Origin: Natronoarchaeum mannanilyticum
GTDB taxonomy: Archaea; Halobacteriota; Halobacteria; Halobacteriales; Natronoarchaeaceae
Length of the DNA: 64,000 nt
Assembly (NCBI RefSeq): GCF_039522665.1
Contig: NZ_BAAADV010000001.1
Location: 1-64,000, forward strand
Direction of reading: 5' to 3'
In this document: positions 1 through 64,000 of the stretch, piece after piece
Layout of the letters: each line of letters opens with the position of its first letter
Numbering within the stretch: position 1 is the first letter of the stretch
Translations under genes and position numbers: made by a program
Notes under the pieces: generated by a model
What the model saw: only the letters and a program-made list of their open reading frames with translations
Database searches by the model: none
Told to the model about the DNA's origin: nothing

Positions 1-843
<843 letters not shown>

Positions 844-930
844 GTGCCCCCAGAGTGGGGGCGGTGGGCGGGATGCTCTCCCAGAAGGGAGAGCAACACC
901 ATAATGTGTGGTCCCCGTCAGGGACCACGA
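844..930 (-). ncRNA. pre-16S leader with three hairpins
   Basis: Immediately upstream of the 16S 5' end there are three inverted repeats: a 5-bp C/G stem at about 849-863, an 8-bp stem (GCTCTCCC / GGGAGAGC, loop AGAA) at 875-894, and an 8-bp stem (GTGGTCCC / GGGACCAC, 5-nt loop) at 908-928. Archaeal 16S leaders pair with the 3' flank to form a bulge-helix-bulge processing stem. That flank is outside the window, so pairing cannot be checked. Confidence 0.6.
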
Positions 931-1078
931 TCGTCTATTGCATGGGTCCGTAGGTCGACGACATCGCTCGATCGGCCGGATGTCGCCGAACTACCAAGGC
1001 TAACATCAGATCCCATCTGTACGGCGGACCGCAGGGGTGGAATCCTCATTTCCTTCGGACCTGAACGGAAGCGAGCAG

Positions 1079-1330
1079 GGCATATAACCCCTTCGGATCG
1101 GCCCGACGCCGATCCGTTCTCGCCCGTCCGGTCCGAGTCGTCGGCGGCGAACCGCCGTCGACCTCCGGACCAGAACGAAAGCGAGTGGGACGTATAAACC
1201 CTTCGACCCGGGACGGCCCCGGATCGATCTCGCGTGTTCGGCCCGTGATTGCGGGACGGTTTGAACGTCCCGCGACCACGTCGTGTCGTTCTTCGCATTA
1301 CATTCCGAGGAGAGGGGTACATAAAAGGCC
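1079..1330 (-). promoter_or_regulatory. three tandem rRNA operon promoters
   Basis: Three TATA-like boxes face the 16S gene: plus-strand complements catataacc at 1081-1089, cgtataaacc at 1191-1200 and tacataaaagg at 1318-1328. The two nearer ones lie in a repeated block 110 bases apart. Each block has the box followed on the minus strand by a conserved CTCGCTT-CGTTC-GGTCCG segment. Multiple tandem promoters are a known feature of haloarchaeal rRNA operons. The tfb-like gene is divergent from these promoters. Confidence 0.7.
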
Positions 1331-1454
1331 ATCGTATCAGAGAAGCATTGGTAAGCGACACCTACCCCAGGAAGGGGAGAAGCTTGTGGCTCCACAAAAG
1401 ATAGATAACGGTTCACACAGAATCGAATACACGTCACGAGGACGACGGGAACCG

Positions 1455-2036
1455 ATGGACATCGACGCCCTACACGACCGCGGCCGTCGCCGCATCGAGA
1501 CGCTAACAGCGGAGGTTGCCGCCGACAGCACCGTCACCGAGACGGCGACGGCGATCCTGAAAGCCGTGTACACCGAGGAGACACAGCAAGGTCGGTCGGT
1601 GACGACGATCGCCGCGGCGGCGGTCCACGTCGCCTGCAAGGTGGAGCGAGTGCCGGTGACGGCCGCGGCGATCGCGGACGCCGCCGACGTACAGGAGTCG
1701 CATCTGCTGCGACGTTCGAAGTGGGTCCAGTCCGAGATCGACCGTCCGGTCGAGGCGTTCGATCCCGGACCGTTCGTCGACGAGTACGCCGACGCGCTGG
1801 GGCTGAGCGACGAGACGCGCGAGCTCGCGCACAACGTCGTCACGGTCGGGATCGATCAGGGGATCGCCTCCGGCAAGTCGCCGGCGGGATTCGCGGCGGC
1901 GGCGGTGTACTACGCGGCGACGCTCCGCGACGAGCGCTGCACGCAAGACGAGATCCACGAGGTCTCGGGCGTCAGCAAGATCACGATCCGGAACCGCTAC
2001 CAGGAGCAGGCCGAGGTCGTCGGCGACGTGACGTGA
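1455..2036 (+). CDS. TFB-like protein lacking the zinc ribbon (TFIIB core domain only)
   Basis: This 193-residue protein is made of the two cyclin-fold repeats of archaeal transcription factor B. Repeat 1 covers about residues 25-90 and repeat 2 about 105-190. The second repeat ends in a helix-turn-helix with the TFB-typical TIRNRYQE recognition helix, which in TFB contacts the BRE beside the TATA box. Full TFBs are about 310-330 residues with an N-terminal CxxC zinc ribbon and B-finger that recruit RNA polymerase. No such cysteines occur here or in the in-frame upstream sequence. I chose ATG 1455; a GTG at 1386 would add 23 residues without a zinc ribbon. It is divergent from the rRNA promoters. 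Inference: a modulator or competitor of full-length TFBs. Confidence 0.8.
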   Translation: MDIDALHDRGRRRIETLTAEVAADSTVTETATAILKAVYTEETQQGRSVTTIAAAAVHVACKVERVPVTAAAIADAADVQESHLLRRSKWVQSEIDRPVEAFDPGPFVDEYADALGLSDETRELAHNVVTVGIDQGIASGKSPAGFAAAAVYYAATLRDERCTQDEIHEVSGVSKITIRNRYQEQAEVVGDVT

Positions 2037-2185
2037 GGGCGCCGCGTCGAGGCGGGTCGGGCTATTCCTGAGAGCGCACGTGCGGCTCGCGTGCGAGCGC
2101 ATGCGCGAGATGGATAACGAGTCTGCGAGCTTACGCCGGGTTAGTAACTTCTATACCGTCACGGTCCAACGCTCGTCATGAGAGT

Positions 2186-2581
2186 ATGAGTCAGTCTTAC
2201 AATCGTGGGCTCGTCGAGGACTTCGGCCGGTGGAAGGAGTTCTCGGCCGGGATGTGGGCCTGGATATTCCACAAGTTTACGGGATGGGTGCTGATCGGGT
2301 ACCTGTTCACCCACATCGCGGTGTTGAGCACCGCAACGGAGGGGGCAACGACGTACAACCGGACGCTCGGAGGGCTCGAGGACCTGCTCCTCATCCGCGT
2401 GCTGGAGGTCGGTCTGCTCGCGGTCGCCGTGTTCCACATCCTCAACGGCGTCCGTTTGCTGATGGTCGATCTGGGTGTCGGCCTCGAGTCACAGGACAAG
2501 AGCTTCTACGCGTCGCTGATCGTCACCGCGGTGATCGTCGTCGCGAGCGTTCCGACGTTCCTCAGCGGGGTGGGTGCCTGA
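2186..2581 (+). CDS. sdhC: succinate dehydrogenase cytochrome b556 subunit
   Basis: A 131-residue membrane anchor of complex II with about three hydrophobic segments (residues 23-50, 70-95, 108-128). The order SdhC-D-B-A and the pattern W-x-x-H-K-x-T-G in the first helix followed by a later conserved His (VFHILNGVR) fit the cytochrome b subunit, whose histidines ligate heme and which reduces quinone at the membrane. It is the first gene of the sdhCDBA operon and its stop codon shares one base with the sdhD start. Function is assigned from family and operon position. Confidence 0.9.
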
Positions 2582-2952
2582 TGGCCGAACACTACTCCTC
2601 GTTCGATCGGGGCGGCACTCGATGGCTGCTCCAGCGAGTCACGGCCGCGTTCCTGATCGTCGTACTGGCGTTCCACTTCTTCCAGCTCCACTTCGTCACC
2701 CACGCCTACGAGATCGAGCTCGCGGGCACGCAAGCGCGCATGGAGAACCCGGCGTACTTCGCGACGATGGTGCTGTTCCTCGTCACCGCGGCATTCCACG
2801 GCATCAACGGCGTCTACAACGCGCTGGTCAACCAGGGACTGGAGGGGACCCAGAAGACTGCCGTCAAGTGGGGTCTGATCGTCGCCGGTATCGTGCTGGT
2901 CGCCCAGGGAATCCGCGTCGCAACCGTCATGGCAGGTGTTTCGATCGCATGA
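2581..2952 (+). CDS. sdhD: succinate dehydrogenase membrane anchor subunit
   Basis: A 123-residue protein with three predicted membrane helices (about 17-40, 58-82, 95-118). It pairs with SdhC to anchor the catalytic SdhAB part and to carry electrons to the quinone pool. The ATG at 2581 overlaps the sdhC stop by one base, and the stop overlaps the sdhB ATG as ATGA, so translation of the operon is probably coupled. The segment TAAFHGINGVYNAL resembles the heme/quinone-side helix of SdhC/SdhD anchors. Identity is firm from context and moderate from sequence alone. Confidence 0.88.
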   Translation: MAEHYSSFDRGGTRWLLQRVTAAFLIVVLAFHFFQLHFVTHAYEIELAGTQARMENPAYFATMVLFLVTAAFHGINGVYNALVNQGLEGTQKTAVKWGLIVAGIVLVAQGIRVATVMAGVSIA

Positions 2953-3836
2953 GTACGCAAGAGACGAGCGCAGAGACCGAGGACGCACAGCCCGAAACGG
3001 AGCCGGCCGGATCGAGCCACCAGGACCGTCGGATGCAGGAAAAGCGCGAGCGACAGGCCGAACGGGACCGGCAGACCGAGGCGGACGCCGAAGCCGAAGC
3101 GGCCGAGAACACCGTCCAGATCAAGGTGTTCCGGTACGACCCCGAGGTCGAGGGCAAGCAGGAGCCGCGCTTCGACGACTTCCACGTCCCCTTCGAGAAG
3201 GGGATGACCGTGCTCGACGCGCTGATCTACGCGCGCGATCACTTCGACTCCTCGCTGACGTTCCGTCATTCCTGTCGACAGGCCGTCTGTGGCTCGGACG
3301 CCTTCTTCATCAACGGGAGCCAGCGACTCGGCTGCAAGACTCAGCTCGTCGAACTCGAAGAGCCCGTTCGGATCGAGCCGCTGCCACACCAGGACGTCGT
3401 CAAGGACCTCGTGGTGGATATGCAGCACTTCTACGAGCAGATGGAGGCAGTCGAGCCGTACTTCCAGGAGGAAGACCTCCCGGACGCCGAAAACCTCGAA
3501 GAGCAGCGCCAGGACCCCGAGAACCGCGAGAAGATCAAGATGTCCTCGCGCTGCATCTGGTGTGGCGCCTGCATGTCCTCGTGTAACATCGCCGCCGGGG
3601 ACAACGAGTACCTCGGCCCCGCGGCCATCAACAAGGCCTACAAGTTCGCGATGGACGACCGCGAGGGCGAGGATCTCAAGCAGCACCGGCTCAACATCCT
3701 AGAGCAGGAACACGGCGTCTGGCGCTGCCAGACCCAGTTCTCCTGTACGAACGTCTGTCCGAAGGATATCCCGCTGACCGAGCACATCCAGGAGCTCAAG
3801 CGCGAAGCGGTCAAGAACAACCTGAAGTTCTGGTAA
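2949..3836 (+). CDS. sdhB: succinate dehydrogenase iron-sulfur subunit
   Basis: A 295-residue iron-sulfur protein that passes electrons from the flavin subunit to quinone. After an acidic, charged N-terminal extension of about 55 residues comes a plant-type ferredoxin domain with CRQAVCGSD...GC for the [2Fe-2S] centre. The third ligand is Asp, as in E. coli SdhB. The C-terminal domain carries CIWCGACMSSC and CQTQFSCTNVCP for the [4Fe-4S] and [3Fe-4S] centres. Start ATG 2949 overlaps the sdhD stop by 4 bases. The extension is highly charged and not needed for the fold. It sits between the anchors and sdhA. Confidence 0.97.
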   Translation: MSTQETSAETEDAQPETEPAGSSHQDRRMQEKRERQAERDRQTEADAEAEAAENTVQIKVFRYDPEVEGKQEPRFDDFHVPFEKGMTVLDALIYARDHFDSSLTFRHSCRQAVCGSDAFFINGSQRLGCKTQLVELEEPVRIEPLPHQDVVKDLVVDMQHFYEQMEAVEPYFQEEDLPDAENLEEQRQDPENREKIKMSSRCIWCGACMSSCNIAAGDNEYLGPAAINKAYKFAMDDREGEDLKQHRLNILEQEHGVWRCQTQFSCTNVCPKDIPLTEHIQELKREAVKNNLKFW

Positions 3837-3851
3837 CCACGAGATCACACT

Positions 3852-5681
3852 ATGCACGAACACGACGTAATCGTGGTCGGCGCGGGCGGCGCCGGCCTGC
3901 GAGCGGCGATCGCCGCACAGAAAGCGGGGGCCGACACGGCCATCGTGACGAAACTCCACCCGGTCCGCAGCCACACCGGCGCGGCCGAGGGCGGCATCAA
4001 CGCCGCGCTCCGGGAGGGCGACGACTGGGAACTGCACGCCTACGACACGATGAAGGGGTCGGACTACCTCGGCGACGCGCCGGCCATCGAGACGCTGGCC
4101 CAGGACGCCCCCGAGGACGTGATCCGACTCGAACACTGGGGGATGCCGTTCTCGCGCGAGGAGGACGGTCGCGTCTCCCAGCGCCCGTTCGGCGGACTCT
4201 CCTTCCCGCGGACGACCTACGCGGGCGCCGAGACGGGCCACCACCTGCTGCACACGATGTACGAGCAGGTCGTCAAGCACGGCGTGCAGGTGTACGACGA
4301 GTGGTTCGTCTCCCAGCTTGCGGTCACTGACCACGACGACCCCGAGGACCGGCGGTGCCACGGCGTCGTCGGCTACGACGTCAAGTCCGGCGAGGTCGCC
4401 GGCTTCAAGGCCAACAAGGGCGTCATCCTGGCGACCGGCGGCCCCGGCCAGGTGTTCGACCACACCACGAACGCCGTCTCCTGTACCGGCGACGGGCAGG
4501 CGATGGCCTACCGCGCCGGCGCGCCGCTGGAGGACATGGAGTTCGTCCAGTTCCACCCCACGACGCTCCCCTCGACGGGCGTCCTGATATCGGAAGGCGT
4601 CCGCGGAGAGGGCGGCATCCTCTACAACGACGAGGGCGAGCGGTTCATGTTCGAACACGGGTACGCGAACAACGAGGGCGAACTCGCGTCGCGCGACGTC
4701 GTCGCGCGCGCCGAGCTGACGGAAGTCGGCGAGGGCCGCGGCGTCGACGACGAGTACGTCCACCTCGACATGCGCCACCTCGGCGAGGAGCGCATCATGG
4801 ACCGGCTGGAGAACATCCTCCACCTCGCGGAGGACTTCGAGGGCGTCGACGGCCTCGTCGAGCCGATGCCGGTCAAGCCCGGCCAGCACTACGAGATGGG
4901 CGGCATCGAGACCGACGAGAACGGCGAGACGTGCATCGACGGCCTGTACGCCGCGGGCGAGTGCGCCTGCGCGAGCGTCCACGGCGCCAATCGTCTCGGC
5001 GGGAACGCGCTACCCGAACTGATCGTGTTCGGCAAGCGCGCGGGCAAGCACGCCGCCGGCGAGGACCTCGGCGAAGCCGAGATCACGACCGGCCGCACCG
5101 ACGAGACCGAACCCGGCGAGGTCGACTCGCCGGTTTCGCTCGGCGCAGTCGATACGTCGGACGAGGATGTCGCGGCCGACGGTGCGGCGATCGAGGGCGA
5201 ATCGGTCGTCGAGCACGCCGTCGAATCCGAGCGCGAGCGCGTGAACCACCTGCTCGAAAAGGACGAGGGCGTCCAGCACGCCGAGATCCGCGAGCGCCTC
5301 CAGAAGGCGATGACCGAGAACGTCAACGTGTTCCGCAACGAGGAGGGGCTCAAAACCGCGCTCCGCGAGATCCGGAAGGCCCGCGAGGACTACCAGGACG
5401 TGTACGTCGACGACCCCTCGCGGACGTTCAACACCGACCTCCAGCAGACGATCGAGACACGCAACCTGATCGACATCGCGGAGACGATCACGCTCGGCGC
5501 GCTCGCGCGCGACGAGTTCCGCGGCGCCCACTGGCGCCAGGAGCACCAGGAGCGCAAGGACGACGAGTGGCTCAAGCACACGCTGATCTCGTGGGACGAG
5601 GGATCGCCGGATCTGTGGTACAAGCCGGTCGTGCTCGAGGGCGAGAACAAGACCTACGAACCCAAAGAGCGCAGCTACTGA
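3852..5681 (+). CDS. sdhA: succinate dehydrogenase flavoprotein subunit
   Basis: A 609-residue FAD-dependent subunit that oxidises succinate to fumarate in the citric acid cycle. The N-terminal GAGGAGLRAA motif (about residues 10-19) binds FAD. RSHTGAAEGG (39-48) holds the His (H41) expected to carry covalently bound FAD. The HxxxxR-type substrate segment appears as EFVQFHPTTLP, and HGANRLGGNALPE is the conserved C-terminal FAD-domain signature. The length is normal for the family. It lies 15 bases after sdhB and ends the operon. Its stop overlaps the convergent XapX gene by 7 bases. Confidence 0.98.
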   Translation: MHEHDVIVVGAGGAGLRAAIAAQKAGADTAIVTKLHPVRSHTGAAEGGINAALREGDDWELHAYDTMKGSDYLGDAPAIETLAQDAPEDVIRLEHWGMPFSREEDGRVSQRPFGGLSFPRTTYAGAETGHHLLHTMYEQVVKHGVQVYDEWFVSQLAVTDHDDPEDRRCHGVVGYDVKSGEVAGFKANKGVILATGGPGQVFDHTTNAVSCTGDGQAMAYRAGAPLEDMEFVQFHPTTLPSTGVLISEGVRGEGGILYNDEGERFMFEHGYANNEGELASRDVVARAELTEVGEGRGVDDEYVHLDMRHLGEERIMDRLENILHLAEDFEGVDGLVEPMPVKPGQHYEMGGIETDENGETCIDGLYAAGECACASVHGANRLGGNALPELIVFGKRAGKHAAGEDLGEAEITTGRTDETEPGEVDSPVSLGAVDTSDEDVAADGAAIEGESVVEHAVESERERVNHLLEKDEGVQHAEIRERLQKAMTENVNVFRNEEGLKTALREIRKAREDYQDVYVDDPSRTFNTDLQQTIETRNLIDIAETITLGALARDEFRGAHWRQEHQERKDDEWLKHTLISWDEGSPDLWYKPVVLEGENKTYEPKERSY

Positions 5682-5872
5682 ACGCCCAGCGCTCCGAGCA
5701 GGTCGATCCCCACGTCCAACCACTGGATCAGTTTGTAACCGAGGTAGATGCCGACGATCCCCATCAGCCCTGGCAGCTCGGGCGGCGCCGGGATCGGGAT
5801 CTGAAAGAAACTGAACAGCCCGCCGGCCAGCACGCCCGTCAGCAGCGCCAGAATCGTGAGGGTGAGGTCCAT
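5675..5872 (-). CDS. XapX-like small membrane protein
   Basis: A 65-residue protein with two hydrophobic helices (about 3-25 and 33-55) separated by a proline-rich turn with PIPAPPELPGLMGI, a pattern I associate with the XapX (DUF1427) family. The biochemical function of that family is not established. Start ATG 5872 was preferred over an in-frame upstream codon at 5887 because it begins directly at the conserved first helix. It converges on sdhA, and the two coding ends overlap by 7 bases. Confidence 0.75.
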   Translation of the reverse strand: MDLTLTILALLTGVLAGGLFSFFQIPIPAPPELPGLMGIVGIYLGYKLIQWLDVGIDLLGALGVQ

Positions 5873-5951
5873 CTTCGGGAGACACATCCGCCGCCGGAGA
5901 GAAAAACCGTTGGGTCGCGGTCGGCCGACGATGACGGGACGGCGAGAGAGG

Positions 5952-5985
5952 ATTTACAAGCGCCCCCCTCGTAGCGCACTACGAG
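5952..5985 (+). promoter_or_regulatory. TATA-like box and hairpin before the tRNA-like locus
   Basis: A TTTACAAGC box at 5953-5961 lies about 30 bases before the tRNA-like sequence, the usual spacing for haloarchaeal tRNA promoters. Between them is a perfect inverted repeat, CTCGTAG (5968-5974) and CTACGAG (5979-5985) with a 4-base loop. Its right arm touches the first base of the acceptor stem. Confidence 0.45.
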
Positions 5986-6084
5986 GAAGGGTAGCTCAGT
6001 GGTAGAGCACCGTCGCGCCGGCGAACTATACACGTCGGCGGTGTGGCGTCAAGGCTTCGCGTGGTTCAAATCCCGCCCCTTCCG
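5985..6084 (+). pseudogene. tRNA-like locus with no assignable anticodon (probable decayed tRNA)
   Basis: The ends form a perfect 7-bp acceptor stem (GGAAGGG at 5985-5991, CCCTTCC at 6077-6083) plus discriminator G. TA and a good D arm (GCTC AGTGGTA GAGC, 5994-6008) follow. A T-loop TTCAAAT (6065-6071) is present, but its flanking stem (CGTGG / CCCGC) has two mismatches. The middle is about 25 bases too long. CCGTC (6010-6014) can pair with GGCGG (6037-6041), but the enclosed 22 bases have no U33-type anticodon loop, with or without a simple intron. A TATA-like box stands upstream, so it may still be transcribed. Alternatives are an intron-containing tRNA I failed to fold, or a hybrid left by integration. 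Confidence 0.5.
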
Positions 6085-6479
6085 CTACGCTGTCGCGAAC
6101 GGACGTGAGCGACGCGTCCGGAGACGGAGGGATTTGAATCAGGGAGTGGGAGGTGAGCGAGCGCGAGCGAGCGAACGGGAACGACCGTGGTTCAAATTCC
6201 GATCGACGCCGTCGGTCGGCGTTCGCGAACGCGACGCGTTCGCTCACTGCCGCCACTTCCGCTTCTCGAGTCACGGCCAGCGAGGCGTTTCATCGCCGAG
6301 CGATCGAGTGAATCGTGTACGGGCGACGCAGGAGCCCCTTGCATCACCGAGCAGCGGCGTCTCGACGCCCTCGGTCGGGCAGTTTGCACGACTGTCGTAA
6401 CGGAGTCCCGGGACGGGGACCGATTATCGACAATCGTTGTAGGAGGGTTTTATTATCGTCGAAGAAATAGCTACGATCG
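6085..6479 (+). other. gene-free stretch with tRNA 3'-end-like fragments and a promoter
   Basis: No convincing gene. The stretch holds an inverted T-arm-like motif GGGATTTGAA (6129-6138) and a direct one, GTGGTTCAAATTCC (6187-6200), both echoing the preceding tRNA-like locus, set in GAGCGAGCG-type low-complexity sequence. At its end an inverted repeat CGATT-6-AATCG (6421-6436) precedes a TATA box TTTTATTATC (about 6448-6457). That box is correctly spaced for leaderless transcription of the small regulator gene at 6480. Confidence 0.5.
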
Positions 6480-6722
6480 ATGACAGTGGCGTCTCACGAC
6501 GGGTACGCGGCGACTGCCGCGGTCCCCGACGAACTCGAGTCCGCGGAGGCGAAGCTCGTGTATCTGAGTCTCAAAACGGCGGAGGGCGCGAGCGTGGACG
6601 AACTCCGCGAGAACGTCGGACTGAGCAAACTCACGCTGCACAGCATCCTGCGAACGCTCCGAAGCCGCGGCGTCATCCGGGAGGACGACGGGGAATACCG
6701 ACCCGCCGCCGACACGCAGTAA
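6480..6722 (+). CDS. small winged-helix DNA-binding protein
   Basis: An 80-residue protein. Residues 20-70 form a winged helix-turn-helix: a helix over AEAKLVYLSLKTA, then SVDELRENVGLSKLTLHSIL as the HTH, and a wing over REDDGEYRP. This is the size and layout of haloarchaeal MarR/TrmB-type mini-regulators that consist of a DNA-binding domain only. A TATA box lies about 25 bases upstream of ATG 6480 and an inverted repeat (6421-6436) lies upstream of that, a possible autoregulatory site. The target genes are unknown. Confidence 0.75.
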   Translation: MTVASHDGYAATAAVPDELESAEAKLVYLSLKTAEGASVDELRENVGLSKLTLHSILRTLRSRGVIREDDGEYRPAADTQ

Positions 6723-6742
6723 ATTCTGCAATCAGTTGCCGG

Positions 6743-7552
6743 TTATAGCTCGATTCGCTCGACCAGCGACTCGTCCTCGTCGGCGTGTTCGTTGACGGCG
6801 ACGATGCGGATGTCGTCTTCGAGACCCGAACCCTGGAGCTTGTGCTTGAGGAGGTTGTCGACCTGGTAGACGCCGGCTGCATTAGTCATCTCGATCTCGA
6901 CGAGCACGGCTCGTCCGTCGCCGGGCTTGAGCGAGACGTTGTGGATCGCCTGGCTGGAGATCGTGTTGATGCCGCGGCCGCCCTCCTCGTAAGGGATCCG
7001 CGAGCGGCCCCGTTCCATGTCCAAGGCGTCGGCGACGCGGATCACGCCCGCCTCGGTCGTCAGCGGCGTCTCCTCGGTGTGATGACAGAGGATCGCGTGG
7101 AGCACCTCGCCTTTCATCCTGACCGAGTCGGCGACGCCGTAGAACTCCGGCAGGATCCGGTCGAGCACGTCGGCCGCGAGCCACAGGGAGTGGTAGGCGT
7201 GGTCGTCGCGATGGACGACGTGCCCGATGTCGTGGAGCGTCGCGGCGAGCACGACGATGACGGCCTCGTCGGCTTCTTCGAGCCCTTGCTGAGCGGCGCC
7301 GTTGAACTCGACGCCGGCGTCCTTGAGCAGGTCGTAGAGACAGAGCGCCCGGTTGCGGACGATCTCGATGTGCTTGGCGCCGTGGTCGTTGTAGCGCTTC
7401 CGATCGACGGGGTTGACGTTCTGGGCCTCCAGGTACGCCTGGATCTCCTCGTCGTCCGCGACGAACTCCAGAACGTCGTTGACGCGCTCGTCGGGAAACG
7501 CGTGCTCGCCGTCCGGGTCGTAGATGCGGCCCGCAGTGTCAGTCTCGGCCAT
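6743..7552 (-). CDS. HD-domain metal-dependent phosphohydrolase
   Basis: A 269-residue protein with the HD superfamily metal site: a first His in the KHIEIVRNRAL helix, the diagnostic LHDIGH motif (about residues 130-135), further His residues in DHAYHSLW and ILCHHTEE, and the closing Asp in VADALDM. HD proteins hydrolyse phosphomonoesters or phosphodiesters of nucleotides. The substrate here is not evident. ATG 7552 was preferred to a GTG at 7561. The C-terminal part, about residues 175-269, is an alpha/beta segment with no motif I recognise. It converges with the small regulator at 6480. Confidence 0.8.
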   Translation of the reverse strand: MAETDTAGRIYDPDGEHAFPDERVNDVLEFVADDEEIQAYLEAQNVNPVDRKRYNDHGAKHIEIVRNRALCLYDLLKDAGVEFNGAAQQGLEEADEAVIVVLAATLHDIGHVVHRDDHAYHSLWLAADVLDRILPEFYGVADSVRMKGEVLHAILCHHTEETPLTTEAGVIRVADALDMERGRSRIPYEEGGRGINTISSQAIHNVSLKPGDGRAVLVEIEMTNAAGVYQVDNLLKHKLQGSGLEDDIRIVAVNEHADEDESLVERIEL

Positions 7553-7651
7553 ACCGGACACTGACGCTGCGGGCGAAAAAGCCCACCGGGCGTGACGTGT
7601 CGGCGGGGAGTGTAGTTCTCGGCGTGCAGTCGGCGAATTCCGTCGACGAGA

Positions 7652-8146
7652 TCAGTCGGCGGCTTCGACGGCCTCGGCCTCGGCGGCGGCCTCACGAACC
7701 TCGTCGTAGTCCGGCTCGACGCCGGGGTCGTCGCTGACCCACGCGTAGGTGACCTCGCCGTCGGCGTCGACGACGAACACCGAGCGCTTGGCGACGCCGT
7801 AGACGCCGAGATCGTCGAAGTCCATCTCGACGCCGTACGCGTCGATGATCTCCTTGTTGAGGTCGCTGATCAGCCCGAAGCTCAGGTCGTTCTGATCGCG
7901 GAACTCGTTGAGGGTAAAGGGCGTGTCGCGGCTGACGCCGTAGACCGTCGCGCCGACGTCCTCGAATTCCGAGAGCTGGTCCTGGAAGCTGCACATCTCC
8001 GTGGTGCAGACGCTGGTGAACGCGCCGGGGAAGAACGCGAGCACGATCGGCCCGTCGCCGAGCTCCTCCGAGAGCGTGATCGAATCGACGTCGCCGTTCG
8101 CGAGCGGTGCGGTGAAGTCAGGGGCGGTGTCGCCTGTGTCGACCAT
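7652..8146 (-). CDS. peroxiredoxin (AhpC/TSA, Bcp-AhpE type)
   Basis: A 164-residue thioredoxin-fold peroxidase that reduces hydroperoxides using a reactive cysteine. The peroxidatic site is PGAFTSVCTTEMC (about residues 41-53). The first Cys is peroxidatic, and the second, five residues on, could be resolving as in Bcp-like enzymes. The conserved Arg partner is probably in AKRSVFVVD. The protein is cytosolic, with no signal peptide. ATG 8146 starts at MVDTGDTAPDF, the usual start of the family, rather than the in-frame upstream codon at 8173. The acidic Ala/Glu tail is halophilic. Confidence 0.92.
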   Translation of the reverse strand: MVDTGDTAPDFTAPLANGDVDSITLSEELGDGPIVLAFFPGAFTSVCTTEMCSFQDQLSEFEDVGATVYGVSRDTPFTLNEFRDQNDLSFGLISDLNKEIIDAYGVEMDFDDLGVYGVAKRSVFVVDADGEVTYAWVSDDPGVEPDYDEVREAAAEAEAVEAAD

Positions 8147-8365
8147 TACGACCGTTCGTTTGCCGGATAGCACTATGTTAGTTACGTTTGTCTACGGCGA
8201 GCGTCCGCGGTAGTCGGTACGCCGGGCCTACCATCGCCTGAGATCGGCGCTGTCGTTCGCTCCCACCGCCTACCGGCGTTGCGAACGAACGTACAGAACG
8301 GGCGTCGAGCGAGACCGGCGGGAGCAAAAAGCCTATAATTGCGAGAGAGCAAGCAACAGGTAGAG

Positions 8366-8659
8366 ATGGCACTCGAAACCACACCGCTGTTCGCCATTCC
8401 CGGCGGTCCGGAGATGCTGGTCGTCTTGCTCCTGGCCGTGCTCCTGTTCGGCGCCAACAAGATCCCCAAGCTCGCCCGATCGACCGGCGAGGCCATGGGC
8501 GAGTTCCAGAAGGGCCGCGAAGAAGTCGAGCAGGAACTTCAGGAGATGCGCGACGGACCTAGCACCGACAACGACCCAGAGATGGCCGACGACGACGAGT
8601 TCGTCGAGACCGACCACGTCGCCAGCGACGACGCCGAAACCGAGCGATCCGGCAACTAA
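8366..8659 (+). CDS. tatA: twin-arginine translocase subunit TatA
   Basis: A 97-residue TatA/TatE-family protein. A short N-terminal segment leads into one membrane helix (about 17-33), then the FG hinge (LLFGANKIPKLARSTGEA) and an amphipathic helix, ending in a very acidic tail. TatA oligomers form the translocation element for folded proteins. Haloarchaea export most secreted proteins by Tat, and the HtrA-like lipoprotein at 38074 in this window has a Tat signal. ATG 8366 is followed directly by the conserved N-terminus. No tatC lies nearby. Confidence 0.95.
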   Translation: MALETTPLFAIPGGPEMLVVLLLAVLLFGANKIPKLARSTGEAMGEFQKGREEVEQELQEMRDGPSTDNDPEMADDDEFVETDHVASDDAETERSGN

Positions 8660-8672
8660 CTCGTTTTTCTCG
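8660..8672 (+). terminator. T-rich tract after tatA
   Basis: The tatA stop is followed at once by CTCGTTTTTCTC, with a T5 run at 8664-8668, between tatA and the tRNA gene. Such tracts act as archaeal terminators. There is no strong hairpin. Confidence 0.35.
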
Positions 8673-8680
8673 CGTCGATT

Positions 8681-8753
8681 GGGCGTGTGGCCTAGCGGAT
8701 AGGGCGAAAGGTTCCTAACCTTTCGATCGCGGGTTCGAATCCCGTCACGCCCG
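8681..8753 (+). tRNA. tRNA-Arg (anticodon CCT)
   Basis: A 73-base tRNA without CCA. The acceptor stem is GGGCGTG (8681-8687) with CACGCCC (8746-8752) and discriminator G. The anticodon stem AAAGG/CCTTT encloses TTCCTAA, giving anticodon CCT (8714-8716), which reads AGG. The T arm is GCGGG TTCGAAT CCCGT. No intron. Fragments resembling its 3' end follow downstream. Confidence 0.96.
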
Positions 8754-8792
8754 TACGCCGGCGAACGGCAGTGAGCCGTGCGTGCGGGTCCA

Positions 8793-8865
8793 GGGATTCG
8801 AAGTAGCCGAGACGCGCGCAGCGAAGCGAGCACGTCTCGGCGTGGTTCGACTCCCGCCACGCCCG
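8793..8865. repeat. partial tRNA 3'-end copies downstream of tRNA-Arg
   Basis: Two fragments resemble the T arm and acceptor of the adjacent tRNA. An inverted GGGATTCGAA lies at 8793-8802, and a direct copy at 8841-8865 (T-loop TTCGACT, then CCCGCCACGCCCG) matches most of the last 25 bases of the tRNA. The direct copy ends in the same CACGCCCG as the gene, as expected for a relic of an attachment site, but only about 90 bases separate them. Confidence 0.6.
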
Positions 8866-8893
8866 CTGCCGTGCGAGGAGCGACCGAGACGCG

Positions 8894-9667
8894 TCAGTAT
8901 CCGCCGGTGACGGCGTTGATCGTCGCCCCGAGCAGGATTATCACGCCCGCGAAGTACAGCCAGGTCAGAAAGAGCAAGATCCCGCCGAGCGCGCCGTAAG
9001 CCTCGAAACTCCCGGCCTGCGAAGCGTACACCTGAAATCCGGCCTGCAGGACGAGCCAGCCGACGGCGGTAAACGCCGCGCCGGGGAGCGCCTCGCGGGC
9101 CGTCATCTCGACCGGCGGCATCACGTAGAACAGCGGGAGAAAGACGACGAGCAGGCCGGCCAGCAGCGCGATCCAGCCGATGACGTTCAGGAACGGGACG
9201 CCGAAAGTTTCGGCGCGTCCGATCACCACGCCGATGCCGAGCATGAACACGACCGCGAGGGCGATCAGCAGGAGCGTCAGGATGCCGTCCCTGATCTGGC
9301 CGAGCAGCGACGTCTCGGCGTCCGGCAGGTACACCTCGTCGAAGGCGATGTCGACGGCGCGGAACATCTTGAGCGCGCTCCACAGCAGCGCGACGACGCC
9401 GACGATCGACGCTCCGGCCCGGCCCTGCGGGTTCGAGAGCGAGTCGGCGACGATCGACTCGCCCTGCGCCGAGAGGCTCCCGCCGATCGCGGCGACGATC
9501 CGGTCGGCGAAGGCCTGCCCGCCCACGAGCGACCCGATCGCGAGGATCAGCAACAGCAGCGGGAGGATCGAGAAGAACACGTAGTACGCGATGCTCGCGG
9601 CGAGAAATGTGATCTGCTCGTCGCGCGCGCGATCGACCACTGAACGAGTCGTCGAGGCCACGTCCAT
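8894..9667 (-). CDS. YihY/BrkB-family membrane protein
   Basis: A 257-residue integral membrane protein with about six hydrophobic segments. The N-terminal ITFLAASIAYYVFFSILPL segment is the hallmark of the YihY/virulence factor BrkB family (once misnamed ribonuclease BN). The later segments LLWSALKMFRAVDIAFDEVY and GGILLFLTWLYFAGVIILLGA are also typical. The molecular function of the family is not settled. The start at 9667 gives the usual soluble 20-residue N-terminus before the first helix. Confidence 0.9.
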   Translation of the reverse strand: MDVASTTRSVVDRARDEQITFLAASIAYYVFFSILPLLLLILAIGSLVGGQAFADRIVAAIGGSLSAQGESIVADSLSNPQGRAGASIVGVVALLWSALKMFRAVDIAFDEVYLPDAETSLLGQIRDGILTLLLIALAVVFMLGIGVVIGRAETFGVPFLNVIGWIALLAGLLVVFLPLFYVMPPVEMTAREALPGAAFTAVGWLVLQAGFQVYASQAGSFEAYGALGGILLFLTWLYFAGVIILLGATINAVTGGY

Positions 9668-9923
9668 ACGTGGAGTAAGACTTCCCCGACCACAAACCTT
9701 TCATCGGAGAGAGGTCGGCTGCGGGAAAGCTGGTACCGGCGCGATCGGCGAAGATACGATACCGTCCCGCTCCGCTGGAGCGCCCGCGAGCGGATGGGCA
9801 AGCTCGGAGAGCACGCCCCGAGGATGCGCTCGGTTTGTAAGCGAACGACAGCCGCTGCGACGGACTGCCGCATCCGGATCCGAGGCGACGCTGTTTTCAC
9901 CGCTGCCTACGGACCCGTACGCA

Positions 9924-10676
9924 ATGATCGACGACGCCGAGATTCCCGAGGACCACCCCCGACACGACTCGCTGGTCACCCGTCACCGGATCGAGGACGG
10001 CGTCGATCGGGGCATCACGAGCCGGCAGGGGCTGATCGCCCAGGGTCGGGGCGAGGCGTTCGACTACCTGCTCGGCGAGCGGACGATTCCCAGCGCCGAC
10101 GACGCCGAGCGCGCCGCGGCGGCCGCGCTGCTGCTGGCCGACCACCCCGTGCTCTCGGTCAACGGTAACGTCGCCGCGCTCGTCCCCGGGGAACTGGTCG
10201 AGCTCGCCGACGCCGTCGACGCCGATCTGGAAGTGAATCTGTTCAACCGCACCGAGGAGCGCATGGCGGCGATCGCCGACTACCTGCGCGAGCACGGCGC
10301 CGAGGAGGTGAAGGGACTTGCGGCCGACGCGCGGATTCCGGGACTGAGCCACGAGCGGGGGAAAGTCGACCGCGATGGCATCTACGAGGCCGACGTCGTA
10401 CTCGTCCCGCTGGAGGACGGCGACCGCGCCGAGGCGCTCGGCGAGATGGACAAGACCGAGATCGTGATCGACCTCAACCCGCTCTCCCGGTCGGCGCAGG
10501 TGGCCTCGATCCCGATCGTCGACAACGCGGTTCGGGCGGTCCCCGGAATCACGGCCCACGCGCACGATCTCGCGGACGCCGACGCCGCGACGCTCCGGGA
10601 GATCGTCGACGAGTTCGACGCCGACGCCGCGCTGGCGGCCGCCGAGGACGCGATCCGCGGCGGCGAAATGGAGTAA
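9924..10676 (+). CDS. 4-phosphopantoate--beta-alanine ligase (phosphopantothenate synthetase)
   Basis: A 250-residue protein of the archaeal COG1701 family, which joins 4-phosphopantoate and beta-alanine using ATP to make 4'-phosphopantothenate for coenzyme A. Archaea use it with pantoate kinase instead of the bacterial PanC/CoaA route. Recognisable family segments are the N-terminal IPEDHPRHDSLVTRHRI, LLLADHPVLSVNGNVAAL, VNLFNRTEER and the C-terminal VIDLNPLSRSAQ...IPIVDNAVRA. ATG 9924 precedes the conserved IPEDHPR start. The partner pantoate kinase is not adjacent. The 255 bases upstream hold nothing else I recognise. Confidence 0.93.
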   Translation: MIDDAEIPEDHPRHDSLVTRHRIEDGVDRGITSRQGLIAQGRGEAFDYLLGERTIPSADDAERAAAAALLLADHPVLSVNGNVAALVPGELVELADAVDADLEVNLFNRTEERMAAIADYLREHGAEEVKGLAADARIPGLSHERGKVDRDGIYEADVVLVPLEDGDRAEALGEMDKTEIVIDLNPLSRSAQVASIPIVDNAVRAVPGITAHAHDLADADAATLREIVDEFDADAALAAAEDAIRGGEME

Positions 10677-10813
10677 CCGATCCGGCTCTGTTGAGGTCCG
10701 AACCGTTCTGTTGCCGTCGATACGCTCCGACAGCAGTGCGCCAGTCGTGACGCCGCCGATCGCCGGGGCGTACCGGAAACGCTTTCAATTACTTTGTGGT
10801 AACACTAGGTGGT

Positions 10814-11737
10814 ATGAGCGAATTCGATCAGTTCAGCGACGTCGGCGAAGCGGAAGTCACCCGAGCGATCGGCCAGGAGTGGTCCGAAGAGTTCATGGAC
10901 TTTTCCGAGACGGAGGTCATCATCGTCGGTGGCGGCCCCTCCGGTCTGATGGCCGCCAAGGAGCTCTCCGAGCGAGGCGTCCAGACGATGGTCGTCGAGA
11001 AGAACAACTACCTCGGCGGCGGCTTCTGGCTCGGCGGGTTCCTGATGAACAAGGTCACGGTCCGCGACCCGGCCCAACAGATCCTCGACGAACTCGACGT
11101 CGACCACAAGCAGTCCGAAGAAAGCGACGGCCTCTACGTCGCCAACGGCCCCGAAGCGTGTTCGGGCCTGATCAAGGCCGCCTGCGACGCCGGCGCGAAG
11201 ATGCAGAACATGACGGAGTTCACCGACATCGTGATCCGCGAGGACCACCGCGTCGGCGGCATCGTGATGAACTGGACGCCGGTCCACGCGCTGCCCCGCG
11301 AGATCACCTGCGTCGACCCGATCGCCGTCGAGTCCGAACTGGTGATCGACGCGACGGGTCACGACGGGATGGCCGTCAAGAAGCTCGACGAGCGCGGCGT
11401 GCTCGACGCGCCGGGCTTCGCGGAGGAGGCAAGCGGCATGGACAACACGGACGACGACACCTACGGCGCGCCCGGCCACGACTCGCCCGGCCACGACTCG
11501 ATGTGGGTCGGCGAGTCCGAGGACGCCGTCGTCGAGCACACCGGCCTCGCCCACGACGGACTCGTCGTCACCGGCATGGCGACGGCGACGACCTACGGCC
11601 TCCCGCGCATGGGCCCGACCTTCGGCGCCATGCTCGTCTCGGGCAAGCGCGCCGCGCAGGTCGCGCTCGACGAGCTCGGCGTCGACGCCGACCCGGTCGA
11701 CGTGACCGCGAGCGCGGCGACGCCCGCCGACGACTGA
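10814..11737 (+). CDS. thi4: thiazole synthase Thi4 family (adenosine thiazole biosynthesis)
   Basis: A 307-residue FAD/NAD-dinucleotide-fold protein that makes the adenylated thiazole precursor of thiamine from NAD and glycine. The Rossmann motif is [17 protein letters not shown] (about 35-51), followed by [21 protein letters not shown], characteristic of Thi4. A Cys is present in [23 protein letters not shown], where yeast Thi4 has its sulfur-donating Cys; many methanogen enzymes have His there. The C-terminal [17 protein letters not shown] is conserved. ThiR, a thiamine-responsive regulator, lies about 3.5 kb away and is a likely controller. ATG 10814 follows the AT-rich promoter segment at 10785-10795. 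Confidence 0.94.
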
Positions 11738-11782
11738 GCGGACGGTCGGTCCCCGATTCGGCCCTCCGACCGGTTCCGATCT

Positions 11783-11795
11783 ACCCTCTTTTTCA
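11783..11795 (+). terminator. T-rich tract after thi4
   Basis: ACCCTCTTTTTC at 11783-11794 follows thi4 by about 50 bases. The next gene is convergent. A pyrimidine tract ending in T5 fits an archaeal terminator. Confidence 0.35.
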
Positions 11796-11818
11796 GCGCG
11801 GTTCGACGCCGACGGTTT

Positions 11819-12847
11819 TCAGCGCGGCTCGACGCCGACGCCCTCGGCGATGAGCTCGTGCGACCGGAGCGCGTCCTCGTGGTTCGACAGGACGTGCTGG
11901 ATCATCATCTCCTCGACGCCGACGCGGTCGGCGAGCTGCTCCAGGAGACCTGCCAGCGTCTCGGGGCTCCCTGAGATCGCGCGCGGCCACTCGTCGTCGT
12001 CCAGCGTCGCGGGCGTCGGATCGGGGACGCCGCCGAGCTCGTCGATCGCCTCCTCGACCGACGGCGTCGACCCGACGACGCCGCGCTGCATGCGCTTGAA
12101 CGACGCCTCGGCGACCGCCCGGAGCCGCGCGGCGGCCTCGTCGGTCTCCGCGGCGACGGCGTTCACCGCGACCATCCCCTCGGGCTCGTCGATGCCGCCG
12201 GCCAGCTCGGAGGACTGGAACGACTCGCGGTACTCCTCGAAGGCGTGCGTGGCGAACTGCGGCCGGATGAAGGCCGCGAAACAGAAGGGTAGTCCGAGTT
12301 CGCCCGCGATGGCCGCGCTCGACGGACTCGATCCGAGCACCCACGGCTCGGGCGGCTCGGCGCCGGAGCGGGGAATCTCCAGATCGCTGTAGGGGTGGCC
12401 CTCGGGAAAGTCGTCGTACAGGTGGTTGACGACGCTCTCGATCTTCTCGGCGTGATCCTCGTCGGGGTTCTCGACGTGGCGCTCGGTCCCCAGCGCGCGG
12501 TCCGAGGCCGGCGAGCCGTTCGCCCGCCCGAGCCCGGCGTCGATACGGCCGGGCGCTAACCCGTCGAGAGCGCCGAACTGCTCGGCGACCTTGAACGGGC
12601 TGTAGTGGTTGAGCAACACGGCGCCCGAGCCGAGCCGGATCCGGTCGGTCTCGGCGGCGAGGTGACCCAGCAACACCTCCGGAGTCGTCCCCGCGAGCCG
12701 GTCGGCCATCGCGTGGTGCTCGGCCACCCAGAACCGCGAGTAGCCGAGCCGTTCGGCCTGCCGCGCGGCCTCGACGGTGTTCTCGTACGCCTCGGTGGCG
12801 GTGCCGCCCTCGGGGACCGGCGAGAGATCGACGATAGAGAGGTCCAT
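11819..12847 (-). CDS. LLM-class flavin-dependent oxidoreductase
   Basis: A 342-residue luciferase-like monooxygenase-family protein (TIM barrel binding FMN or F420). Family features are the opening LSIVDLSPVPEGGTATEAY, the SRFWVAEHHAM motif (about 39-49), VLLNHYSPFKVAEQFGALDGLAPGRIDAGLGRA (broken here by no insert), and PWVLGSSPSSAAIAGELGLPFCFA. This resembles the subgroup of MsnO8-like small oxidoreductases. The substrate is unknown. ATG 12847 gives a start directly at the first strand. A short imperfect direct repeat (ttttcagcgcggttcgacgc type) covers its stop region at 11790-11830. Confidence 0.9.
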   Translation of the reverse strand: MDLSIVDLSPVPEGGTATEAYENTVEAARQAERLGYSRFWVAEHHAMADRLAGTTPEVLLGHLAAETDRIRLGSGAVLLNHYSPFKVAEQFGALDGLAPGRIDAGLGRANGSPASDRALGTERHVENPDEDHAEKIESVVNHLYDDFPEGHPYSDLEIPRSGAEPPEPWVLGSSPSSAAIAGELGLPFCFAAFIRPQFATHAFEEYRESFQSSELAGGIDEPEGMVAVNAVAAETDEAAARLRAVAEASFKRMQRGVVGSTPSVEEAIDELGGVPDPTPATLDDDEWPRAISGSPETLAGLLEQLADRVGVEEMMIQHVLSNHEDALRSHELIAEGVGVEPR

Positions 12848-13008
12848 GCTCGTCCTCGGGGACTTCGAGAGAAAACGGTTGGGCTCGTGGGCGGTTCTCG
12901 CCGCGAAACGGTCGGTCAGGATGCCGTTTGATAGCGGCGTGGGGCGCGGTTCGACGGCGGCGGCGAGACGTGATTTCGACGGCGGCGGGGATGGACTGCG
13001 CAGCGGCG

Positions 13009-14379
13009 TCAGGACGCCGCGGCGGCGCCGGTCGTCGCCCCGCCGTTCGCCACCGCGCCGGTCGTCGCTGGACCGGCCTCGACCCGGAACCAGCCGTCGT
13101 CCTCGACCCGCGCGTCGACGTCGACGGTCACGTCGCCGTCCGATTCCGAGATCGCGGTTCCCTCGCGGAACTCGTCGGGCCCCATCGCGATCGCGACAGT
13201 CCGGTCGCCGACGCGCTCGACGCGCGTGCGGTCGGCCCAGTCGTCTGTCCGGCGATCGAGGCTCTCCTCGAACGCCGCGACGAACTCGTCGGCCTCGCCC
13301 GAAGTCTGCCACCGGAACGTCCAGACGAACGCCTCGGGATCTCCCCTCCCGTCGCTGTCGAAGGCGATCGCGGAGTCGTTGCCCCAGCCCGCGGCGGCCG
13401 CGGCCGCGGTGTCGTTGTCCAGAGTCGCCCGGAGCGCGATGCGAGTGAACAGCTCGCCTTTGCGATCTCGGCTCGTCGCGGTCCAGTCGCTGTCCTCGGT
13501 ATCGACCGATATCGACATCGCGAGCTGCTCGCCCGCAGACTCGCCGTGGAGCAGCTCGGCGGTGGTGGCCGGCGGGTCCGCGTACACCCTCTGGAGATTC
13601 GCGGGCGTGTCGAGTCGCTCGTCGACGTACTCGGCGCCGAAGTAGTACGGCGCGACGAAGAACCGATCGCCCGACGCCGAGCGCTCGTAGCTGCGGCGCA
13701 TCTGCTCGGACTGGAGCGGAACGTCCGAGAGGTGGCGCTCGGTGTACTCGTCGCCGACGTAGGTCGCCCCGCCCTCGATCAGCGCGGTTTTGGTCATCTG
13801 CCGGTCGGTCGAGCCCGTCGGCTCGATGAGCCACGCCCCGAACATCGACTCGGAATACTGGACCGCGTGGGCGTACTCGTGGGCCAGCACCTGCTCGACG
13901 ACGACCGGCGGCCCGTCGGCGGGCTCGACGTACACGCCGAAGGGCGTCGTGACGCCGCGCGGGCCGGCGCCGCCGTCCGAGATGGACCCCGCCGCCGAGG
14001 CGTTCAGCGCCTGTTTGAACGTCGACCGATCGGTCGCGAACGCCTGCCCGGCGGTCGCCGACGGCACCCCGACGGTGAGCTCGGGCTGCTCGGCGTCCGT
14101 ATCCATCATCGTCGCGACGCGGTTCCACACCGGATCCGGTTCGATCGGGAGCGAGCGCTCGGTCCCGTCATCGGCGTCGTCGCCGGCGTCCGCACCGTCG
14201 TTCGACGCCGTTTCTCCATCGGCGCCCGCCGCCGTTTCACCATCCGCGGCCGCTTCGCCGTCGGCGACCGACGAGTTCCCGGCGACCTCGGCGTCGTTCG
14301 GTGGAGAGACGGGCGCGGTACAGCCCGCAAGCGAGAGCGAGAGGACCGTCAGGACCGCGAGCAGTCGGCGACCGTTCAT
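13009..14379 (-). CDS. Hvo_1808-type surface lipoprotein with HExxH motif
   Basis: A 456-residue secreted lipoprotein. The signal peptide ends in a lipobox LSLAGC (Cys at about 19), followed by an acidic, Ala/Gly/Asp-rich tether of about 55 residues and a globular domain. The domain contains HEYAHAVQ (about residues 165-172), a zinc-peptidase HExxH pattern, and a later EGGATYV that could supply a third ligand. It resembles the haloarchaeal Hvo_1808 surface protein family. Whether it is an active protease is not known. The start MNGRR at 14379 was preferred over 14391 because the signal peptide begins there. The product is presumably anchored on the outer face of the membrane. Confidence 0.75.
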   Translation of the reverse strand: MNGRRLLAVLTVLSLSLAGCTAPVSPPNDAEVAGNSSVADGEAAADGETAAGADGETASNDGADAGDDADDGTERSLPIEPDPVWNRVATMMDTDAEQPELTVGVPSATAGQAFATDRSTFKQALNASAAGSISDGGAGPRGVTTPFGVYVEPADGPPVVVEQVLAHEYAHAVQYSESMFGAWLIEPTGSTDRQMTKTALIEGGATYVGDEYTERHLSDVPLQSEQMRRSYERSASGDRFFVAPYYFGAEYVDERLDTPANLQRVYADPPATTAELLHGESAGEQLAMSISVDTEDSDWTATSRDRKGELFTRIALRATLDNDTAAAAAAGWGNDSAIAFDSDGRGDPEAFVWTFRWQTSGEADEFVAAFEESLDRRTDDWADRTRVERVGDRTVAIAMGPDEFREGTAISESDGDVTVDVDARVEDDGWFRVEAGPATTGAVANGGATTGAAAAS

Positions 14380-14460
14380 GTCGTACGACAAGTATTAGTG
14401 CGAAATAAAGCTGCCCCTCGAACCGGGAGATGGCGCCGAACCGAGTGATCGGAACTGCGC

Positions 14461-15213
14461 TCAATCGATCCGGCCGCCGGTCAACCGGACGACGCCGAGC
14501 GCGTGCGTCTCGTGGGCGATCGCGCTCGACCGATCCCGGAGCGCGTCGCGCGCGGCGTCGACTCGGCGATCGAGCGTCGCCTGCGGATCGCGGTCGTAGC
14601 GGAATCGGAGCGTCGGCGGCGTCGAGAGGATCACGACGGCGCGGAAGAGGGCGTTGACGGGCGCGGCGTACGCCCGTTCGCTGCTGGCTGCATCGACCAG
14701 GACGACGTTGCCGCCGTCGACCAGCAGGTCGCACCAGTCGCGGACGGCCGCGCCGGGGTCTTCGAGCATCCCGACGACGAACGTCGCGAGGACGGCGTCG
14801 ACGGAGTCGAGAGCGGCGTCGACGGTGCCGAAAGTGGCGTCGCCGGCGTTCGCGAACGGCGGGCGGGCGGCGTCGCCCCGAACCAGGTGGACGTTGTCGT
14901 ACGCCGCGACTGATTCGCGCGCTCGATCGAGAACGGGGCGAGTGAAGTCGACGCCGACGACGGTTCCCTCGGGACCGACCCGCTCGCGGAGGTACGGTAA
15001 GTTCGCGCCCGTGCCACAGCCCATCTCGACGACTGTGTCGCCAGATTCTAGTTCCAGCGCCGCGGCGGCGCGCTCGCGAAGCGACCCGATCCCCGGCGTG
15101 TAGCGGGCGAGCGCGTCGTACAGCGCGGCCCAGCGGCCGTAGAACGACTGCGCGGCGGTGCTTCCTGATCCCGACGTCCCGGCGCTCGATCGGCGATCCC
15201 CGAGATCAGACAT
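14461..15213 (-). CDS. class I SAM-dependent methyltransferase
   Basis: A 250-residue methyltransferase with the Rossmann SAM motif I VVEMGCGTGANLPYLRE (about residues 61-77), motif II VVGVDFTRPVL, and post-I acidic residues. The second half has hydrophobic segments around residues 180-200. The opening FYGRWAALYDALARYTPG resembles UbiE/COQ5-like or small-molecule methyltransferases. The substrate is unknown. The start at 15213 is 3 bases after the thiR stop, so the two genes are probably cotranscribed. The first 20 residues are a low-complexity Ser/Gly tail. Confidence 0.85.
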   Translation of the reverse strand: MSDLGDRRSSAGTSGSGSTAAQSFYGRWAALYDALARYTPGIGSLRERAAAALELESGDTVVEMGCGTGANLPYLRERVGPEGTVVGVDFTRPVLDRARESVAAYDNVHLVRGDAARPPFANAGDATFGTVDAALDSVDAVLATFVVGMLEDPGAAVRDWCDLLVDGGNVVLVDAASSERAYAAPVNALFRAVVILSTPPTLRFRYDRDPQATLDRRVDAARDALRDRSSAIAHETHALGVVRLTGGRID

Positions 15214-15216
15214 CGG

Positions 15217-16113
15217 TCAGACCAGCGTCCGGATGGCCTCGACCACGGCGTCGACGTCCTCGCCGAGCACGTACAGGATCGGCTCGACGCCGAAGCCGCC
15301 GGTCTGGTACAGCACGGTCGCGTCGGGCGACTCCTCTATCGCGGCCCCGATCGCGGCGTCGGCGTCGGCCTCGGCGTCGAACTCGACGGTCTCGTAGCCG
15401 GCCTCCTCGAGTCGGGCGACGAGATCCGGGTCGTACCGGAGATTCGCCCCCGCTCGGGCGTCGCTGCCGTGCCGCCGGGCCGCCAGCAGCACCGTTGCGA
15501 CGTGCTCGCTGACGCCGAACTCGGGGTCGCCGGGAATCGTCGCCCGCCCCTTGACGTCGAAGATGCGGCCGGGGACGCCGGCGACGTCGTCGACGCCCTC
15601 GGCGTCGGGCAGGCAGGCGACGAGATTCGATCCCACGTTGGGGATCAGGCCGGCGAAGCCGCTCGTCGTCTCGAGTTTCCGGAGCCCGCGCCGAAGCGCG
15701 GCGAGCACGCGCTCGGCCGAGCGCAGCTCGTTGTCCGGATCGTGGACCGCGATCGTCGCGTCGCGGTCCGCCAACTCGGGAACGGCGTCCTCGTGGAGCT
15801 TCGCCAGCAGGTCGCCGTCCTCGAGGCGGCGGATCAGCACCTCGACCTCGACGAGCGCCTGAACCGGGCGCATGTCGCCCGACGCCAGCCCGTCGGCGAT
15901 CTCCTCGACCAACTCGGCCACGCGCTCGTCGTCGAGCACGCGCTCGTTCAGGCTCACGTCGCCGTGGACGTACTTCGAGACGGCGCTCTGGCTGATTCCC
16001 AGCACGTCGGCCACCTCGTTCTGTGTCAGCCCCCGCTCCCGGAGCGCCTCGGCGAGCATCGACCGGAACGTGGGGAGGAACTCGTCGACGACGATCTCCT
16101 CGATGAATCGCAT
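15217..16113 (-). CDS. thiR: ThiR-type thiamine regulator (HTH plus ThiN domain)
   Basis: A 298-residue protein. The N-terminal helix-turn-helix (about 28-56, LTQNEVADVLGISQSAVSKYV) is followed by a linker helix region and a C-terminal ThiN domain (about 125-298), including GLIPNVGSNLVACLPDA and TVLYQTGGFGVEPILYVLGED. ThiN makes thiamine phosphate when fused to ThiD. In the HTH-ThiN architecture it is known in archaea as ThiR, which senses thiamine phosphates and represses thiamine genes. thi4 lies nearby on the other strand. ATG 16113 opens the family-typical MRFIEEIVVDEFLP start. It precedes the methyltransferase gene. Confidence 0.88.
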   Translation of the reverse strand: MRFIEEIVVDEFLPTFRSMLAEALRERGLTQNEVADVLGISQSAVSKYVHGDVSLNERVLDDERVAELVEEIADGLASGDMRPVQALVEVEVLIRRLEDGDLLAKLHEDAVPELADRDATIAVHDPDNELRSAERVLAALRRGLRKLETTSGFAGLIPNVGSNLVACLPDAEGVDDVAGVPGRIFDVKGRATIPGDPEFGVSEHVATVLLAARRHGSDARAGANLRYDPDLVARLEEAGYETVEFDAEADADAAIGAAIEESPDATVLYQTGGFGVEPILYVLGEDVDAVVEAIRTLV

Positions 16114-16200
16114 TCTCGGTGGGGAGTTGGCCCTCCCGGGAGATAACTCTGCGGCTCCGCGGACGACGCGGGGGGACGATACCACCGGGATCGGTCGCAG

Positions 16201-16237
16201 TTTCAGCGCCTGAAACCGTCGCTCGGGCATTAATAAG
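16201..16237 (+). promoter_or_regulatory. palindrome and TATA box before the ABC exporter
   Basis: A perfect palindrome TTTCAG-CGC-CTGAAA (16201-16215) lies 14 bases upstream of a TATA-like TTAATAAG (16230-16237). ATG 16262 follows 24 bases later. The palindrome sits where an activator or repressor could act on the ABC genes, or on the divergent thiR. Confidence 0.5.
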
Positions 16238-16261
16238 ACGGACCGTATCTGTGGAAACGAG

Positions 16262-17302
16262 ATGGCAGCGATCGAAACCAGCGGTCTGACCAAGCGGTAC
16301 GGCGACGTTGTGGCGGTCGACGGCATCGACCTCACGGTCGAGGAGGGGGAGGTGTTCGGATTTCTGGGCCCGAACGGCGCAGGGAAGACGACGACGATCG
16401 ACCTGTTGCTCGATTTTATCCGGCCGACGGAGGGCTCGGCGACGGTGCTGGGGCACGACGCGCAAGCCGAGACCGACGCCGTGCGCGAGCGGGTCGGCGT
16501 CCTGCCCGACGGCGTCGGCCTGTACGACCGGTCGACGGGCTACCGGCACCTGGAGTTCGCGATCGAGTCCAAGGGCGGCTCGGAGACGCCCGACGAACTG
16601 CTCGATCGGGTCGGCCTCGACCGCGAGGCCGCCGAGCGTCCGGTCGGAGGGTACTCCAAGGGGATGACCCAGCGCCTGACGATGGCGATGGCGCTCGCCG
16701 GCGATCCCGACCTGCTCGTGCTCGACGAGCCCTCCAGCGGCCTCGACCCGATGGGGATCCGCGAGATGCAACGGCTCGTCCGCGAGGAAGCCGACAGCGG
16801 GACGACGGTGTTCTTCTCCAGCCACATCCTCGGGCAGGTGTCGGCGGTCTGCGACCGCGTCGGCATCCTCGACGAGGGCGAGCTGGTGACCGTCGACACG
16901 ATCGAGGGGTTGCGCGAGGAGGCCGGCGTCGGCTCGCGGCTCGTGGTGGAGGTCGGCGGCGACGCCGACGGTCGACTGGGCGGCAGTCCGACCGGCGGCG
17001 TCGACCTGACGGCGCTGCCCGGTGTGACCGCCATCGACCGCGAAGACGGCAATATCGTCGTCTCCTACACCGACGCCGCGGCGAAGGCGGCGGCGATCCA
17101 CCGTCTGGTCGACGCCGGCGTCGAAGTGCTCGACTTCTCGACCGAGGAGGCGACGCTGGAGGATCTGTTCGCCGCCTACACCGGGACGGATGCCGCGGCG
17201 GTGCAGGAAGCCGACGACGAGGCTGGCGAACACGGCGACGAGGCGAGCGGCGACGGGGTTACCGGGCGCGTCGCCGCCGGGATAGGAGGTGGTGACGAAT
17301 GA
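16262..17302 (+). CDS. ABC transporter ATP-binding protein (DrrA/CcmA-like)
   Basis: A 346-residue ATPase of an ABC-2 type exporter. Walker A GPNGAGKTTTIDLL (about residues 37-50), signature VGGYSKGMTQRL (about 131-142), Walker B LLVLDEPSSGLDP (about 156-168), and an H-loop in VFFSSHILGQV. The last roughly 100 residues form the accessory domain seen in DrrA-like ATPases, with a Gly/Asp-rich acidic tail. Its stop overlaps the permease start by 4 bases (ATGA), so the pair is one transcriptional and functional unit. The exported substrate cannot be told from sequence. Confidence 0.93.
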   Translation: MAAIETSGLTKRYGDVVAVDGIDLTVEEGEVFGFLGPNGAGKTTTIDLLLDFIRPTEGSATVLGHDAQAETDAVRERVGVLPDGVGLYDRSTGYRHLEFAIESKGGSETPDELLDRVGLDREAAERPVGGYSKGMTQRLTMAMALAGDPDLLVLDEPSSGLDPMGIREMQRLVREEADSGTTVFFSSHILGQVSAVCDRVGILDEGELVTVDTIEGLREEAGVGSRLVVEVGGDADGRLGGSPTGGVDLTALPGVTAIDREDGNIVVSYTDAAAKAAAIHRLVDAGVEVLDFSTEEATLEDLFAAYTGTDAAAVQEADDEAGEHGDEASGDGVTGRVAAGIGGGDE

Positions 17303-18195
17303 GCTGGCAGCTCGTCGCCCGCAAGGACTTCGAGGACACGGTGCGCTCGAAGATGATCTGGTCGATCGTCGCGGTGTTCGTCCTGCTGATGGGGATCGTC
17401 GGCGTCGGCACGACCGCCGGCGGCTCCGGCGACCCGACTGCGTCGGACGTGATCGGGCTGTTCGTCTCGCTGGCGGGCAACCTGCTGATCCCGGTCACCG
17501 CGCTGGTCGTCGGCTACATGGCGATCGTCGGCGAGCGCCAGTCCGGCAGCCTGCGCGTGCTGTTCGGGCTCTCCCACAGCAGGCGGGACGTCGTGGCAGG
17601 AAAGTACGCCAGCAGGATCTCGGTGATGGTGCTGGTCGCGCTCGTGACGCTCACGGTGGCGGGCGTGATGATTCTCGGGATCGTGGGGTCGCTCCCGCTG
17701 GGCACCTTCGGACCGTTCCTCGCCCTGACGGTGCTGCTCGCGGCGGCGTTCACGGCGCTGGCGGTCGGCGTCTCCGCGATGACCGACACGCGCATGCAGG
17801 CGATGGGCGGCGCGATCGGCAGCTACGTCGGCTTCGCGCTGCTGTGGCACCCGTTCGTCGCCGGCGTCCACTACCTCGTCGAGGGCGAACTCGCCGGACT
17901 CGACGCGCCGGGCTGGTACTTCCTCCTGCTGCGTCTGGATCCGATGGCGGCCTACCGCCAGTCGATCAGCCTCCTGACCGAGCAGTACCAGTGGCCGCTG
18001 ATCGGCTGGACGAACATCGTCGAGGACATCCCCGCCGAGCAGGCCGCGGGCGAGAACCTGCTGCTGACGAACCGCGTCGCCGGCGACCTGCCGTTCTATC
18101 TGACCGAGTGGTTCGGCGCCGTCGTGTTGCTGGCATGGGTCGTCGTTCCGGCGGCGCTGGGCTACTGGCGGTTCCAGCGCGCGGACCTGAACTGA
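17299..18195 (+). CDS. ABC-2 type transporter permease
   Basis: A 298-residue permease with about six membrane segments. The conserved family opening reads [21 protein letters not shown], and [26 protein letters not shown] is the cytoplasmic coupling region typical of NosY/ABC-2 permeases. It pairs with the overlapping ATPase upstream. The start ATG 17299 overlaps the ATPase stop. The substrate is unknown; NosY-like and resistance exporters share this layout. Confidence 0.9.
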
Positions 18196-18283
18196 GTCGG
18201 CGGTCGGCGCGCGGGGCGACATCGGCGGTCGCACGCGAGACGGCGGGACGCCGCTACGTCCGCGCCAACCCGGCACCGGCGTC

Positions 18284-18443
18284 GTTTCGGCCCCGACTCG
18301 ACTGCATCGTTTCGGCCCTCCACGCGGCATCGTGCGTTTCGGCCCTCCACGCGGCATCGTGCGTTTCGGCCCTCCACGCGGCATCGTGCGTTTCGGCCCT
18401 CCACCCGACGGTACGCGCTTCGGCCCTCCAGTCGATTCGCGCC
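18284..18443. repeat. 27-bp tandem repeat, about six units
   Basis: Units begin at 18309, 18336, 18363, 18390 and 18417 with an exact 27-base period. The core is GTTTCGGCCCTCCACGCGGC, then ATCGTGC. The first three are nearly identical and the last two diverge. A degenerate 25-base unit precedes them at 18284. The array fills most of the 358-base gap between the ABC permease and pth2. The period is a multiple of three, so long open frames run through both strands, but I see no gene there. Confidence 0.85.
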
Positions 18444-18553
18444 GTGACGATAGCGCGGCATCCGATCGCGGTAGCGCGGTATCCGATCCTCGCGCACGCT
18501 CGCTCGCGGGCACGATGAGCAATCATATAGGGGTTCGGGCGGGACTGTTGAGC

Positions 18554-18892
18554 ATGAAACAGGCGATCGTCGCGCGGACCGACATCGACATGGGCAAGGG
18601 GAAGCTCGCAGCTCAGGTTGCCCACGCGTCGCTGTCGGCCTACGAGGACACCGGCGAGCGAGCTCGACGGGAGTGGAAAGGCGAGGGCCAGAAGAAGGTC
18701 GTGCTGAAGGAGGCCGGCGAGCAGGCGCTGTTCGAGCTGGCCGACATCGCCGAGCGCAAGGGGCTGCCCCACGCCATCGTGCGCGACGCGGGCCACACCC
18801 AGCTCGACCCCGGCACGGTCACCGCGCTGGCGGTCGGCCCCGGCGACGAGGAGCTGATCGACGAAGTGACCGGCGACCTCTCGCTGTACTGA
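18554..18892 (+). CDS. pth2: peptidyl-tRNA hydrolase, archaeal/eukaryotic type (Pth2)
   Basis: A 112-residue enzyme that releases peptides from stalled peptidyl-tRNA. It matches Pth2 in length and motifs: [21 protein letters not shown] at the N-terminus (shown in two parts by its D-x-GMSxGK-like core and AQVAHA), the KKVVLK strand, [11 protein letters not shown] with the catalytic-region Asp and His, and [11 protein letters not shown] at the end. The ATG at 18554 is close after the AT-rich segment near 18520-18530. Its stop shares one base with the truD start. Confidence 0.96.
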
Positions 18893-20271
18893 TGCGCGAG
18901 GCACACCCGACCGAGCGCGCGGTGGGGATGGAGTGGTACGTCAGCGACGCCGACGGCACCGGCGGGCGGCTGCGCGACGACGACGAGGACTTCCGGGTGC
19001 GCGAGATCGAGCGCTTCGAGACCGAGCCGGTCGACGCCGATCCCGGCGGCTACCCGCACGTCGTCCTGCGCGCCCGGCTGCGCGGGTGGGACACCAACGA
19101 CTTCGCCGCGCGGCTTTCCGACGGGTTGGGGATCAGCCGCGAGCGCGTCTCCTGGGCCGGCACGAAGGACAAGCACGCCGTGACGACCCAGCTGTTCAGC
19201 GTCCGCGACGACGATCCGGACGCCGCCGCGAAGTTCCGCGACGCCGCGTCGGAGATTCGCGACGCCGACGTCGAGGTGTTGGGACGAGCGGGCCGGAGCA
19301 TCGAGTTCGGCGACCTCGTCGGCAACGAGTTCGAGATCGTCGTCAGCGACGCCGACCGGCCCGAGCAGGCCGAGGCCGTGGCGTCGGAGCTTCGGGCGTT
19401 CTGCGGCGACGCGGACAGTAGCGACGGCGAAATCGGCGTCCCGAACTACTTCGGCCAGCAGCGCTTCGGCAGCCAGCGGCCGGTCACCCACGAGGTCGGC
19501 CTCCACGTCGTGCGCGGCGAGTGGGAGAAGGCCGTGCTAGCGTACGTCGGCAACCCGTCCGAGAGCGAGCCCGAAAGCACACAGGAGGCCCGGGCGCGCG
19601 CCGACGAGGCGGCGTCGGGCGACCGCGACTGGTCGGCCGTGCTGGAGGAGTACCCGCAGCGACTGCGCTACGAGCGCTCGATGCTCCACTCGCTGGTCGA
19701 GAGCGGTGGGGACGATCCGGAGGACTTCCGTGAGGCGCTAGAGACGGTCCCAAGCAACCTCCAGCGGCTGTTCGTCCACGCTGCCCAGTCGTACGTGTTC
19801 AACCTGATCCTCTCGGAGCGTCTGGTGCGGGGGCTGCCGTTCGATCGACCCGTCGAGGGCGACGTGGCGTGCTTCTCGGATCGCTCGGCGCCTGGCGAGC
19901 TGGTCGTGCCCGACACCGATCGGCTCCAGCGCGTGACGGAGAAGCGCGTCGACACGATGGCCCGCCACTGCGAGCGCGGCCGCGCGTTCGTGACGGCGCC
20001 GCTGGTCGGAACCGAAACGGAGCTGGCCGAGGGCGAACAGGGAGAAATCGAGCGCGAGATTCTGGGGGAGCTGGATCTCGAACCGGGGGACTTCGACCTG
20101 CCCGGCGAGTTCGACTCGACGGGCACGCGGCGTGCGATCCTCGTCCGGACGGATCTCGACGTGAACGTCGACGGCGACGACGTCGGCGTGACGTTCGCGC
20201 TGCCGAAGGGCTCGTACGCGACGGTCGTGCTGCGAGAGTTCCTGAAGGCCGATCCGATCGATCTGGGCTGA
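18892..20271 (+). CDS. truD: tRNA pseudouridine(13) synthase TruD
   Basis: A 459-residue enzyme that converts U13 of tRNAs to pseudouridine. The catalytic motif [11 protein letters not shown] contains the nucleophilic Asp (D93), and [20 protein letters not shown] is the second TruD signature. The C-terminal region has [13 protein letters not shown] and ends [17 protein letters not shown], both conserved. The length fits archaeal TruD, which has a larger insertion domain than the bacterial form. ATG 18892 overlaps the pth2 stop as TGATG, so both tRNA-related genes are probably cotranscribed. Confidence 0.96.
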
Positions 20272-20290
20272 GGTAGAGCGATCGGGCTGC

Positions 20291-20434
20291 GAGGAGCGGT
20301 CGCACTGCGAGGAGCGGTCGCACTGCGAGGAGCGGTCGCACTGCGAGGAGCGGTCGCACTGCGAGGAGCGGTCGCACTGCGAGGAGCGGTCGCACTGCGA
20401 GGAGCGGTCGCACTGCGAGGAGCGGTCGCACTGC
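20291..20434. repeat. 18-bp tandem repeat, eight perfect units
   Basis: GAGGAGCGGTCGCACTGC is repeated eight times without a mismatch from 20291 to 20434, between truD and the zinc-ribbon protein gene. Each unit junction contains the inverted repeat TGCGA-7-TCGCA, so every unit can form a small hairpin in DNA or RNA. The period is a multiple of three, so all frames stay open. A degenerate start (ATCGGGCTGC) precedes the array. It is not a CRISPR, as there are no spacers. Confidence 0.97.
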
Positions 20435-20491
20435 ACGAACGGCGCGGCGGCGCACGAAGCCTTTTCTCCCGCGTCGTGGTGACAATAGGTG

Positions 20492-20962
20492 ATGCACAGC
20501 CGCCAGCTCCGGAAACGACTCGACGCCGCGATCGCGGACGGGTGGCAGATCGAGCAAGAGACGCCGGACCGGGTCGTGCTCGTTCGACGCAGCTACGGCA
20601 GCGTCGGCGTCCACCTCCTGCTGGCCGTGTTCACGGCATGGTGGTCGTTCGGCGTCTTCAATCTGCTGTACGCCGGCTACTGCTACCTCGAGGAATCCGA
20701 GCGGCGAGTACTCCGGGAGCCGACCGAGCGGGTCTGTCCCGAGTGCGGCGCGGCGTCGCGACCGGGCGCGGAGTTCTGCAGCGAGTGCGGGACCGATCTC
20801 GGAAGGACCGCAACTGGAGCCGCGCCCGGCGAAACGGCGGGCGAGCCGAGGACCTGTCCCGAGTGCGACGCCGTCGTCGAGGACGGCGCGCGCTACTGTG
20901 CGAACTGCGGGGCCGAACTCGCCGAGACGGCCGCCCGTCGGCGCGACGACTCGAGCGAGTGA
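20492..20962 (+). CDS. membrane protein with two zinc ribbons
   Basis: A 156-residue protein. Residues 1-35 are a charged cytosolic part (QLRKRLDAAIADGWQIEQE), residues about 36-66 are hydrophobic with one long or two short membrane spans (HLLLAVFTAWW...LLYAGYCYL), and then come two zinc ribbons, CPECG...CSECG (about 83-101) and CPECD...CANCG (about 124-142). It resembles haloarchaeal zinc-ribbon membrane proteins of unknown function. ATG 20492 was chosen over GTG 20489. It lies directly after the 18-bp repeat array. Confidence 0.7.
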   Translation: MHSRQLRKRLDAAIADGWQIEQETPDRVVLVRRSYGSVGVHLLLAVFTAWWSFGVFNLLYAGYCYLEESERRVLREPTERVCPECGAASRPGAEFCSECGTDLGRTATGAAPGETAGEPRTCPECDAVVEDGARYCANCGAELAETAARRRDDSSE

Positions 20963-21071
20963 CGGATGCGGGGCTCGCGAGCGACGAACGAGCGACAGTT
21001 GGGCGACAGCCGGGAGCGACGACCGGCGGGAAAGCGCGCCGCTTTACCGGATGGACGCCGTTGCAGCGTAC

Positions 21072-21791
21072 ATGGAGTGTGGGCGTTGCGCCAGTTCGCT
21101 CGAGCGGCCGGGAGACTACTGTCTGGTCTGTAACACCGGCAACGCCGACACCGTGGTGCTCGATCTCGACCGCGACCGGGCGACGGTGACGATGCTCGAC
21201 GGCGACGACGTGCTCGGCGCGACGACCGTGACGACGATGCCCGAGGAGGAAGGCGAGAGCGCGGTGATCGAACTCCGGAACTACGCCGGGAAGATCGCCG
21301 ACGAGATCCGACGCAAGCGCCCCGACGAAGTGTACGCGACCGGCGACCGCGAGGTACTCCGGGCCATTCGCGGGCAGTCCCACTACGAGTTCTATCGCGT
21401 CGCCGGCGACGATCCCGTCGAGGCGGTGATCGAGCGCCGCGGCGAGCGCGCGCTGGAGGTCGTCGACCTGCCGCCCATGGAGAAACTCGGCGGGTCGCAC
21501 ACGACGCTGATCGGGAGTCGGGACGGGCGACGGGCCGTCCAGACCGTCGCCGAGCATCCCCACGTCAAGAAGGTGATCCCGGGGCCGATCGACGCCGGCG
21601 GCACCGGTTCCCAGTCCGGACTGCGCGCGAAGGTCACGCGCGCCGACGGGAACGGGAACGTTCGCCTGTTGTTGCGGGACGGGTCCAGCGTGCAGGAGAA
21701 CCGCATCGTGACGACGGCCCGCGACATCGACGGCGGCGAGCGAGTCCGGGAGGATCTCAACGAAGCGCTCGACGACGTCGATCTCTACTGA
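21072..21791 (+). CDS. DUF2103 (COG4031) zinc-ribbon protein
   Basis: A 239-residue archaeal protein of the DUF2103 family, a predicted metal-binding protein of unknown role. It opens with MECGRC...CLVC (two CxxC pairs within residues 2-22), then alternating strands and helices. Typical segments are IRGQSHYEFYRVAGDDPVE, PHVKKVIPGPIDAGGTG and the C-terminal GSSVQENRIVTTA. A start at 21051 (MDAVAAYMECG) is also possible. It lies just left of the replication origin repeats. Confidence 0.75.
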   Translation: MECGRCASSLERPGDYCLVCNTGNADTVVLDLDRDRATVTMLDGDDVLGATTVTTMPEEEGESAVIELRNYAGKIADEIRRKRPDEVYATGDREVLRAIRGQSHYEFYRVAGDDPVEAVIERRGERALEVVDLPPMEKLGGSHTTLIGSRDGRRAVQTVAEHPHVKKVIPGPIDAGGTGSQSGLRAKVTRADGNGNVRLLLRDGSSVQENRIVTTARDIDGGERVREDLNEALDDVDLY

Positions 21792-21905
21792 TCCGATATC
21801 TGCTGCCCCGATCTCGACTGACCCCGTCCGTACTGACGGCCACGTGTACTGTCGCGACACCAGGACTGGCGGGGAACACTGCGCGCGGAGCGACGTTGCC
21901 ACACA

Positions 21906-21922
21906 CCACCCTGTCGAGTGTT
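21906..21922 (-). repeat. ORB-like element 1
   Basis: On the minus strand this reads AACACTCGACAGGGTGG, a core followed by a short G-string. It is the leftmost copy and the least complete G-string of the set. Confidence 0.7.
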
Positions 21923-21989
21923 CTACGAACGAGAATGCCGGCGCTTGCGGCCGATTTTATCGCCGGTCGGGGAAGAATCGATCACCGGT

Positions 21990-22036
21990 CCCACCCCACA
22001 TTGTCGAGTGTTAGTCGAGTACTGGCGGGGAGGGGG
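21990..22036 (-). repeat. ORB-like element 2 (double, inverted)
   Basis: The minus-strand core AACACTCGACAA is followed by the G-string TGTGGGGTGGG. On its other side a second TCGAG half with a plus-strand G-string (GGCGGGGAGGGGG) ends at about 22036, so C- and G-strings flank a TCGAGTGTTAGTCGAG centre. Element 3 repeats this layout. Confidence 0.75.
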
Positions 22037-22051
22037 AGATATTATTTCGGT

Positions 22052-22103
22052 CACCCACCCCACCGCGTCGAGTGTTAGTCGAGAACCGGCGGGTGGGGGT
22101 GAG
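22052..22103 (-). repeat. ORB-like element 3 (double, inverted)
   Basis: The minus-strand core AACACTCGACGCGG is followed by TGGGGTGGGTG. The centre TCGAGTGTTAGTCGAG is again followed on the plus strand by GGCGGGTGGGGGTG. It is the best-matched partner of element 2. Confidence 0.75.
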
Positions 22104-22378
22104 AGGAGAACGTAGTCGCGGTTCGAACGTTACTTAACGTAGGTATCCGCTAGAAGCAATCCGGACTTCGAGAGCCGGTAGCCCGACTCGGTCAGACCGT
22201 CGAAACTCGAGCAACGGGGCAACGAAACCGTACTCGAGTGTAGGACCCGAGTGGTGGAACAGAGATAGGGGCGCGGGGTCGGCGAACACGCGACGCGGTG
22301 GGGCGGCTGGAAGGCGATGGAACGGATTGAATGCGGTCACCGAGCTCGACGACAGGAGCGGTGATCAAACGACGCGAC

Positions 22379-22440
22379 GAACACTCGACGGGGAGGGGTG
22401 TTCTAGTACATAAGCGTTTATATCACGTGACGCACTCGAC
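22379..22440 (+). repeat. ORB-like element 4 and half-site at the orc promoter
   Basis: GAACACTCGACGGGGAGGGG at 22379-22398 is a plus-oriented ORB with an immediate G-string. A half-site GCACTCGAC (22432-22440) without a G-string abuts the orc TATA box, so Orc binding here could also repress its own gene. Confidence 0.75.
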
Positions 22441-22442
22441 AC

Positions 22443-22454
22443 GCCGGTTTTATG
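22443..22454 (+). promoter_or_regulatory. orc1/cdc6 TATA box
   Basis: GGTTTTATGTAG at 22444-22455 lies about 30 bases before ATG 22480, which fits a leaderless or nearly leaderless transcript. The ORB half-site at 22432-22440 touches its BRE position. Confidence 0.6.
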
Positions 22455-22479
22455 TAGGACCTGTCCTAGTGTTTCGGCA

Positions 22480-23712
22480 ATGCCGCTGTTCGATCGGGAC
22501 ACGACCATCTTCCGCGACGAGGACGTCCTGCGGGAGGACTACCAGCCCGATTCGATCCAGGAGCGCGACGAGGAGATCGACGCTTACAAAACCGCCTTGC
22601 AGCCGGTTGTCAACGGCGCCCAGCCGCGGAACGTCTTCCTCTACGGCAAAACTGGCGTCGGCAAAACGGTCGCCACGCGCTTCCTGCTCGATCACCTCCG
22701 CCGGGACGTCGAGGAGTACGACGACGTCGACCTGTCGATCGTCTGGCTGAACTGCAACAATCTCACGAGCTCCTACCAAGTCGCGGCGAACCTGGTCAAC
22801 GAGCTGCGGCCTGCCAACGAGCAGATCAGCACGACGGGCTACCCCCAGCAGAAGATCTTCGACATGCTCTACGACGAGTTAGAGCGGCTGGGCGGAACGG
22901 TGCTGATCGTGCTCGACGAGATCGACCACATCGGGGACGACGACGATCTGCTGTACGAGCTTCCCCGAGCGCGCGCGAACGGGTATCTTTCCGCCGGGAA
23001 ACCGGGGATCATCGGCATCAGCAACGATTTTAGTTTTCGCAGCGGCCTCTCGCCGAAAGTGAAGGACGCCCTCTGCGAGGAGGAGATCCACTTCTCGCCG
23101 TACGTCGCGAGCGAACTGGAGTCGATCCTCGACCAGCGCGCCGCGAAGGCGTTGCACGACGAGGTTCTCGCCGACGGCGTCCTGCCGCTGTGCGCCGCGC
23201 TGGCCGCCCAGGACACCGGCAGCGCACGCCAGGCGCTGGACTTGCTGTACAAGGCTGGTGACCTCGCGCGATCACAGGACGTAGCGGAAGTGACCGAAAA
23301 GCACGTCCGGGACGCACAGCGCGCGCTCGAACGCGGCCGGATCAAGCAGGGAATGGTGGAGTTGACCCAGCACGGTCACCTCTCGCTGGTCGCCGTATTG
23401 AGTCTCGCCCTCGAAGAGGAGACGCCGGCGCGCGTCCGCGAGATCTACCCACGATACCGCTCGGCTGCCGAGTACGTCGGAACGAACCCGCTGGTGCGGC
23501 GCCGGATGCACGATCACCTCTCCGACCTGGCGATGCAAGGCATCCTCCACCGGAACACACGCAACGAGGGGCGAGCCGGTGGAAAGTACTACGTCTACGA
23601 TCTCGACGTCGCCGTCGAGATGGTGATGGACGTCGTCGACGATCTCGAGATGGTCGACCTGCCGCCGACGGTCGTTCGTCAGGCGGAACAGACCGATCTG
23701 ACCGCGCACTGA
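22480..23712 (+). CDS. orc: Orc1/Cdc6-type replication initiator
   Basis: A 410-residue AAA+ initiator that binds ORB elements and loads the MCM helicase. Walker A is [13 protein letters not shown] (about residues 54-66), Walker B is [12 protein letters not shown] (about 141-152), sensor 1 is [22 protein letters not shown], and sensor 2 is in [18 protein letters not shown]. The C-terminal winged helix (about 310-400) contains [19 protein letters not shown] and a GKYYVYDLD wing. The flanking repeats make this an origin-linked copy. Neighbours are not the sec11/polD genes I recall beside oriC1 of Haloferax, so which haloarchaeal origin class this is stays open. Confidence 0.95.
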
Positions 23713-23788
23713 ACGATCGACACCAGTTCGCTCTCGAATCTCGATGGTTTCTCAGTTGTCGTCGAAAACTAGCCTCGTCTCCTGAAGG

Positions 23789-23817
23789 GAACACTCGACG
23801 TAGTGGTGTGGGGGGTG
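23789..23817 (+). repeat. ORB-like element 5
   Basis: GAACACTCGACGTAGTGGTG followed by TGGGGGGTG: core, 6-base spacer and a strong G-string, 77 bases after the orc stop. Confidence 0.75.
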
Positions 23818-24057
23818 AAGTACACAGCTGGAAGAGACGGGAACTAAGACGGACAGAACAGCACCGAAACAGGCATCTATCACTGCAGCAACCGAGCCGT
23901 GTCGGCGTCATCGAACCACTGATCATGTTAGTTAGGGCGACGAGAGCGCACACGGGCTGTCTCGCCGACGATGACAGCGCGAACGGGCCGCCCCGTCGAC
24001 TGAATTTCACCTCCGGACTTCCTCGCTTCCGTCACCCCCTCCCCGCCATCTACCGAT

Positions 24058-24082
24058 AACACTCGACACCGTGGGGTGGGGG
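24058..24082 (+). repeat. ORB-like element 6
   Basis: AACACTCGACACCGTGGGG then TGGGGG: core plus the longest clean G-string. A C-rich run (CACCCCCTCCCC) lies just upstream at 24033-24044. Confidence 0.78.
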
Positions 24083-24137
24083 ACCCGTCAGAGCCCTCTC
24101 GACGTAGCGGTTTCTAGGACTACACCAGGAACCCGTA

Positions 24138-24167
24138 AAACACTCGACAAGGTGGGGTGAGTGTGGG
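24138..24167 (+). repeat. ORB-like element 7
   Basis: AAACACTCGACAAGGTGGGG then TGAGTGTGGG, the same orientation as elements 5 and 6 and the rightmost copy. Confidence 0.75.
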
Positions 24168-24320
24168 AGAAAAGCCCCGACATCGCATGGCGTCGTTTTC
24201 GCCGATCTGTCCGGTATCGCCGATATTTGGACGCCGAGAGGGAGAGAGTATCTCGGCCGCTAGTCCCGGAAGGCTTGTAAGAAGTGGCCTTTCTGATCCG
24301 CCCCGTCGCGACTCACCACC

Positions 24321-24355
24321 TTTACAAGGAGAGCTCTAATTACATCTAATTAGAG
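24321..24355 (+). promoter_or_regulatory. TATA box and 22-bp palindrome at the start of a small membrane protein gene
   Basis: TTTACAAGG (24321-24329) is TATA-like. It is followed by a perfect inverted repeat, CTCTAATTA (24334-24342) and TAATTAGAG (24347-24355), with a 4-base centre. The right arm ends on the base before ATG 24356, where a bound repressor would block initiation. Confidence 0.6.
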
Positions 24356-24568
24356 ATGGCCTCCAGGCACGACGTGGTTCTGGCGGTACTGCCGTTCCTG
24401 GTCCTGAGTGGAATCGTCGTCCAGTCGTTCGCGGGAGTACTCGAACGGGTTGCAGGGATCGGCGGTGGCTTCGAACAGCTACCGCTGGCGATCCCCGGAA
24501 TCCTGGCTGCGGCGGCGCTGGTCGGTCACGAGATCGCGATCTCCCCGCCCACCGCCGAAGATTGCTGA
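24356..24568 (+). CDS. small two-helix membrane protein of unknown function
   Basis: A 70-residue hydrophobic protein: helix about 8-27 (VVLAVLPFLVLSGIVVQSF), a Gly-rich turn and helix about 41-60 (LPLAIPGILAAAALVGHEIA). I recognise no family. The upstream perfect palindrome and TATA box, together with correct codon usage, support a real, regulated gene. It lies at the right edge of the replication origin. Confidence 0.6.
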   Translation: MASRHDVVLAVLPFLVLSGIVVQSFAGVLERVAGIGGGFEQLPLAIPGILAAAALVGHEIAISPPTAEDC

Positions 24569-24726
24569 CTTCTCGGATCGCCTTCCCTGATCGCTCAGTT
24601 CCTTGATCGCTCAACTCCCGGATTGGCGCCCCGAGTCCACCTTCTGACGCTCACAGGCGAGTTCGAGCAACCCGTCACAACGATCGCTCCGCCCCGGGGC
24701 ACACTCCGCGTCCGTCACGACTCAAA

Positions 24727-24761
24727 GGGTTTATCTGTACCGTAGAGCTATCTCACGGTAC
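24727..24761 (+). promoter_or_regulatory. promoter and inverted repeat before rpl37ae
   Basis: GGGTTTATCTG (24728-24738) is a good TATA box. GTACCGT (24737-24743) and ACGGTAC (24755-24761) form a 7-bp inverted repeat with an 11-base spacer, ending one base before ATG 24763. It could be an operator or, if transcribed, a leader hairpin. Confidence 0.5.
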
Positions 24762-24762
24762 T

Positions 24763-25044
24763 ATGGCCGAAGGCAAGAAGGGACGGACCGGGAGCGCGGG
24801 TCGCTTCGGCGCGCGCTACGGTCGGGTCTCCCGCAAGCGAGTCGCCGAGATCGAGGACGAGATGAACGACGACCACACCTGCCCCGAGTGCGGCGGCGAC
24901 ACCATCGACCGCGAAGGGACGGGCATCTGGGGCTGCCGGCGCTGCGGCCACAAGTTCGCCGGCGGCACGTACCGCCCCGAGACGCCGGGCGGAAAGAGCG
25001 TCGAGCGATCGATCCGCGCCGCGCTCGCCGAGGACGAGGAGTAA
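24763..25044 (+). CDS. rpl37ae: 50S ribosomal protein L37Ae (eL43)
   Basis: A 93-residue large-subunit protein with a C4 zinc ribbon: CPECGG (about 40-45) and [11 protein letters not shown] (about 59-69). The N-terminal basic [20 protein letters not shown] segment contacts rRNA and is a family hallmark. It begins the conserved archaeal cluster rpl37ae-rpoP-pcc1-pfdB-DUF3194. Two bases separate its stop from the rpoP ATG. Confidence 0.97.
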
Positions 25045-25046
25045 CG

Positions 25047-25181
25047 ATGGCGTACAAGTGCTCGCGCTGCAAACGCGACGTCGAACTCGACGAGTACGGC
25101 GGCGTTCGCTGTCCCTACTGCGGGCACCGGGTGCTCCTCAAAGAGCGGAGTCGCGACGTGAAGGAAGTCGACGTCAACTGA
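25047..25181 (+). CDS. rpoP: DNA-directed RNA polymerase subunit P (Rpo12)
   Basis: A 44-residue polymerase subunit, the archaeal counterpart of eukaryotic Rpb12. The zinc ribbon is YKCSRC (3-8) and [15 protein letters not shown] (about 20-34). The size is exactly that of the family. ATG 25047 is 2 bases after the rpl37ae stop, so both are cotranscribed. It was identified by motifs and by this well-conserved archaeal gene order. Confidence 0.95.
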
Positions 25182-25196
25182 GTCGACTTCAATCGG

Positions 25197-25475
25197 ATGG
25201 ATAACCCCGTCCACGAGGCGACGTACGATTTCGAGTACGATTCTGCGGACGCGGCGTCGGTCGTCGAGCGTAGCCTCCGCCGTGAGATCGGCGAGATCGA
25301 CGACGATCGCTCGACAGCCGCCCTCGAACGCGACGGACGAACGCTCTCGATTCGCGTCGAAGCCGCTGATCTGGTCGCGCTCCGGGCCGCAACCAACACC
25401 TGGCTCTCGCTGGTCGACGTCGCCGAGAGCGCCCGGTCGGCCGGAAGTGAGCGCGACGGGTCCCCGACCGCGTAG
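25197..25475 (+). CDS. pcc1: KEOPS complex subunit Pcc1
   Basis: A 92-residue protein of the Pcc1 family, the dimerisation subunit of KEOPS, which with Kae1 makes t6A37 in tRNAs that read ANN codons. The fold signature is a first strand HEATYDFEYDSADAASVVERSL followed by RTLSIRVEAADLVALRAATNTWLSLVDVAES, typical of CTAG/Pcc1 proteins. It lies 15 bases downstream of rpoP in the conserved cluster. The short acidic tail is halophile-specific. Confidence 0.9.
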   Translation: MDNPVHEATYDFEYDSADAASVVERSLRREIGEIDDDRSTAALERDGRTLSIRVEAADLVALRAATNTWLSLVDVAESARSAGSERDGSPTA

Positions 25476-25562
25476 CGGTTCGACCGGATCGAGTCCGCGT
25501 AGCGACCCGACCGCCCGACGACAATGCAGGGGTTTTTCAGTCCGGGTCACCACTTCGGACGT

Positions 25563-25955
25563 ATGCAGGGTAATCTGCCGCCGGAAGCACAAGAGAAGCT
25601 CGAACAGCTCCAGGACCTTCAGGAGACGGCTCAGGAAGTCGCCGTCCAGAAGGAAGAAGCCGAGACGCAACTCAGCGAGTCCCGCACGGCCCTCGACGAG
25701 CTCGAGGACATCGACGAGGACACAGTAATGTACCGCGAGGTCGGCGAGCTGCTCGTCGAGACCGACTACGACGAGGCCAAAGACGACCTCGAGGAGACGG
25801 TCAACGACCTCGAGATCCGCGTCGAGACGCTGGACAAGCAGGAAGAGCGCGTCCAGGAGCAGTTCGAAGAGCTCCAGGAAGAGCTCCAGGAGATGCTCGG
25901 CGGCGGTGGCGGCGGCGGCCCGATGGGCGGCGGCATGGGCCCCGGCGGCGCCTGA
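25563..25955 (+). CDS. pfdB: prefoldin beta subunit
   Basis: A 130-residue coiled-coil chaperone subunit that captures unfolded proteins for the thermosome. Two long helices (about 6-45 and 70-112) flank a beta hairpin over [16 protein letters not shown], the standard beta-prefoldin layout. The Gly/Met-rich tail [17 protein letters not shown] is common in haloarchaeal homologues. ATG 25563 starts [10 protein letters not shown], the family-typical beginning, rather than the in-frame 25524. It lies between pcc1 and the DUF3194 gene. Confidence 0.95.
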
Positions 25956-25962
25956 TCGTCCG

Positions 25963-26202
25963 ATGCCCACCGACGAGACGGTCGTCCAGACCGCCGCGGA
26001 AGCCGCCGAAGGCGTGATCTTCTCGCGCATGAAGCGCTCCGCGGTCGACGACTACGACGTGCGAGTGACCTTCGAGGACGGCGTCCTCGAAGTCGACGTC
26101 TACGTCGAGGCGCCCGAGACCGACGCCGACGAGGAGCGGGTCGCCGACGACGCCGCGCTTGCGGCGCGCTCGGCGGTCGACGATCTGTTCGACGACGCGT
26201 GA
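25963..26202 (+). CDS. DUF3194-family protein
   Basis: A 79-residue acidic protein. The pattern VVQTAAEAAEGVIFSRM, VRVTFEDGVLEVDVYVE and ALAARSAVDDLFD matches DUF3194, a family usually encoded right after prefoldin beta in euryarchaea, as here (7 bases downstream). The function is unknown; the position suggests a role linked to prefoldin or KEOPS. ATG 25963 is the only sensible start after the prefoldin stop. Confidence 0.8.
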   Translation: MPTDETVVQTAAEAAEGVIFSRMKRSAVDDYDVRVTFEDGVLEVDVYVEAPETDADEERVADDAALAARSAVDDLFDDA

Positions 26203-26313
26203 GCGAGCGCCGGCGGACTCGCCGCTGACCGCGGGCGAGTTCGGCCGGTCTTTTCCACTCTTTCCCGATCTAACAGCGGCGACTCCGCGCACAGTCGCCG
26301 CGGCAGCCCGGAG

Positions 26314-26799
26314 TTACGACAGTCGTCGGGACGCATCTCGATCCTGATAGCCTCGGCGAAACTCCCGTCCGATACGAACCGCGCTCACGACGAACGCGAC
26401 GCCGAACGCCGCGGCAAACCCGATGACGACGGTACCGTACCGCCCCGAGGCCGCGGCGGATGCCATCACAACCGCAAGCGCTCCGCTAACCGCCAGCACG
26501 CCGACAGAGACGACCCCGGCGAGTGCGATCCGTACTACTCGAACCCGTCGGCTCCCGCGACGCAACCAGTCGCCGCCGTGGAGCCGCCACGCCGCGATCT
26601 CGGTCGCAACCAGCACGGCGATCAGGAACGCGGTCATGTCGACGAGCAGCCGGACGGGCGCGGACAGCGATACGCCGGCGACCGCCAGAAACTCCTCGAC
26701 GGCCCATATCGTCCCGAGAAATGTCGGTGGGGCGAACAGTAACAGCGCGCCGACCCACACCGCGCCGGCGGTCAGGAGGCGAAAACGGGACTCAGACAT
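26314..26799 (-). CDS. four-helix membrane protein of unknown function
   Basis: A 161-residue protein with about four membrane segments (10-30, 46-66, 88-112 and 122-141) and an Arg-rich cytosolic loop WLRRGSRRVRVVR between the second and third. I do not recognise the family. It is a lone minus-strand gene between the prefoldin cluster and guaAa. TATA-like sequence (AAAATAAAATC on plus, 26821-26831) lies near its start side. Confidence 0.6.
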   Translation of the reverse strand: MSESRFRLLTAGAVWVGALLLFAPPTFLGTIWAVEEFLAVAGVSLSAPVRLLVDMTAFLIAVLVATEIAAWRLHGGDWLRRGSRRVRVVRIALAGVVSVGVLAVSGALAVVMASAAASGRYGTVVIGFAAAFGVAFVVSAVRIGREFRRGYQDRDASRRLS

Positions 26800-26867
26800 A
26801 GTATGAGATCACCCGCCGAGAAAATAAAATCACCGCCCTCAGAGCACCACGGCGACGTCGCGACGGC

Positions 26868-27419
26868 TCAGCGATCGCAGATGTCGACGAAGTTCTCGAA
26901 CAGCTCCTCTCCCTCCTCGGTGTGGGCGACCTCGGGATGCCACTGGACGCCGTAGAGATTCCGGTCGACGTCGCTCATCGCCTCGACGCCGCAGACGTCG
27001 CTGCGCCCGGTCAGCGAGAAGCCGTCGGGCAGCTCCTTGACCTCGTCGGCGTGGCTCGCCCAGACGCGGGTTTCGGGCGCGAGCGATCCGGTCAGCGGGT
27101 CGTCCTCGTCGAGCACCTCGACGGTGACGTCGGCGTAGCCGCCGTACTCGCCGCCGCCGACGCGGCCGCCGAGCTCGTCGGCGATGATCTGCATACCCAG
27201 ACAGATGCCCAGCACCGGCACGTCGAGATCGAGGTAGTCGGCGCAGCGCCCGATGTCGTCGATGTCCGGGCCGCCCGAGAGCACGAGACCGTCGGCGTCG
27301 ATCTCCTCGGGCGGCGTCTCGTTGTCGATCAGTTCCACGTCGACGCCCATGTCCCGGAGCGCGCGCTGCTCCAGGTGGGTGAACTGGCCGTGGTTGTCGA
27401 CCACGTCGATCTTCGTCAT
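26868..27419 (-). CDS. guaAa: GMP synthase subunit A (glutamine amidotransferase)
   Basis: A 183-residue class I glutaminase that supplies ammonia to the separate ATP-pyrophosphatase subunit of archaeal GMP synthase (XMP to GMP). The nucleophile Cys is in LGICLGMQII (about residues 75-84), and the His and Glu of the triad are in YGVQWHPEVAHTE (about 156-168). The start MTKIDVVDNHGQF is the archaeal family's usual N-terminus. The partner subunit is not in the window, which is normal for archaea. Confidence 0.95.
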   Translation of the reverse strand: MTKIDVVDNHGQFTHLEQRALRDMGVDVELIDNETPPEEIDADGLVLSGGPDIDDIGRCADYLDLDVPVLGICLGMQIIADELGGRVGGGEYGGYADVTVEVLDEDDPLTGSLAPETRVWASHADEVKELPDGFSLTGRSDVCGVEAMSDVDRNLYGVQWHPEVAHTEEGEELFENFVDICDR

Positions 27420-27626
27420 TGGGGCGTCGTAGTCGCGCGGTCGTTAAAAGGCGTCCGGAACGCGCCGAAAACTGCCAGAAACGCGGTCGAGCGGCGTTCG
27501 AACTGTGCCGGCGCCATCCCCCGGCGATTGACTCCCGCCGGGAGACAGCCCGCTCTCGGCACCAACTGCTCGCCAGTTTTTCGACGTGCCAACAGTGTTA
27601 ACTCTCCGCACGCGAACAGCGTTGGT

Positions 27627-27767
27627 ATGACGATCGACGCCCTCGACGAGTTCGACCATCCGGCGTGGCTGACCGCGGCCAGCACCGCGGTCGCCTACGG
27701 CGTCGTGCTGCTGGTCATGTTCGCGGCGCTGTTTCTCGTGCCGTACGCGCTGTTCACTCTCTTGTAA
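27627..27767 (+). CDS. 46-residue single-helix membrane protein
   Basis: A short acidic head (MTIDALDEFDHPAWL) is followed by one hydrophobic helix (about 16-44, ending ALFLVPYALFTLL). A plausible start context lies upstream (ACAGTGTTAACTC at 27590-27602). Small proteins of this shape occur in haloarchaeal genomes near guaAa, but I cannot name a family with certainty. Its last 14 bases overlap the convergent membrane protein gene. Confidence 0.55.
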   Translation: MTIDALDEFDHPAWLTAASTAVAYGVVLLVMFAALFLVPYALFTLL

Positions 27768-29211
27768 CTTCGGCGGCGTCAGCATGGCTGGACTCGACGG
27801 CGCCGGGCCGCCGATCGGCGCCCAGAACCGCGCCCGCGACCAGCAGCGGGGCACCGACGACCGTGACGCTGAGAACGGTTCCGATCGCGGCGACGAGGAC
27901 GAACGCGACCGCGACGACGCCGGAGAACGGCCCGCCGAACGGACCAGCCCCCATCACCGGCGTCACCGACAGCGCCGCGACGCCGAACGCGACCGCGGCG
28001 GTTCCGACGCCGAGGCGGCGGCTCCCTCGGCCCAGTGCGCACCCGGCGGGAAGGAGCGAAAAGACGGGAACGAGCGTCGGAACCTCTGACGCCAGCCAGC
28101 GCGTCGAGCCCGGCGCGAGCGCCGCGAGGGCGAGCGTGACCGCACCGGCGACGAGGGCGCCGACGCTCGCGAGTCCGACGAGCGTTCGGTACGACGCGCG
28201 CTCGCGAACGCCCTCTCGCCGGATTCCGATTCCGAGCAGGGCGTACGCGATTCCCACGCCGAACAGGGGAAGCAACGACGGGCCGATCGTCCGGACCGCG
28301 CCGATCCCGAGCATCGCGAGCGTTGTCGCCGCACCGACCGCAGCCAGGCTGGCACCCGGGGCGTCCAGTACCCGGTCGGCGGTCAACCCGACGTGAGAGA
28401 GCGCTCGATCGGCCGCCCCGACGAGACCGTCGCGTCGCCCGAACAGCGGGACGGCGACCCCGACCGCGACGCCGAACAGGAGCGCCGGCGTCACCGCGAT
28501 CAGGAGCGCGTTGGCGGCGGCGGACGGGGCGACGAGTTCCGCGACCGCGAGCGAACTCCACAGCCACCCGAGCGCGGCGTCCCGCGGCACGAACGTCACG
28601 AGGCCCCGGTCGTCGAGCTCGGTGAGCGTCATCCGACTCCCGTCGTCGGAGACCGTCGCGCCGGCGACCGTCCACCCTATCTGATACCCCTCCGGAGCGA
28701 CGACGCGGAGTCGGTCGGCGCCCAGCCCGTCGAGATTCCGGTACCCGTACGCGCTCGTGAACTCGCCCGATCGGAGCGTTCCGCGGACCGACCGCTCGGC
28801 GAAGTCGTTTTCTCGGTAGCGCAGCTCTAGGACGTCGTCCTCGGACAGATTCGCCGCGAGGAGTTCGGCGTCGCCCATCGCGCCGTCCGCGATCCGGTCG
28901 CGGTAGCTCGCGTTCGATCGCAGCTCCTCGGTCCCCGTCGAGTCGTCGAGCCGGTTCCGCACGATCCACGTCGCGGTCCCGTTCTCCCGCACGCGGACCT
29001 CGGCGGTGCTCCCGACGACGTCGATCGGATGGGTGACGAACTCGCCGTCGACGGCGACGCCGCGCTCCTCGACCCGCTGCTCGAAGCTCTCCCCGCAGGC
29101 GTCACAGAGCGGTTGCGGCGGCGGCGCGGCGCCGGCGGGCGCGACCGTCGCCGCGAGCGAGACGACGAGCAGACAACAGAGCGCTACGTGGAGGGGCTTC
29201 CGCGGGACCAT
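27754..29211 (-). CDS. secreted-domain membrane protein with about seven helices, unknown function
   Basis: A 485-residue protein. A signal peptide (residues about 5-28) is followed by an extracellular domain to about residue 195 that starts with CDACGESF, a possible disulfide or metal pair, and contains EVRVRENGTATWIVRNRL, suggesting an immunoglobulin-like or cohesin-type strand pattern. Then come about seven hydrophobic segments (about 200-460) and an acidic tail. I do not recognise the family. The start at 29211 (MVPRKP) gives a good signal peptide. TATA-like ATAAATCATATG lies upstream on its strand (29232-29243). Confidence 0.65.
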   Translation of the reverse strand: MVPRKPLHVALCCLLVVSLAATVAPAGAAPPPQPLCDACGESFEQRVEERGVAVDGEFVTHPIDVVGSTAEVRVRENGTATWIVRNRLDDSTGTEELRSNASYRDRIADGAMGDAELLAANLSEDDVLELRYRENDFAERSVRGTLRSGEFTSAYGYRNLDGLGADRLRVVAPEGYQIGWTVAGATVSDDGSRMTLTELDDRGLVTFVPRDAALGWLWSSLAVAELVAPSAAANALLIAVTPALLFGVAVGVAVPLFGRRDGLVGAADRALSHVGLTADRVLDAPGASLAAVGAATTLAMLGIGAVRTIGPSLLPLFGVGIAYALLGIGIRREGVRERASYRTLVGLASVGALVAGAVTLALAALAPGSTRWLASEVPTLVPVFSLLPAGCALGRGSRRLGVGTAAVAFGVAALSVTPVMGAGPFGGPFSGVVAVAFVLVAAIGTVLSVTVVGAPLLVAGAVLGADRRPGAVESSHADAAEVTRE

Positions 29212-29400
29212 ACCCACCGTTCACGTCGAAGTGACATATGATTTATCCGTGAGGGCGCGTCAGCTCTCCTGCTCCTTTACCGTCGACTCGCACCGACGGT
29301 GGCCGTCACTCTCGGTCGACCTGCAGCTAGAGCGGACGAGACAGTGCAGAAAAGCCGCAGTTCGAGCCGCGAAACCGGTGTGGACGACGCCGCCGTCCGA

Positions 29401-30615
29401 TCAGGCGAACGTCTTGGAGACGTCCTCTTCCTCGGTCTCCTTTTGGATCTTCCGCCAGGCCTCCTCGAAGTCCTCCATCCGGATGTCAGTGCGGTCGTCG
29501 CGGATGGCGAACATCCCCGCCTCGGTGCAGATCGCCTTGACGTCGGCGCCGCTGGCCTCGTCGGCCATCCGGGCGAGCTCCTCGAAGTCCACGTCGTCCG
29601 CGACGTTCATGTCGCGCGTGTGGATCTGGAAGATGATCTCGCGTCCCTCCAGGTCGGGCTTGGGCACCTCGATGAGGCGGTCGAACCGGCCGGGGCGGAG
29701 GATCGCGCGATCGAGCATGTCGAAGCGGTTCGTCGCCGCGATGATGCGGATCTCGCCGCGGTCCTCGAAGCCGTCCATCTCCGAGAGCAGCTGCATCATC
29801 GTCCGCTGGACCTCGGCGTCGCCGGAGGTCTTGGACTCGGTGCGCTTGGCGGCGATGGCGTCGATCTCGTCGATGAAGATCACGGCGGGCTCGTGGTCGC
29901 GGGCGACCTGGAACAGGTCCCGAACCAGCTTCGCGCCCTCGCCGATGAACTTGTGGACCAGCTCCGAGCCGGCCATCTTGATGAACGTCGCGTCGGTCTG
30001 GTTGGCGACGGCCTTCGCGAGCATCGTCTTGCCGGTCCCGGGCGGCCCGTACAGCAGGACGCCGCTGGGCGGCTGGATGCCGACCTCGTCGAAGGCGCCG
30101 GGGTTCTTCAGCGGCATCTCGACGGTCTCGCGGACCTCGTTGATCTGCTCTTCGATGCCGCCGATGTCCTCGTAGGTGACCTCGGGCGACTCGTCGACCT
30201 GCATCACGCGCGCGCGGACGTCCGTCTCGTCCTCGAGGGACTTGACGACCGACAGCGAGTTGTTCACCGCGACGCGGTCGTCGGGTTCGAGGTCCTCGCG
30301 CATCTCCTCGGTGACCTCGGTCAGGGCCTCCTGGTTGTTGCCGTGCTGCTTGATGATGACCCCCTCGTCGGTGAGCTCCTGGACGGTCGCGACGAACAGG
30401 GGCGACTGCTTGAGCTTCTTGTTCTCGTGGGTGAGTCGTTCTAACTTCTGCTGGTACTTGTTGTTCTCCGCGTTGGCGTCCAGCAGCTTGTCGCGCATCT
30501 CCTCGTTCTGGGACTCCAGAACTTCGAGGCGCTCGCGGAGGGCTTCTATTTTCTCCTGCATTGACGTATCCTCCTCGTCGTACGGGAGGTCGACGTCGTC
30601 CACAGTATCGCTCAT
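29401..30615 (-). CDS. pan: proteasome-activating nucleotidase (PAN)
   Basis: A 404-residue AAA+ ATPase that unfolds proteins and feeds them to the 20S proteasome. An N-terminal coiled coil (about 15-75) is followed by an OB domain (about 75-135) and the AAA+ module: Walker A GPPGTGKTMLAKAVA (about 190-204), Walker B VIFIDEIDAIAAKR, second region RIIAATNRFDMLDRAILRPGRFDR with the Arg finger. PANs dock by a C-terminal hydrophobic-Tyr-X motif. Here the last three residues are T-F-A, with Phe in place of Tyr. ATG 30615 was preferred over the adjacent ATG at 30618. Confidence 0.96.
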   Translation of the reverse strand: MSDTVDDVDLPYDEEDTSMQEKIEALRERLEVLESQNEEMRDKLLDANAENNKYQQKLERLTHENKKLKQSPLFVATVQELTDEGVIIKQHGNNQEALTEVTEEMREDLEPDDRVAVNNSLSVVKSLEDETDVRARVMQVDESPEVTYEDIGGIEEQINEVRETVEMPLKNPGAFDEVGIQPPSGVLLYGPPGTGKTMLAKAVANQTDATFIKMAGSELVHKFIGEGAKLVRDLFQVARDHEPAVIFIDEIDAIAAKRTESKTSGDAEVQRTMMQLLSEMDGFEDRGEIRIIAATNRFDMLDRAILRPGRFDRLIEVPKPDLEGREIIFQIHTRDMNVADDVDFEELARMADEASGADVKAICTEAGMFAIRDDRTDIRMEDFEEAWRKIQKETEEEDVSKTFA

Positions 30616-30735
30616 CACCCGCTCCTAGGGCGTTGGTTCATAAGAGGCTTCGGGTAGGGTCGATTTACTGCACCGACGCCGTCGCCGCTGAGGCTGCCGA
30701 TTTCGTCGACGCCGGAAAGAGCAGATGAGCGAAAG

Positions 30736-30763
30736 TAATAATTGAGAAGGGTTAATATTATTA
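30736..30763 (+). promoter_or_regulatory. AT-rich inverted repeat and promoter of the small regulator
   Basis: TAATAAT (30736-30742) and ATTATTA (30757-30763) form a 7-bp inverted repeat with a 14-base spacer. The right arm overlaps the TATA-like TTAATATTATT. ATG 30790 follows 26 bases later. Since the gene encodes a DNA-binding protein, autoregulation is plausible. Confidence 0.5.
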
Positions 30764-30789
30764 GTCCGTATCTACTACCTCGGAGTATC

Positions 30790-31056
30790 ATGAGTACATC
30801 AGAGACAGCGCGGCTGGACGCCGACGCCGAGCCGACGTGGGACGACGTTCGCGACCTCCCGCCGAGCGCCAAGCTCGTCGCGAAAGTGCTCGAGTACAAC
30901 GACACGCTCACGCAGAGCCAGCTCGCCGAGGAGACGCTCCTCCCGCCGCGGACCGTGCGGTACGCCCTGAACCGGCTCGAGGAGCAAGGCGTCGTCGACT
31001 CCCGGTTTTCCTTTTCGGACGCGCGCAAGCGCCTCTACACGCTCGCGATCGAGTGA
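30790..31056 (+). CDS. small winged-helix regulator (MarR-like)
   Basis: An 88-residue DNA-binding protein. Residues about 22-85 form a winged helix: SAKLVAKVLEYNDTLTQSQLAEE, then LLPPRTVRYALNRLEEQGVVDS as the recognition part, and a wing over SDARKRLYTLAIE. It is DNA-binding domain only, similar in plan to the protein at 6480 but not close in sequence. Located divergently from pan, it could regulate pan or itself through the AT-rich inverted repeat between them. The family is common in haloarchaea and its targets are not known to me. Confidence 0.8.
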   Translation: MSTSETARLDADAEPTWDDVRDLPPSAKLVAKVLEYNDTLTQSQLAEETLLPPRTVRYALNRLEEQGVVDSRFSFSDARKRLYTLAIE

Positions 31057-31192
31057 ACCGAGGTCGAGTGAGACCCGATCGAGTGGGTACCACCGGTGAC
31101 GCCTCGTCGCGTCTTTCTCTCCAACGCAGTATTCTCTCTGGCGAAGACTACCCGACCGATTCGCTCTGACCCATTCCGAACGAACCGGGCGT

Positions 31193-32428
31193 CTACGGTC
31201 GATCCTCCCGCGAGCTGACGCTCCGTTCGTCGATCCAGACGAACTCCGAGTCCCCGTCCTCGACCACGGCGACGGCAGTGACGGCTTCCGGCGTCGCCTC
31301 CGGATCGGTCCGCCGCGTCGGGTCGGCGGCGTCGTCGACGCCGTCGCGGCCCCGCGTTGCGACGTCGCGCTCGAGTCCACGAAACAGCTCGTCGATCGCC
31401 CCCGGCTCCTCGTCGCGCTCCCGCGAGGACGACCCCAGTACCGGCGTCGAGGACGTCGCCGGCGACGCCGGATCCGACTCGTCTGCGGTCGCTATCGGCA
31501 AGACCTCCGAAAGGTCGTCGAGTAGCGCGGCCACGTCGCCCGACGCCGCTTCACGGGTCGGCTTCGCGTCACCGGCGACGGGCGATTCGGGGTCGACGTC
31601 GGCGAACGAATCGGTCGAACGGTCGATCCGTCCGGCCAGATCGGCGAACGACTCGCCGCCGCTCCGGAACGAACCCCCGCTCTCGGGGGCGTCCGGCGAT
31701 TCTTCGGCCCAGTCGGGGACCGGTACATCGCCGTCGTCGTCCCCGGTGGGGACGTACTCACTGGGCTGATGTTGGGCGAGGAGCCCCCTATTTCCGAACC
31801 GGACCGCGGTCCCGTAGCGACACCGAAGGTTGTCCAGCGCCGCCGTCTCGCCGAGGGCGAACTGCCAGCGCCGACAGGGGCCGTCGAGCAGAACCAACTC
31901 GACGCCGGTGCCCGCGAGCAGGTCGCGGTTGACCGCGTCGAGCAGCGCGGGGTAGTTGTCCCGACCCAGGGGAGTGTCCGGATACGTCACTGTTGCGCGA
32001 AACTCCGTCTCGTCAGCGTCCTCGAGTACGATCCGCCGGGTGTCGTCGCGGCGCCACTCCACGGTCACCCGGCAGTCGAAGGGGGAAAACAGGGCGTCGA
32101 GGTGGACCTCCGGGGCGTTCGCCCAGTACCGGGTCGGCGCGTCGACGCCGCGATCCGACGCCACCAGCGTATCGCGGACGAACGCCACCGGGTTCGGGAA
32201 CGCCGACGGTCGGCGTCGCGCAGCACGAACGAGATCGGCGACCGACCCGCAGTCCTCGTCTAGCTCGTCGTGGCATTCGGTGACGTTCTCGACGGTTAGG
32301 GCGAACGCCTCGAGGACGTTCCCGCACCAGTGGGTGACATCGTCCGTCGAGCGGAGGGCCGATTGCGTAGCCACTGTCGGGTCATCACTTCCCACTCTCT
32401 TAATTTTTTCTTCACTATTGTTCTGCAC
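31193..32428 (-). CDS. haloarchaeal protein of unknown function with long acidic linker
   Basis: A 411-residue protein. Residues about 25-215 look folded: a helical part with HWCGNVLEAF, ENVTECHDELDEDCG, and an alpha/beta part with RVTVEWRRDDTRRIVLED and CRRWQFALGETAALDNLRCRYG. Residues about 225-385 are low-complexity, Asp/Ser/Pro-rich and probably disordered, and the end (VTAVAVVEDGDSEFVWIDERS) looks folded again. No catalytic motif or membrane helix. I cannot name the family. It lies between the pan/regulator pair and mre11 on the opposite strand. The upstream AT-rich tract at 32455-32495 could hold its promoter. Confidence 0.6.
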   Translation of the reverse strand: MQNNSEEKIKRVGSDDPTVATQSALRSTDDVTHWCGNVLEAFALTVENVTECHDELDEDCGSVADLVRAARRRPSAFPNPVAFVRDTLVASDRGVDAPTRYWANAPEVHLDALFSPFDCRVTVEWRRDDTRRIVLEDADETEFRATVTYPDTPLGRDNYPALLDAVNRDLLAGTGVELVLLDGPCRRWQFALGETAALDNLRCRYGTAVRFGNRGLLAQHQPSEYVPTGDDDGDVPVPDWAEESPDAPESGGSFRSGGESFADLAGRIDRSTDSFADVDPESPVAGDAKPTREAASGDVAALLDDLSEVLPIATADESDPASPATSSTPVLGSSSRERDEEPGAIDELFRGLERDVATRGRDGVDDAADPTRRTDPEATPEAVTAVAVVEDGDSEFVWIDERSVSSREDRP

Positions 32429-32619
32429 GGTCTTCAGCTGGTGACCGACTCTCCAGAAATACTAAAATTATAGAAACAGATATTGTAATTATTACGCGAA
32501 GCGAGTCGATGGCGATCGGCAGATCCCGTCACCGCTGAACGTATCGGACCACACGATGGCGGCTTCACTTCCACTACGGTCGCGGAACCGATTTAAGACG
32601 CCGACGCCAAAGACCGGCA

Positions 32620-34056
32620 ATGACACGGGTGATCCACACCGGCGACACCCACATCGGGTACCGGCAGTACCACTCGCCGGAGCGGCGCCGGGACTTTCTC
32701 GCGGCGTTCGAACGGGTCGTCGACGACGCCGTCGAGGCCGATGTCGACGCCGTCGTCCACGCGGGCGACCTGTTCCACGACCGGCGTCCGGAACTGCTCG
32801 ATCTCCAAGGAACCGTCTCGGCGCTGCGGGACCTCGCGGACGCCGGGATCCCGTTCCTCGCGGTCGTCGGCAACCACGAGACCAAGCGCGACGGCCAGTG
32901 GCTCGACCTGTTCGAGGACCTCGGGCTGGCAACTCGGCTGGGCGCCAGTCCCGAGATAATCGGAGAGACCGCGTTCTACGGACTCGACTTCGTCCCCGAG
33001 TCCCGCCGGGACGATCTCGACTACGAGTTCGAGCCGACCGACGCCGACCACCGCGCGCTCGTCAGCCACGGGCTGTTCGAGCCGTTCGCCCACGCCGACT
33101 GGGACACCGAGGAAGTGCTCGCGGAGGCCACCGTCGACTTCGACGCCGTGCTGCTGGGCGACAACCACGCGCCCGGCAAGCGCGAGGTCGAGGACGCGTG
33201 GGTCACCTACTGCGGGTCGACCGAACGGGCAAGCGCCGACGAGCGCGACGATCGGGGGTACAACATCGTCCGGTTCGGCGACGCCGCCGGCGCCGACGCG
33301 GACGCGACGGGCACCGACGCGGTCTCGATCGCCCGCCGCGCGGTCGCCGACACCCGCGAGTTCGCGTTCGTCGACGTCGAACTCGCCGACGGCGAGGGCA
33401 CCGAGCGCGTCCGCGAGCGCGTCCGCGAGTACGACGTCGAGGACGCCGTCGTGATCGTTACTGTCGAGGGCTCGGGCGAGGAGATCACCCCCGCGGCCGT
33501 CGAGGAACTCGCGCTCGAACGCGACGCGCTCGTCGCCCGCGTCAACGACCGTCGGGAGATCGACAGCGAGACCGACGTCAGCGTGAGTTTCGCCGACCCG
33601 GACGACGCCGTCCGCGAGCGCCTGCGCGAGCTGGGACTGAGCCCCGCCGCCCGCGACATCGACGAGGCCGTCCGCGAGAGCAAGGTCGCCGACTCGAACG
33701 TCCGCGAGACCGTCGAGACGCAGATCCGTGAGCGGCTCGACGGCGACGGCCTCGACGCGTTCGAGGGCGTCGAGGACGATGGCACTGCCGACAACGCTGA
33801 CGCCGCCGACAGCGCTGACGCGGAGGCGTCCACCGACGACGAAGGTACGGCTGCGGACGGCCGCGACGTCGCGGATCCGGAGGTCGACGTCACCGACGCT
33901 GCAGACGCCGAGGCGGAGGATGACGATGCCGACATCGCCGACGCCGACGATTCGGACGCCGACGTCACGACCGACTCCGGCGACGAGCCGGACGCCGAAC
34001 CGCCCGCGGAGAGCGCGCAGAACGACTCGCAGGCCTCCATGGAGGAGTACCTGTGA
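32620..34056 (+). CDS. mre11: DNA double-strand break repair protein Mre11
   Basis: A 478-residue manganese-dependent nuclease that with Rad50 processes DNA ends. Metal-site motifs are D9/H11 (HTGDTHIG), D50 (HAGDLFHD), N85/H86 (GNHE) and H150 (VSHGLFEP). The last motif, GHxH in most Mre11, reads G180-D-N-H183, so the first His is Asp. The C-terminal 120 residues are very acidic and probably disordered, ending Q-A-S-M-E-E-Y-L, which resembles a PCNA-interacting peptide. TATA-like GATTTAAGA lies at 32589-32597. Its stop overlaps the rad50 GTG start by 4 bases. Confidence 0.95.
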   Translation: MTRVIHTGDTHIGYRQYHSPERRRDFLAAFERVVDDAVEADVDAVVHAGDLFHDRRPELLDLQGTVSALRDLADAGIPFLAVVGNHETKRDGQWLDLFEDLGLATRLGASPEIIGETAFYGLDFVPESRRDDLDYEFEPTDADHRALVSHGLFEPFAHADWDTEEVLAEATVDFDAVLLGDNHAPGKREVEDAWVTYCGSTERASADERDDRGYNIVRFGDAAGADADATGTDAVSIARRAVADTREFAFVDVELADGEGTERVRERVREYDVEDAVVIVTVEGSGEEITPAAVEELALERDALVARVNDRREIDSETDVSVSFADPDDAVRERLRELGLSPAARDIDEAVRESKVADSNVRETVETQIRERLDGDGLDAFEGVEDDGTADNADAADSADAEASTDDEGTAADGRDVADPEVDVTDAADAEAEDDDADIADADDSDADVTTDSGDEPDAEPPAESAQNDSQASMEEYL

Positions 34057-36767
34057 AGTTCCGCGAGATCCGCCTGGAGAACTTCAAGTGCTACGCCGAC
34101 GCCGAGCTCCGGCTCGACGAGGGCGTCACGGTGATCCACGGCGTCAACGGCAGCGGGAAGTCCTCGCTGCTGGAGGCCTGCTTCTTCGCGCTGTACGGCT
34201 CCAAGGCGCTCGACGACCGGACACTCGACGACGTCATCACGAATGGCGCCGAGGACGCCGAGATCGAGCTCGCCTTCGACCACGGCGGCGAGGCCTACCG
34301 GATCGAGCGCCGCATTCGATTTTCGGGAGAGCGCGCCCAGACCGCCAAGTGCGTTCTCGAAGCGCCCGACGAGACGATCGAGGGCGCCCGCGCGGTGCGG
34401 GGCTACGTCGCCGACCTGCTCCGGATGGACGCCGAGGCGTTCGTCAACTGCGCGTACGTCCGGCAGGGCGAGGTGAACAAGCTGATCCACGCCTCGCCGA
34501 GCGACCGCCAGGACATGATCGACGACCTGCTCCAGCTCGGCAAGTTAGAGGAGTACCGCGAGCGCGCCAGCGAGGCCCGCCTCGCGGTCAAGGACGTGCT
34601 GAGCGAGCTTCGCGGGAACGTCGACGAGATCGACGGCCAGATCGAAGCCAAGGAGGAAAAAGGCCTCCACGAGCGGCTCAACGAGCTCGAAAGCGAGCGC
34701 AACGAGACGACCGCCGAGATCGAGCGGATCGAGGACCAGCTCGACACCGCCCGGGAGACGAAAGAGAGCGCCGAGTCGGTTCTCGAAGAGTTCGAGGAGA
34801 AACGCGAGGAGATCGACGAACTCGCCGAGGACGTCGAGGAGTTAGAGGAGACGATCCGGGAGACAGAGTCCGAGCGCGACCGGCTCAAAGACCGGATCGC
34901 CGAGAAGCGCGAGCGCCGCGACGAGTTGCGCGAGAAGCGCGACGAACTACTCGCGGAAGCGCAAGAGGCCGGCGACCTCGACGCGGACGGCTCGGCGTCC
35001 GGCAGCGATGACGGCGCCGACCTCGCAGAAGCCGTCGAGGACGCCCTCGCCGAGATCCGCGAGACGGACGAACGGCTCCAGGAGGAGCTGAACGACCTGA
35101 GCGGCGAGATCCAGAAACACGCCAGCGAGGCCGAGACCGCCCGCGAGCGCGCCGACGAACTCGAATCGACGGCCGCCGAGAAGCGCGAGGAGGCCGACGA
35201 GCTCGAAGCCGACCTCGACGACGACGAGTCGACGCTGGCCGAACGCCGCGAGAAGCTCGACGAGATCGACGAGGAGATCGAGGCCGCGAAAGACCGCTTC
35301 GAGGACGCGCCGGTCGCGTTCGGCGAGGCCGAGTCGCACCGCGAGGAGCTACGGGAGCGCAAGGACGAGCTCGACGACGAGCTCGGCGACGTGCGCGCCG
35401 AGCTCCGGACCGTCCGCTCGCAGATCGAGGAGGCCGAGGAGCTGCTCGAGGAGGGGAAGTGCCCCGAATGCGGCCAGCCCGTCGAGGACTCGCCACACGT
35501 CGACGCGCTCTCGGACGACCGGGAGCGCCTGTCGGAGCTCGAAGACGAGCGCGACGAGCTGAAAGCGGAGATCGAAGACGTCGAAGCCGATCTCGAAACC
35601 GCGAACGAACTCGTCGAGGCCGAACGCGAGGTCGACCAGCTCCGGGAGAACCGATCGAGCGTCGAGCAGCTGATCGACGAGCGCGAGGACGCCCTGGAAG
35701 ATCGCCGCAAGCGCGTCGAGCGGCTCCGCGGGGAAGCCGACGAGCACGAGGCCGACGCCGAAACCAAGCGGAGCGAGGCCGCCGACGCCGAGGACCGCGC
35801 CGACGAGCGCCGCGAGCGGATCGCCGAGATCAACGCCGAGCGCGGCGACCTCCGCGAGCGCCGCGAGCGCCTCGAATCGCTGGGCGACGCCCTCGACGAG
35901 CTCGACGACGCCGAGGCCGACATCGAGGATCTGCGCGAGAAGCGCGCGGCGAAGGCCGACCTGAACGACGAGCGCCGGCAGCGACTCTCGGAGAAGAAAG
36001 AGCGCAAACGAGCGCTGGAGGACGAGTTCGACGCCGACCGCGTCGAGGAGGCCAGAGCCGAAAAGAAGCGCGCCGCGAACTACGTCGAGCAGGCCGAGTC
36101 GACCCTCGAAGACCTGCGCGAGGAACGGGACGACCTGATCGACCGCATCGGCGGCGTCCGGAACGAACTCGACGAGTTAGAGTCGCTCCGGGAACGCCGC
36201 GAGCGCCTCGTCGAGCGGCGCGACGCGCTGGACTCGCTGTACGAGGAGGCAGAGCAGCTCCAGGAGACCTACGGCGACCTGCGCGCCGAGCTACGCCAGC
36301 GCAACGTCGAAACCTTAGAGCGGATGCTCAACGAGACGTTCGATCTGGTGTACCAGAACGACTCGTACTCCCACATCGAGCTCGACGGCGAGTACGAGCT
36401 GACGGTGTACCAGAAGGACGGCGAACCGCTCGATCCCGAGCAGCTCTCGGGCGGCGAGCGCGCGCTGTTCAACCTCAGCCTGCGCTGCGCGATCTACCGG
36501 CTGCTCGCCGAGGGGATCGACGGCGCGGCGCCGATGCCGCCGCTGATCCTCGACGAGCCGACCGTGTTCCTCGACTCGGGGCACGTCGCCCAGCTCGTCG
36601 AGCTCGTCGGGTCGATGCGGGATCTGGGCGTCGAGCAGATCGTCGTCGTCAGCCACGACGAGGAGCTGGTCGGCGCGGCCGACGCCGTCGTCCACGTCCG
36701 CAAGGATCCGACGACGAACCGCTCGACCGTCGAGCGCGGCGAAGCGCCCGCGCTGCTGGCGGAGTAG
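34053..36767 (+). CDS. rad50: DNA double-strand break repair ATPase Rad50
   Basis: A 904-residue SMC-like ATPase. Walker A is HGVNGSGKSSLLEA (about residues 29-42). Two long coiled-coil arms (about 180-450 and 490-730) meet at a zinc hook CPEC (C470, C473), which dimerises Rad50 through zinc. The C-terminal half has signature LSGGERALFNLSL (798-810) and Walker B/D-loop LILDEPTVFLDS. The start is GTG at 34053, overlapping the mre11 stop (GTGA), implying coupled translation. A 35-bp tandem duplication spans its 3' end. Confidence 0.97.
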   Translation: MKFREIRLENFKCYADAELRLDEGVTVIHGVNGSGKSSLLEACFFALYGSKALDDRTLDDVITNGAEDAEIELAFDHGGEAYRIERRIRFSGERAQTAKCVLEAPDETIEGARAVRGYVADLLRMDAEAFVNCAYVRQGEVNKLIHASPSDRQDMIDDLLQLGKLEEYRERASEARLAVKDVLSELRGNVDEIDGQIEAKEEKGLHERLNELESERNETTAEIERIEDQLDTARETKESAESVLEEFEEKREEIDELAEDVEELEETIRETESERDRLKDRIAEKRERRDELREKRDELLAEAQEAGDLDADGSASGSDDGADLAEAVEDALAEIRETDERLQEELNDLSGEIQKHASEAETARERADELESTAAEKREEADELEADLDDDESTLAERREKLDEIDEEIEAAKDRFEDAPVAFGEAESHREELRERKDELDDELGDVRAELRTVRSQIEEAEELLEEGKCPECGQPVEDSPHVDALSDDRERLSELEDERDELKAEIEDVEADLETANELVEAEREVDQLRENRSSVEQLIDEREDALEDRRKRVERLRGEADEHEADAETKRSEAADAEDRADERRERIAEINAERGDLRERRERLESLGDALDELDDAEADIEDLREKRAAKADLNDERRQRLSEKKERKRALEDEFDADRVEEARAEKKRAANYVEQAESTLEDLREERDDLIDRIGGVRNELDELESLRERRERLVERRDALDSLYEEAEQLQETYGDLRAELRQRNVETLERMLNETFDLVYQNDSYSHIELDGEYELTVYQKDGEPLDPEQLSGGERALFNLSLRCAIYRLLAEGIDGAAPMPPLILDEPTVFLDSGHVAQLVELVGSMRDLGVEQIVVVSHDEELVGAADAVVHVRKDPTTNRSTVERGEAPALLAE

Positions 36768-36815
36768 CGTCCGGAGAAGCGCCCGCGCTGGACGCGGAGT
36801 AGCGTCCGGAGAAGC
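36741..36815. repeat. 35-bp tandem duplication across the rad50 stop
   Basis: GAAGCGCCCGCGCTG...GGCGGAGTAGCGTCCG occurs at 36741-36775 and again with slight changes at 36776-36810, then the start of a third copy (GAAGC). The rad50 stop codon (36765-36767) is in the first copy, so the second adds a non-coding replica of the last 8 codons and the stop. Confidence 0.8.
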
Positions 36816-36831
36816 CGCGACCGCCGTTTTA

Positions 36832-37254
36832 CTACTCGCGCAACGTCGCTATCGCCGTCTGCGCCGCCTCCGTGGCGTCGTAGCCGCGTTCCCCGGCGAC
36901 CGTCGCCTCCTCGATCAATCCGGCGGCGCGGAGCTCGGCGAGCCGGCCGTGGAGGTCGCTCTCGCACTGGTCGTACGCGCCGAGCATATCCCGGATCGCG
37001 ACCGGGCCGCGGTCGACGAGATCGGCGAGCAGCCCGATGCCGGCGTCGTCGTGGACGGCCGAGACGACGCGCCGCACCGGCTCGGAGACGCCGGCTGCGG
37101 CAGTCTCGAGGGGCTCCTCGCCGTCGACCGGTTCGATCCGGTCGTTCTCGACGTACTGCTCGCCTCCCGTCTCGGGATCGCGGACCAGACTGCTGTCGGT
37201 CGATTCTTTGAGGAGTACGTAGCGCTTGCCGGACTCGTCGCAGACCGTTCGCAT
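36832..37254 (-). CDS. winged-helix-like protein found beside rad50
   Basis: A 140-residue protein. The N-terminal part (residues 1-50) is a beta-rich segment with RTVCDESGKRYVLLKES and a GGEQYVENDRIEPVDG turn. The C-terminal part (about 60-140) is a winged helix: VVSAVHDDAGIGLLADLVDR, IRDMLGAYDQCESDLHGRLAELRAAGLIEE. I believe haloarchaeal genomes often carry this family (DUF7346-like) after rad50, but cannot verify it here. ATG 37254 was preferred over 37311. It converges on rad50 with a 64-base gap. Confidence 0.7.
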   Translation of the reverse strand: MRTVCDESGKRYVLLKESTDSSLVRDPETGGEQYVENDRIEPVDGEEPLETAAAGVSEPVRRVVSAVHDDAGIGLLADLVDRGPVAIRDMLGAYDQCESDLHGRLAELRAAGLIEEATVAGERGYDATEAAQTAIATLRE

Positions 37255-37356
37255 CGGTCGACGGTTGGGCTCCAGTCCGGTTAGGCCCACCGGTGTCGCG
37301 CTGTGGAGCACGCCGAAAATGTCGCGCTACGGGGGCCTCGTCGCCGGCGTCGCGGG

Positions 37357-37683
37357 CTACTCGTACTCGTAGCGCCGGTAGATTCGATACGCGTGGAGAC
37401 CGCCCAGCAGACCGACCAGAATCAGCCCGCCGCCGAGCTGGAGCCGGCCGCGGAAGATGATGTACATGACGCCGAGGCTGGCCGCGAGAATAGCGAGGTT
37501 CAGCAGCACGACGACGCTCCAGAACATCTTCTGGAGCTCCTCGGAGGCTTCCGACGCCGGCGGCGGTTCGGGCGCTTGCGGAATCTCCGGGGGAAGCGTC
37601 GATTCGGAATCGACGACGTCGAAGTCCAGTTCCTCCTCCGGAGCAACCTCGTCCGGTTCCTCGTCGGCCGGTTCGTCGAACAC
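37357..37683 (-). CDS. small haloarchaeal membrane protein
   Basis: A 108-residue protein. The first 45 residues are acidic and Pro-rich (DEPADEEPDEVAPEEELDFD, then PPEIPQAPEPPPASE) and likely disordered. Two membrane helices follow (about 53-75 and 82-101), ending in YRIYRRYEYE. No enzyme motif. I suspect a DUF7322-like family but cannot check. It shares direction with its two neighbours and may be in one transcript. Confidence 0.65.
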   Translation of the reverse strand: MFDEPADEEPDEVAPEEELDFDVVDSESTLPPEIPQAPEPPPASEASEELQKMFWSVVVLLNLAILAASLGVMYIIFRGRLQLGGGLILVGLLGGLHAYRIYRRYEYE

Positions 37684-37787
37684 TATCGCGGTACTTCGAG
37701 GCCGAGCACAAAAAGCGTCCCGTAACGCCGAGCGGCGGAGAAGCCGCCCGGCAGAAGAGGATAGAGGAGCGGGCGGGGATCAGGCCG

Positions 37788-37967
37788 TTACACTTGCTCG
37801 GCGAGCGAGAGTGTGACGGACGCCTCCACCCACGCGAGCGGGTTCTGCGCGTCGAAGAACACCGTCCCGTCGTCGGTCTCGTAGCGCTCGACGCTCTCGG
37901 CGCCCCGCGGCTGCGTCGCTCCGGTCGTCGCGCTGTCCCACTGGCCGGCTTCCGGGTGGTCGGACAT
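37788..37967 (-). CDS. 59-residue haloarchaeal protein
   Basis: A short soluble acidic protein, MSDHPEAGQW...SVERYETDDGTVFFDAQNPLAWVEASVTLSLAEQV, with a predicted beta-hairpin around the central TDDGTVFFDA. ATG 37967 was chosen over the in-frame 38027 because the conserved part starts there. It may belong to the DUF7331-type small proteins, but this is uncertain. No function can be proposed. Confidence 0.6.
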   Translation of the reverse strand: MSDHPEAGQWDSATTGATQPRGAESVERYETDDGTVFFDAQNPLAWVEASVTLSLAEQV

Positions 37968-38073
37968 TTGCGTCACCTCTGGGGCTTGGTATGTAGTACC
38001 ACAATATATGCTTTGTTGCCGTGCCACCGAACCGGCCAGCGCTTTAGTATCAGAAATTCCTAGTGGGCTCGAA

Positions 38074-39150
38074 ATGTCAGAGCGCCCAATCGACAGGCGA
38101 CGGGTTCTGGCGCTGGGCGGCGCCGCGCTGACGACCGCTCTCGCCGGCTGTGGGTCGAGGACCGAGGCCGAACAGCCCCAGCACCCCGAGCAGGCAGATC
38201 AAGCGTCGACCGAGAGCCCCTACGCAGCGGTGTACCGGGACGTCGCAGACGCCGTCGCGCTGATCCGAGCGCCCGGCGGACAGGGGTCGGGATTCGCGTA
38301 CGACGAGCACCACGTGGTCACGAACGCTCACGTCGTCGGGACGGCCGACGCCGTCGACGTGCAGTTCCGGGACGGGCAGTGGCGTTCGGGCGAGGTGGTC
38401 GGCGTCGATCCGCACAGCGACCTGGCCGCGGTCGCGCTCGACGACCTCCCCGACGGCGTCGAGCCGCTCGCACTGGCCGAGGAGCCCGCGGTCGTCGGCC
38501 GGGAGGTCGTCGCGATCGGCAGTCCCTACTCGCTCGACGGAACCGTCACGACCGGGATCGTCAGCGGCGTCGACCGCTCGATTCCGGCGCCGACCGGGTT
38601 CCGGATTCCCGACGGCATCCAGACCGACGCCGCGGTGAACCCGGGCAACAGCGGCGGTCCGCTGGTGTCGCTGGACGGCGGCGTGCTCGCGGTGATCAAC
38701 TCGGGCGGCGGCGACAACATCGCCTTCGGCATCTCGGCGCCGCTCGCGCGCCGGGTCGTCCCCGAGCTGATCGAGTCGGGGAACTATCGACACCCGTACC
38801 TCGGCGTCGCGCTCACCCCGGTCACGCCGGCCGTCGCCGCGGCGAACGACCTCGACGAAGCTCGGGGGATTCTCGTAGTGGACGTCGCGCCGGGCGGGCC
38901 CGCCGCGGAGCGGCTCCGACCGGCGACCGGGTCGGCGGCCGTCGACGGCGCCCGCGTGCGGACGGATGGCGACGTGCTGGTCGAGATCGATGCCACCGAG
39001 GTCGTGACCACCGAGGACCTCGGAAGCTACCTCGCGCTAAACGCCGCTCCCGGCGATACGGTCGAGTGCCGGGTCCTGCGCGACGGAACCGAACGGACCG
39101 TCGAGGTCGAACTCGGCGTCCGCCCGGGACGGCCGTCCGACGCCGTGTGA
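38074..39150 (+). CDS. HtrA/DegP-like serine protease, Tat lipoprotein
   Basis: A 358-residue S1C protease for protein quality control outside the membrane. The signal has twin arginines (DRRRVLALGG) and a lipobox ALAGC (Cys at about 26), so it is a Tat-exported lipoprotein. The protease domain (about 45-245) has triad His in TNAHVV, Asp in PHSDLAAV and Ser in NPGNSGGPL. One PDZ domain follows (about 255-350, LGVALTPVTPAVA...PGGPAAERL, GDVLVEID). ATG 38074 gives the Tat motif near the N-terminus. TatA is encoded at 8366. Confidence 0.93.
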   Translation: MSERPIDRRRVLALGGAALTTALAGCGSRTEAEQPQHPEQADQASTESPYAAVYRDVADAVALIRAPGGQGSGFAYDEHHVVTNAHVVGTADAVDVQFRDGQWRSGEVVGVDPHSDLAAVALDDLPDGVEPLALAEEPAVVGREVVAIGSPYSLDGTVTTGIVSGVDRSIPAPTGFRIPDGIQTDAAVNPGNSGGPLVSLDGGVLAVINSGGGDNIAFGISAPLARRVVPELIESGNYRHPYLGVALTPVTPAVAAANDLDEARGILVVDVAPGGPAAERLRPATGSAAVDGARVRTDGDVLVEIDATEVVTTEDLGSYLALNAAPGDTVECRVLRDGTERTVEVELGVRPGRPSDAV

Positions 39151-39255
39151 TCGATACGGCGCGTCCGCTGTCGCCGCCGCTACTCCCGCAAGTCCCCCGG
39201 CCTCCGCGACGACGACCGAACGTACACTTTTGCCCGCTCGGTATCAACTGCCACC

Positions 39256-40119
39256 ATGGCACGGAGGAGCGTGCTGTTCACGCCGGGGGACCGCCCGTCG
39301 ATGCTCAGGAAGGCGCCGGCGTCGGGCGCCGACGCCGTCGTGTTCGATCTCGAAGACGCCGTCGCGCCCGATCGGAAAGACGAGGCCCGCGACGCCGTCG
39401 CCGAAACGCTCGCGGATCCCGAGTTCGATCCGGCGTGCGAGGTCTGCGTCCGCGTGAACCCGCTCCCCGACGGTCGAGCCGATCTGGACGCCGTCCTCGA
39501 CGGGGAAAGCGCGGCGTCGATCGACGCGCTCGTCCTGCCGAAGGCGTCGGGCGCCGCGTCGGTGACCGATCTCGCCGCGGCCGCCGTCGATCGCGGGCGC
39601 GACCTGCCGGTGCTGGCGCTCGTCGAAACCGCAGCCGGCGTCCTCGCCGCCCCTCAAATCGCCGCCGCCGACCCGACGGACGCGCTGATCTTCGGCGCCG
39701 AGGATCTGGCGGCCGACCTCGGCGCTACTCGAACCGAGGAGGGGACGGAGGTACTGTACGCCCGCGAGCGCGTGGTCGTGGCGGCGCGAGCCGCCGGCGT
39801 CGACGCGATCGACACGCTCTACACGACGATCGACGACGAACGGGGGCTGCGCGAGGACGCCGCCGTCGCCCGGCAACTCGGGTTCGACGGGAAGCTGGCG
39901 ATCCATCCCGTCCAGGTGGGGACGATCCACGACGCGATGACGCCGGACCCCGACCGCATCGAGTGGGCCAGGCGGATTCTGGACGAACGTCCGGACGACG
40001 CCGACGCGCCCGGCGCGTTCGAGGTCGACGGCGAGATGATCGACGCGCCGCTGCTCCGACAGGCCGAGCGCGCGCTGGAACGCGCTCCCGACGAGTATCT
40101 CGACGGCGGCGATCGATAG
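39256..40119 (+). CDS. HpcH/HpaI-CitE family CoA ester lyase
   Basis: A 287-residue TIM-barrel lyase of the citrate lyase beta/malyl-CoA lyase family. Motifs are RRSVLFTPGDRPSMLRKA, ADAVVFDLEDAVAPDRKDEAR with metal-binding acidic residues, VLPKASG, VLALVETAAGVL and LIFGAEDLAADLGA. The C-terminal segment GFDGKLAIHPVQVGTIHDA is also typical. Haloarchaeal members act in the methylaspartate cycle or on malyl-CoA type substrates. The exact substrate cannot be told from sequence. It lies upstream of gdhB with a separate promoter between. Confidence 0.88.
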   Translation: MARRSVLFTPGDRPSMLRKAPASGADAVVFDLEDAVAPDRKDEARDAVAETLADPEFDPACEVCVRVNPLPDGRADLDAVLDGESAASIDALVLPKASGAASVTDLAAAAVDRGRDLPVLALVETAAGVLAAPQIAAADPTDALIFGAEDLAADLGATRTEEGTEVLYARERVVVAARAAGVDAIDTLYTTIDDERGLREDAAVARQLGFDGKLAIHPVQVGTIHDAMTPDPDRIEWARRILDERPDDADAPGAFEVDGEMIDAPLLRQAERALERAPDEYLDGGDR

Positions 40120-40181
40120 GGTTCAGATCGCCCCTCGGTGCCGATCGCTGGAAGTGTATAACCGAGACTTAGATCTTTGAA

Positions 40182-40220
40182 TATACATATATCATAATAC
40201 CCTCTTTGGGTATACATATA
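40182..40220 (+). promoter_or_regulatory. gdhB promoter region with direct and inverted repeats
   Basis: TATACATATA occurs twice (40182-40191 and 40211-40220, 29 bases apart), with an inverted repeat ATACCC-TCTTT-GGGTAT (40197-40213) between and overlapping. ATG 40279 is about 60 bases beyond, so there may be a leader, or an additional box (CTCTTAACC, 40249-40257) may be used. The AT content of this block is far above its surroundings. Confidence 0.55.
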
Positions 40221-40278
40221 CTATCAAGGAGCATTGAATACCGCTACTCTTAACCCTCACCTCCGATCATTCCGACGT

Positions 40279-41535
40279 ATGGCAGAGGAAGTCAACCCGT
40301 TCGAGAGCCTACAAGAACAGATCGACGAGGCCGCGGAGTACCTCGACGTCGGCGACGACGTGATCGAGCGTCTCAAGCACCCCGAGCGCGTGCTGGAGAC
40401 GAACCTGTCCGTCGAGATGGACGACGGCACCATCGAGGTGTTCAAGGCGTTCCGCTCGCAGTTCAACGGCGATCGAGGCCCCTACAAGGGCGGCATCCGC
40501 TACCACCCGCAGGTCTCCCGCGACGAGGTACGCGCCCTGTCGGGCTGGATGGTCTACAAGACCGCGACGGTCGGGATCCCGCTGGGCGGCGGCAAGGGCG
40601 GCATCATCATCGACCCCGACGAGTACTCCGAGAGCGAGCTCGAGCGCATCACCCGCGCCTTCGCCGAGGAGATCACGCCCCTGATCGGCGAGGACAAGGA
40701 CGTCCCCGCGCCCGACGTCAACACGGGCCAGCGGGAGATGAACTGGATCAAGGACACGTACGAGACCCTCGAAAACACGACCGAGCCCGGCGTCATCACG
40801 GGCAAGGACATCTCCAGCGGCGGCAGCGCGGGCCGCGTCGAGGCGACCGGCCGATCGACGGTCATCGCTGCCCGCGAGGCGTTCGACTACCTCGACAAGG
40901 ACGTCGAGGGTGCCACCGTCGCCGTGCAGGGGTACGGAAACGCCGGCTGGATCACGGCGAAGCTCATCGACGAGATGGGCGCCGACGTCGTCGCCGTCTC
41001 CGACTCCAGCGGCGGCATCTACAACGCCGACGGGTTCGACCCCGTCGACGCCAAGCAGCACAAGCGCGAGACCGGCAGCGTCGTCGGCTACAGCGAGGCC
41101 GACGAGGAGCTCAGTAACGAGGAGCTGCTGACGCTCGACGTCGACCTGCTGGTCCCCGCCGCGCTGGAGAACGCCATCGACGAGGAGCTGGCTCACGACA
41201 TTCAGGCCGACGTGATCTCCGAGGCCGCCAACGGGCCGATCACGCCCGAGGGCGACGACGTTCTCGAGGACAAAGACGTGCTGGTCGTCCCCGACATCCT
41301 CGCGAACGCGGGCGGCGTCACCGTCTCGTACTTCGAGTGGGTCCAAAATCGCCAGCGCTTCTACTGGGACGAGGAGCGCGTCAACGAGGAACTCGAGGAC
41401 ATCATCGTCGAGCAGTTCGACACCCTCGTCGACGCCTACGAGGAACACGACCTGCCGAGCCTGCGCGTCGCTGCCTACGTCGTCGCGATCCAGCGCGTCG
41501 TCGACTCCTACGAGCAGTCCGGCAACTGGCCCTGA
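40279..41535 (+). CDS. gdhB: glutamate dehydrogenase
   Basis: A 418-residue hexameric-type glutamate dehydrogenase that interconverts glutamate and 2-oxoglutarate plus ammonia. Motifs are YKGGIRYHP, the catalytic [11 protein letters not shown] (Lys), [14 protein letters not shown] with the catalytic Asp, the Rossmann [11 protein letters not shown], and the C-terminal [18 protein letters not shown] 40279 begins [14 protein letters not shown], typical of haloarchaeal enzymes. NAD versus NADP use is not decidable here. The promoter block upstream suggests regulation. Confidence 0.95.
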
Positions 41536-41549
41536 GCTGGGCTCTCGAC

Positions 41550-41566
41550 CGGCACTCCCTTTTTTA
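41550..41566 (+). terminator. T-rich tract after gdhB
   Basis: CTCCCTTTTTTATTG at 41555-41569 contains a T6 run, starting 20 bases after the gdhB stop. It overlaps the end of the convergent CBS/ParB-like gene. Confidence 0.45.
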
Positions 41567-42361
41567 TTGCAGGCGTTCGGTCGTCTCGACCAGCGGATGC
41601 CGCGCGTAGTCGACGACCTCGACGTCGTCGAGTTCGGCCAGGCCCTCGCGGTCGGCCGTACGCTGCATTCCGAGATCGAGTTCGTCGTCGATCACGATCA
41701 CGTACGCGTCCATCTCGTCGACGTCGATCCGGTGGGCCGCGAGCACGCGGTGGTGGCCGTCGGCGAGCAACAGCTCGCCCGCGTTGTCGATGACGACCAG
41801 CGGCTCGGCCAGTCCCCGCTCTAGCTCGTACCGACGCCCCTCGAGCTCGTCGGCGTACACCTCGCCCTGGGTCGGCGTCAGGGCGTCGAGCGCAACTTCG
41901 CGACGTTCCTGGCGCAGCTCGACGCCGTGGATGTTCTCCAGCGTCCGCATCAGCTTGCCCACCTTCTCGGGCGTCGCCCGCTCGATCTGGCTGCGGATCA
42001 CGTCGGCGTTGCTGATGATCCCGACGAGGTGGCCCGCGTCGTCGACGACCGGGAGCTTCTGGATTCCCGAGCGCAGGATGACGCGTCCGGCGTCGTTGAC
42101 CTTCATCTCGGGGTGAGCGACGATCAGGTCCGTCGTCATCACCTCGTACAGGTGCGCGTCGTCGTCGGCCAGCAGCAGGTCCCGTGCGCTGACGAACCCT
42201 TCCACCTGACGGCGGTCACAGACTGGAAAGCCGCTGTGCTCGTCGCTCTCTGCGATGCGAACCGCGACGTCGCCCACCGTGTCCTCGGGGGCGACAGTCG
42301 CGACGTCCTGCGTCATGTACTCGCGCACCCGCGCGTTCCCGGTGGTGCCGGCTATGCCCAT
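41564..42361 (-). CDS. two CBS domains fused to a ParB/SerK-like domain
   Basis: A 265-residue protein. CBS 1 lies at about 10-65 (YMTQDVATVAPEDTVGDVA) and CBS 2 at about 70-125 (VMTTDLIVAHPEMKVNDAG, ending LVGIISNADVIRS); these usually bind adenine nucleotides. Residues about 140-265 form a ParB/sulfiredoxin-like domain with LTPTQGEVYADELEGRR and LLLADGHHRVLAAH. The DGHHR motif also occurs in archaeal ADP-dependent serine kinase SerK, so a nucleotide-regulated kinase is one possibility; DNA binding is another. ATG 42361 starts just before the first CBS domain. It converges with gdhB. Confidence 0.75.
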   Translation of the reverse strand: MGIAGTTGNARVREYMTQDVATVAPEDTVGDVAVRIAESDEHSGFPVCDRRQVEGFVSARDLLLADDDAHLYEVMTTDLIVAHPEMKVNDAGRVILRSGIQKLPVVDDAGHLVGIISNADVIRSQIERATPEKVGKLMRTLENIHGVELRQERREVALDALTPTQGEVYADELEGRRYELERGLAEPLVVIDNAGELLLADGHHRVLAAHRIDVDEMDAYVIVIDDELDLGMQRTADREGLAELDDVEVVDYARHPLVETTERLQ

Positions 42362-42439
42362 GGCCGCCACAACGGTTCCCCTACCGAAAAACCTGTCTCG
42401 GACCCGTCCGAAGTCGCTCCGTTCGCATCGGCCCGTCGC

Positions 42440-44017
42440 TCACTCGTCGCCGCGTTCGCTCTCGCCGTCCGGCGGCGTGCGCTCCGACGGCGCGTCCGCC
42501 CCCACCGATCCTTCGGGCGCGAGCTCCTCGTGGCCGTCTTCGGACCGCAGCGGGAACTCGAACTCCGAGACCGCCGAGAGGTACTCGTTGGGCAGCTCGA
42601 ACGGGCGTTCGCGCAGCGCGTCGAAAAAGCGTTCTCTGAGCACGGACTCGATCGCGTCGTTGGTCGCCTCGCCGTCCTCGTCGGCGGTCGCCAGCATCCC
42701 GACGGGGATCTGCGCGCCGGCCATGTCGGTGTGGCCGCCGGCGCTCCCGATCCTGTTGTAGGCGAGCCGGAGCGTCTCGCCGAGGTCGAGCTCCGAACCC
42801 TGCGCCCGCGCGGAGGCGTACACGACGCCGTCGAGCAGCCCGAACACGACCGTCGTCGTCACGCCCTCCATGTCGAGCAGCCTGTCGGCCGCCTGGGCCA
42901 GCGCGTCGCGATCCGACAGCTCTCCGACGAAGCTCGTCAGTATCGAGCCCTTCCGCTCGCGGTTCCTGATCGCGGCGGCGACGGTTTCCAGGGTATCGCC
43001 CGAGATGCTCGGCGACTCGACGCGCTCCAACAGTCCGACGTCGGCGTGGGGAACGAGCGTCCCGGCGGCCTCGAAGTCCGACTGGGCGACCTCCCGGGTG
43101 AAGTCCCAGGTGTCGATACGGATGCCGTACAGCAGCGCCGTCGCGACCGTCTCGTCGATCTCGACGCCGAACTCCGCGAAGTACTCCGTCAGGAGCGTGC
43201 TCGTCGCCCCGACGGTGCTTCGGATGTCGACGAACTCCGCGTCGACCGGCCCTCGCGGCGGGTGGTGGTCGACGACGACGTCGATCGGCAGATCCTCGGG
43301 AAGCTGGTCGTTGACGCCCGCCCGGCTGTGATCGACCAGCGCGAACCCCGCAAACTCCTCTAAGTGGTCGGGGTCGTCGGCGTCGAGTTGGCGCAGGTCC
43401 AGATCGAGCAGGTTGACCAGCGCGCGGTTCTCCTGGTGGGTGATCTCTCCGTAGTAACAGGCCTGGGCGTCGACGCCGATCGCGTCGGCCAGGCGGGCCA
43501 GCGCCAGCGCGCTGGCGATGGCGTCCGGATCGGGGTTGTCGTGGGCGACGACGGCGAGCGGCCCGTCGACGTCGCGTAGCGTGCGCCTGAGCTTCCGGGT
43601 TCGCTCGCCCGTCTCGCCGGACACGACGTTGAGCACGCGCGAGGCGGTGGCGACGCCAGGGTCGATCAGCCGGTCGGCGTGGCGCTCGATCCGCCGGCGG
43701 TCGGCGTCGGTCGGTCGGTAGCCCGTGTACGCGACGATCATCGCGCCGGGGTAGACGGTACGGGCCGCCCGCGCGATGGCGGCGTTTTGACTCGGTTCGT
43801 CACTGCCGACGAACACCACGTCGGCGGTCGGCTGGGCCGCTTCGAGTTCCTCCGGATCGGCCGGATCGGTTTCCGTGACGCGTCGGTTGTCACCCCGGAG
43901 CGTGTCCGTTCGGCCGGCGTCGTCCGTTACGATGTGCAGAGAGCGACCGTTCTCGGCGGTCCGATCGACGAGCGCCTGGCAGACGGCGCCGCTCCCCAGG
44001 ACGAGCCGGGTGACCAT
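42440..44017 (-). CDS. TrkA-N/DHH/DHHA1 family phosphoesterase
   Basis: A 525-residue protein. A Rossmann-like TrkA-N domain (about 1-130, VTRLVLGSGAVCQALVD...VVFVGSDEPSQNAAIAR) is fused to a DHH phosphoesterase (about 150-310: AVVAHDNPDPDAIASALA, ALVDHSRAGVND, DVVVDHHPPRG) and a DHHA1 domain (about 400-470, SAGGHTDMAGAQIP). DHH proteins are Mn-dependent and cleave RNA, DNA or cyclic dinucleotides. The N-terminal sensor suggests nucleotide or c-di-AMP control of activity. An acidic tail ends it. No partner gene is adjacent. Confidence 0.85.
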   Translation of the reverse strand: MVTRLVLGSGAVCQALVDRTAENGRSLHIVTDDAGRTDTLRGDNRRVTETDPADPEELEAAQPTADVVFVGSDEPSQNAAIARAARTVYPGAMIVAYTGYRPTDADRRRIERHADRLIDPGVATASRVLNVVSGETGERTRKLRRTLRDVDGPLAVVAHDNPDPDAIASALALARLADAIGVDAQACYYGEITHQENRALVNLLDLDLRQLDADDPDHLEEFAGFALVDHSRAGVNDQLPEDLPIDVVVDHHPPRGPVDAEFVDIRSTVGATSTLLTEYFAEFGVEIDETVATALLYGIRIDTWDFTREVAQSDFEAAGTLVPHADVGLLERVESPSISGDTLETVAAAIRNRERKGSILTSFVGELSDRDALAQAADRLLDMEGVTTTVVFGLLDGVVYASARAQGSELDLGETLRLAYNRIGSAGGHTDMAGAQIPVGMLATADEDGEATNDAIESVLRERFFDALRERPFELPNEYLSAVSEFEFPLRSEDGHEELAPEGSVGADAPSERTPPDGESERGDE

Positions 44018-44137
44018 ACCGGTCGTATCCGGGCCTGTCGTTAAAACCTACCGTCTCCGGCGACGATGAAAGGCGCCCGCGCACGGCGAAAAAGCGACCA
44101 ACAGCAGCGTCGAGACGCCGCGAGCGAAGCGACGGCG

Positions 44138-45670
44138 TCAGGCCAGCAGCGCGCCGGCGGCGTCGACGGCCGTCGAGACGACGGGGTTGAACGCGACCAG
44201 CAGCGCGACGGTGACGACCGCCGCGGCGATCACGGCGGTGTACAGCCCGACGGGCTGGCTCTCGATCCGGAGGTCGTCGGCCGGATCCTCGATCCACATC
44301 GCCTTGGCCAGCCGCGAGTAGTAGTACAGCGACAGCGCGCTGGTGATCGCGCCGACGGCGGCGAGCCACCAGATCCCGTTCGTGACCGCCGAACCGAACA
44401 GGAAGTACTTGCTGATGAACCCGGCGCCGATCGGCAGGCCGGCGAGGTTGAAGAGGAACACCGTCATCGCCAGCGAGGCGACCGGCGCCTTCGTCGCCAG
44501 CCCGTTGAAGTCCTCGAACGTGCGACCGACTTCCCAGTGTTCGGCCAGCGCGATGAACAGGAACGCGCCGGTGTTCATGAAGCCGTACACCAGCAGGTGG
44601 AGCATCGCGCTCCCGAGCACGAAGTCGTTGTACGCGCCGCCGCCGGTCAGCGCGGCGAGTCCGATCAGCGCGTAACCCGCGTGGCCGATCGAGGAGTACG
44701 CCAGCATCCGCTTGACGTTGTCCTGGACGGCCGCGGCGAAGTTACCGAGCACCATCGTCACGACGGCCAGCACCTGGAACACGAGCATCCACTCGATCCC
44801 GTTCGCGACCGACGCGATCGGGAACGCCTCGACGAACACGCGGAACGCCAGCACGAAGCCGGCGGCCTTCGACGCCGAGGAGAGGAAGGCGCTGATCGGC
44901 GCGGGCGCGCCCTCGTAGGCCTCCGGCGCCCAGAAGTGGAACGGGACGGAGGCGGTCTTGTAGGCGAGTCCGCCGACGATCATCAGCACGCCGATGGCGA
45001 AGATGCCCTGGTCGAACCCGCCCTCGGCGACCGAGGTCGCGATCTCGCCGAACTGGAGTCGACCGGTCGAGACGTACACCAGGCTGATGCCGTAGAGGAA
45101 GATCGCCGACGACAGCGCGCCGATCAGGAAGTACTTCAGCCCGGCTTCGACGCTGCCGCGGTTGTCCTTGAGGAACGCGACCAGCGCGAACGACGGCAGG
45201 CTCGCCAGCTCCAGCGCGATGAACGCCGTGACGAAGCTGTCGGCCATCGCCATCGTCGCCATCCCGGTCGCGGCCAGCAGCACCAGCGAGTAGAACTCGC
45301 CGGCGTGGGGCTGGTCCTCGAGGTAGTCGTAACTCGCCACCAGCACCAGCGCGGTGACGCTGGTGACCACGGCGACGAACAGCAGCGCCATCTGGTCGAC
45401 GATCAGCGAGCCACCGAACAGCTCGAACAGTCCCTGGACGCCCGCCTCCTCGGGGTCGCCGGCGACGCCGACGCCGATCGCGATGTACCAGATCGTCACG
45501 CCCAGCGCGGCGAGCGTGCCGGCGATCGACGTGCCGGCGACCAGCCGGTAGTTCGTCGAGTCGGGGTCGACGCTGTCGATCAGGAACGCGAGCATCGCGG
45601 CCCCGACCAGCAGCAACAGCGGGGCGAGCACCTTGTACGTGTCGGGGTCTGAGATAGCTACTTCTGCCAT
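44138..45670 (-). CDS. nuoN: complex I subunit NuoN (antiporter-like)
   Basis: A 510-residue membrane subunit of respiratory complex I with about 14 helices, one of three antiporter-like proton channels. Typical are the discontinuous helix region VGGLAYKTASVPFHFWAPEAYEGAPAPI and KRMLAYSSIGHAGYALIG, with the conserved Lys residues of the proton path. It is the last gene of the operon, 2 bases after nuoM. The N-terminus opens MAEVAISDPDTYKVLAPLLLL. Confidence 0.95.
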   Translation of the reverse strand: MAEVAISDPDTYKVLAPLLLLVGAAMLAFLIDSVDPDSTNYRLVAGTSIAGTLAALGVTIWYIAIGVGVAGDPEEAGVQGLFELFGGSLIVDQMALLFVAVVTSVTALVLVASYDYLEDQPHAGEFYSLVLLAATGMATMAMADSFVTAFIALELASLPSFALVAFLKDNRGSVEAGLKYFLIGALSSAIFLYGISLVYVSTGRLQFGEIATSVAEGGFDQGIFAIGVLMIVGGLAYKTASVPFHFWAPEAYEGAPAPISAFLSSASKAAGFVLAFRVFVEAFPIASVANGIEWMLVFQVLAVVTMVLGNFAAAVQDNVKRMLAYSSIGHAGYALIGLAALTGGGAYNDFVLGSAMLHLLVYGFMNTGAFLFIALAEHWEVGRTFEDFNGLATKAPVASLAMTVFLFNLAGLPIGAGFISKYFLFGSAVTNGIWWLAAVGAITSALSLYYYSRLAKAMWIEDPADDLRIESQPVGLYTAVIAAAVVTVALLVAFNPVVSTAVDAAGALLA

Positions 45671-45672
45671 TG

Positions 45673-47214
45673 TTATGCACCTCCCACCGCCGGGATCGCC
45701 CCGACGGCGTCACGGATCATCTCGAACGCGATCTCGGGCGCGACGCCCAGCAGGATGACGAGTCCGAGCAGGGCAAAGAGCGGCGCGACGTCGTGGAACG
45801 GCGCCCGCGTCACCTCGTAGTCCGTCTCCAGGCTAAAGGGCCCGAACAGGGTCCGCTGCATCGCGAACAGCAGGTAGCCCGCCACGATGACGATGCCGAA
45901 CATTGCCAGCGCGGTAAAGACCGGCGCGAACGTTCCGATCGACTCGGTGGCGCCGAACGCGCCCGCGAACACGTAGAACTCGGCCGCGAACCCGCTCATC
46001 AGCGGCAGGCCCATGTAGCCGAAGGCGCCCGCGAGGAAGATGCCTGTCGTGATCGGCATCCGGTCGGCGAGCCCGGACATGTCGCCGACCATCCGGGTGT
46101 GGGTCGTGTTGTAGATGACGCCGACCGCCATGAACATCAGCCCGGAGATCAGACCGTGGCTGACCATCTGGAACGTCGCGCCGCCGACGCCGTAGACGGT
46201 GTAGGCGACCAGTCCCAGAATCACGTACCCCATCGACGACACGGAGGAGTACGCAACGATCCGCTTGAGGTCCTGCTGGGCCAGCGCCAGCATCGCCCCG
46301 TAGATCACCGACACCACCGCGAGCCCGGCCAGCAGCCAGGCGAACTCGGCGGCGATGTCGGCGAGCATCGTGAAGTTAAATCGGAGCAGGGCGTACGTCC
46401 CCATCTTCAGGAGGACGCCCGCCAGCAGCACCGACACCGGCGTCGGCGCCTCGACGTGGGCGTCGGGCAGCCACGTGTGGACCGGGACGACGGGCACCTT
46501 CACCGCGAACCCGGCGAACATCGCGAAGAAGACGGCCGTCTTGAGCGCGTCCGCGGAGACGCCCGGGAAGGCGTCGGGCGCGGCGCCGTCGACGACCAGC
46601 GCCTGCGCGACGTCGGCCATGTCGAACGTGTCGATGCCGAGGCCGATCACCAGCGCGACGTAGCCGATGAACATCACCAGCGACGCGATGTTCGTGTAGA
46701 CGAAGAACTTGATCGCGGCGTACTTCCGGCGCGGGCCGCCCCAGACGCCGATGAGGAAGTACATCGGGATCAGGACGGCCTCCCAGAAGACGAACCAGAC
46801 GAAGAAGTCCAGCGCGGCGAACACGCCGATCAGCGCGGCCTCCATGAACAGCACCAGCCCGTAGAACTGGGACTGGCGCTCGTCGATCGGCGTCCAGGCG
46901 CTGACGATCGCCAGGCTCGTCAGGATCGTCGTGAGCGCGAGCAGCGGCATGCTGATGCCGTCCAGCCCGACGTGCCAGTCGAGCCGGAACAGCTCGCCCA
47001 CCTCGATCCAGGTCGTGCGCGTGTAGAACGCGACGTTCTCGGACGACGCGAGCAGGGCGTTCCCGCTGGCGTCGAACTGGCTGTACATGAACAGGCTCCC
47101 GACCAGCGGGAGCAGGCTCACTCCGAAGGCCAGGCGGCCGGCGTACCTATCGGGCGCCAGGAACGCCGCGGCCGCGCCGACCAGACAGACTGCGATGAGC
47201 GCTTCGATCATCAT
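45673..47214 (-). CDS. nuoM: complex I subunit NuoM (antiporter-like)
   Basis: A 513-residue membrane subunit. Features are FVWFVFWEAVLIPMYFLIGVWGG with the conserved Glu, VPVVPVHTWLPDAHVEAPTPVSVLLAGVLLKMG, and KRIVAYSSVSSMGYVILG. The start is ATG 47214 (next to ATG 47211), overlapping the nuoL stop. It is one of the proton-pumping antiporter-like subunits in the distal arm, between NuoL and NuoN. Confidence 0.95.
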   Translation of the reverse strand: MMIEALIAVCLVGAAAAFLAPDRYAGRLAFGVSLLPLVGSLFMYSQFDASGNALLASSENVAFYTRTTWIEVGELFRLDWHVGLDGISMPLLALTTILTSLAIVSAWTPIDERQSQFYGLVLFMEAALIGVFAALDFFVWFVFWEAVLIPMYFLIGVWGGPRRKYAAIKFFVYTNIASLVMFIGYVALVIGLGIDTFDMADVAQALVVDGAAPDAFPGVSADALKTAVFFAMFAGFAVKVPVVPVHTWLPDAHVEAPTPVSVLLAGVLLKMGTYALLRFNFTMLADIAAEFAWLLAGLAVVSVIYGAMLALAQQDLKRIVAYSSVSSMGYVILGLVAYTVYGVGGATFQMVSHGLISGLMFMAVGVIYNTTHTRMVGDMSGLADRMPITTGIFLAGAFGYMGLPLMSGFAAEFYVFAGAFGATESIGTFAPVFTALAMFGIVIVAGYLLFAMQRTLFGPFSLETDYEVTRAPFHDVAPLFALLGLVILLGVAPEIAFEMIRDAVGAIPAVGGA

Positions 47215-49229
47215 AGTAACCACCCTCCGGCGAGGCCGAAGGCAACCACAAGCACGACGAGGCTCAGCGCGAGCAGCGCCGCGTAGTTCGTCACGATGCC
47301 GGTCTGGATGCGTCGCACCCGTTCGCCGCTGAACAGGCTGACGCTGCTGGCGCCGTTGACGACGCCGTCGACGACGCCCTGGTCGAACGTGTCAGCGCTG
47401 CGAGCCGCGGGCAGCGTCACGCCCTCGGCGAGCCACACCTGGAACTCGTCCAGGTAGTAGTTGCTGAACAGGATCTCGCGCACCGATCCGAGGTTCTCCG
47501 TGTGGGGCTCGGGTCGCGAGACGTTGTACAGGAAGTACGCCAGCCCGACGCCGGCGAGCGCGAGGCCCAGCGACAGGCCGGCCGAGACGAGCACCGTCGC
47601 CACCTCGGAGCCGAACAGCGTCCCCGACGAGTAGGGGATCAGGCCGCCGTAGTGGTGGGCCGACAGCGCCGAGAACTCGCCCGTCTGGCTGTCGAGCCAG
47701 CCGTGCAGGAAGTCGATCCCCTCGATGTCCAGCACCTTCTGGACCGGCACCATGTTGACGAAGCCGGCGACGACCGCCAGCGTCCCGAGCACGGCCAGCG
47801 GCCCCTTGACGTTCCAGCGAACGCCGTGGGGGTCGCGCGCCGTGTCCGAGCGAGGCTCGCCGTGGAACGTGAGGAACACCATCCGGAAGGTGTAGAACCC
47901 GGTGAAGAACACCGCGAGCAGGCCCATCGCCCACGCAGCGAGCAGGAGCGGGCTCTCCAGGCCGTGGACGAGCGCCTCGTAGAGCACCTCGTCCTTCGAC
48001 CAGAAGCCCGAGAACGGGAAGATGCCCGCGAGCGCCAGCGAGCCGGCGAGGAACGTCGCGTAGGTCACGGGCATCTTGTCCTTGAGTCCGCCCATGTCCC
48101 ACATGTCCTCGTTGTGGTGCATCGCGATGATCACCGACCCGGCGCCGAGGAACAGCAGCGCCTTGAAGAACGCGTGGGTCATCAGGTGGAAGACCGCGGC
48201 GACGTAGCCGCCCGACCCCAGCGCGAGCATCATGTAGCCGTACTGCGAGATCGTCGAGTACGCCAGCACCTGTTTGAGCTCGTTCTTGACGACGCCCATC
48301 GTCGCCGCGAACAGCGCGGTGAAGCCGCCGACGAACGCGATGATCGCCAGCGCGGTCGGCGAGAGCGCGTAGAAGCCGTACATCCGCGCGACCAGGTAGA
48401 CGCCGGCCGCGACCATCGTCGCGGCGTGGATCAGCGCGGAGACGGGCGTCGGGCCCTCCATCGCGTCGGGGAGCCAGGTGTGGAGCGGGAACTGCGCGGA
48501 CTTGCCGACGACGCCGCCCAGCACCAGCAGTCCGAGGATCGTGAACCACGTCTGGACGTCGAAGTTGAGGAACGTCTCCGGTTGGTATTCGCCGTTGAGC
48601 GCCTGCTCGGCGAGCGCGGGGAACGACTCCGCGCCCGCGAACTGCGTCGTGCCGAACGTCGCGAGGATGCCGACGACGCCGATCAGGAAGAAGTAGTCAC
48701 CGAAGCGGGTGACCAGGAACGCCTTCTTCGCCGCCGACGGCGCGCTCTCCGTGCGGAAGTGGAACCCGATCAGCAGGAACGAGCACAGGCCCACCAGCTC
48801 GAAGAACATGAACGCCATCAGCAGGTTGTCGGCGAACACGAACGAGAGCATGCTGAACGTGAACAGCCCAAGTCCGGCGTAGTACCGGGGCAGACCCGTC
48901 TCGCCCTCGTCGTTCATGTAGCCCAAGCTGAACACGTGGACCAGCAGCGCGACCAGCGAGACGATCACCAGCATCAGCGAGGACAGCGGATCGATCAGGA
49001 TGCCGAACGTGAGCTGCGGATCGGCGTCAACCCACGTGTACAGCGTCTCCTGGTAGGACCCGTTGCTCCGGACCTGAACGAGCGTCAGGACCGACAGGAT
49101 CAGCGACCCGGCCGTGGCGGCGATCCCCCCGAACGCGCCGCCTTTGGGCATATACTTGCCCGCGACCAGCGCGAGCAGGAACGATACGAACGGAAGCGCG
49201 GCGATCGCCGGAACGTATTCGTAAGCCAT
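47211..49229 (-). CDS. nuoL: complex I subunit NuoL (antiporter-like)
   Basis: A 672-residue membrane subunit, the most distal antiporter. It contains GKSAQFPLHTWLPDAMEGPTPVSALIHAATMVAAGV, NELKQVLAYSTISQYGYMMLALG, MTHAFFKALLFLGAGSVI and the long C-terminal extension with the lateral helix that other antiporters lack. The length fits NuoL (about 610-680). Three bases separate it from the nuoK stop. Confidence 0.95.
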   Translation of the reverse strand: MAYEYVPAIAALPFVSFLLALVAGKYMPKGGAFGGIAATAGSLILSVLTLVQVRSNGSYQETLYTWVDADPQLTFGILIDPLSSLMLVIVSLVALLVHVFSLGYMNDEGETGLPRYYAGLGLFTFSMLSFVFADNLLMAFMFFELVGLCSFLLIGFHFRTESAPSAAKKAFLVTRFGDYFFLIGVVGILATFGTTQFAGAESFPALAEQALNGEYQPETFLNFDVQTWFTILGLLVLGGVVGKSAQFPLHTWLPDAMEGPTPVSALIHAATMVAAGVYLVARMYGFYALSPTALAIIAFVGGFTALFAATMGVVKNELKQVLAYSTISQYGYMMLALGSGGYVAAVFHLMTHAFFKALLFLGAGSVIIAMHHNEDMWDMGGLKDKMPVTYATFLAGSLALAGIFPFSGFWSKDEVLYEALVHGLESPLLLAAWAMGLLAVFFTGFYTFRMVFLTFHGEPRSDTARDPHGVRWNVKGPLAVLGTLAVVAGFVNMVPVQKVLDIEGIDFLHGWLDSQTGEFSALSAHHYGGLIPYSSGTLFGSEVATVLVSAGLSLGLALAGVGLAYFLYNVSRPEPHTENLGSVREILFSNYYLDEFQVWLAEGVTLPAARSADTFDQGVVDGVVNGASSVSLFSGERVRRIQTGIVTNYAALLALSLVVLVVAFGLAGGWLL

Positions 49230-49232
49230 CTG

Positions 49233-49538
49233 TTACCACCTCATTGTCGTAGCCTTCCGAACGTCCACGTCGCGGAAGTTCCGCACCAGCACCAGGATGA
49301 TCCCGATGCCGATGGCGACCTCCGCGGCGGCGAGTCCGATCGTGAACAGGGCGAACACCTGCCCGGTGAGGTTCCCGTGGAAGTACGAGAACGCGATCAG
49401 GTTGATGTTCGCGGCGTTGAGCATCAACTCGACGGAGATCAGGAACATCAGCGCGTTCCGTCGCGTGAGGATGCCGAACAGCCCGATGCAAAACACCGCG
49501 GCCGACAGCACCAGGTAGTAGTTCATCGGGACCGTCAT
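49233..49538 (-). CDS. nuoK: complex I subunit NuoK
   Basis: A 101-residue three-helix membrane subunit, homologous to MrpC. The conserved Glu in MFLISVELMLNAANINLIAF (helix 2) and a second Glu in LAAAEVAIGIGIILVLVRN (helix 3) are on the proton path. The start MTVPMNYYLVL at 49538 overlaps the nuoJ2 stop by 4 bases. Normal length. Confidence 0.95.
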   Translation of the reverse strand: MTVPMNYYLVLSAAVFCIGLFGILTRRNALMFLISVELMLNAANINLIAFSYFHGNLTGQVFALFTIGLAAAEVAIGIGIILVLVRNFRDVDVRKATTMRW

Positions 49539-49894
49539 CGGTCCTCACCCCGTCCGGTGCGGTCGTCGCCCCCGTCGGTCTTCAGCGCCGACGTGAGGTC
49601 GTCGTCTTCCTCGCGGCGCGCGAGCATGATCGCCCCGTCGAGCGCGGCGTCGAGCGCGACCGCGATCAGGATAAAGGCGACGAGGAACCCTTCGACCGGA
49701 ACGCCGTCCGCGACGTCGACGTTCAGCAGCGCGAAGCCGATCGCCTCCATCACGGAGGCGTCGCCGAACCCGGCGGGATCGGCGAAGCCGGCGGTGAGAA
49801 ACACCGTCGCCATGACGGCGAACAGCGCCACCGCGACGAGGCCCGGAAGCAGGTGCGAGCCGACGTCGAACTCGGGCTTTGTCACCGACACCAC
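49535..49894 (-). CDS. nuoJ2: complex I subunit NuoJ, C-terminal part (NuoJ2)
   Basis: A 119-residue membrane protein with two or three hydrophobic segments and an acidic tail (EEDDDLTSALKTDGGDD). In haloarchaea NuoJ is split into two genes, and this is the second half (VSVTKPEFDVGSHLLPGL...VPVEGFLVAFILIAVALDAAL). The start appears to be one of two adjacent GTG codons at 49889-49894; no ATG is available. It lies 24 bases after nuoJ1. Confidence 0.85.
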   Translation of the reverse strand: MVSVTKPEFDVGSHLLPGLVAVALFAVMATVFLTAGFADPAGFGDASVMEAIGFALLNVDVADGVPVEGFLVAFILIAVALDAALDGAIMLARREEDDDLTSALKTDGGDDRTGRGEDR

Positions 49895-49918
49895 CTCCGA
49901 GTGCGGCCGGCCGTCCCG

Positions 49919-50194
49919 TCAGCTACCATGCCGCATCACCTCCTCGTCCGATTCGCGCCCGCGGGTCAGCATCACGCCGAACGTGATCAGGATCAACACG
50001 CCGCCGACGTACACGAGGATCTGGATCACTGCAAGGAACTCGGCTTGCAGCATGATGTAGAACCCCGCCACGCTGACCAGCGCGACGCCGAGGAACAGTG
50101 CGGCGTGCCACACGTCACGTACCAGCACCGCCCCGGCGCTGCTCCCGACGGTCAGGAGCGCGAACAGCGCGAACGCGATGTAATCAAGTGCCAT
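49919..50194 (-). CDS. nuoJ1: complex I subunit NuoJ, N-terminal part (NuoJ1)
   Basis: A 91-residue membrane protein with three helices: ALDYIAFALFALLTVGSSAG, VWHAALFLGVALVSVAGFYIMLQAEFLAV, and QILVYVGGVLILITFGVML, matching the conserved first half of NuoJ, including the pi-bulge YVGGV region. ATG 50194 opens MALDYIAF. The gene is cut off from nuoI by the vapBC insertion, so it either reads through or needs a new promoter. A weak box may lie near 50222-50230. Confidence 0.92.
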   Translation of the reverse strand: MALDYIAFALFALLTVGSSAGAVLVRDVWHAALFLGVALVSVAGFYIMLQAEFLAVIQILVYVGGVLILITFGVMLTRGRESDEEVMRHGS

Positions 50195-50402
50195 TAGTAC
50201 CCTCTCGTCGCGGATGCCCTTTGAAGATTTCGAGACTGTTCGGAGAGCGACCCCGCGACGGCCGAGTTTCGGTCGACTGTCCCGGCTCAGAGCGGGAAGT
50301 CGAGGGCGATATCGCCGTGTCAGGTCGGCCGAGCGATGGCGACGCACTTCGTCGTCGCTCGCGCGCACAGGAGGGGACCTCACGCGCTGGACAATTACCG
50401 GC

Positions 50403-50412
50403 ATAATTGTTA
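50403..50412 (+). promoter_or_regulatory. vapB promoter
   Basis: CATAATTGTTATG at 50402-50414 contains a TATA-like ATAATTGTTAT, about 28-35 bases before ATG 50439, the right distance for a leaderless vapB transcript. AT content rises here relative to flanking nuo sequence. Confidence 0.5.
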
Positions 50413-50438
50413 TGCGTGCAGAGCGGCTATCGCCTCAT

Positions 50439-50678
50439 ATGGCGACGGACGAGAACGAAACCACGGTCAACGAAAGCTTCGCCGTGACTATTCCGAAGAC
50501 TATCCGTGAGCACCTCGATTTGGAACCCGGCGATCGGCTTCGGTGGCACGCCGACGACAACGGCGACCTCGTGGCCGAAATCGTCCGCGAACGTCACGGA
50601 GCGGCGTCCGACCTCAATCCTGTCGACATGGGAGAAACGGACGCTGTAGAGGTAACAGACGAGTACGACTGGTCCTGA
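50439..50678 (+). CDS. vapB: VapB-like antitoxin (AbrB-type swapped hairpin)
   Basis: A 79-residue AbrB/SpoVT-type DNA-binding antitoxin: ESFAVTIPKTIREHLDLEPGDRLRWHADDNGDLVAEIV is the swapped-hairpin fold (VTIPK...R..L.L..GD). The C-terminal half (SDLNPVDMGETDAVEVTDEYDWS) is the toxin-binding tail. It is on the opposite strand to the surrounding nuo genes. Its TGA shares one base with the vapC ATG (TGATG), the usual antitoxin-toxin coupling. An upstream ATG at 50412 is less likely. Confidence 0.85.
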   Translation: MATDENETTVNESFAVTIPKTIREHLDLEPGDRLRWHADDNGDLVAEIVRERHGAASDLNPVDMGETDAVEVTDEYDWS

Positions 50679-51109
50679 TGGCCGACGCTATCGTCGACTC
50701 TAACGTCATCTTTGCGTTCCGGAGTGCTCAGGATCAGTATCACGATCAAGCAGCGACGATCGTCGAAGCGATGGACACTGGTAGCCTCCCGAGAGGCGTA
50801 GTGACGAACTACACCTTGCCGGAAATTCTCAACCCCCTCTCGAAGCGTGCCGGTCACGACCGCGCCGTGGAGACCCTGACATTTCTCGAAGAGAGTCGCG
50901 GTTTCCGGATACGTCATCTCGCGCGTGAGGACTTGGCTCGCGGTCGAACCGTGTTTCGGCGTCACGAGGGAGTCGAAATAACCGATGCGATCCTCGTCGC
51001 ACACATGCGACGGACCGAGACGGAGTTCGTTTACAGCTTCGACGACGACTTCGATCGGTTCGACGAGATCACCCGGTTGACGACGGCGGAAAACCCGTAC
51101 GAACAATAA
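50678..51109 (+). CDS. vapC: VapC-like PIN-domain toxin
   Basis: A 143-residue PIN-domain endoribonuclease toxin. Acidic active-site residues are D7 (AIVDSNVIFAF), Glu in NYTLPEILNPL (about 48), Asp in GVEITDAILVAHM (about 108) and Asp in FVYSFDDDFDRFDEI (about 127). VapC toxins cut tRNA or rRNA when the antitoxin is degraded. It is directly downstream of vapB with coupled translation. After its stop comes a fragment of nuoI, marking the insertion edge. The AT content is higher than in nuo genes. Confidence 0.85.
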   Translation: MADAIVDSNVIFAFRSAQDQYHDQAATIVEAMDTGSLPRGVVTNYTLPEILNPLSKRAGHDRAVETLTFLEESRGFRIRHLAREDLARGRTVFRRHEGVEITDAILVAHMRRTETEFVYSFDDDFDRFDEITRLTTAENPYEQ

Positions 51110-51139
51110 ACCGAATCGCCGAAGAAAAGCTGAACTACG

Positions 51140-51215
51140 CTACTGGTAGTCGACTTCGCCTTCGCCCTCGCCGATCCAGGCGTCCCGATCGGGTTCGCGC
51201 GAGTTCAGTGGGTCG
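51140..51215 (-). pseudogene. second copy of the nuoI 3' end (76 bases)
   Basis: These 76 bases match the 3' end of nuoI (51361-51436) at 71 positions. Read in the nuoI frame, all five differences are synonymous, including TAG for TAA as stop, so it encodes the same last 24 residues (DPLNSREPDRDAWIGEGEGE then VDYQ). It lacks any start. It therefore seems to derive from another nuoI allele that had been under coding selection, not from a copy of this one that decayed. Confidence 0.9.
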
Positions 51216-51237
51216 GATGCCACCTTTTTCTTCGTCG

Positions 51238-51330
51238 GGTGCGCTCACTGCGTTCGCGCACCTCTCCTCGAAAAATCTGGGCCAAAAAACCGGACGCTCT
51301 ACTCGCTTCGCTCGATCGCGTCCGGAAAAA
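51238..51330 (-). terminator. hairpins with T tract after nuoI
   Basis: On the minus strand, downstream of nuoI, a perfect 8-bp stem (CCGGACGC 51290-51297 with GCGTCCGG 51318-51325) is followed by a T6 run (plus AAAAAA, 51284-51289), a terminator-like structure. A second stem (GGTGCGC 51238-51244 with GCGCACC 51256-51262) follows. It would end transcripts between nuoI and the vapBC segment. Confidence 0.55.
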
Positions 51331-51360
51331 CGACTCGCGCCGATGGCGCCCGTCGTATGA

Positions 51361-51822
51361 TTACTGGTAGTCGACTTCGCCTTCGCCTTCCCCGATCCAG
51401 GCGTCCCGGTCGGGTTCGCGCGAGTTCAGCGGGTCGATGTCTTTGTACCACGGCACCGACTTGAGCTGCTCCTTGTTGTACACCAGGTCGTCCTTTGTGT
51501 CGCCCGTGAACTCGAAGTTCTGGGTCAGCAGGATCGCGTCGACGGGGCAGACCTCCTCGCACAGCCGGCAGTAGATACACTGGCCGATGTGGAGGTTGTA
51601 CTGCTCGCCGTTGCGCTGCTCGTCGGTGACGATCTGGATCGTGTCGTTCGGGCAGACGTTCTCGCACTGCCGACACCAGATGCACCGCTCCTGGCTGAAC
51701 TTGTGGACGCCGCGGAACCGCGGCGACACTTCGGGCGCTTCTTCGGGGTACTCGACGGTGAACGTGTTGCCGTCGAGCGCGTGCTTCATCGTCGTCGCCA
51801 TCGATTTGAGGAGTCCGATCAT
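51361..51822 (-). CDS. nuoI: complex I subunit NuoI (two [4Fe-4S] clusters)
   Basis: A 153-residue ferredoxin-like subunit that relays electrons toward NuoB. Two cluster motifs, CIWCRQCENVCP (about 47-58) and CIYCRLCEEVCP (about 86-97), each CxxCxxCxxxCP, are intact. With NuoEFG missing in haloarchaea, it would take electrons from an unknown donor. It starts with MIGLLKSMATTMKHAL and overlaps the nuoH stop by 4 bases. Its 3' end is duplicated next to vapC. Confidence 0.96.
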   Translation of the reverse strand: MIGLLKSMATTMKHALDGNTFTVEYPEEAPEVSPRFRGVHKFSQERCIWCRQCENVCPNDTIQIVTDEQRNGEQYNLHIGQCIYCRLCEEVCPVDAILLTQNFEFTGDTKDDLVYNKEQLKSVPWYKDIDPLNSREPDRDAWIGEGEGEVDYQ

Positions 51823-52898
51823 AGCGTTAGCACCCCCACGATTACGGCCGTGAGCACCAGATTAGCGAACGAAAGGACCAGCAGGCCCTTCCAGCCGATC
51901 TCGATGAGCTGATCGATGCGGACCCGCGGAATCGCCGACCGCGCCCACTGGGTGAACAGGAACACGGCCCACATCTTGATCAGCATCCACACCAGTCCGG
52001 GCAGCACCGGTCCGGCGGGGCCGCCGAGGAAGACGACCGCGACGATGGCGCCGCCCAGGAAGATGTGGACGAACTCGCCGAGGTAGATCAGCACGAAGTA
52101 GATCGAGGAGTACTCCGTCTGATAGCCGGCGACGATCTCCGTCGGCGCCTCGGGCGTGTCGAACGGGTTCCGCCCGACTTCCGCGAGGTTCGCCGTCAGG
52201 AACAGCACGAACGCGAACGGGTTGACGAACGCGTACCACGACGGGATCGAGATGCCGGCGATCGTGACGAGCGTCTCGGTCTGGGCCGCGACGATCGTGC
52301 TCATCTGGAGCGACTCCGAGAAGATGACCACCGACGCCGCGGTGACGATCAGCGGGATCTCGTAGGCGATGTTCTGCGCGACCGCGCGCAGCCCGCCCAG
52401 CAGCGAGTACTTGTTGTTCGAGGCGTAGCCGCACATCACCAGGCCGACGCTCGCGATCGAGGCGATCGCGAACACGAACACCAGCCCGATCTCGGGGTCG
52501 GCGATCTGGAAGTTGATGCCGCCCAGCGTGCCGAAGGGGATCACCGCGAAGGCGAACAGCGCCGAGAACGCGATGAGGATCGGCCCGATGTCGTAGGCCG
52601 GGCGATCGGCGCCCTCGGGGACGATCAGCTCCTTGGACATCAGCCGAACCGCGTCGGCCACGATGATCAGCAGGCCGAACGGGCCGTGGCGGTTCACGGC
52701 GATGCGGTCGGTGAACGCGGCGGTGATCTTCCGCTTGGCCCACGGGCCGGCGAGCGCGGCGTTGGTCAGCATCAGCGTCGCGATCAGCGCCGAGGCGATG
52801 ATGCCGGCGACGAACGTCCCGGCGCCGCCGTAGGCGTCGAGGCCGAGCCAGTTCGCCAGCTGCTCGGGCATCATCGCCGACTGGAGCGGCGCCGTCAT
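51819..52898 (-). CDS. nuoH: complex I subunit NuoH
   Basis: A 359-residue membrane subunit with about eight helices, forming the quinone-entry channel. Motifs are RIAVNRHGPFGLLIIVADAVRLMSKE, YASNNKYSLLGGLRAVAQNIAYEIPL, and EVGRNPFDTPEAPTEIVAGYQTEYSS, the last being the conserved charged loops. It overlaps nuoCD upstream and nuoI downstream by 4 bases each, so translation is coupled. Confidence 0.96.
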   Translation of the reverse strand: MTAPLQSAMMPEQLANWLGLDAYGGAGTFVAGIIASALIATLMLTNAALAGPWAKRKITAAFTDRIAVNRHGPFGLLIIVADAVRLMSKELIVPEGADRPAYDIGPILIAFSALFAFAVIPFGTLGGINFQIADPEIGLVFVFAIASIASVGLVMCGYASNNKYSLLGGLRAVAQNIAYEIPLIVTAASVVIFSESLQMSTIVAAQTETLVTIAGISIPSWYAFVNPFAFVLFLTANLAEVGRNPFDTPEAPTEIVAGYQTEYSSIYFVLIYLGEFVHIFLGGAIVAVVFLGGPAGPVLPGLVWMLIKMWAVFLFTQWARSAIPRVRIDQLIEIGWKGLLVLSFANLVLTAVIVGVLTL

Positions 52899-54580
52899 CG
52901 GTCCACCTCCCCGAGCACGATGTCGAGGCTACCCAGCGAGGCGATCAGGTCGGCGATGTACTCGCCCTCGGACATCTCCGGCAGCGTCTGCAGGTTCGAG
53001 AAGCAGGGGCTGCGGATCTTGAATCGGCCGGGCTTGTCGGTGCCGTCCGATCGGATGTAGATGCCGAGTTCGCCCTTCGCGCCCTCGACCGCGCGGTAGA
53101 TCTCGGTGTCGGGGTCGGGCTTGATCGTCCGCGGGACGTTGCTCTGGATGTTGCGCTCCTCCTCGGGCCAGTCCTCGAGCAGATCCACGCACTGGTCGAT
53201 GATCTTCGCGGACTCCTCGACCTCGCGCATGCGGACGAGCAGGCGCGAGAAGTTGTCGCAGCCGTCCTCGACGACGACGTCCCAGTCGAGCTCGTCGTAG
53301 TAGCCGTAGGGGTCGTCCCGTCGAAGGTCGTAGTCGACGCCCGAGCCCCGAGCGACGGGGCCGGTCGCGCCGTACTGCTTCGCTTCCTCGGGCTCCAGAA
53401 CGCCGGTGTCGATCGTCCGGGCCTGCAGAATCTCGTTGTTGGTGAGCAGGTTGTGGAACTCCTCGGAGGCTTCGGGCAGCCCGTTCGTGAAGTCGCGGGT
53501 CTTCTCGAAGAACTCCTCGCGGGGTTCCGGCAGGTCCCAGGCGACACCGCCGAGCCGGAAGTAGTTGAACATCAGGCGCTGGCCCGTCAGATCCTCGAGG
53601 ATGTTCTGGGCCTTCTCGCGCTCTCGGATCGCGTACATGAACGTCGCGGTGAAGTCGCCGTTGATGTCGAGCGCGAACGTCGCGAGCGCGAGCAGGTGCG
53701 AGGCGATCCGACAGAGCTCGGCGCCCATCGTCCGGATGATCTGGGCGTACTCGGGAACGTCGAGATCCGCGAGGTCCTCGGCCGTGCGCGCGTAGGCCCA
53801 CTCGTTGAGCAGCCCCGCCGAGATGTAGTCCCAGCGGTCGGGGTAGGGCATGATCTGGTGGCGGTAGGTGCCCTGCTGGCACATCTGCTCCTCGCAGCGG
53901 TGCAGATAGCCGATGTCCGGATCGACGTCGAGCACCTGCTCGCCGTCGAGCACCGTCTTCAGGTGGAGGACGCCGTGGGTCGCGGGGTGGTGGGGACCGA
54001 TGTTGAGGAACATCGTGTCGGTCCCGTCGTCGTCGTTCTCGACCTTGTGATCGTCCTGCAGCGGGTTGGCGTGCTCGGTCAGCGAGACGACCTGCGGCTT
54101 GGTCTGGTCGTAGTCGCCGCCCAGCGGGTGGCCCGTCCAGGTTTCGGGTAGGAGGATCCGCCGGAGATCGGGATTGTCCTCGTACTCGATGCCGACGAGG
54201 TCGTAGGCTTCGCGCTCGTGCCACTCCGCCGTCCGAAAGACGGGCTCGGCGCTCTCGCTGACCGGCTCGTCCGTCGGCGTCGGGACGATGACGTTGACCT
54301 CCTGGGTCGGATCGTCGTACTTCTTGAGGTGATAAATCGACTCGTAGCGGTCCTCGTACTGCTGTGCGGTGACGTTCGAGAGGTGATCGAAGCCGGCCTC
54401 GTGGCGCAGCGTCGAGAGCACGTCCTGGACGTCGTCCGGCCGGATAACGAACCCGCCGGCGTTGATGTGATCCTCGCGCTCCAGAACCCTCTCGCCGAGC
54501 AGCGCTTCGAGCTCGTCGTAGTCGACCTCGCCCTCGTCGACGCCGACTTCGGGCGTGTCGGGGAGCTCCGACCGACTCAT
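52895..54580 (-). CDS. nuoCD: complex I subunits NuoC and NuoD fused
   Basis: A 561-residue fusion. The NuoC part (about 1-170) has the 30-kDa segment AEWHEREAYDLVGIEYEDNPDLRRILLPETWTGHPL. The NuoD part (about 185-561) has LNIGPHHPATHG near the quinone site, YLHRCEEQMCQQGTYRHQI and RGSGVDYDLRRDDPYGYYDELDW, and ends SPCFSNLQTLP...SLDIVLGEVDR. The fusion is usual for many bacteria and haloarchaea. The start [12 protein letters not shown] at 54580 overlaps nuoB by 4 bases. Confidence 0.96.
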   Translation of the reverse strand: MSRSELPDTPEVGVDEGEVDYDELEALLGERVLEREDHINAGGFVIRPDDVQDVLSTLRHEAGFDHLSNVTAQQYEDRYESIYHLKKYDDPTQEVNVIVPTPTDEPVSESAEPVFRTAEWHEREAYDLVGIEYEDNPDLRRILLPETWTGHPLGGDYDQTKPQVVSLTEHANPLQDDHKVENDDDGTDTMFLNIGPHHPATHGVLHLKTVLDGEQVLDVDPDIGYLHRCEEQMCQQGTYRHQIMPYPDRWDYISAGLLNEWAYARTAEDLADLDVPEYAQIIRTMGAELCRIASHLLALATFALDINGDFTATFMYAIREREKAQNILEDLTGQRLMFNYFRLGGVAWDLPEPREEFFEKTRDFTNGLPEASEEFHNLLTNNEILQARTIDTGVLEPEEAKQYGATGPVARGSGVDYDLRRDDPYGYYDELDWDVVVEDGCDNFSRLLVRMREVEESAKIIDQCVDLLEDWPEEERNIQSNVPRTIKPDPDTEIYRAVEGAKGELGIYIRSDGTDKPGRFKIRSPCFSNLQTLPEMSEGEYIADLIASLGSLDIVLGEVDR

Positions 54581-55284
54581 GGTGAATCAGCCCAGTTGTA
54601 CCGCATCACGAGCTCTTCTTCGTCGATCTGGTCGGCCAGCTCGTCGACGATCTCGTCGCGCGGGAGATCGCCGAACTGCTCTAACTCGTAGGGTTTGACG
54701 GTGACCGGCGCCGACTCGCCGTTGGCGACGCGCTCCTGGAGCTTGACGACGCCGTAGATAAGCGCCTCGGGCCGGGGCGGACAGCCCGGGATCTGGATGT
54801 CGACCGGGATGACCTCCTCGGCCCCCTTGACGACGTTGTACCCCTCCTGGAACGGACCGCCGGAGATCGTACACGAGCCCATGCCGACGACGAACTTGGG
54901 CTCGGGCATCTGGTCGTAGACGCGCTTCATGCGCGGGGCGAACTTCGAGACGATGGTCCCCGGAACGATGATCACGTCGGCCTGGCGCGGCGACGCTCGC
55001 GGGACGCCGGAGCCGAAGCGGTCGAGGTCGTGCTTGACCGCGTAGGTGTGCATCATCTCGATGCTGCAGCAGGCGATCCCGAACTGCAGCATGAACATCG
55101 AGGAGCCCCGCACCCAGTTCATGAAGGAGTCGAACTTCGTGAGGATGAACGGAGACGCCCCCATCGCCTCGCGGAGCTTCGAGTTGAACCGATCGTCCGC
55201 CTCCGACCCCATCCGCGCCTCGCGGGTCTCTGTTAGCGGGTCTGTACTCCCGGTAATCGCTTCCCGTGGTGTGTCGCTACTCAT
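54577..55284 (-). CDS. nuoB: complex I subunit NuoB
   Basis: A 235-residue subunit carrying the terminal N2 [4Fe-4S] cluster. The ligands are the tandem Cys in [14 protein letters not shown], the Cys in [12 protein letters not shown] and the Cys in [14 protein letters not shown]. The N-terminal 24 residues are an extra polar extension ([21 protein letters not shown]). It overlaps nuoA (ATGA) and nuoCD. Donor electrons reach it via NuoI. Confidence 0.96.
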
Positions 55285-55688
55285 TGTTCAATCTTCCGTG
55301 ACCGGTCTTCGACCCGCGTGCTGCGGGCCCACTTGACTGCGCCGTTGCGCCAGGCCCAGACGAGGCCGACGACGAGGATGCCGACGAACACCAGCATCGG
55401 GACGAGGGCGCGCGCGAGTCCGACCTGCTCGATCGCGGACTGGTAGACGACCGTCCAGGGGAGGATGAGCACGGTCTCGACGTCGAAGACGACAAACAGG
55501 AGCGCGACCATGTAGTACTGGATGTTAAATCGGATGCGCGTCCCCCCTGTCGGGATCTCGCCGCTCTCGTAGGTGGCGCGTTTACTGTCTTCGGGCACGC
55601 TGGGTCGCAGCAGCCACGATACCGCCAGCATACTGAGCGGTACCAGCACGGCCACCAGCGCCAGCGCGCCGACTGCTATCCATGACAT
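55281..55688 (-). CDS. nuoA: complex I subunit NuoA
   Basis: A 135-residue three-helix subunit. Motifs are PSVPEDSKRATYESGEIPTGGTRIRFNIQYYMVALLFVVFDVETVLILPW (read as ESGEIP, RFNIQYYM, FDVETV), the classic NuoA loop near the quinone cavity, and a last helix ending WAWRNGAVKWARS. ATG 55688 (MSWIAVG) was chosen over in-frame 55730. It is the first gene of the operon. A TATA box lies about 45 bases upstream. Confidence 0.95.
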   Translation of the reverse strand: MSWIAVGALALVAVLVPLSMLAVSWLLRPSVPEDSKRATYESGEIPTGGTRIRFNIQYYMVALLFVVFDVETVLILPWTVVYQSAIEQVGLARALVPMLVFVGILVVGLVWAWRNGAVKWARSTRVEDRSRKIEQ

Positions 55689-55728
55689 ACGATGTTCTCC
55701 GTGACGTCCGGAGCTTAGGAACGCACCC

Positions 55729-55740
55729 ATATAAGGGTTG
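55729..55740 (-). promoter_or_regulatory. nuo operon promoter
   Basis: The minus strand reads AACCCTTATATGGGTG (plus CACCCATATAAGGGTT at 55724-55739). The TATA box CTTATATGG is itself palindromic (CCCTTATATGGG-like) and lies about 45 bases before ATG 55688, so a short leader is expected. Confidence 0.6.
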
Positions 55741-55835
55741 ATTCTTCCGTTTCCGCCCGCCAGCGCGGCGTCGGCCGGTTCTGCGGCCGGCCGAGCCGAG
55801 TCGACCGCCGGCGGAGGAGACTGCCCCGGAACCGG

Positions 55836-56483
55836 CTACTCCCGACGCTCGCGGAACGCCGGCGTCCCGAGTTCGTGGAGCTCCCGCGAGACGACGCCGA
55901 CGTCGTCCTGCAGCCCCTCGTGGTACTCGACGAGCCGCTCCCGAACCTCCTCGTGCTCGCGCGCGAGGATCTGGGCGGCCGACAGCGCCGCGTTGAACGA
56001 CTTCCCGGCGTCGACGGCCGTCAGCGGCGCGCCCTGGGGCATCCCGATCACCGAGTCGACCGACTTCTCCTGGACGGGGACGCCGATCACCGGGAGCGGG
56101 TAGGCGATCGAGGCCGTCATGTTCGGCAGGTCGGCGGACTTCCCGCCCGCGCCGGCGATGATCACGTCGATCCCGCGATCGGCGGCGGTCTCGCCGTAGG
56201 CGTACATCAGCTCCGGCGTTCGGTGGGCCGACACGACGAACGTCTCGAACGTAAATCGGCTCTCGGGCGGCTCCTCGTAGTCGGTCTGTTCCTCGAAGCC
56301 GAGCTCGTCGACGAACGCGTCGTACGCGCCGCCCCGGCCCTCCTCGCTGCCCATCATCACGTCGAGGTCGGAGTCGCTGCCCATGATGATCCCGACGTCC
56401 GGCGTCGTCTCGGGGTCGCGATCCTGTTCGGCCTGCGCTCGGAGCTCGTCGATTAACGCCTCGACCTCCTCGGATCCGGTCAT
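55836..56483 (-). CDS. purE: N5-CAIR mutase PurE
   Basis: A 215-residue enzyme that converts N5-CAIR to CAIR in purine synthesis. Motifs are GIIMGSDSDLDVM (about 30-42), FVVSAHRTPE (about 83-92), IIAGAGGKSADLPNM and TASIAYPLPVIGVPVQEKSVDS. It is longer than E. coli PurE (169) because of an N-terminal helix of about 27 residues and a short acidic loop (EEGRGGAYDAFVDE). ATG 56483 was chosen over 56501. It acts with PurK, encoded 500 bases upstream on the same strand. Confidence 0.95.
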   Translation of the reverse strand: MTGSEEVEALIDELRAQAEQDRDPETTPDVGIIMGSDSDLDVMMGSEEGRGGAYDAFVDELGFEEQTDYEEPPESRFTFETFVVSAHRTPELMYAYGETAADRGIDVIIAGAGGKSADLPNMTASIAYPLPVIGVPVQEKSVDSVIGMPQGAPLTAVDAGKSFNAALSAAQILAREHEEVRERLVEYHEGLQDDVGVVSRELHELGTPAFRERRE

Positions 56484-56570
56484 ACGGGAGAGAACGGACA
56501 ACCGGTCAATGTACGTTTTGGGTTCGACTCGTCGTCGTTGCGTCGGAGAACGTTCCGGGACTCCGCCCGC

Positions 56571-56882
56571 TCAGCAGTCCGGCGACAGCGACGCCCCCTC
56601 GACGACCGCCGACTCGCCGGCGCCTATCGGCTCCGGCGTGACGCTGACGCTGCCGTCGCCGCGGACCGTCACGCCACAGCCCGCGTACGTGAACTCCACC
56701 TCGGGACCGTCTGCGCCGTCGCGGTCGTACAGCGCCTCGAGCGCGTCGGGATCGACCGCATCGTACAGCGGCGGGAGATCGAGCGGGTCGGCTCCGGCAA
56801 CGTCTGTGGTCGACTCGACGATCCGTTCGGTGAGGCTGGCTGCGTCGGCGTCCGCGTCGTCGGGGGAAACGTTGAGTGTCAC
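56571..56882 (-). CDS. HalOD1 output-domain protein
   Basis: A 103-residue soluble protein with the haloarchaeal HalOD1 output domain: LTERIVESTTDVAGADPLDLPPLYDAVDPDALEALY, then VEFTYAGCGVTVRGDGSVSVTP. This small domain occurs alone or after sensor/PAS domains in haloarchaea and is thought to act in signal output; its ligand is unknown. It lies between purE and purK on the same strand. A single Cys sits in AGCGV. The start at 56882 (MTLNVSPDD) is clear. Confidence 0.85.
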   Translation of the reverse strand: MTLNVSPDDADADAASLTERIVESTTDVAGADPLDLPPLYDAVDPDALEALYDRDGADGPEVEFTYAGCGVTVRGDGSVSVTPEPIGAGESAVVEGASLSPDC

Positions 56883-57002
56883 GAACCATCGTACACGGTT
56901 GTCCGGGAAGGGCGTTGCACCTACATCTACACCCCCGCCAATCGAACGAGGCTATTCATCTAGGGTCGGAGTCGCAGCGACGCCGAAAACGGCCGCGACG
57001 AA

Positions 57003-58196
57003 TCAGCTCTCGTCCACGAACGTCGCCGCATCCCGGAGTTCCCGAGCGCGCGCGAGGAGGTCGTCGACGGACGCGCCCTCGTCGCTGGTTCCGGACGATC
57101 CATCGTCGCCGGTCAGCGTGACGTGGCCCATCTTCCGCAGCGGCCGGACATCGCGCTTGCCGTACCAGTGCAGGCCGGCACGCGGCGTACCGAGTACTTC
57201 GTCGACGCCACGAAGCTGGGCGGGCTGCGTTTCCTCGACGTCGCCCAGCAGGTTCGTCATCACCGTCGGCGAGCGCTGCGCGGTCGATCCCAGCGGCCGC
57301 CCGGTCACCGCGCGAACGTGCTGTTCGAACTGGGAGGCGACTGCCCCCTCGATCGTCCAGTGCCCGGAGTTGTGCGGGCGCGGCGCGATCTCGTTGACCA
57401 GGATTTCGTCGTCGGGGCCCTGGAACAGCTCGATGCCGTAGACGCCCCGACCGTCCATCAGTTCGAGGACGTCCGTCGCGACTTCGTGGGCTCGCTGCCG
57501 GACCGCCTCGTCGGCGCGCGCGGGCACGATCGTTTCTCGGAGGATCTCCTCGCGGTGGACGTTCTCGCCGGCCGGGAACGTCGCGACCTCGTCGTCGCCC
57601 TTGACGCCGATCACCGACAGCTCGCGCTCGTAGTCGACGAACGCCTCGACCATCGCCGCGCCACCGATCTCGTCGAGCACGGCCTCGGCGTCATCTGGCG
57701 ACTCGATCGGCGCGTTCCCGCGGCCGTCGTACCCGCCCTCGCGGGCTTTCACCATCGCCGGCGTCCCCAGCTCGTCGAGGGCGTCGCGCAGCTCGTCGGC
57801 GTCGTCGACAGCGCGGTACTCGGGCACCGGGACCCCCACCTCTGCCAGCGCGTCCTTCTGGACGAGCTTGTCCTGAATCGTCCGGAGCGTGTCGGGCGAG
57901 GGGTGGACCGGAACGCCGGTTTCCTCTCGCACGCGGTCCAGCAGGTCCGGATCGGCCAGTTCGATCTCGAACGTGAGGAAGTCGGCGCGCTCGGCCAGTT
58001 CGCGAACGGCGTCGGCGTCGTCGAACTCGCCGACGATCTGGTCGCGACACACCGGCGCGGCCGGACAGTCCGGCGTGGGATCGAGGACGACCAGCTCGAC
58101 GCCGAGCGGGCCGGCCGCCTCCGCGAGCATCCGTCCGAGCTGTCCGCCGCCGACGACGCCCAGCGTCGGGCCGGGCGTGGAGAGTGGGGTCGCCAT
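57003..58196 (-). CDS. purK: 5-(carboxyamino)imidazole ribonucleotide synthase PurK
   Basis: A 397-residue ATP-grasp enzyme that carboxylates AIR to N5-CAIR using ATP and bicarbonate. The pattern is GVVGGGQLGRMLAEAAGPLG (preATP-grasp), DKLVQKDALAEVGVPVPEY, MVKAREGGYDGRGN, EAFVDYERELSVIGVKGDD, and IELFQGPDDEILVNEIAPRPHNSGHWTIEGA. TATA-like TTCTTAAGC on the minus strand (58225-58233) lies about 30 bases upstream. The next step is PurE. A HalOD1 gene separates the two. Confidence 0.95.
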   Translation of the reverse strand: MATPLSTPGPTLGVVGGGQLGRMLAEAAGPLGVELVVLDPTPDCPAAPVCRDQIVGEFDDADAVRELAERADFLTFEIELADPDLLDRVREETGVPVHPSPDTLRTIQDKLVQKDALAEVGVPVPEYRAVDDADELRDALDELGTPAMVKAREGGYDGRGNAPIESPDDAEAVLDEIGGAAMVEAFVDYERELSVIGVKGDDEVATFPAGENVHREEILRETIVPARADEAVRQRAHEVATDVLELMDGRGVYGIELFQGPDDEILVNEIAPRPHNSGHWTIEGAVASQFEQHVRAVTGRPLGSTAQRSPTVMTNLLGDVEETQPAQLRGVDEVLGTPRAGLHWYGKRDVRPLRKMGHVTLTGDDGSSGTSDEGASVDDLLARARELRDAATFVDES

Positions 58197-58343
58197 ATAG
58201 AAACAGGATTTCGTTCACCCCCGCTTAAGAATTGCCAACCTCGGGCGATCGTTTCGGTCGGCATCCGTCCCGAACGTCCGAAGAACTCGTTCCTCAGCTA
58301 TCAACTATATATAATAACCTAACGGTCATGTGTATTTCCGAGC

Positions 58344-58354
58344 AGCTTTATATG
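58344..58354 (+). promoter_or_regulatory. TATA box of the transducer gene
   Basis: AGCTTTATATGATAC (58343-58357) is a strong TATA box about 25 bases upstream of ATG 58375. It sets the start there, since the in-frame codon at 58330 would lie upstream of the TSS. An AT-rich tract AACTATATATAATAAC at 58303-58318 lies further up. Confidence 0.65.
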
Positions 58355-58374
58355 ATACTTTTGTCTCACAGCGT

Positions 58375-60954
58375 ATGCTGGGGAAGGTTCGTCAACTCGT
58401 ACCGCGGATCGTCAGGCGCAGTTACGCCGCGAAGTTCGGCATCACGCTGTTGATACTGGGACTTCTCGTGGGGGGAATCGGAATTACGGCGACGCAGGCG
58501 ATCGAATCAGGCGTCGCGGAGAACACCAACGACGACTACGCCACGATGGCCGGCCAAGAGGCGAGCGCGGTCGAGTCCTGGAACGACAAGCAGCGCCTCG
58601 TTGCGGGCATGATGAGCGAGTCCGGGGTCGTCCAGAGCGGCAATACGACGCAGATCGGGCCGTATCTGAACCAGTGGCAGAGCCAGCTCAACGGTCGGAG
58701 CGACGGACCCCGCGGCGATTACGCGTACGCGATCCACTACGTCGACGTCGAGGAGGGGATGGTTCTGAACAGCACGGCCGGGTACGCCGGCGAATCTGTT
58801 TCTGCACTGGCGCTGCCGGAGGACGATCGGGCGGTTCTGACCGGTGATCCGCCGACCGAGGAGACCTACACGACCAGTCCGTACAAGATCGGCGCGGAGG
58901 ACGTCTCTGGCACCCCGGCCGTTTCCTACGTCCGGCAGGTCGCGGGTGATCCCAGCCACGCGATTCTCTATACCGCCGACCTCTCCTCGTACTCGGCGAA
59001 CTTCCAGAGCGCCGGTAGCACTACGACGACGATGGTGGTCGACGAGAACGACCGGGTGGTGTTCGACGACAGCTACTTCGGCGCCGAAAACCAGCTGTTC
59101 CTCGAACCGTACGACGGCAACGGCGACCTCACCGCCGCCGCGAGGGCGGCCGGTTCCGGGGACCCGCAGGCCCAGCGGATCGACGCGAACCCGCAGGGAG
59201 CGCTCGCGAACGGCGTCTACGGCTTCCCCGCCGAGTCCTACGTCGTCGGCGCCGCGCAGGTCGAGGGGACCGACTGGGTCGTCCTCGTTCACGAACCGGT
59301 CAGTCAGGCCTACGGCTTCGTCAACGCGGTCTCGACGTACGGCGTCTGGATCACGGGCGCCGTCGTTCTGCTGATCGGGCTCGTCGGCGCGGTGCTCGGT
59401 CGGAACACCGCGGTCGCGATCGACCGGCTCACCTCGAAGACCGAGGAGATGGAGGACGGCAACCTCGACGTCGACTTCGAGACTCACCGCATCGACAGCA
59501 TCGGCCGACTGTACGACGGGTTCGCCAACATGCGCGACGCGCTGCGCGAGCAGATCCGCGAGGCCCAGGGCGCCCGGAGGGAAGCGGAAACCGCCCGCGA
59601 GGAGACCGAGCGGATGAACGAGCACCTCGAAACCAAGGCCGAGGAGTACCAGCAGGTCATGAAATCTGCCGCCGCCGGCGATCTGACCGCCCGAATGGAC
59701 CCAGAGAGCGACAACGAGTCGATGGCCCAGATCGGCCGCACGTTCAACGACATGCTCGCCGAACTGGAGGCGACGACCGACCGGCTGAAGGCGTTCGCCG
59801 GCGAGGTCGCGACCGCCAGCGAGCAGGTGACCGCCTCCAGCGAGGAGGTCCGTTCGGCCAGCGAGCAAGTGTCCGAGTCGATCCAGGAGATTTCGGACGG
59901 CGCCGAGCGCCAGAACGAGTCGCTCCAGGCCGTCTCCCAGGAGATGGACGGGCTCTCGACGACGACCGAGCAGATCGCCGCCTCCTCGAACGAAGTCGCC
60001 GATCTCGCGGCTCGAACCGCCCAGACGGGCCAGGAGGGCCGCGAGGCGGCCCAGCAGGCGATCGAGGGGATGAACTCGATCGAGGCCGAGAGCGAGGACG
60101 CCGTCGCGGAGATCGAGCAGCTCCAGGAGGAGGTCGCCCAGATCGACGAGCTCCTGGAGTTCATCACCGAGGTCGCCGAGCAGACCAACATGCTCGCGCT
60201 CAACGCCAACATCGAGGCCTCCCGTTCGGACAGCGGCGAGTCCGGCGAAGGGTTCGCCGTCGTCGCCGAGGAGGTCAAGGAACTGGCTGCCGACACGAAA
60301 GACGCCGCCGAGGACATCGAGGATCGCCTCGACCGCATCAAGTCCCAGACCGACACCACCGCCGAAGAAGTTCGCCGGACGTCCAGCGAGATCACCGAGC
60401 ACACCGACTCCGTGCGCGAGGCCGCCGACGCGCTCGAGGAGATCGCCGGCTACGCCCAGGAGACCAACGACGGCGTCCAGGAGATCTCGGCCGCGACCGA
60501 ACAGCAGGCCGCCTCCACGCAGGAAGTCGTCGCGATGGTCGACGAGGCCGCGACGATCAGCGAGGAGACGACCGCCGAAGCCGAGAACGTCGCCGCCGCC
60601 GCCGAGGAACAGACTACCGCGATGACCGAGGTGTCCGGCTCCGCGGCGTCGCTCTCACAGCAGGCCGCCCAGCTCTCCGAGGCGCTCGACCGGTTCGACA
60701 CCGACGTCGACGCGGGCGCTGATCGAAGCGCGCTCCCCGGCGACGGCCGATCCGACAGCGGAACCCCGGAGGAAGAACTCGACGCGCTGACTGACGAAGC
60801 GACGCGTGACCAAGAGATTCCGGACGAAGCGAGTCCCGACGGCGACGAAACGGCGAGCGCTCCTGCGGACGTTGAGTCGGAACGGTCGGACGACGATCAG
60901 TCCGAGGACGCGTTCACGTTCGGCTCTGCTGCATCCGAGTCGGAGGAAAAGTAG
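58375..60954 (+). CDS. methyl-accepting transducer (Htr) with extracellular sensor domain
   Basis: An 859-residue membrane chemotaxis receptor. TM1 is about 20-42, an extracellular Cache-like domain about 43-315 senses a ligand, TM2 is about 320-342. A HAMP domain follows (about 345-400), then a second HAMP-like segment (about 430-480), coiled coils with methylation sites, and the conserved signalling hairpin EVAEQTNMLALNANIEASR (about 600-618). The tail is acidic and disordered. The ligand is unknown. Downstream lies the che operon cut by the window edge (convergent). Confidence 0.92.
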   Translation: MLGKVRQLVPRIVRRSYAAKFGITLLILGLLVGGIGITATQAIESGVAENTNDDYATMAGQEASAVESWNDKQRLVAGMMSESGVVQSGNTTQIGPYLNQWQSQLNGRSDGPRGDYAYAIHYVDVEEGMVLNSTAGYAGESVSALALPEDDRAVLTGDPPTEETYTTSPYKIGAEDVSGTPAVSYVRQVAGDPSHAILYTADLSSYSANFQSAGSTTTTMVVDENDRVVFDDSYFGAENQLFLEPYDGNGDLTAAARAAGSGDPQAQRIDANPQGALANGVYGFPAESYVVGAAQVEGTDWVVLVHEPVSQAYGFVNAVSTYGVWITGAVVLLIGLVGAVLGRNTAVAIDRLTSKTEEMEDGNLDVDFETHRIDSIGRLYDGFANMRDALREQIREAQGARREAETAREETERMNEHLETKAEEYQQVMKSAAAGDLTARMDPESDNESMAQIGRTFNDMLAELEATTDRLKAFAGEVATASEQVTASSEEVRSASEQVSESIQEISDGAERQNESLQAVSQEMDGLSTTTEQIAASSNEVADLAARTAQTGQEGREAAQQAIEGMNSIEAESEDAVAEIEQLQEEVAQIDELLEFITEVAEQTNMLALNANIEASRSDSGESGEGFAVVAEEVKELAADTKDAAEDIEDRLDRIKSQTDTTAEEVRRTSSEITEHTDSVREAADALEEIAGYAQETNDGVQEISAATEQQAASTQEVVAMVDEAATISEETTAEAENVAAAAEEQTTAMTEVSGSAASLSQQAAQLSEALDRFDTDVDAGADRSALPGDGRSDSGTPEEELDALTDEATRDQEIPDEASPDGDETASAPADVESERSDDDQSEDAFTFGSAASESEEK

Positions 60955-60979
60955 TCCTGCCGCCCCGTGCCGAACGGGT

Positions 60980-61783
60980 TCACTCTCGACGGTAGATCCG
61001 AAGTCGGCCGTCGAGGATGGTGAACTCCGACTTGAGGCCCGGCGGGATCGTCTCGGCCTTCCCGATGACGAGGTAGCCGCCGGGGCGCAGCGAGTCGGCG
61101 ATCGTCTGTAAGATCGACTGCTTGTACTCGTTGTCGATGTAGATGAAGAGGTTCCGGCAGATCACCAGATCGAAGCCGGATTTCGGGTCGCCGTTGATCA
61201 GGTCGTGGCGTTCGAACGCGACCATCTCCTTGACCGGATCGCGGATCGCGAAGCGATCGCCGCTCTGGTCGACGTAGCGGTGGTAGTTCGAGAGAAACGT
61301 CAGCTGCTCGCCGACGTCGATGGTACGGGTGCTCTCGTAGACGCCCTCGTTGGCGTCGTCCAGCGCCGCCCGGTTGATGTCGGTCGCCAGGATCGAGAGC
61401 CGGTCGCCCGCCGTGCGCGGGTCGTCGAGCCCGAGCATCGCCAGCGAGTAGGGCTCGCGGCCGTCCGCGCAGGCGGCGCTCCAGGCGTGGATGCGCTCGC
61501 AGTCCTCCGAGAGACTCCGAAGGACCGACCGGATCCCCTCCCAGACGTCGGGGTTCCGGAAGAACCCGGTGACGTTGATCGAGAGCGTGTCGAGCAGTTC
61601 TTGCCCCTCGTCGGGGTCGTCGCGAAGGATGTCGAGGTACTCGGCGTAGTCGCCCGCGCCCGTGCGTCGCATCCGCGAGGAGAAGCGTCGCTGCAGGTAG
61701 CTGTCGTTGTAGTGGCTGGTGGCGAAGCCGAGGTTCTCCTCGACGTGGGCCGTCAGCCGATCGAACGCGTCGTCGTCGCTCAC
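60980..61783 (-). CDS. cheR: chemotaxis methyltransferase CheR
   Basis: A 267-residue SAM-dependent enzyme that methylates glutamates on Htr transducers. The N-terminal helical domain (about 1-80, with YLQRRFSSRMRRTGAGDYAEYL) is followed by the SAM domain: HAWSAACADGREPYSLAML, TDINRAALDDANEGVY, and FDLVICRNLFIYIDNEYKQSIL. All CheR hallmarks are present. It overlaps cheD by 4 bases and ends the operon. The transducer next door, convergent, is a likely substrate. Confidence 0.96.
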   Translation of the reverse strand: MSDDDAFDRLTAHVEENLGFATSHYNDSYLQRRFSSRMRRTGAGDYAEYLDILRDDPDEGQELLDTLSINVTGFFRNPDVWEGIRSVLRSLSEDCERIHAWSAACADGREPYSLAMLGLDDPRTAGDRLSILATDINRAALDDANEGVYESTRTIDVGEQLTFLSNYHRYVDQSGDRFAIRDPVKEMVAFERHDLINGDPKSGFDLVICRNLFIYIDNEYKQSILQTIADSLRPGGYLVIGKAETIPPGLKSEFTILDGRLRIYRRE

Positions 61784-62301
61784 AGTTCCCTGACTTCCTG
61801 GTCGCCGTCGGCGGTTTTGATCGAGAAGGAACCGGTGTCGGTCTCGAACACGACCGTCCGGCCCCGCTGACCGCCGACCTCCTCGGCGACGATCGGCACG
61901 CCGAGCTTGTCGAGCTCCTCGCGGGCGGCGACGATGTTGCGCTGGCCGACGCCGTCGCCGAAGCTCTCGAAGTCGAACATGTCGCTGCCGCCCGCGACCT
62001 TGGCCTGGACGTCGGTGTAGCTCGCGCCCTTCTCGACCATCTGGCGCAGCATCGCGCGGACGGCCGTGTCGGCGAACTTGCCCGGCTTGTCCTCGCTGGC
62101 GTCGTTGGCGTCGCCGTCGGGCAGCATGATGTGGGCGAGCCCGCCGACGCCCGAATCCTCGTCGTACAGCGCGACCGCCAGACAGGATCCCAGCCCGTAG
62201 GACTTGAGCGTCTGGCCGCTGTCGCTGACGACGAACTCGGAGATGCCGACGCGGATCGGATCCGGGTCGGGCGCGCCCGGTTCGCTCCCGTAGGTTTTCA
62301 T
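61780..62301 (-). CDS. cheD: chemoreceptor glutamine deamidase CheD
   Basis: A 173-residue cysteine hydrolase that converts specific Gln to Glu in chemoreceptors and binds CheC. The catalytic Cys lies in KSYGLGSCLAVALYDEDSGVGG (Cys about 39), the His in GLAHIMLPD (about 57), and a Thr downstream in TAVRAMLRQM region. GSDMFDFESFGDGVGQRNI is conserved. The overlap with cheC on one side and cheR on the other supports coupled expression. The length is typical. Confidence 0.95.
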   Translation of the reverse strand: MKTYGSEPGAPDPDPIRVGISEFVVSDSGQTLKSYGLGSCLAVALYDEDSGVGGLAHIMLPDGDANDASEDKPGKFADTAVRAMLRQMVEKGASYTDVQAKVAGGSDMFDFESFGDGVGQRNIVAAREELDKLGVPIVAEEVGGQRGRTVVFETDTGSFSIKTADGDQEVREL

Positions 62302-63566
62302 GTGTCAGTTTCGACCTCTTCGATGCTGGCCTTGGTCGGCGCCTCCTCGATGCGGTCCATCGGCAGGTCGTTGATCGCGCGTTCGAGATCGGCCTCGTCG
62401 GGGATCGCGTAGATGTTGCAGTCGAACTCCCGGTCGGCGGCCTGCACGACCGTGTCGAACACGAACGCGAACTCCTGGTTCTCGCCGAGTTGGATCACGA
62501 CCGGGTCGATCACGGCCGCGCCCATGTCGTGGATGTACTCGGGCGGCGAGTGATCGATCGTCGTGTCGAGCACGTTGGCCCACCCGTCCAGGAAGCCGCT
62601 GGCCATGATGTTGCCCAGCTCCTTGATCGCGCTCTGGCCCATCTCGCCGAACTCGTCGTCCGGTTCGTTGGGAACCATCGCGCGCACGATCTCCCGGGCG
62701 GAGGACTCGTCGAACAGGAAGAGCAGGTAGCCGCTGGGCGTCCCGTCGAACTCGAAGGCGACGCCGACGAGCTGCTCGTCGTCGATCTCCTCGGGGAGCG
62801 CCTCCAGCGGGACGAAGTTGAGCCGCCGGATCTCGACGCTGGTGTCGATGCCGGTCAGCATCGTGACGTTGTTGGCCACCTCGTCGGCGCCCCGCTGGGC
62901 GAGCCGGTCGAAGCCGGCGAGCTTGTCGTACTCGATGCCGGACTCGCCGTCGGCGCCCTGGCGTTCGAGCACGTCGGCCATCGCGTCGTGCTCGGGGAAC
63001 AGGTAGTACCGAAACTTGATCTCCGTGTCGATCGCCTCGATCTGGCTCTGGAACAGCAGCGCCAGGTCGTCGGCGCCCGGCGTCGTGTCGATGTCTGTGA
63101 GGAACGCCTCGGCGGTGTCGCCCTCGACGAACTCCGGCGTCGCGACGTCGATCGCGGTGCCGAGCACGTCCGCCCAGCCGTCGATAAAGCCGCTGTTCAT
63201 GATCTGGCCGACCTCGGTGATCGTGCTCCGGTTCATCTCGTCGAACTCGTCGTCGGGACCCTCGGGCAGCGTCGGCGCGTCGTCGATCGTCGGCTGCAAG
63301 GTCTCGACGAGTCTGATCGCGCTCGCGCGATCGAAGACGATGACGGCGTGGCCGCCCAGCCCGCCCGACAGCTCGACGCGCACGCCGACCTTCTTGGTCT
63401 CGTCGGCGAGCTCCGCGCGGATGTCCGAGCCGCGCATGAAGTTGAGCTTCGTGACGCCGACGCGGGTGTCGACGCCGGTCAGGCGCGTGAGCCGGCCGGC
63501 CGCGAGCCCCGCGCCCTCCTGGGCCATCTGGTAGAACGTTCCGAGTGCGTTAACATCTAGTTTCAT
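62298..63566 (-). CDS. cheC: CheC-type CheY-P phosphatase, double domain
   Basis: A 422-residue protein made of two CheC-like halves (about 1-205 and 215-422). Each half has one [D/S]xxxExxN-like segment followed by SGF(I/L)DGWA(D/N)VL. In the second half the motif is intact (S312, E316, N319). In the first half it reads S-T-I-T-E-V-G-Q (114-121), so Asn is Gln. The usual N-terminal motif of each half is degenerate. CheC hydrolyses CheY-P and binds CheD. It overlaps cheD by 4 bases and lies 7 bases after another CheC gene. Confidence 0.88.
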   Translation of the reverse strand: MKLDVNALGTFYQMAQEGAGLAAGRLTRLTGVDTRVGVTKLNFMRGSDIRAELADETKKVGVRVELSGGLGGHAVIVFDRASAIRLVETLQPTIDDAPTLPEGPDDEFDEMNRSTITEVGQIMNSGFIDGWADVLGTAIDVATPEFVEGDTAEAFLTDIDTTPGADDLALLFQSQIEAIDTEIKFRYYLFPEHDAMADVLERQGADGESGIEYDKLAGFDRLAQRGADEVANNVTMLTGIDTSVEIRRLNFVPLEALPEEIDDEQLVGVAFEFDGTPSGYLLFLFDESSAREIVRAMVPNEPDDEFGEMGQSAIKELGNIMASGFLDGWANVLDTTIDHSPPEYIHDMGAAVIDPVVIQLGENQEFAFVFDTVVQAADREFDCNIYAIPDEADLERAINDLPMDRIEEAPTKASIEEVETDT

Positions 63567-63573
63567 ACATCAC

Positions 63574-64000
63574 CTAAGCGTAGGAGGTCTCGATGCTGTT
63601 GACCATCTCGACGAACTCCTGGAGGTCCGGAAACGCGTAGATCTCGGCCTCGATCTCGTAGCTGGGCACGTTCAGGCTGGAGTCGAAGAACAGCGCCAGA
63701 TCCTCCTCGCCGAGCCCGGCCGTCCGGCCGACGATCTCGGCGGCCGGCGCGTACACGAGCTGGGGCGTCGCGATGTCGATCGTCGTGCCGAGCACGTCGG
63801 CCCAGCCGTCGATGAAGCCGCTGGCCATCATGTTGCCCAGCTCCTCGACGGCGCTGCGGGCCATCTCGCCCGACACCGAGGACATGTCGTCGACCATGTC
63901 GTTGAGCATCAGCGCCGTGATCTTCTTGGCGCTCTGTTCGGGGAACAGGATGAGGATGTGCCCGTGGGGCGGCTCCATCAGCCGGACCCGGACGCCGACG
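63574..64000 (-). CDS. cheC: CheC-type protein, C-terminal part (continues beyond the window)
   Basis: The visible 142 residues run off the window without a start. The ATG at 63978 lies inside the conserved sequence VGVRVRLMEPPHGH, so it is not the start. The phosphatase motif SAVEELGN is intact (Ser, Glu, Asn), followed by ASGFIDGWADVLGTTIDIATP. It is therefore a probably active CheY-P phosphatase upstream of a CheC with one impaired half. This is the first visible gene of the che operon. Confidence 0.9.
   Translation of the reverse strand, partial: VGVRVRLMEPPHGHILILFPEQSAKKITALMLNDMVDDMSSVSGEMARSAVEELGNMMASGFIDGWADVLGTTIDIATPQLVYAPAAEIVGRTAGLGEEDLALFFDSSLNVPSYEIEAEIYAFPDLQEFVEMVNSIETSYA

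Follow-up and report, generated by a model that had tools for sequence, protein, structure and literature searches.

Haloarchaea have many replication origins and often a dozen Orc proteins per cell. Origins with ORBs on both sides of the initiator gene have already been described (PMC3528665, PMC4010727), and as an origin the locus analysed here is ordinary for its kind. In Haloarcula hispanica, replication is supported by the part upstream of the initiator gene cdc6E; oriC2D, downstream of it, does not replicate by itself and lowers origin activity (PMC3936714); according to a review, such downstream ORB structures are frequent (PMC4010727). A G-rich inverted repeat enhances oriC1 of the same species (PMC3936714), and oriP of pHH400 is an ARS-verified, active origin (PMC3528665, PMC3936714). 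Haloarchaeal origins of like anatomy can also be dormant (PMC4595724, PMC3528665).

Analysis of a 64,000-nucleotide stretch of the Natronoarchaeum mannanilyticum genome (contig NZ_BAAADV010000001.1, positions 1 to 64,000; the window) revealed an orc1/cdc6 gene flanked on both sides by G-string ORBs (Table 1). The encoded protein is longer than 300 residues, has the AAA+ and winged-helix architecture and is intact by profile searches, with 437 bits for TIGR02928 and with Cdc6_lid and Cdc6_C above their cut-offs; its sequence relatives include two archaeal Orc proteins of known crystal structure, 2qby and 2v1u. Seven exact AACACTCGAC cores, each followed by a G-string, lie at 21913, 22003 and 22067 on the minus strand and at 22380, 23790, 24058 and 24139 on the plus strand, exactly where the sequence-only reading had placed them. 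That reading had overlooked an eighth box, U4, the core of which (AACACGCGACGCGGTGGGGCGG) carries one mismatch to AACACTCGAC, so that the adjoining spacers hold five ORBs upstream and three downstream. In the GC-rich window the bare 10-mer AACACTCGAC is unremarkable at up to one mismatch (9 found, 5.7 expected). The decamer with its G-string (AACACTCGACNNNGKGG, up to one mismatch) has only 12 matches in the 3.57 Mb genome, 8 of which fall within 21906–24155, the sole cluster of such G-string ORBs in the genome; a reversed control pattern matched once genome-wide.

Table 1. Coordinates of the origin features in the window.
Feature	Position	Strand	Remark
Replicator-initiator cassette	21792..24330	+	Borders approximate; DUF2103 stop to small-ORF promoter
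ORB U1, points left	21900..21922	-	PWM, exact core
ORB U2, points left	21990..22012	-	PWM, exact core
Inward G-rich block GGGGAGGGGG beside U2	22027..22036	+	
ORB U3, points left	22054..22076	-	PWM, exact core
Inward G-rich block GGGTGGGGG beside U3	22091..22099	+	
Proposed unwinding tract (lowest-stability 50 bp in upstream spacer)	22125..22174		Stability difference modest
ORB U4, points right, one core mismatch	22285..22307	+	PWM; layout conserved in G001
ORB U5, points right, 100 bp before start codon	22380..22402	+	PWM, exact core
ORB-TATA element, tandem core GACGCA/CTCGAC into TTTTAT; proposed orc operator	22429..22453	+	
orc1/cdc6 initiator gene	22480..23712	+	410 aa
ORB D1, points away from orc	23790..23812	+	PWM, exact core
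Inward block CCCCCTCCCC beside D2	24035..24044	-	Exact reverse complement of 22027-22036
ORB D2	24058..24080	+	PWM, exact core
ORB D3	24139..24161	+	PWM, exact core

In the orientation of the gene, the upstream spacer alone shows the canonical layout: three left-pointing ORBs (U1–U3), an AT-richer tract and two right-pointing ORBs (U4 and U5). The boxes had been described as pointing left on the left of the gene and right on the right, which is correct downstream but fails upstream for U4 and U5. The unwinding element, earlier placed between the two ORB sets, is accordingly most likely to be sought within the upstream spacer itself (22077–22284), where inverted ORBs flank the AT-richer tract. 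We propose its least stable 50 bp as the unwinding tract (–66.5 kcal/mol per 50 bp, a modest difference from the spacer mean of –75.3); inside it, GAACGTTACTTAAC (22125–22138) is shared with the same-genus relative G001. A second spot of weak stability lies near –100 from the orc start. An AT-rich tract with TTTATAT (22418–22447), situated between U5 and the ORB-TATA element and AT-rich in relatives too, is a possible second TATA box or unwinding spot.

Two of the left-hand copies had been read as double elements with opposed G-strings. Both exist as written, but a reading as pairs of complete opposed ORBs was rejected: G001, the nearest relative, keeps the inward G-rich block and not the second GTCGAG. 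We prefer to see in each an ORB accompanied by an enhancer-like G-rich block that faces inward, because the second GTCGAG is missing from G001 and because the letters of GGGGAGGGGG are identical to those of the oriC1 enhancer repeat of H. hispanica (PMC3936714). Inward G-rich blocks stand behind 9 of 27 ORBs in four near relatives, where about 1.3 would be predicted from a background of 4.9%, orthologous boxes not being independent of one another. By analogy with oriC1, such a block may enhance origin activity at this locus.

The sequence-only reading had also called for a phylogeny of the initiator. Maximum-likelihood phylogeny placed the window Orc inside a clade of 18 members (support 98/97) in which one ORB type prevails throughout: the cores at all its loci are CTCGAC, TTCGAC, CTTGAC or CGCGAC. 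The cdc6K/oriP clade with GCGGAC cores falls outside it. The window Orc also lies outside L013, the gene that we took as the oriC1 type because almost every genome has a near-identical-scoring homolog of it, frequently where the chromosome record begins; the oriC1-type Orc of this genome is likely a different one, encoded on the same contig at a distance of about 1.16 Mb. Orthologs that are 64–71% identical to it are present in Haloarcula, Halomicroarcula, Natronomonas, Halorubrum, Halovenus and others; a further one is encoded on pR1SE2, a plasmid of Halorubrum lacusprofundi, which places the CTCGAC-type clade on chromosomes and on a plasmid. No match to the window Orc was found in phage records.

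Several observations concern other orc genes. The nearest paralog in the same genome, L001 (G000:C3:125887-127092), is 58% identical to the window Orc; its same-genus ortholog (L083) has CTTGAA/CTCGAA-type ORBs and a weaker ORB-TATA-like element. Contig C6 of this genome (75.6 kb) carries six orc1/cdc6 genes (L003, L005, L007, L008, L009 and L012) and probably represents either a single plasmid or a mosaic of more than one. At the Halovenus locus L068, a second, fragmentary orc (704–782, 798–1456) lies about 5 kb upstream of the intact gene together with two ORBs of the same type as there, and is likely a decayed duplicate.

Comparison of the locus with its relatives revealed that the ORBs were kept while the spacers diverged. 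The ORB layout of G001 is exactly that of the window, and G003 and G005 differ from it by one upstream box, having four rather than five. The Haloarcula-group loci have two or three left-pointing boxes followed by one right-pointing box upstream and two or three right-pointing boxes downstream. The right-pointing box at –100 from the start codon is found in the window, G001, G003, G005 and one Halomicroarcula locus, and the more distant orthologs have only left-pointing boxes and the promoter element upstream. Layout and neighbours are conserved in the three relatives: in this genome and in G001, G003 and G005, a DUF2103 gene borders the unit on one side and a small ORF, with rpl37ae behind it, on the other. 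Five genomes of another genus of the family have a gap of about 80–100 bp between DUF2103 and the small ORF with rpl37ae, and this gap contains neither orc nor ORBs; it is because these genomes lack the cassette at the same junction that its borders can be set at about 21792–24330. The clean-bordered unit of about 2.5 kb thus occurs in two genera of the family, and a third lacks it at this junction; either one lineage acquired it or the other lost it. The membrane-like small ORF (24356–24568, 70 aa) has at its start the near-perfect AT palindrome CTCTAATTACATCTAATTAGAG (24334–24355), which has no second copy in the genome and resembles an operator or a start-site element belonging to the ORF. 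It is conserved in relatives with and without the origin, and as it stays with the small ORF in the latter, it was rejected as an unwinding element.

That this 2.5 kb cassette is very probably a haloarchaeal replication origin with its own initiator gene, as the sequence-only reading held, is supported by the intact Orc1/Cdc6, the G-string ORBs and their inverted arrangement around an AT-richer tract, and further by the layout in orthologs, the clade-specific ORB type and the empty site in sister genomes. Cumulative GC skew had been suggested as a check; it was uninformative and does not count as evidence here. The skew of the window peaks near 22–26 kb, although such short-range skew can follow local gene direction; in G003, a complete relative sampled at 80 places of 20 kb each, the signals of cumulative GC skew, third-position skew and strand bias of the genes are weak and lack a clear extremum at either origin, with only gene direction changing locally near 1.9 Mb.

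Such an origin might be dormant or relict, competent but silent in normal growth or firing only upon loss of the main origin, as examples from Haloferax mediterranei and H. hispanica show, where dormant origins linked to orc genes and bearing inverted ORBs are known (PMC4595724, PMC3528665). The mobility of this Orc family, present or absent among sister genera, would fit that history. We nevertheless regard dormancy as unlikely, since the orc gene is intact and 90–97% identical between genera and species, the ORBs are retained despite the diverged spacers, and the chromosomal position is fixed, a feature that goes with activity in Haloferax and Haloarcula (PMC4595724, PMC4441112).

The half-site noticed earlier beside the orc TATA box proved to be GACGCACTCGACACGCCGGTTTTAT, a tandem ORB core abutting TTTTAT, which itself begins 32 bp before the start codon; no other place in the genome matches it within three mismatches. 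The element occurs at nearly the same distance in all 17 CTCGAC-clade loci of the first set in which the true start codon was in reach, with the consensus GACGCACTCGACACGGTGGTTTTAT; in the window's own genus it reads GCCGG and not GGTGG as in relatives, which may reduce or otherwise alter its affinity. In other Orc families the promoter element changes with the ORB type. GCGGAC-type ORBs are paired with CGGACACTCCGGACACGGTGGTTTTAT and similar elements (pNG700, pHH400, the latter at its oriP, and pHME505), loci L075–L077 of this type having a CGGAC core in the element; TCGGAA-type ORBs are paired with CCGGAAACGGTGGTTTTAT, CTTGCA-type ORBs with an element beginning CACTTGCATC, and TTGGAA-type ORBs with TTGGAAACGGTGGTTTTAT. 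For several other Orc families, the element had no match in the form searched for.

To quantify this pairing, one representative was taken per Orc cluster (65% identity linkage), with ORBs drawn only from outside the promoter. Across 10 clusters, the promoter core shared 52 matching letters with the ORB core of its own family, compared with 37.4 ± 3.2 for shuffled pairings (P = 5e-6), five of the ten representatives having come from a promoter pattern search that loosely constrained the promoter cores and left the ORBs free. In 6 clusters, the promoter core likewise matched its own family's ORB core above shuffled pairings (P = 0.005). Conversely, among 293 genomes, 46 of 48 loci matching TCGACACGGTGGTTTTAT or GGACACGGTGGTTTTAT with up to one mismatch (some matched both) had an orc homolog. 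The two loci without a detectable orc are L141 (GTAAGGAACACGGTGGTTTTAT), which may precede a more distant Orc, and L123, which looks like a chance match. In the open-access papers searched we found no description of an ORB in a haloarchaeal orc promoter or of such covariation, which is not proof of novelty.

The core promoter of the window orc therefore holds a box specific to its own initiator, and the earlier hint of autoregulation is strengthened by the conservation and covariation of the element over Orc families. Because the promoter element carries each family's own ORB core, the pattern suggests that related initiators limit their own production through it. The element could instead be a promoter-proximal ORB used in initiation, or a general promoter motif: it is oriented as U4 and U5 are, and at L067, L068 and L073, which have no separate right-pointing upstream ORB, it could serve as the right-hand box. 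Both readings seem doubtful to us. The element adjoins the TATA box, its distance from the start codon is almost constant, and it has no long G-string of the sort needed at oriC1 (PMC3936714); a general promoter motif should not covary with the ORB core, and this one occurs only once in the genome. A role in initiation would, however, be compatible with autoregulation.

The downstream spacer holds three ORBs (D1–D3), all pointing outward from orc and conserved in orthologs, a cluster of the oriC2/oriC2D type that is best read, by analogy with H. hispanica, as a titration or regulatory array. That they belong instead to one large origin unwinding over or around orc, with no titration array, is improbable. 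The upstream ORBs pointing left and the downstream ORBs pointing right, together with G-rich blocks that face inward on either side, do make up one inverted array spanning the gene, and conservation extends to both sets, but inverted ORBs around an AT-richer tract are already present within the upstream spacer, and oriC2D of H. hispanica alone does not replicate and lowers activity while the upstream part replicates (PMC3936714).

Taken together, we consider it probable that the locus is a non-oriC1 origin cassette with its own ORB type, in which unwinding takes place upstream, the downstream ORBs hold surplus Orc and Orc represses its own promoter. The Orc would recognise AACACTCGAC-N3-GTGGGGTGGG; bound to the three left- and two right-pointing upstream ORBs, it would frame the AT-richer tract, where the duplex is predicted to open and MCM to be loaded for two forks, as at other archaeal origins. 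The three outward downstream ORBs may hold surplus Orc, as is thought for oriC2D, and by binding the ORB core that is joined to the TATA box of its own gene, Orc would limit transcription of that gene through negative feedback. In a broader and less secure reading, towards which we lean, an ORB-TATA fusion (a tandem core with a repeat of about 9 bp, the last copy of which enters the TATA box where a G-string would stand) allows many haloarchaeal initiators to regulate themselves and co-evolves with the ORBs of the family, so that mobile cassettes keep private, independent feedback loops. If this is true, cassettes moving between plasmid and chromosome would carry origin, initiator and feedback loop together, which bears on how the level of each initiator is set and how interference between cassettes is avoided. 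The covarying element makes a concrete prediction for model species with active origins, such as cdc6K in Haloarcula hispanica.

Among known systems, haloarchaeal oriC1 shares with this locus the inverted G-string ORBs around an AT-rich tract and the inward GGGGAGGGGG/CCCCCTCCCC blocks, whereas the window Orc is a non-oriC1 paralog in another gene context. Autoregulation by DnaA is classical, and E. coli dnaA with datA titration works in a similar way, in that the promoter of the initiator gene contains initiator boxes and a region rich in such boxes lies close by. Its DNA motif is unrelated, the present locus has an archaeal TATA promoter and an Orc1/Cdc6 initiator, and the two systems are not homologous. 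Wu et al. mention DnaA autoregulation as an analogy (PMC3936714). Orc1-2 of Sulfolobus islandicus is likewise an Orc1-family protein at its own promoter; it differs in being a non-initiator damage regulator that binds a DDRE hexamer (ANTTTC), not an ORB, in its own promoter (PMC9738581). The oriP-cdc6K system of pHH400 and pNG700 (Haloarcula) is similar in its two-sided ORBs and in having an ORB-TATA element at the same place. Membership of that family is set at an Orc identity of at least 80% with the same ORB (PMC3528665), and the window locus falls outside it, with an Orc identity of 58–59%, a CTCGAC core in place of GCGGAC and a separate clade, oriP-cdc6K being plasmid-borne. The oriC2-cdc6E and oriC2D system of H. 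hispanica (PMC3936714) has G-string ORBs on both sides of the initiator gene, with the origin upstream and an ORB cluster downstream, a likeness of layout; oriC2D has eleven downstream ORBs and the window locus three, and titration here would follow by analogy with it.
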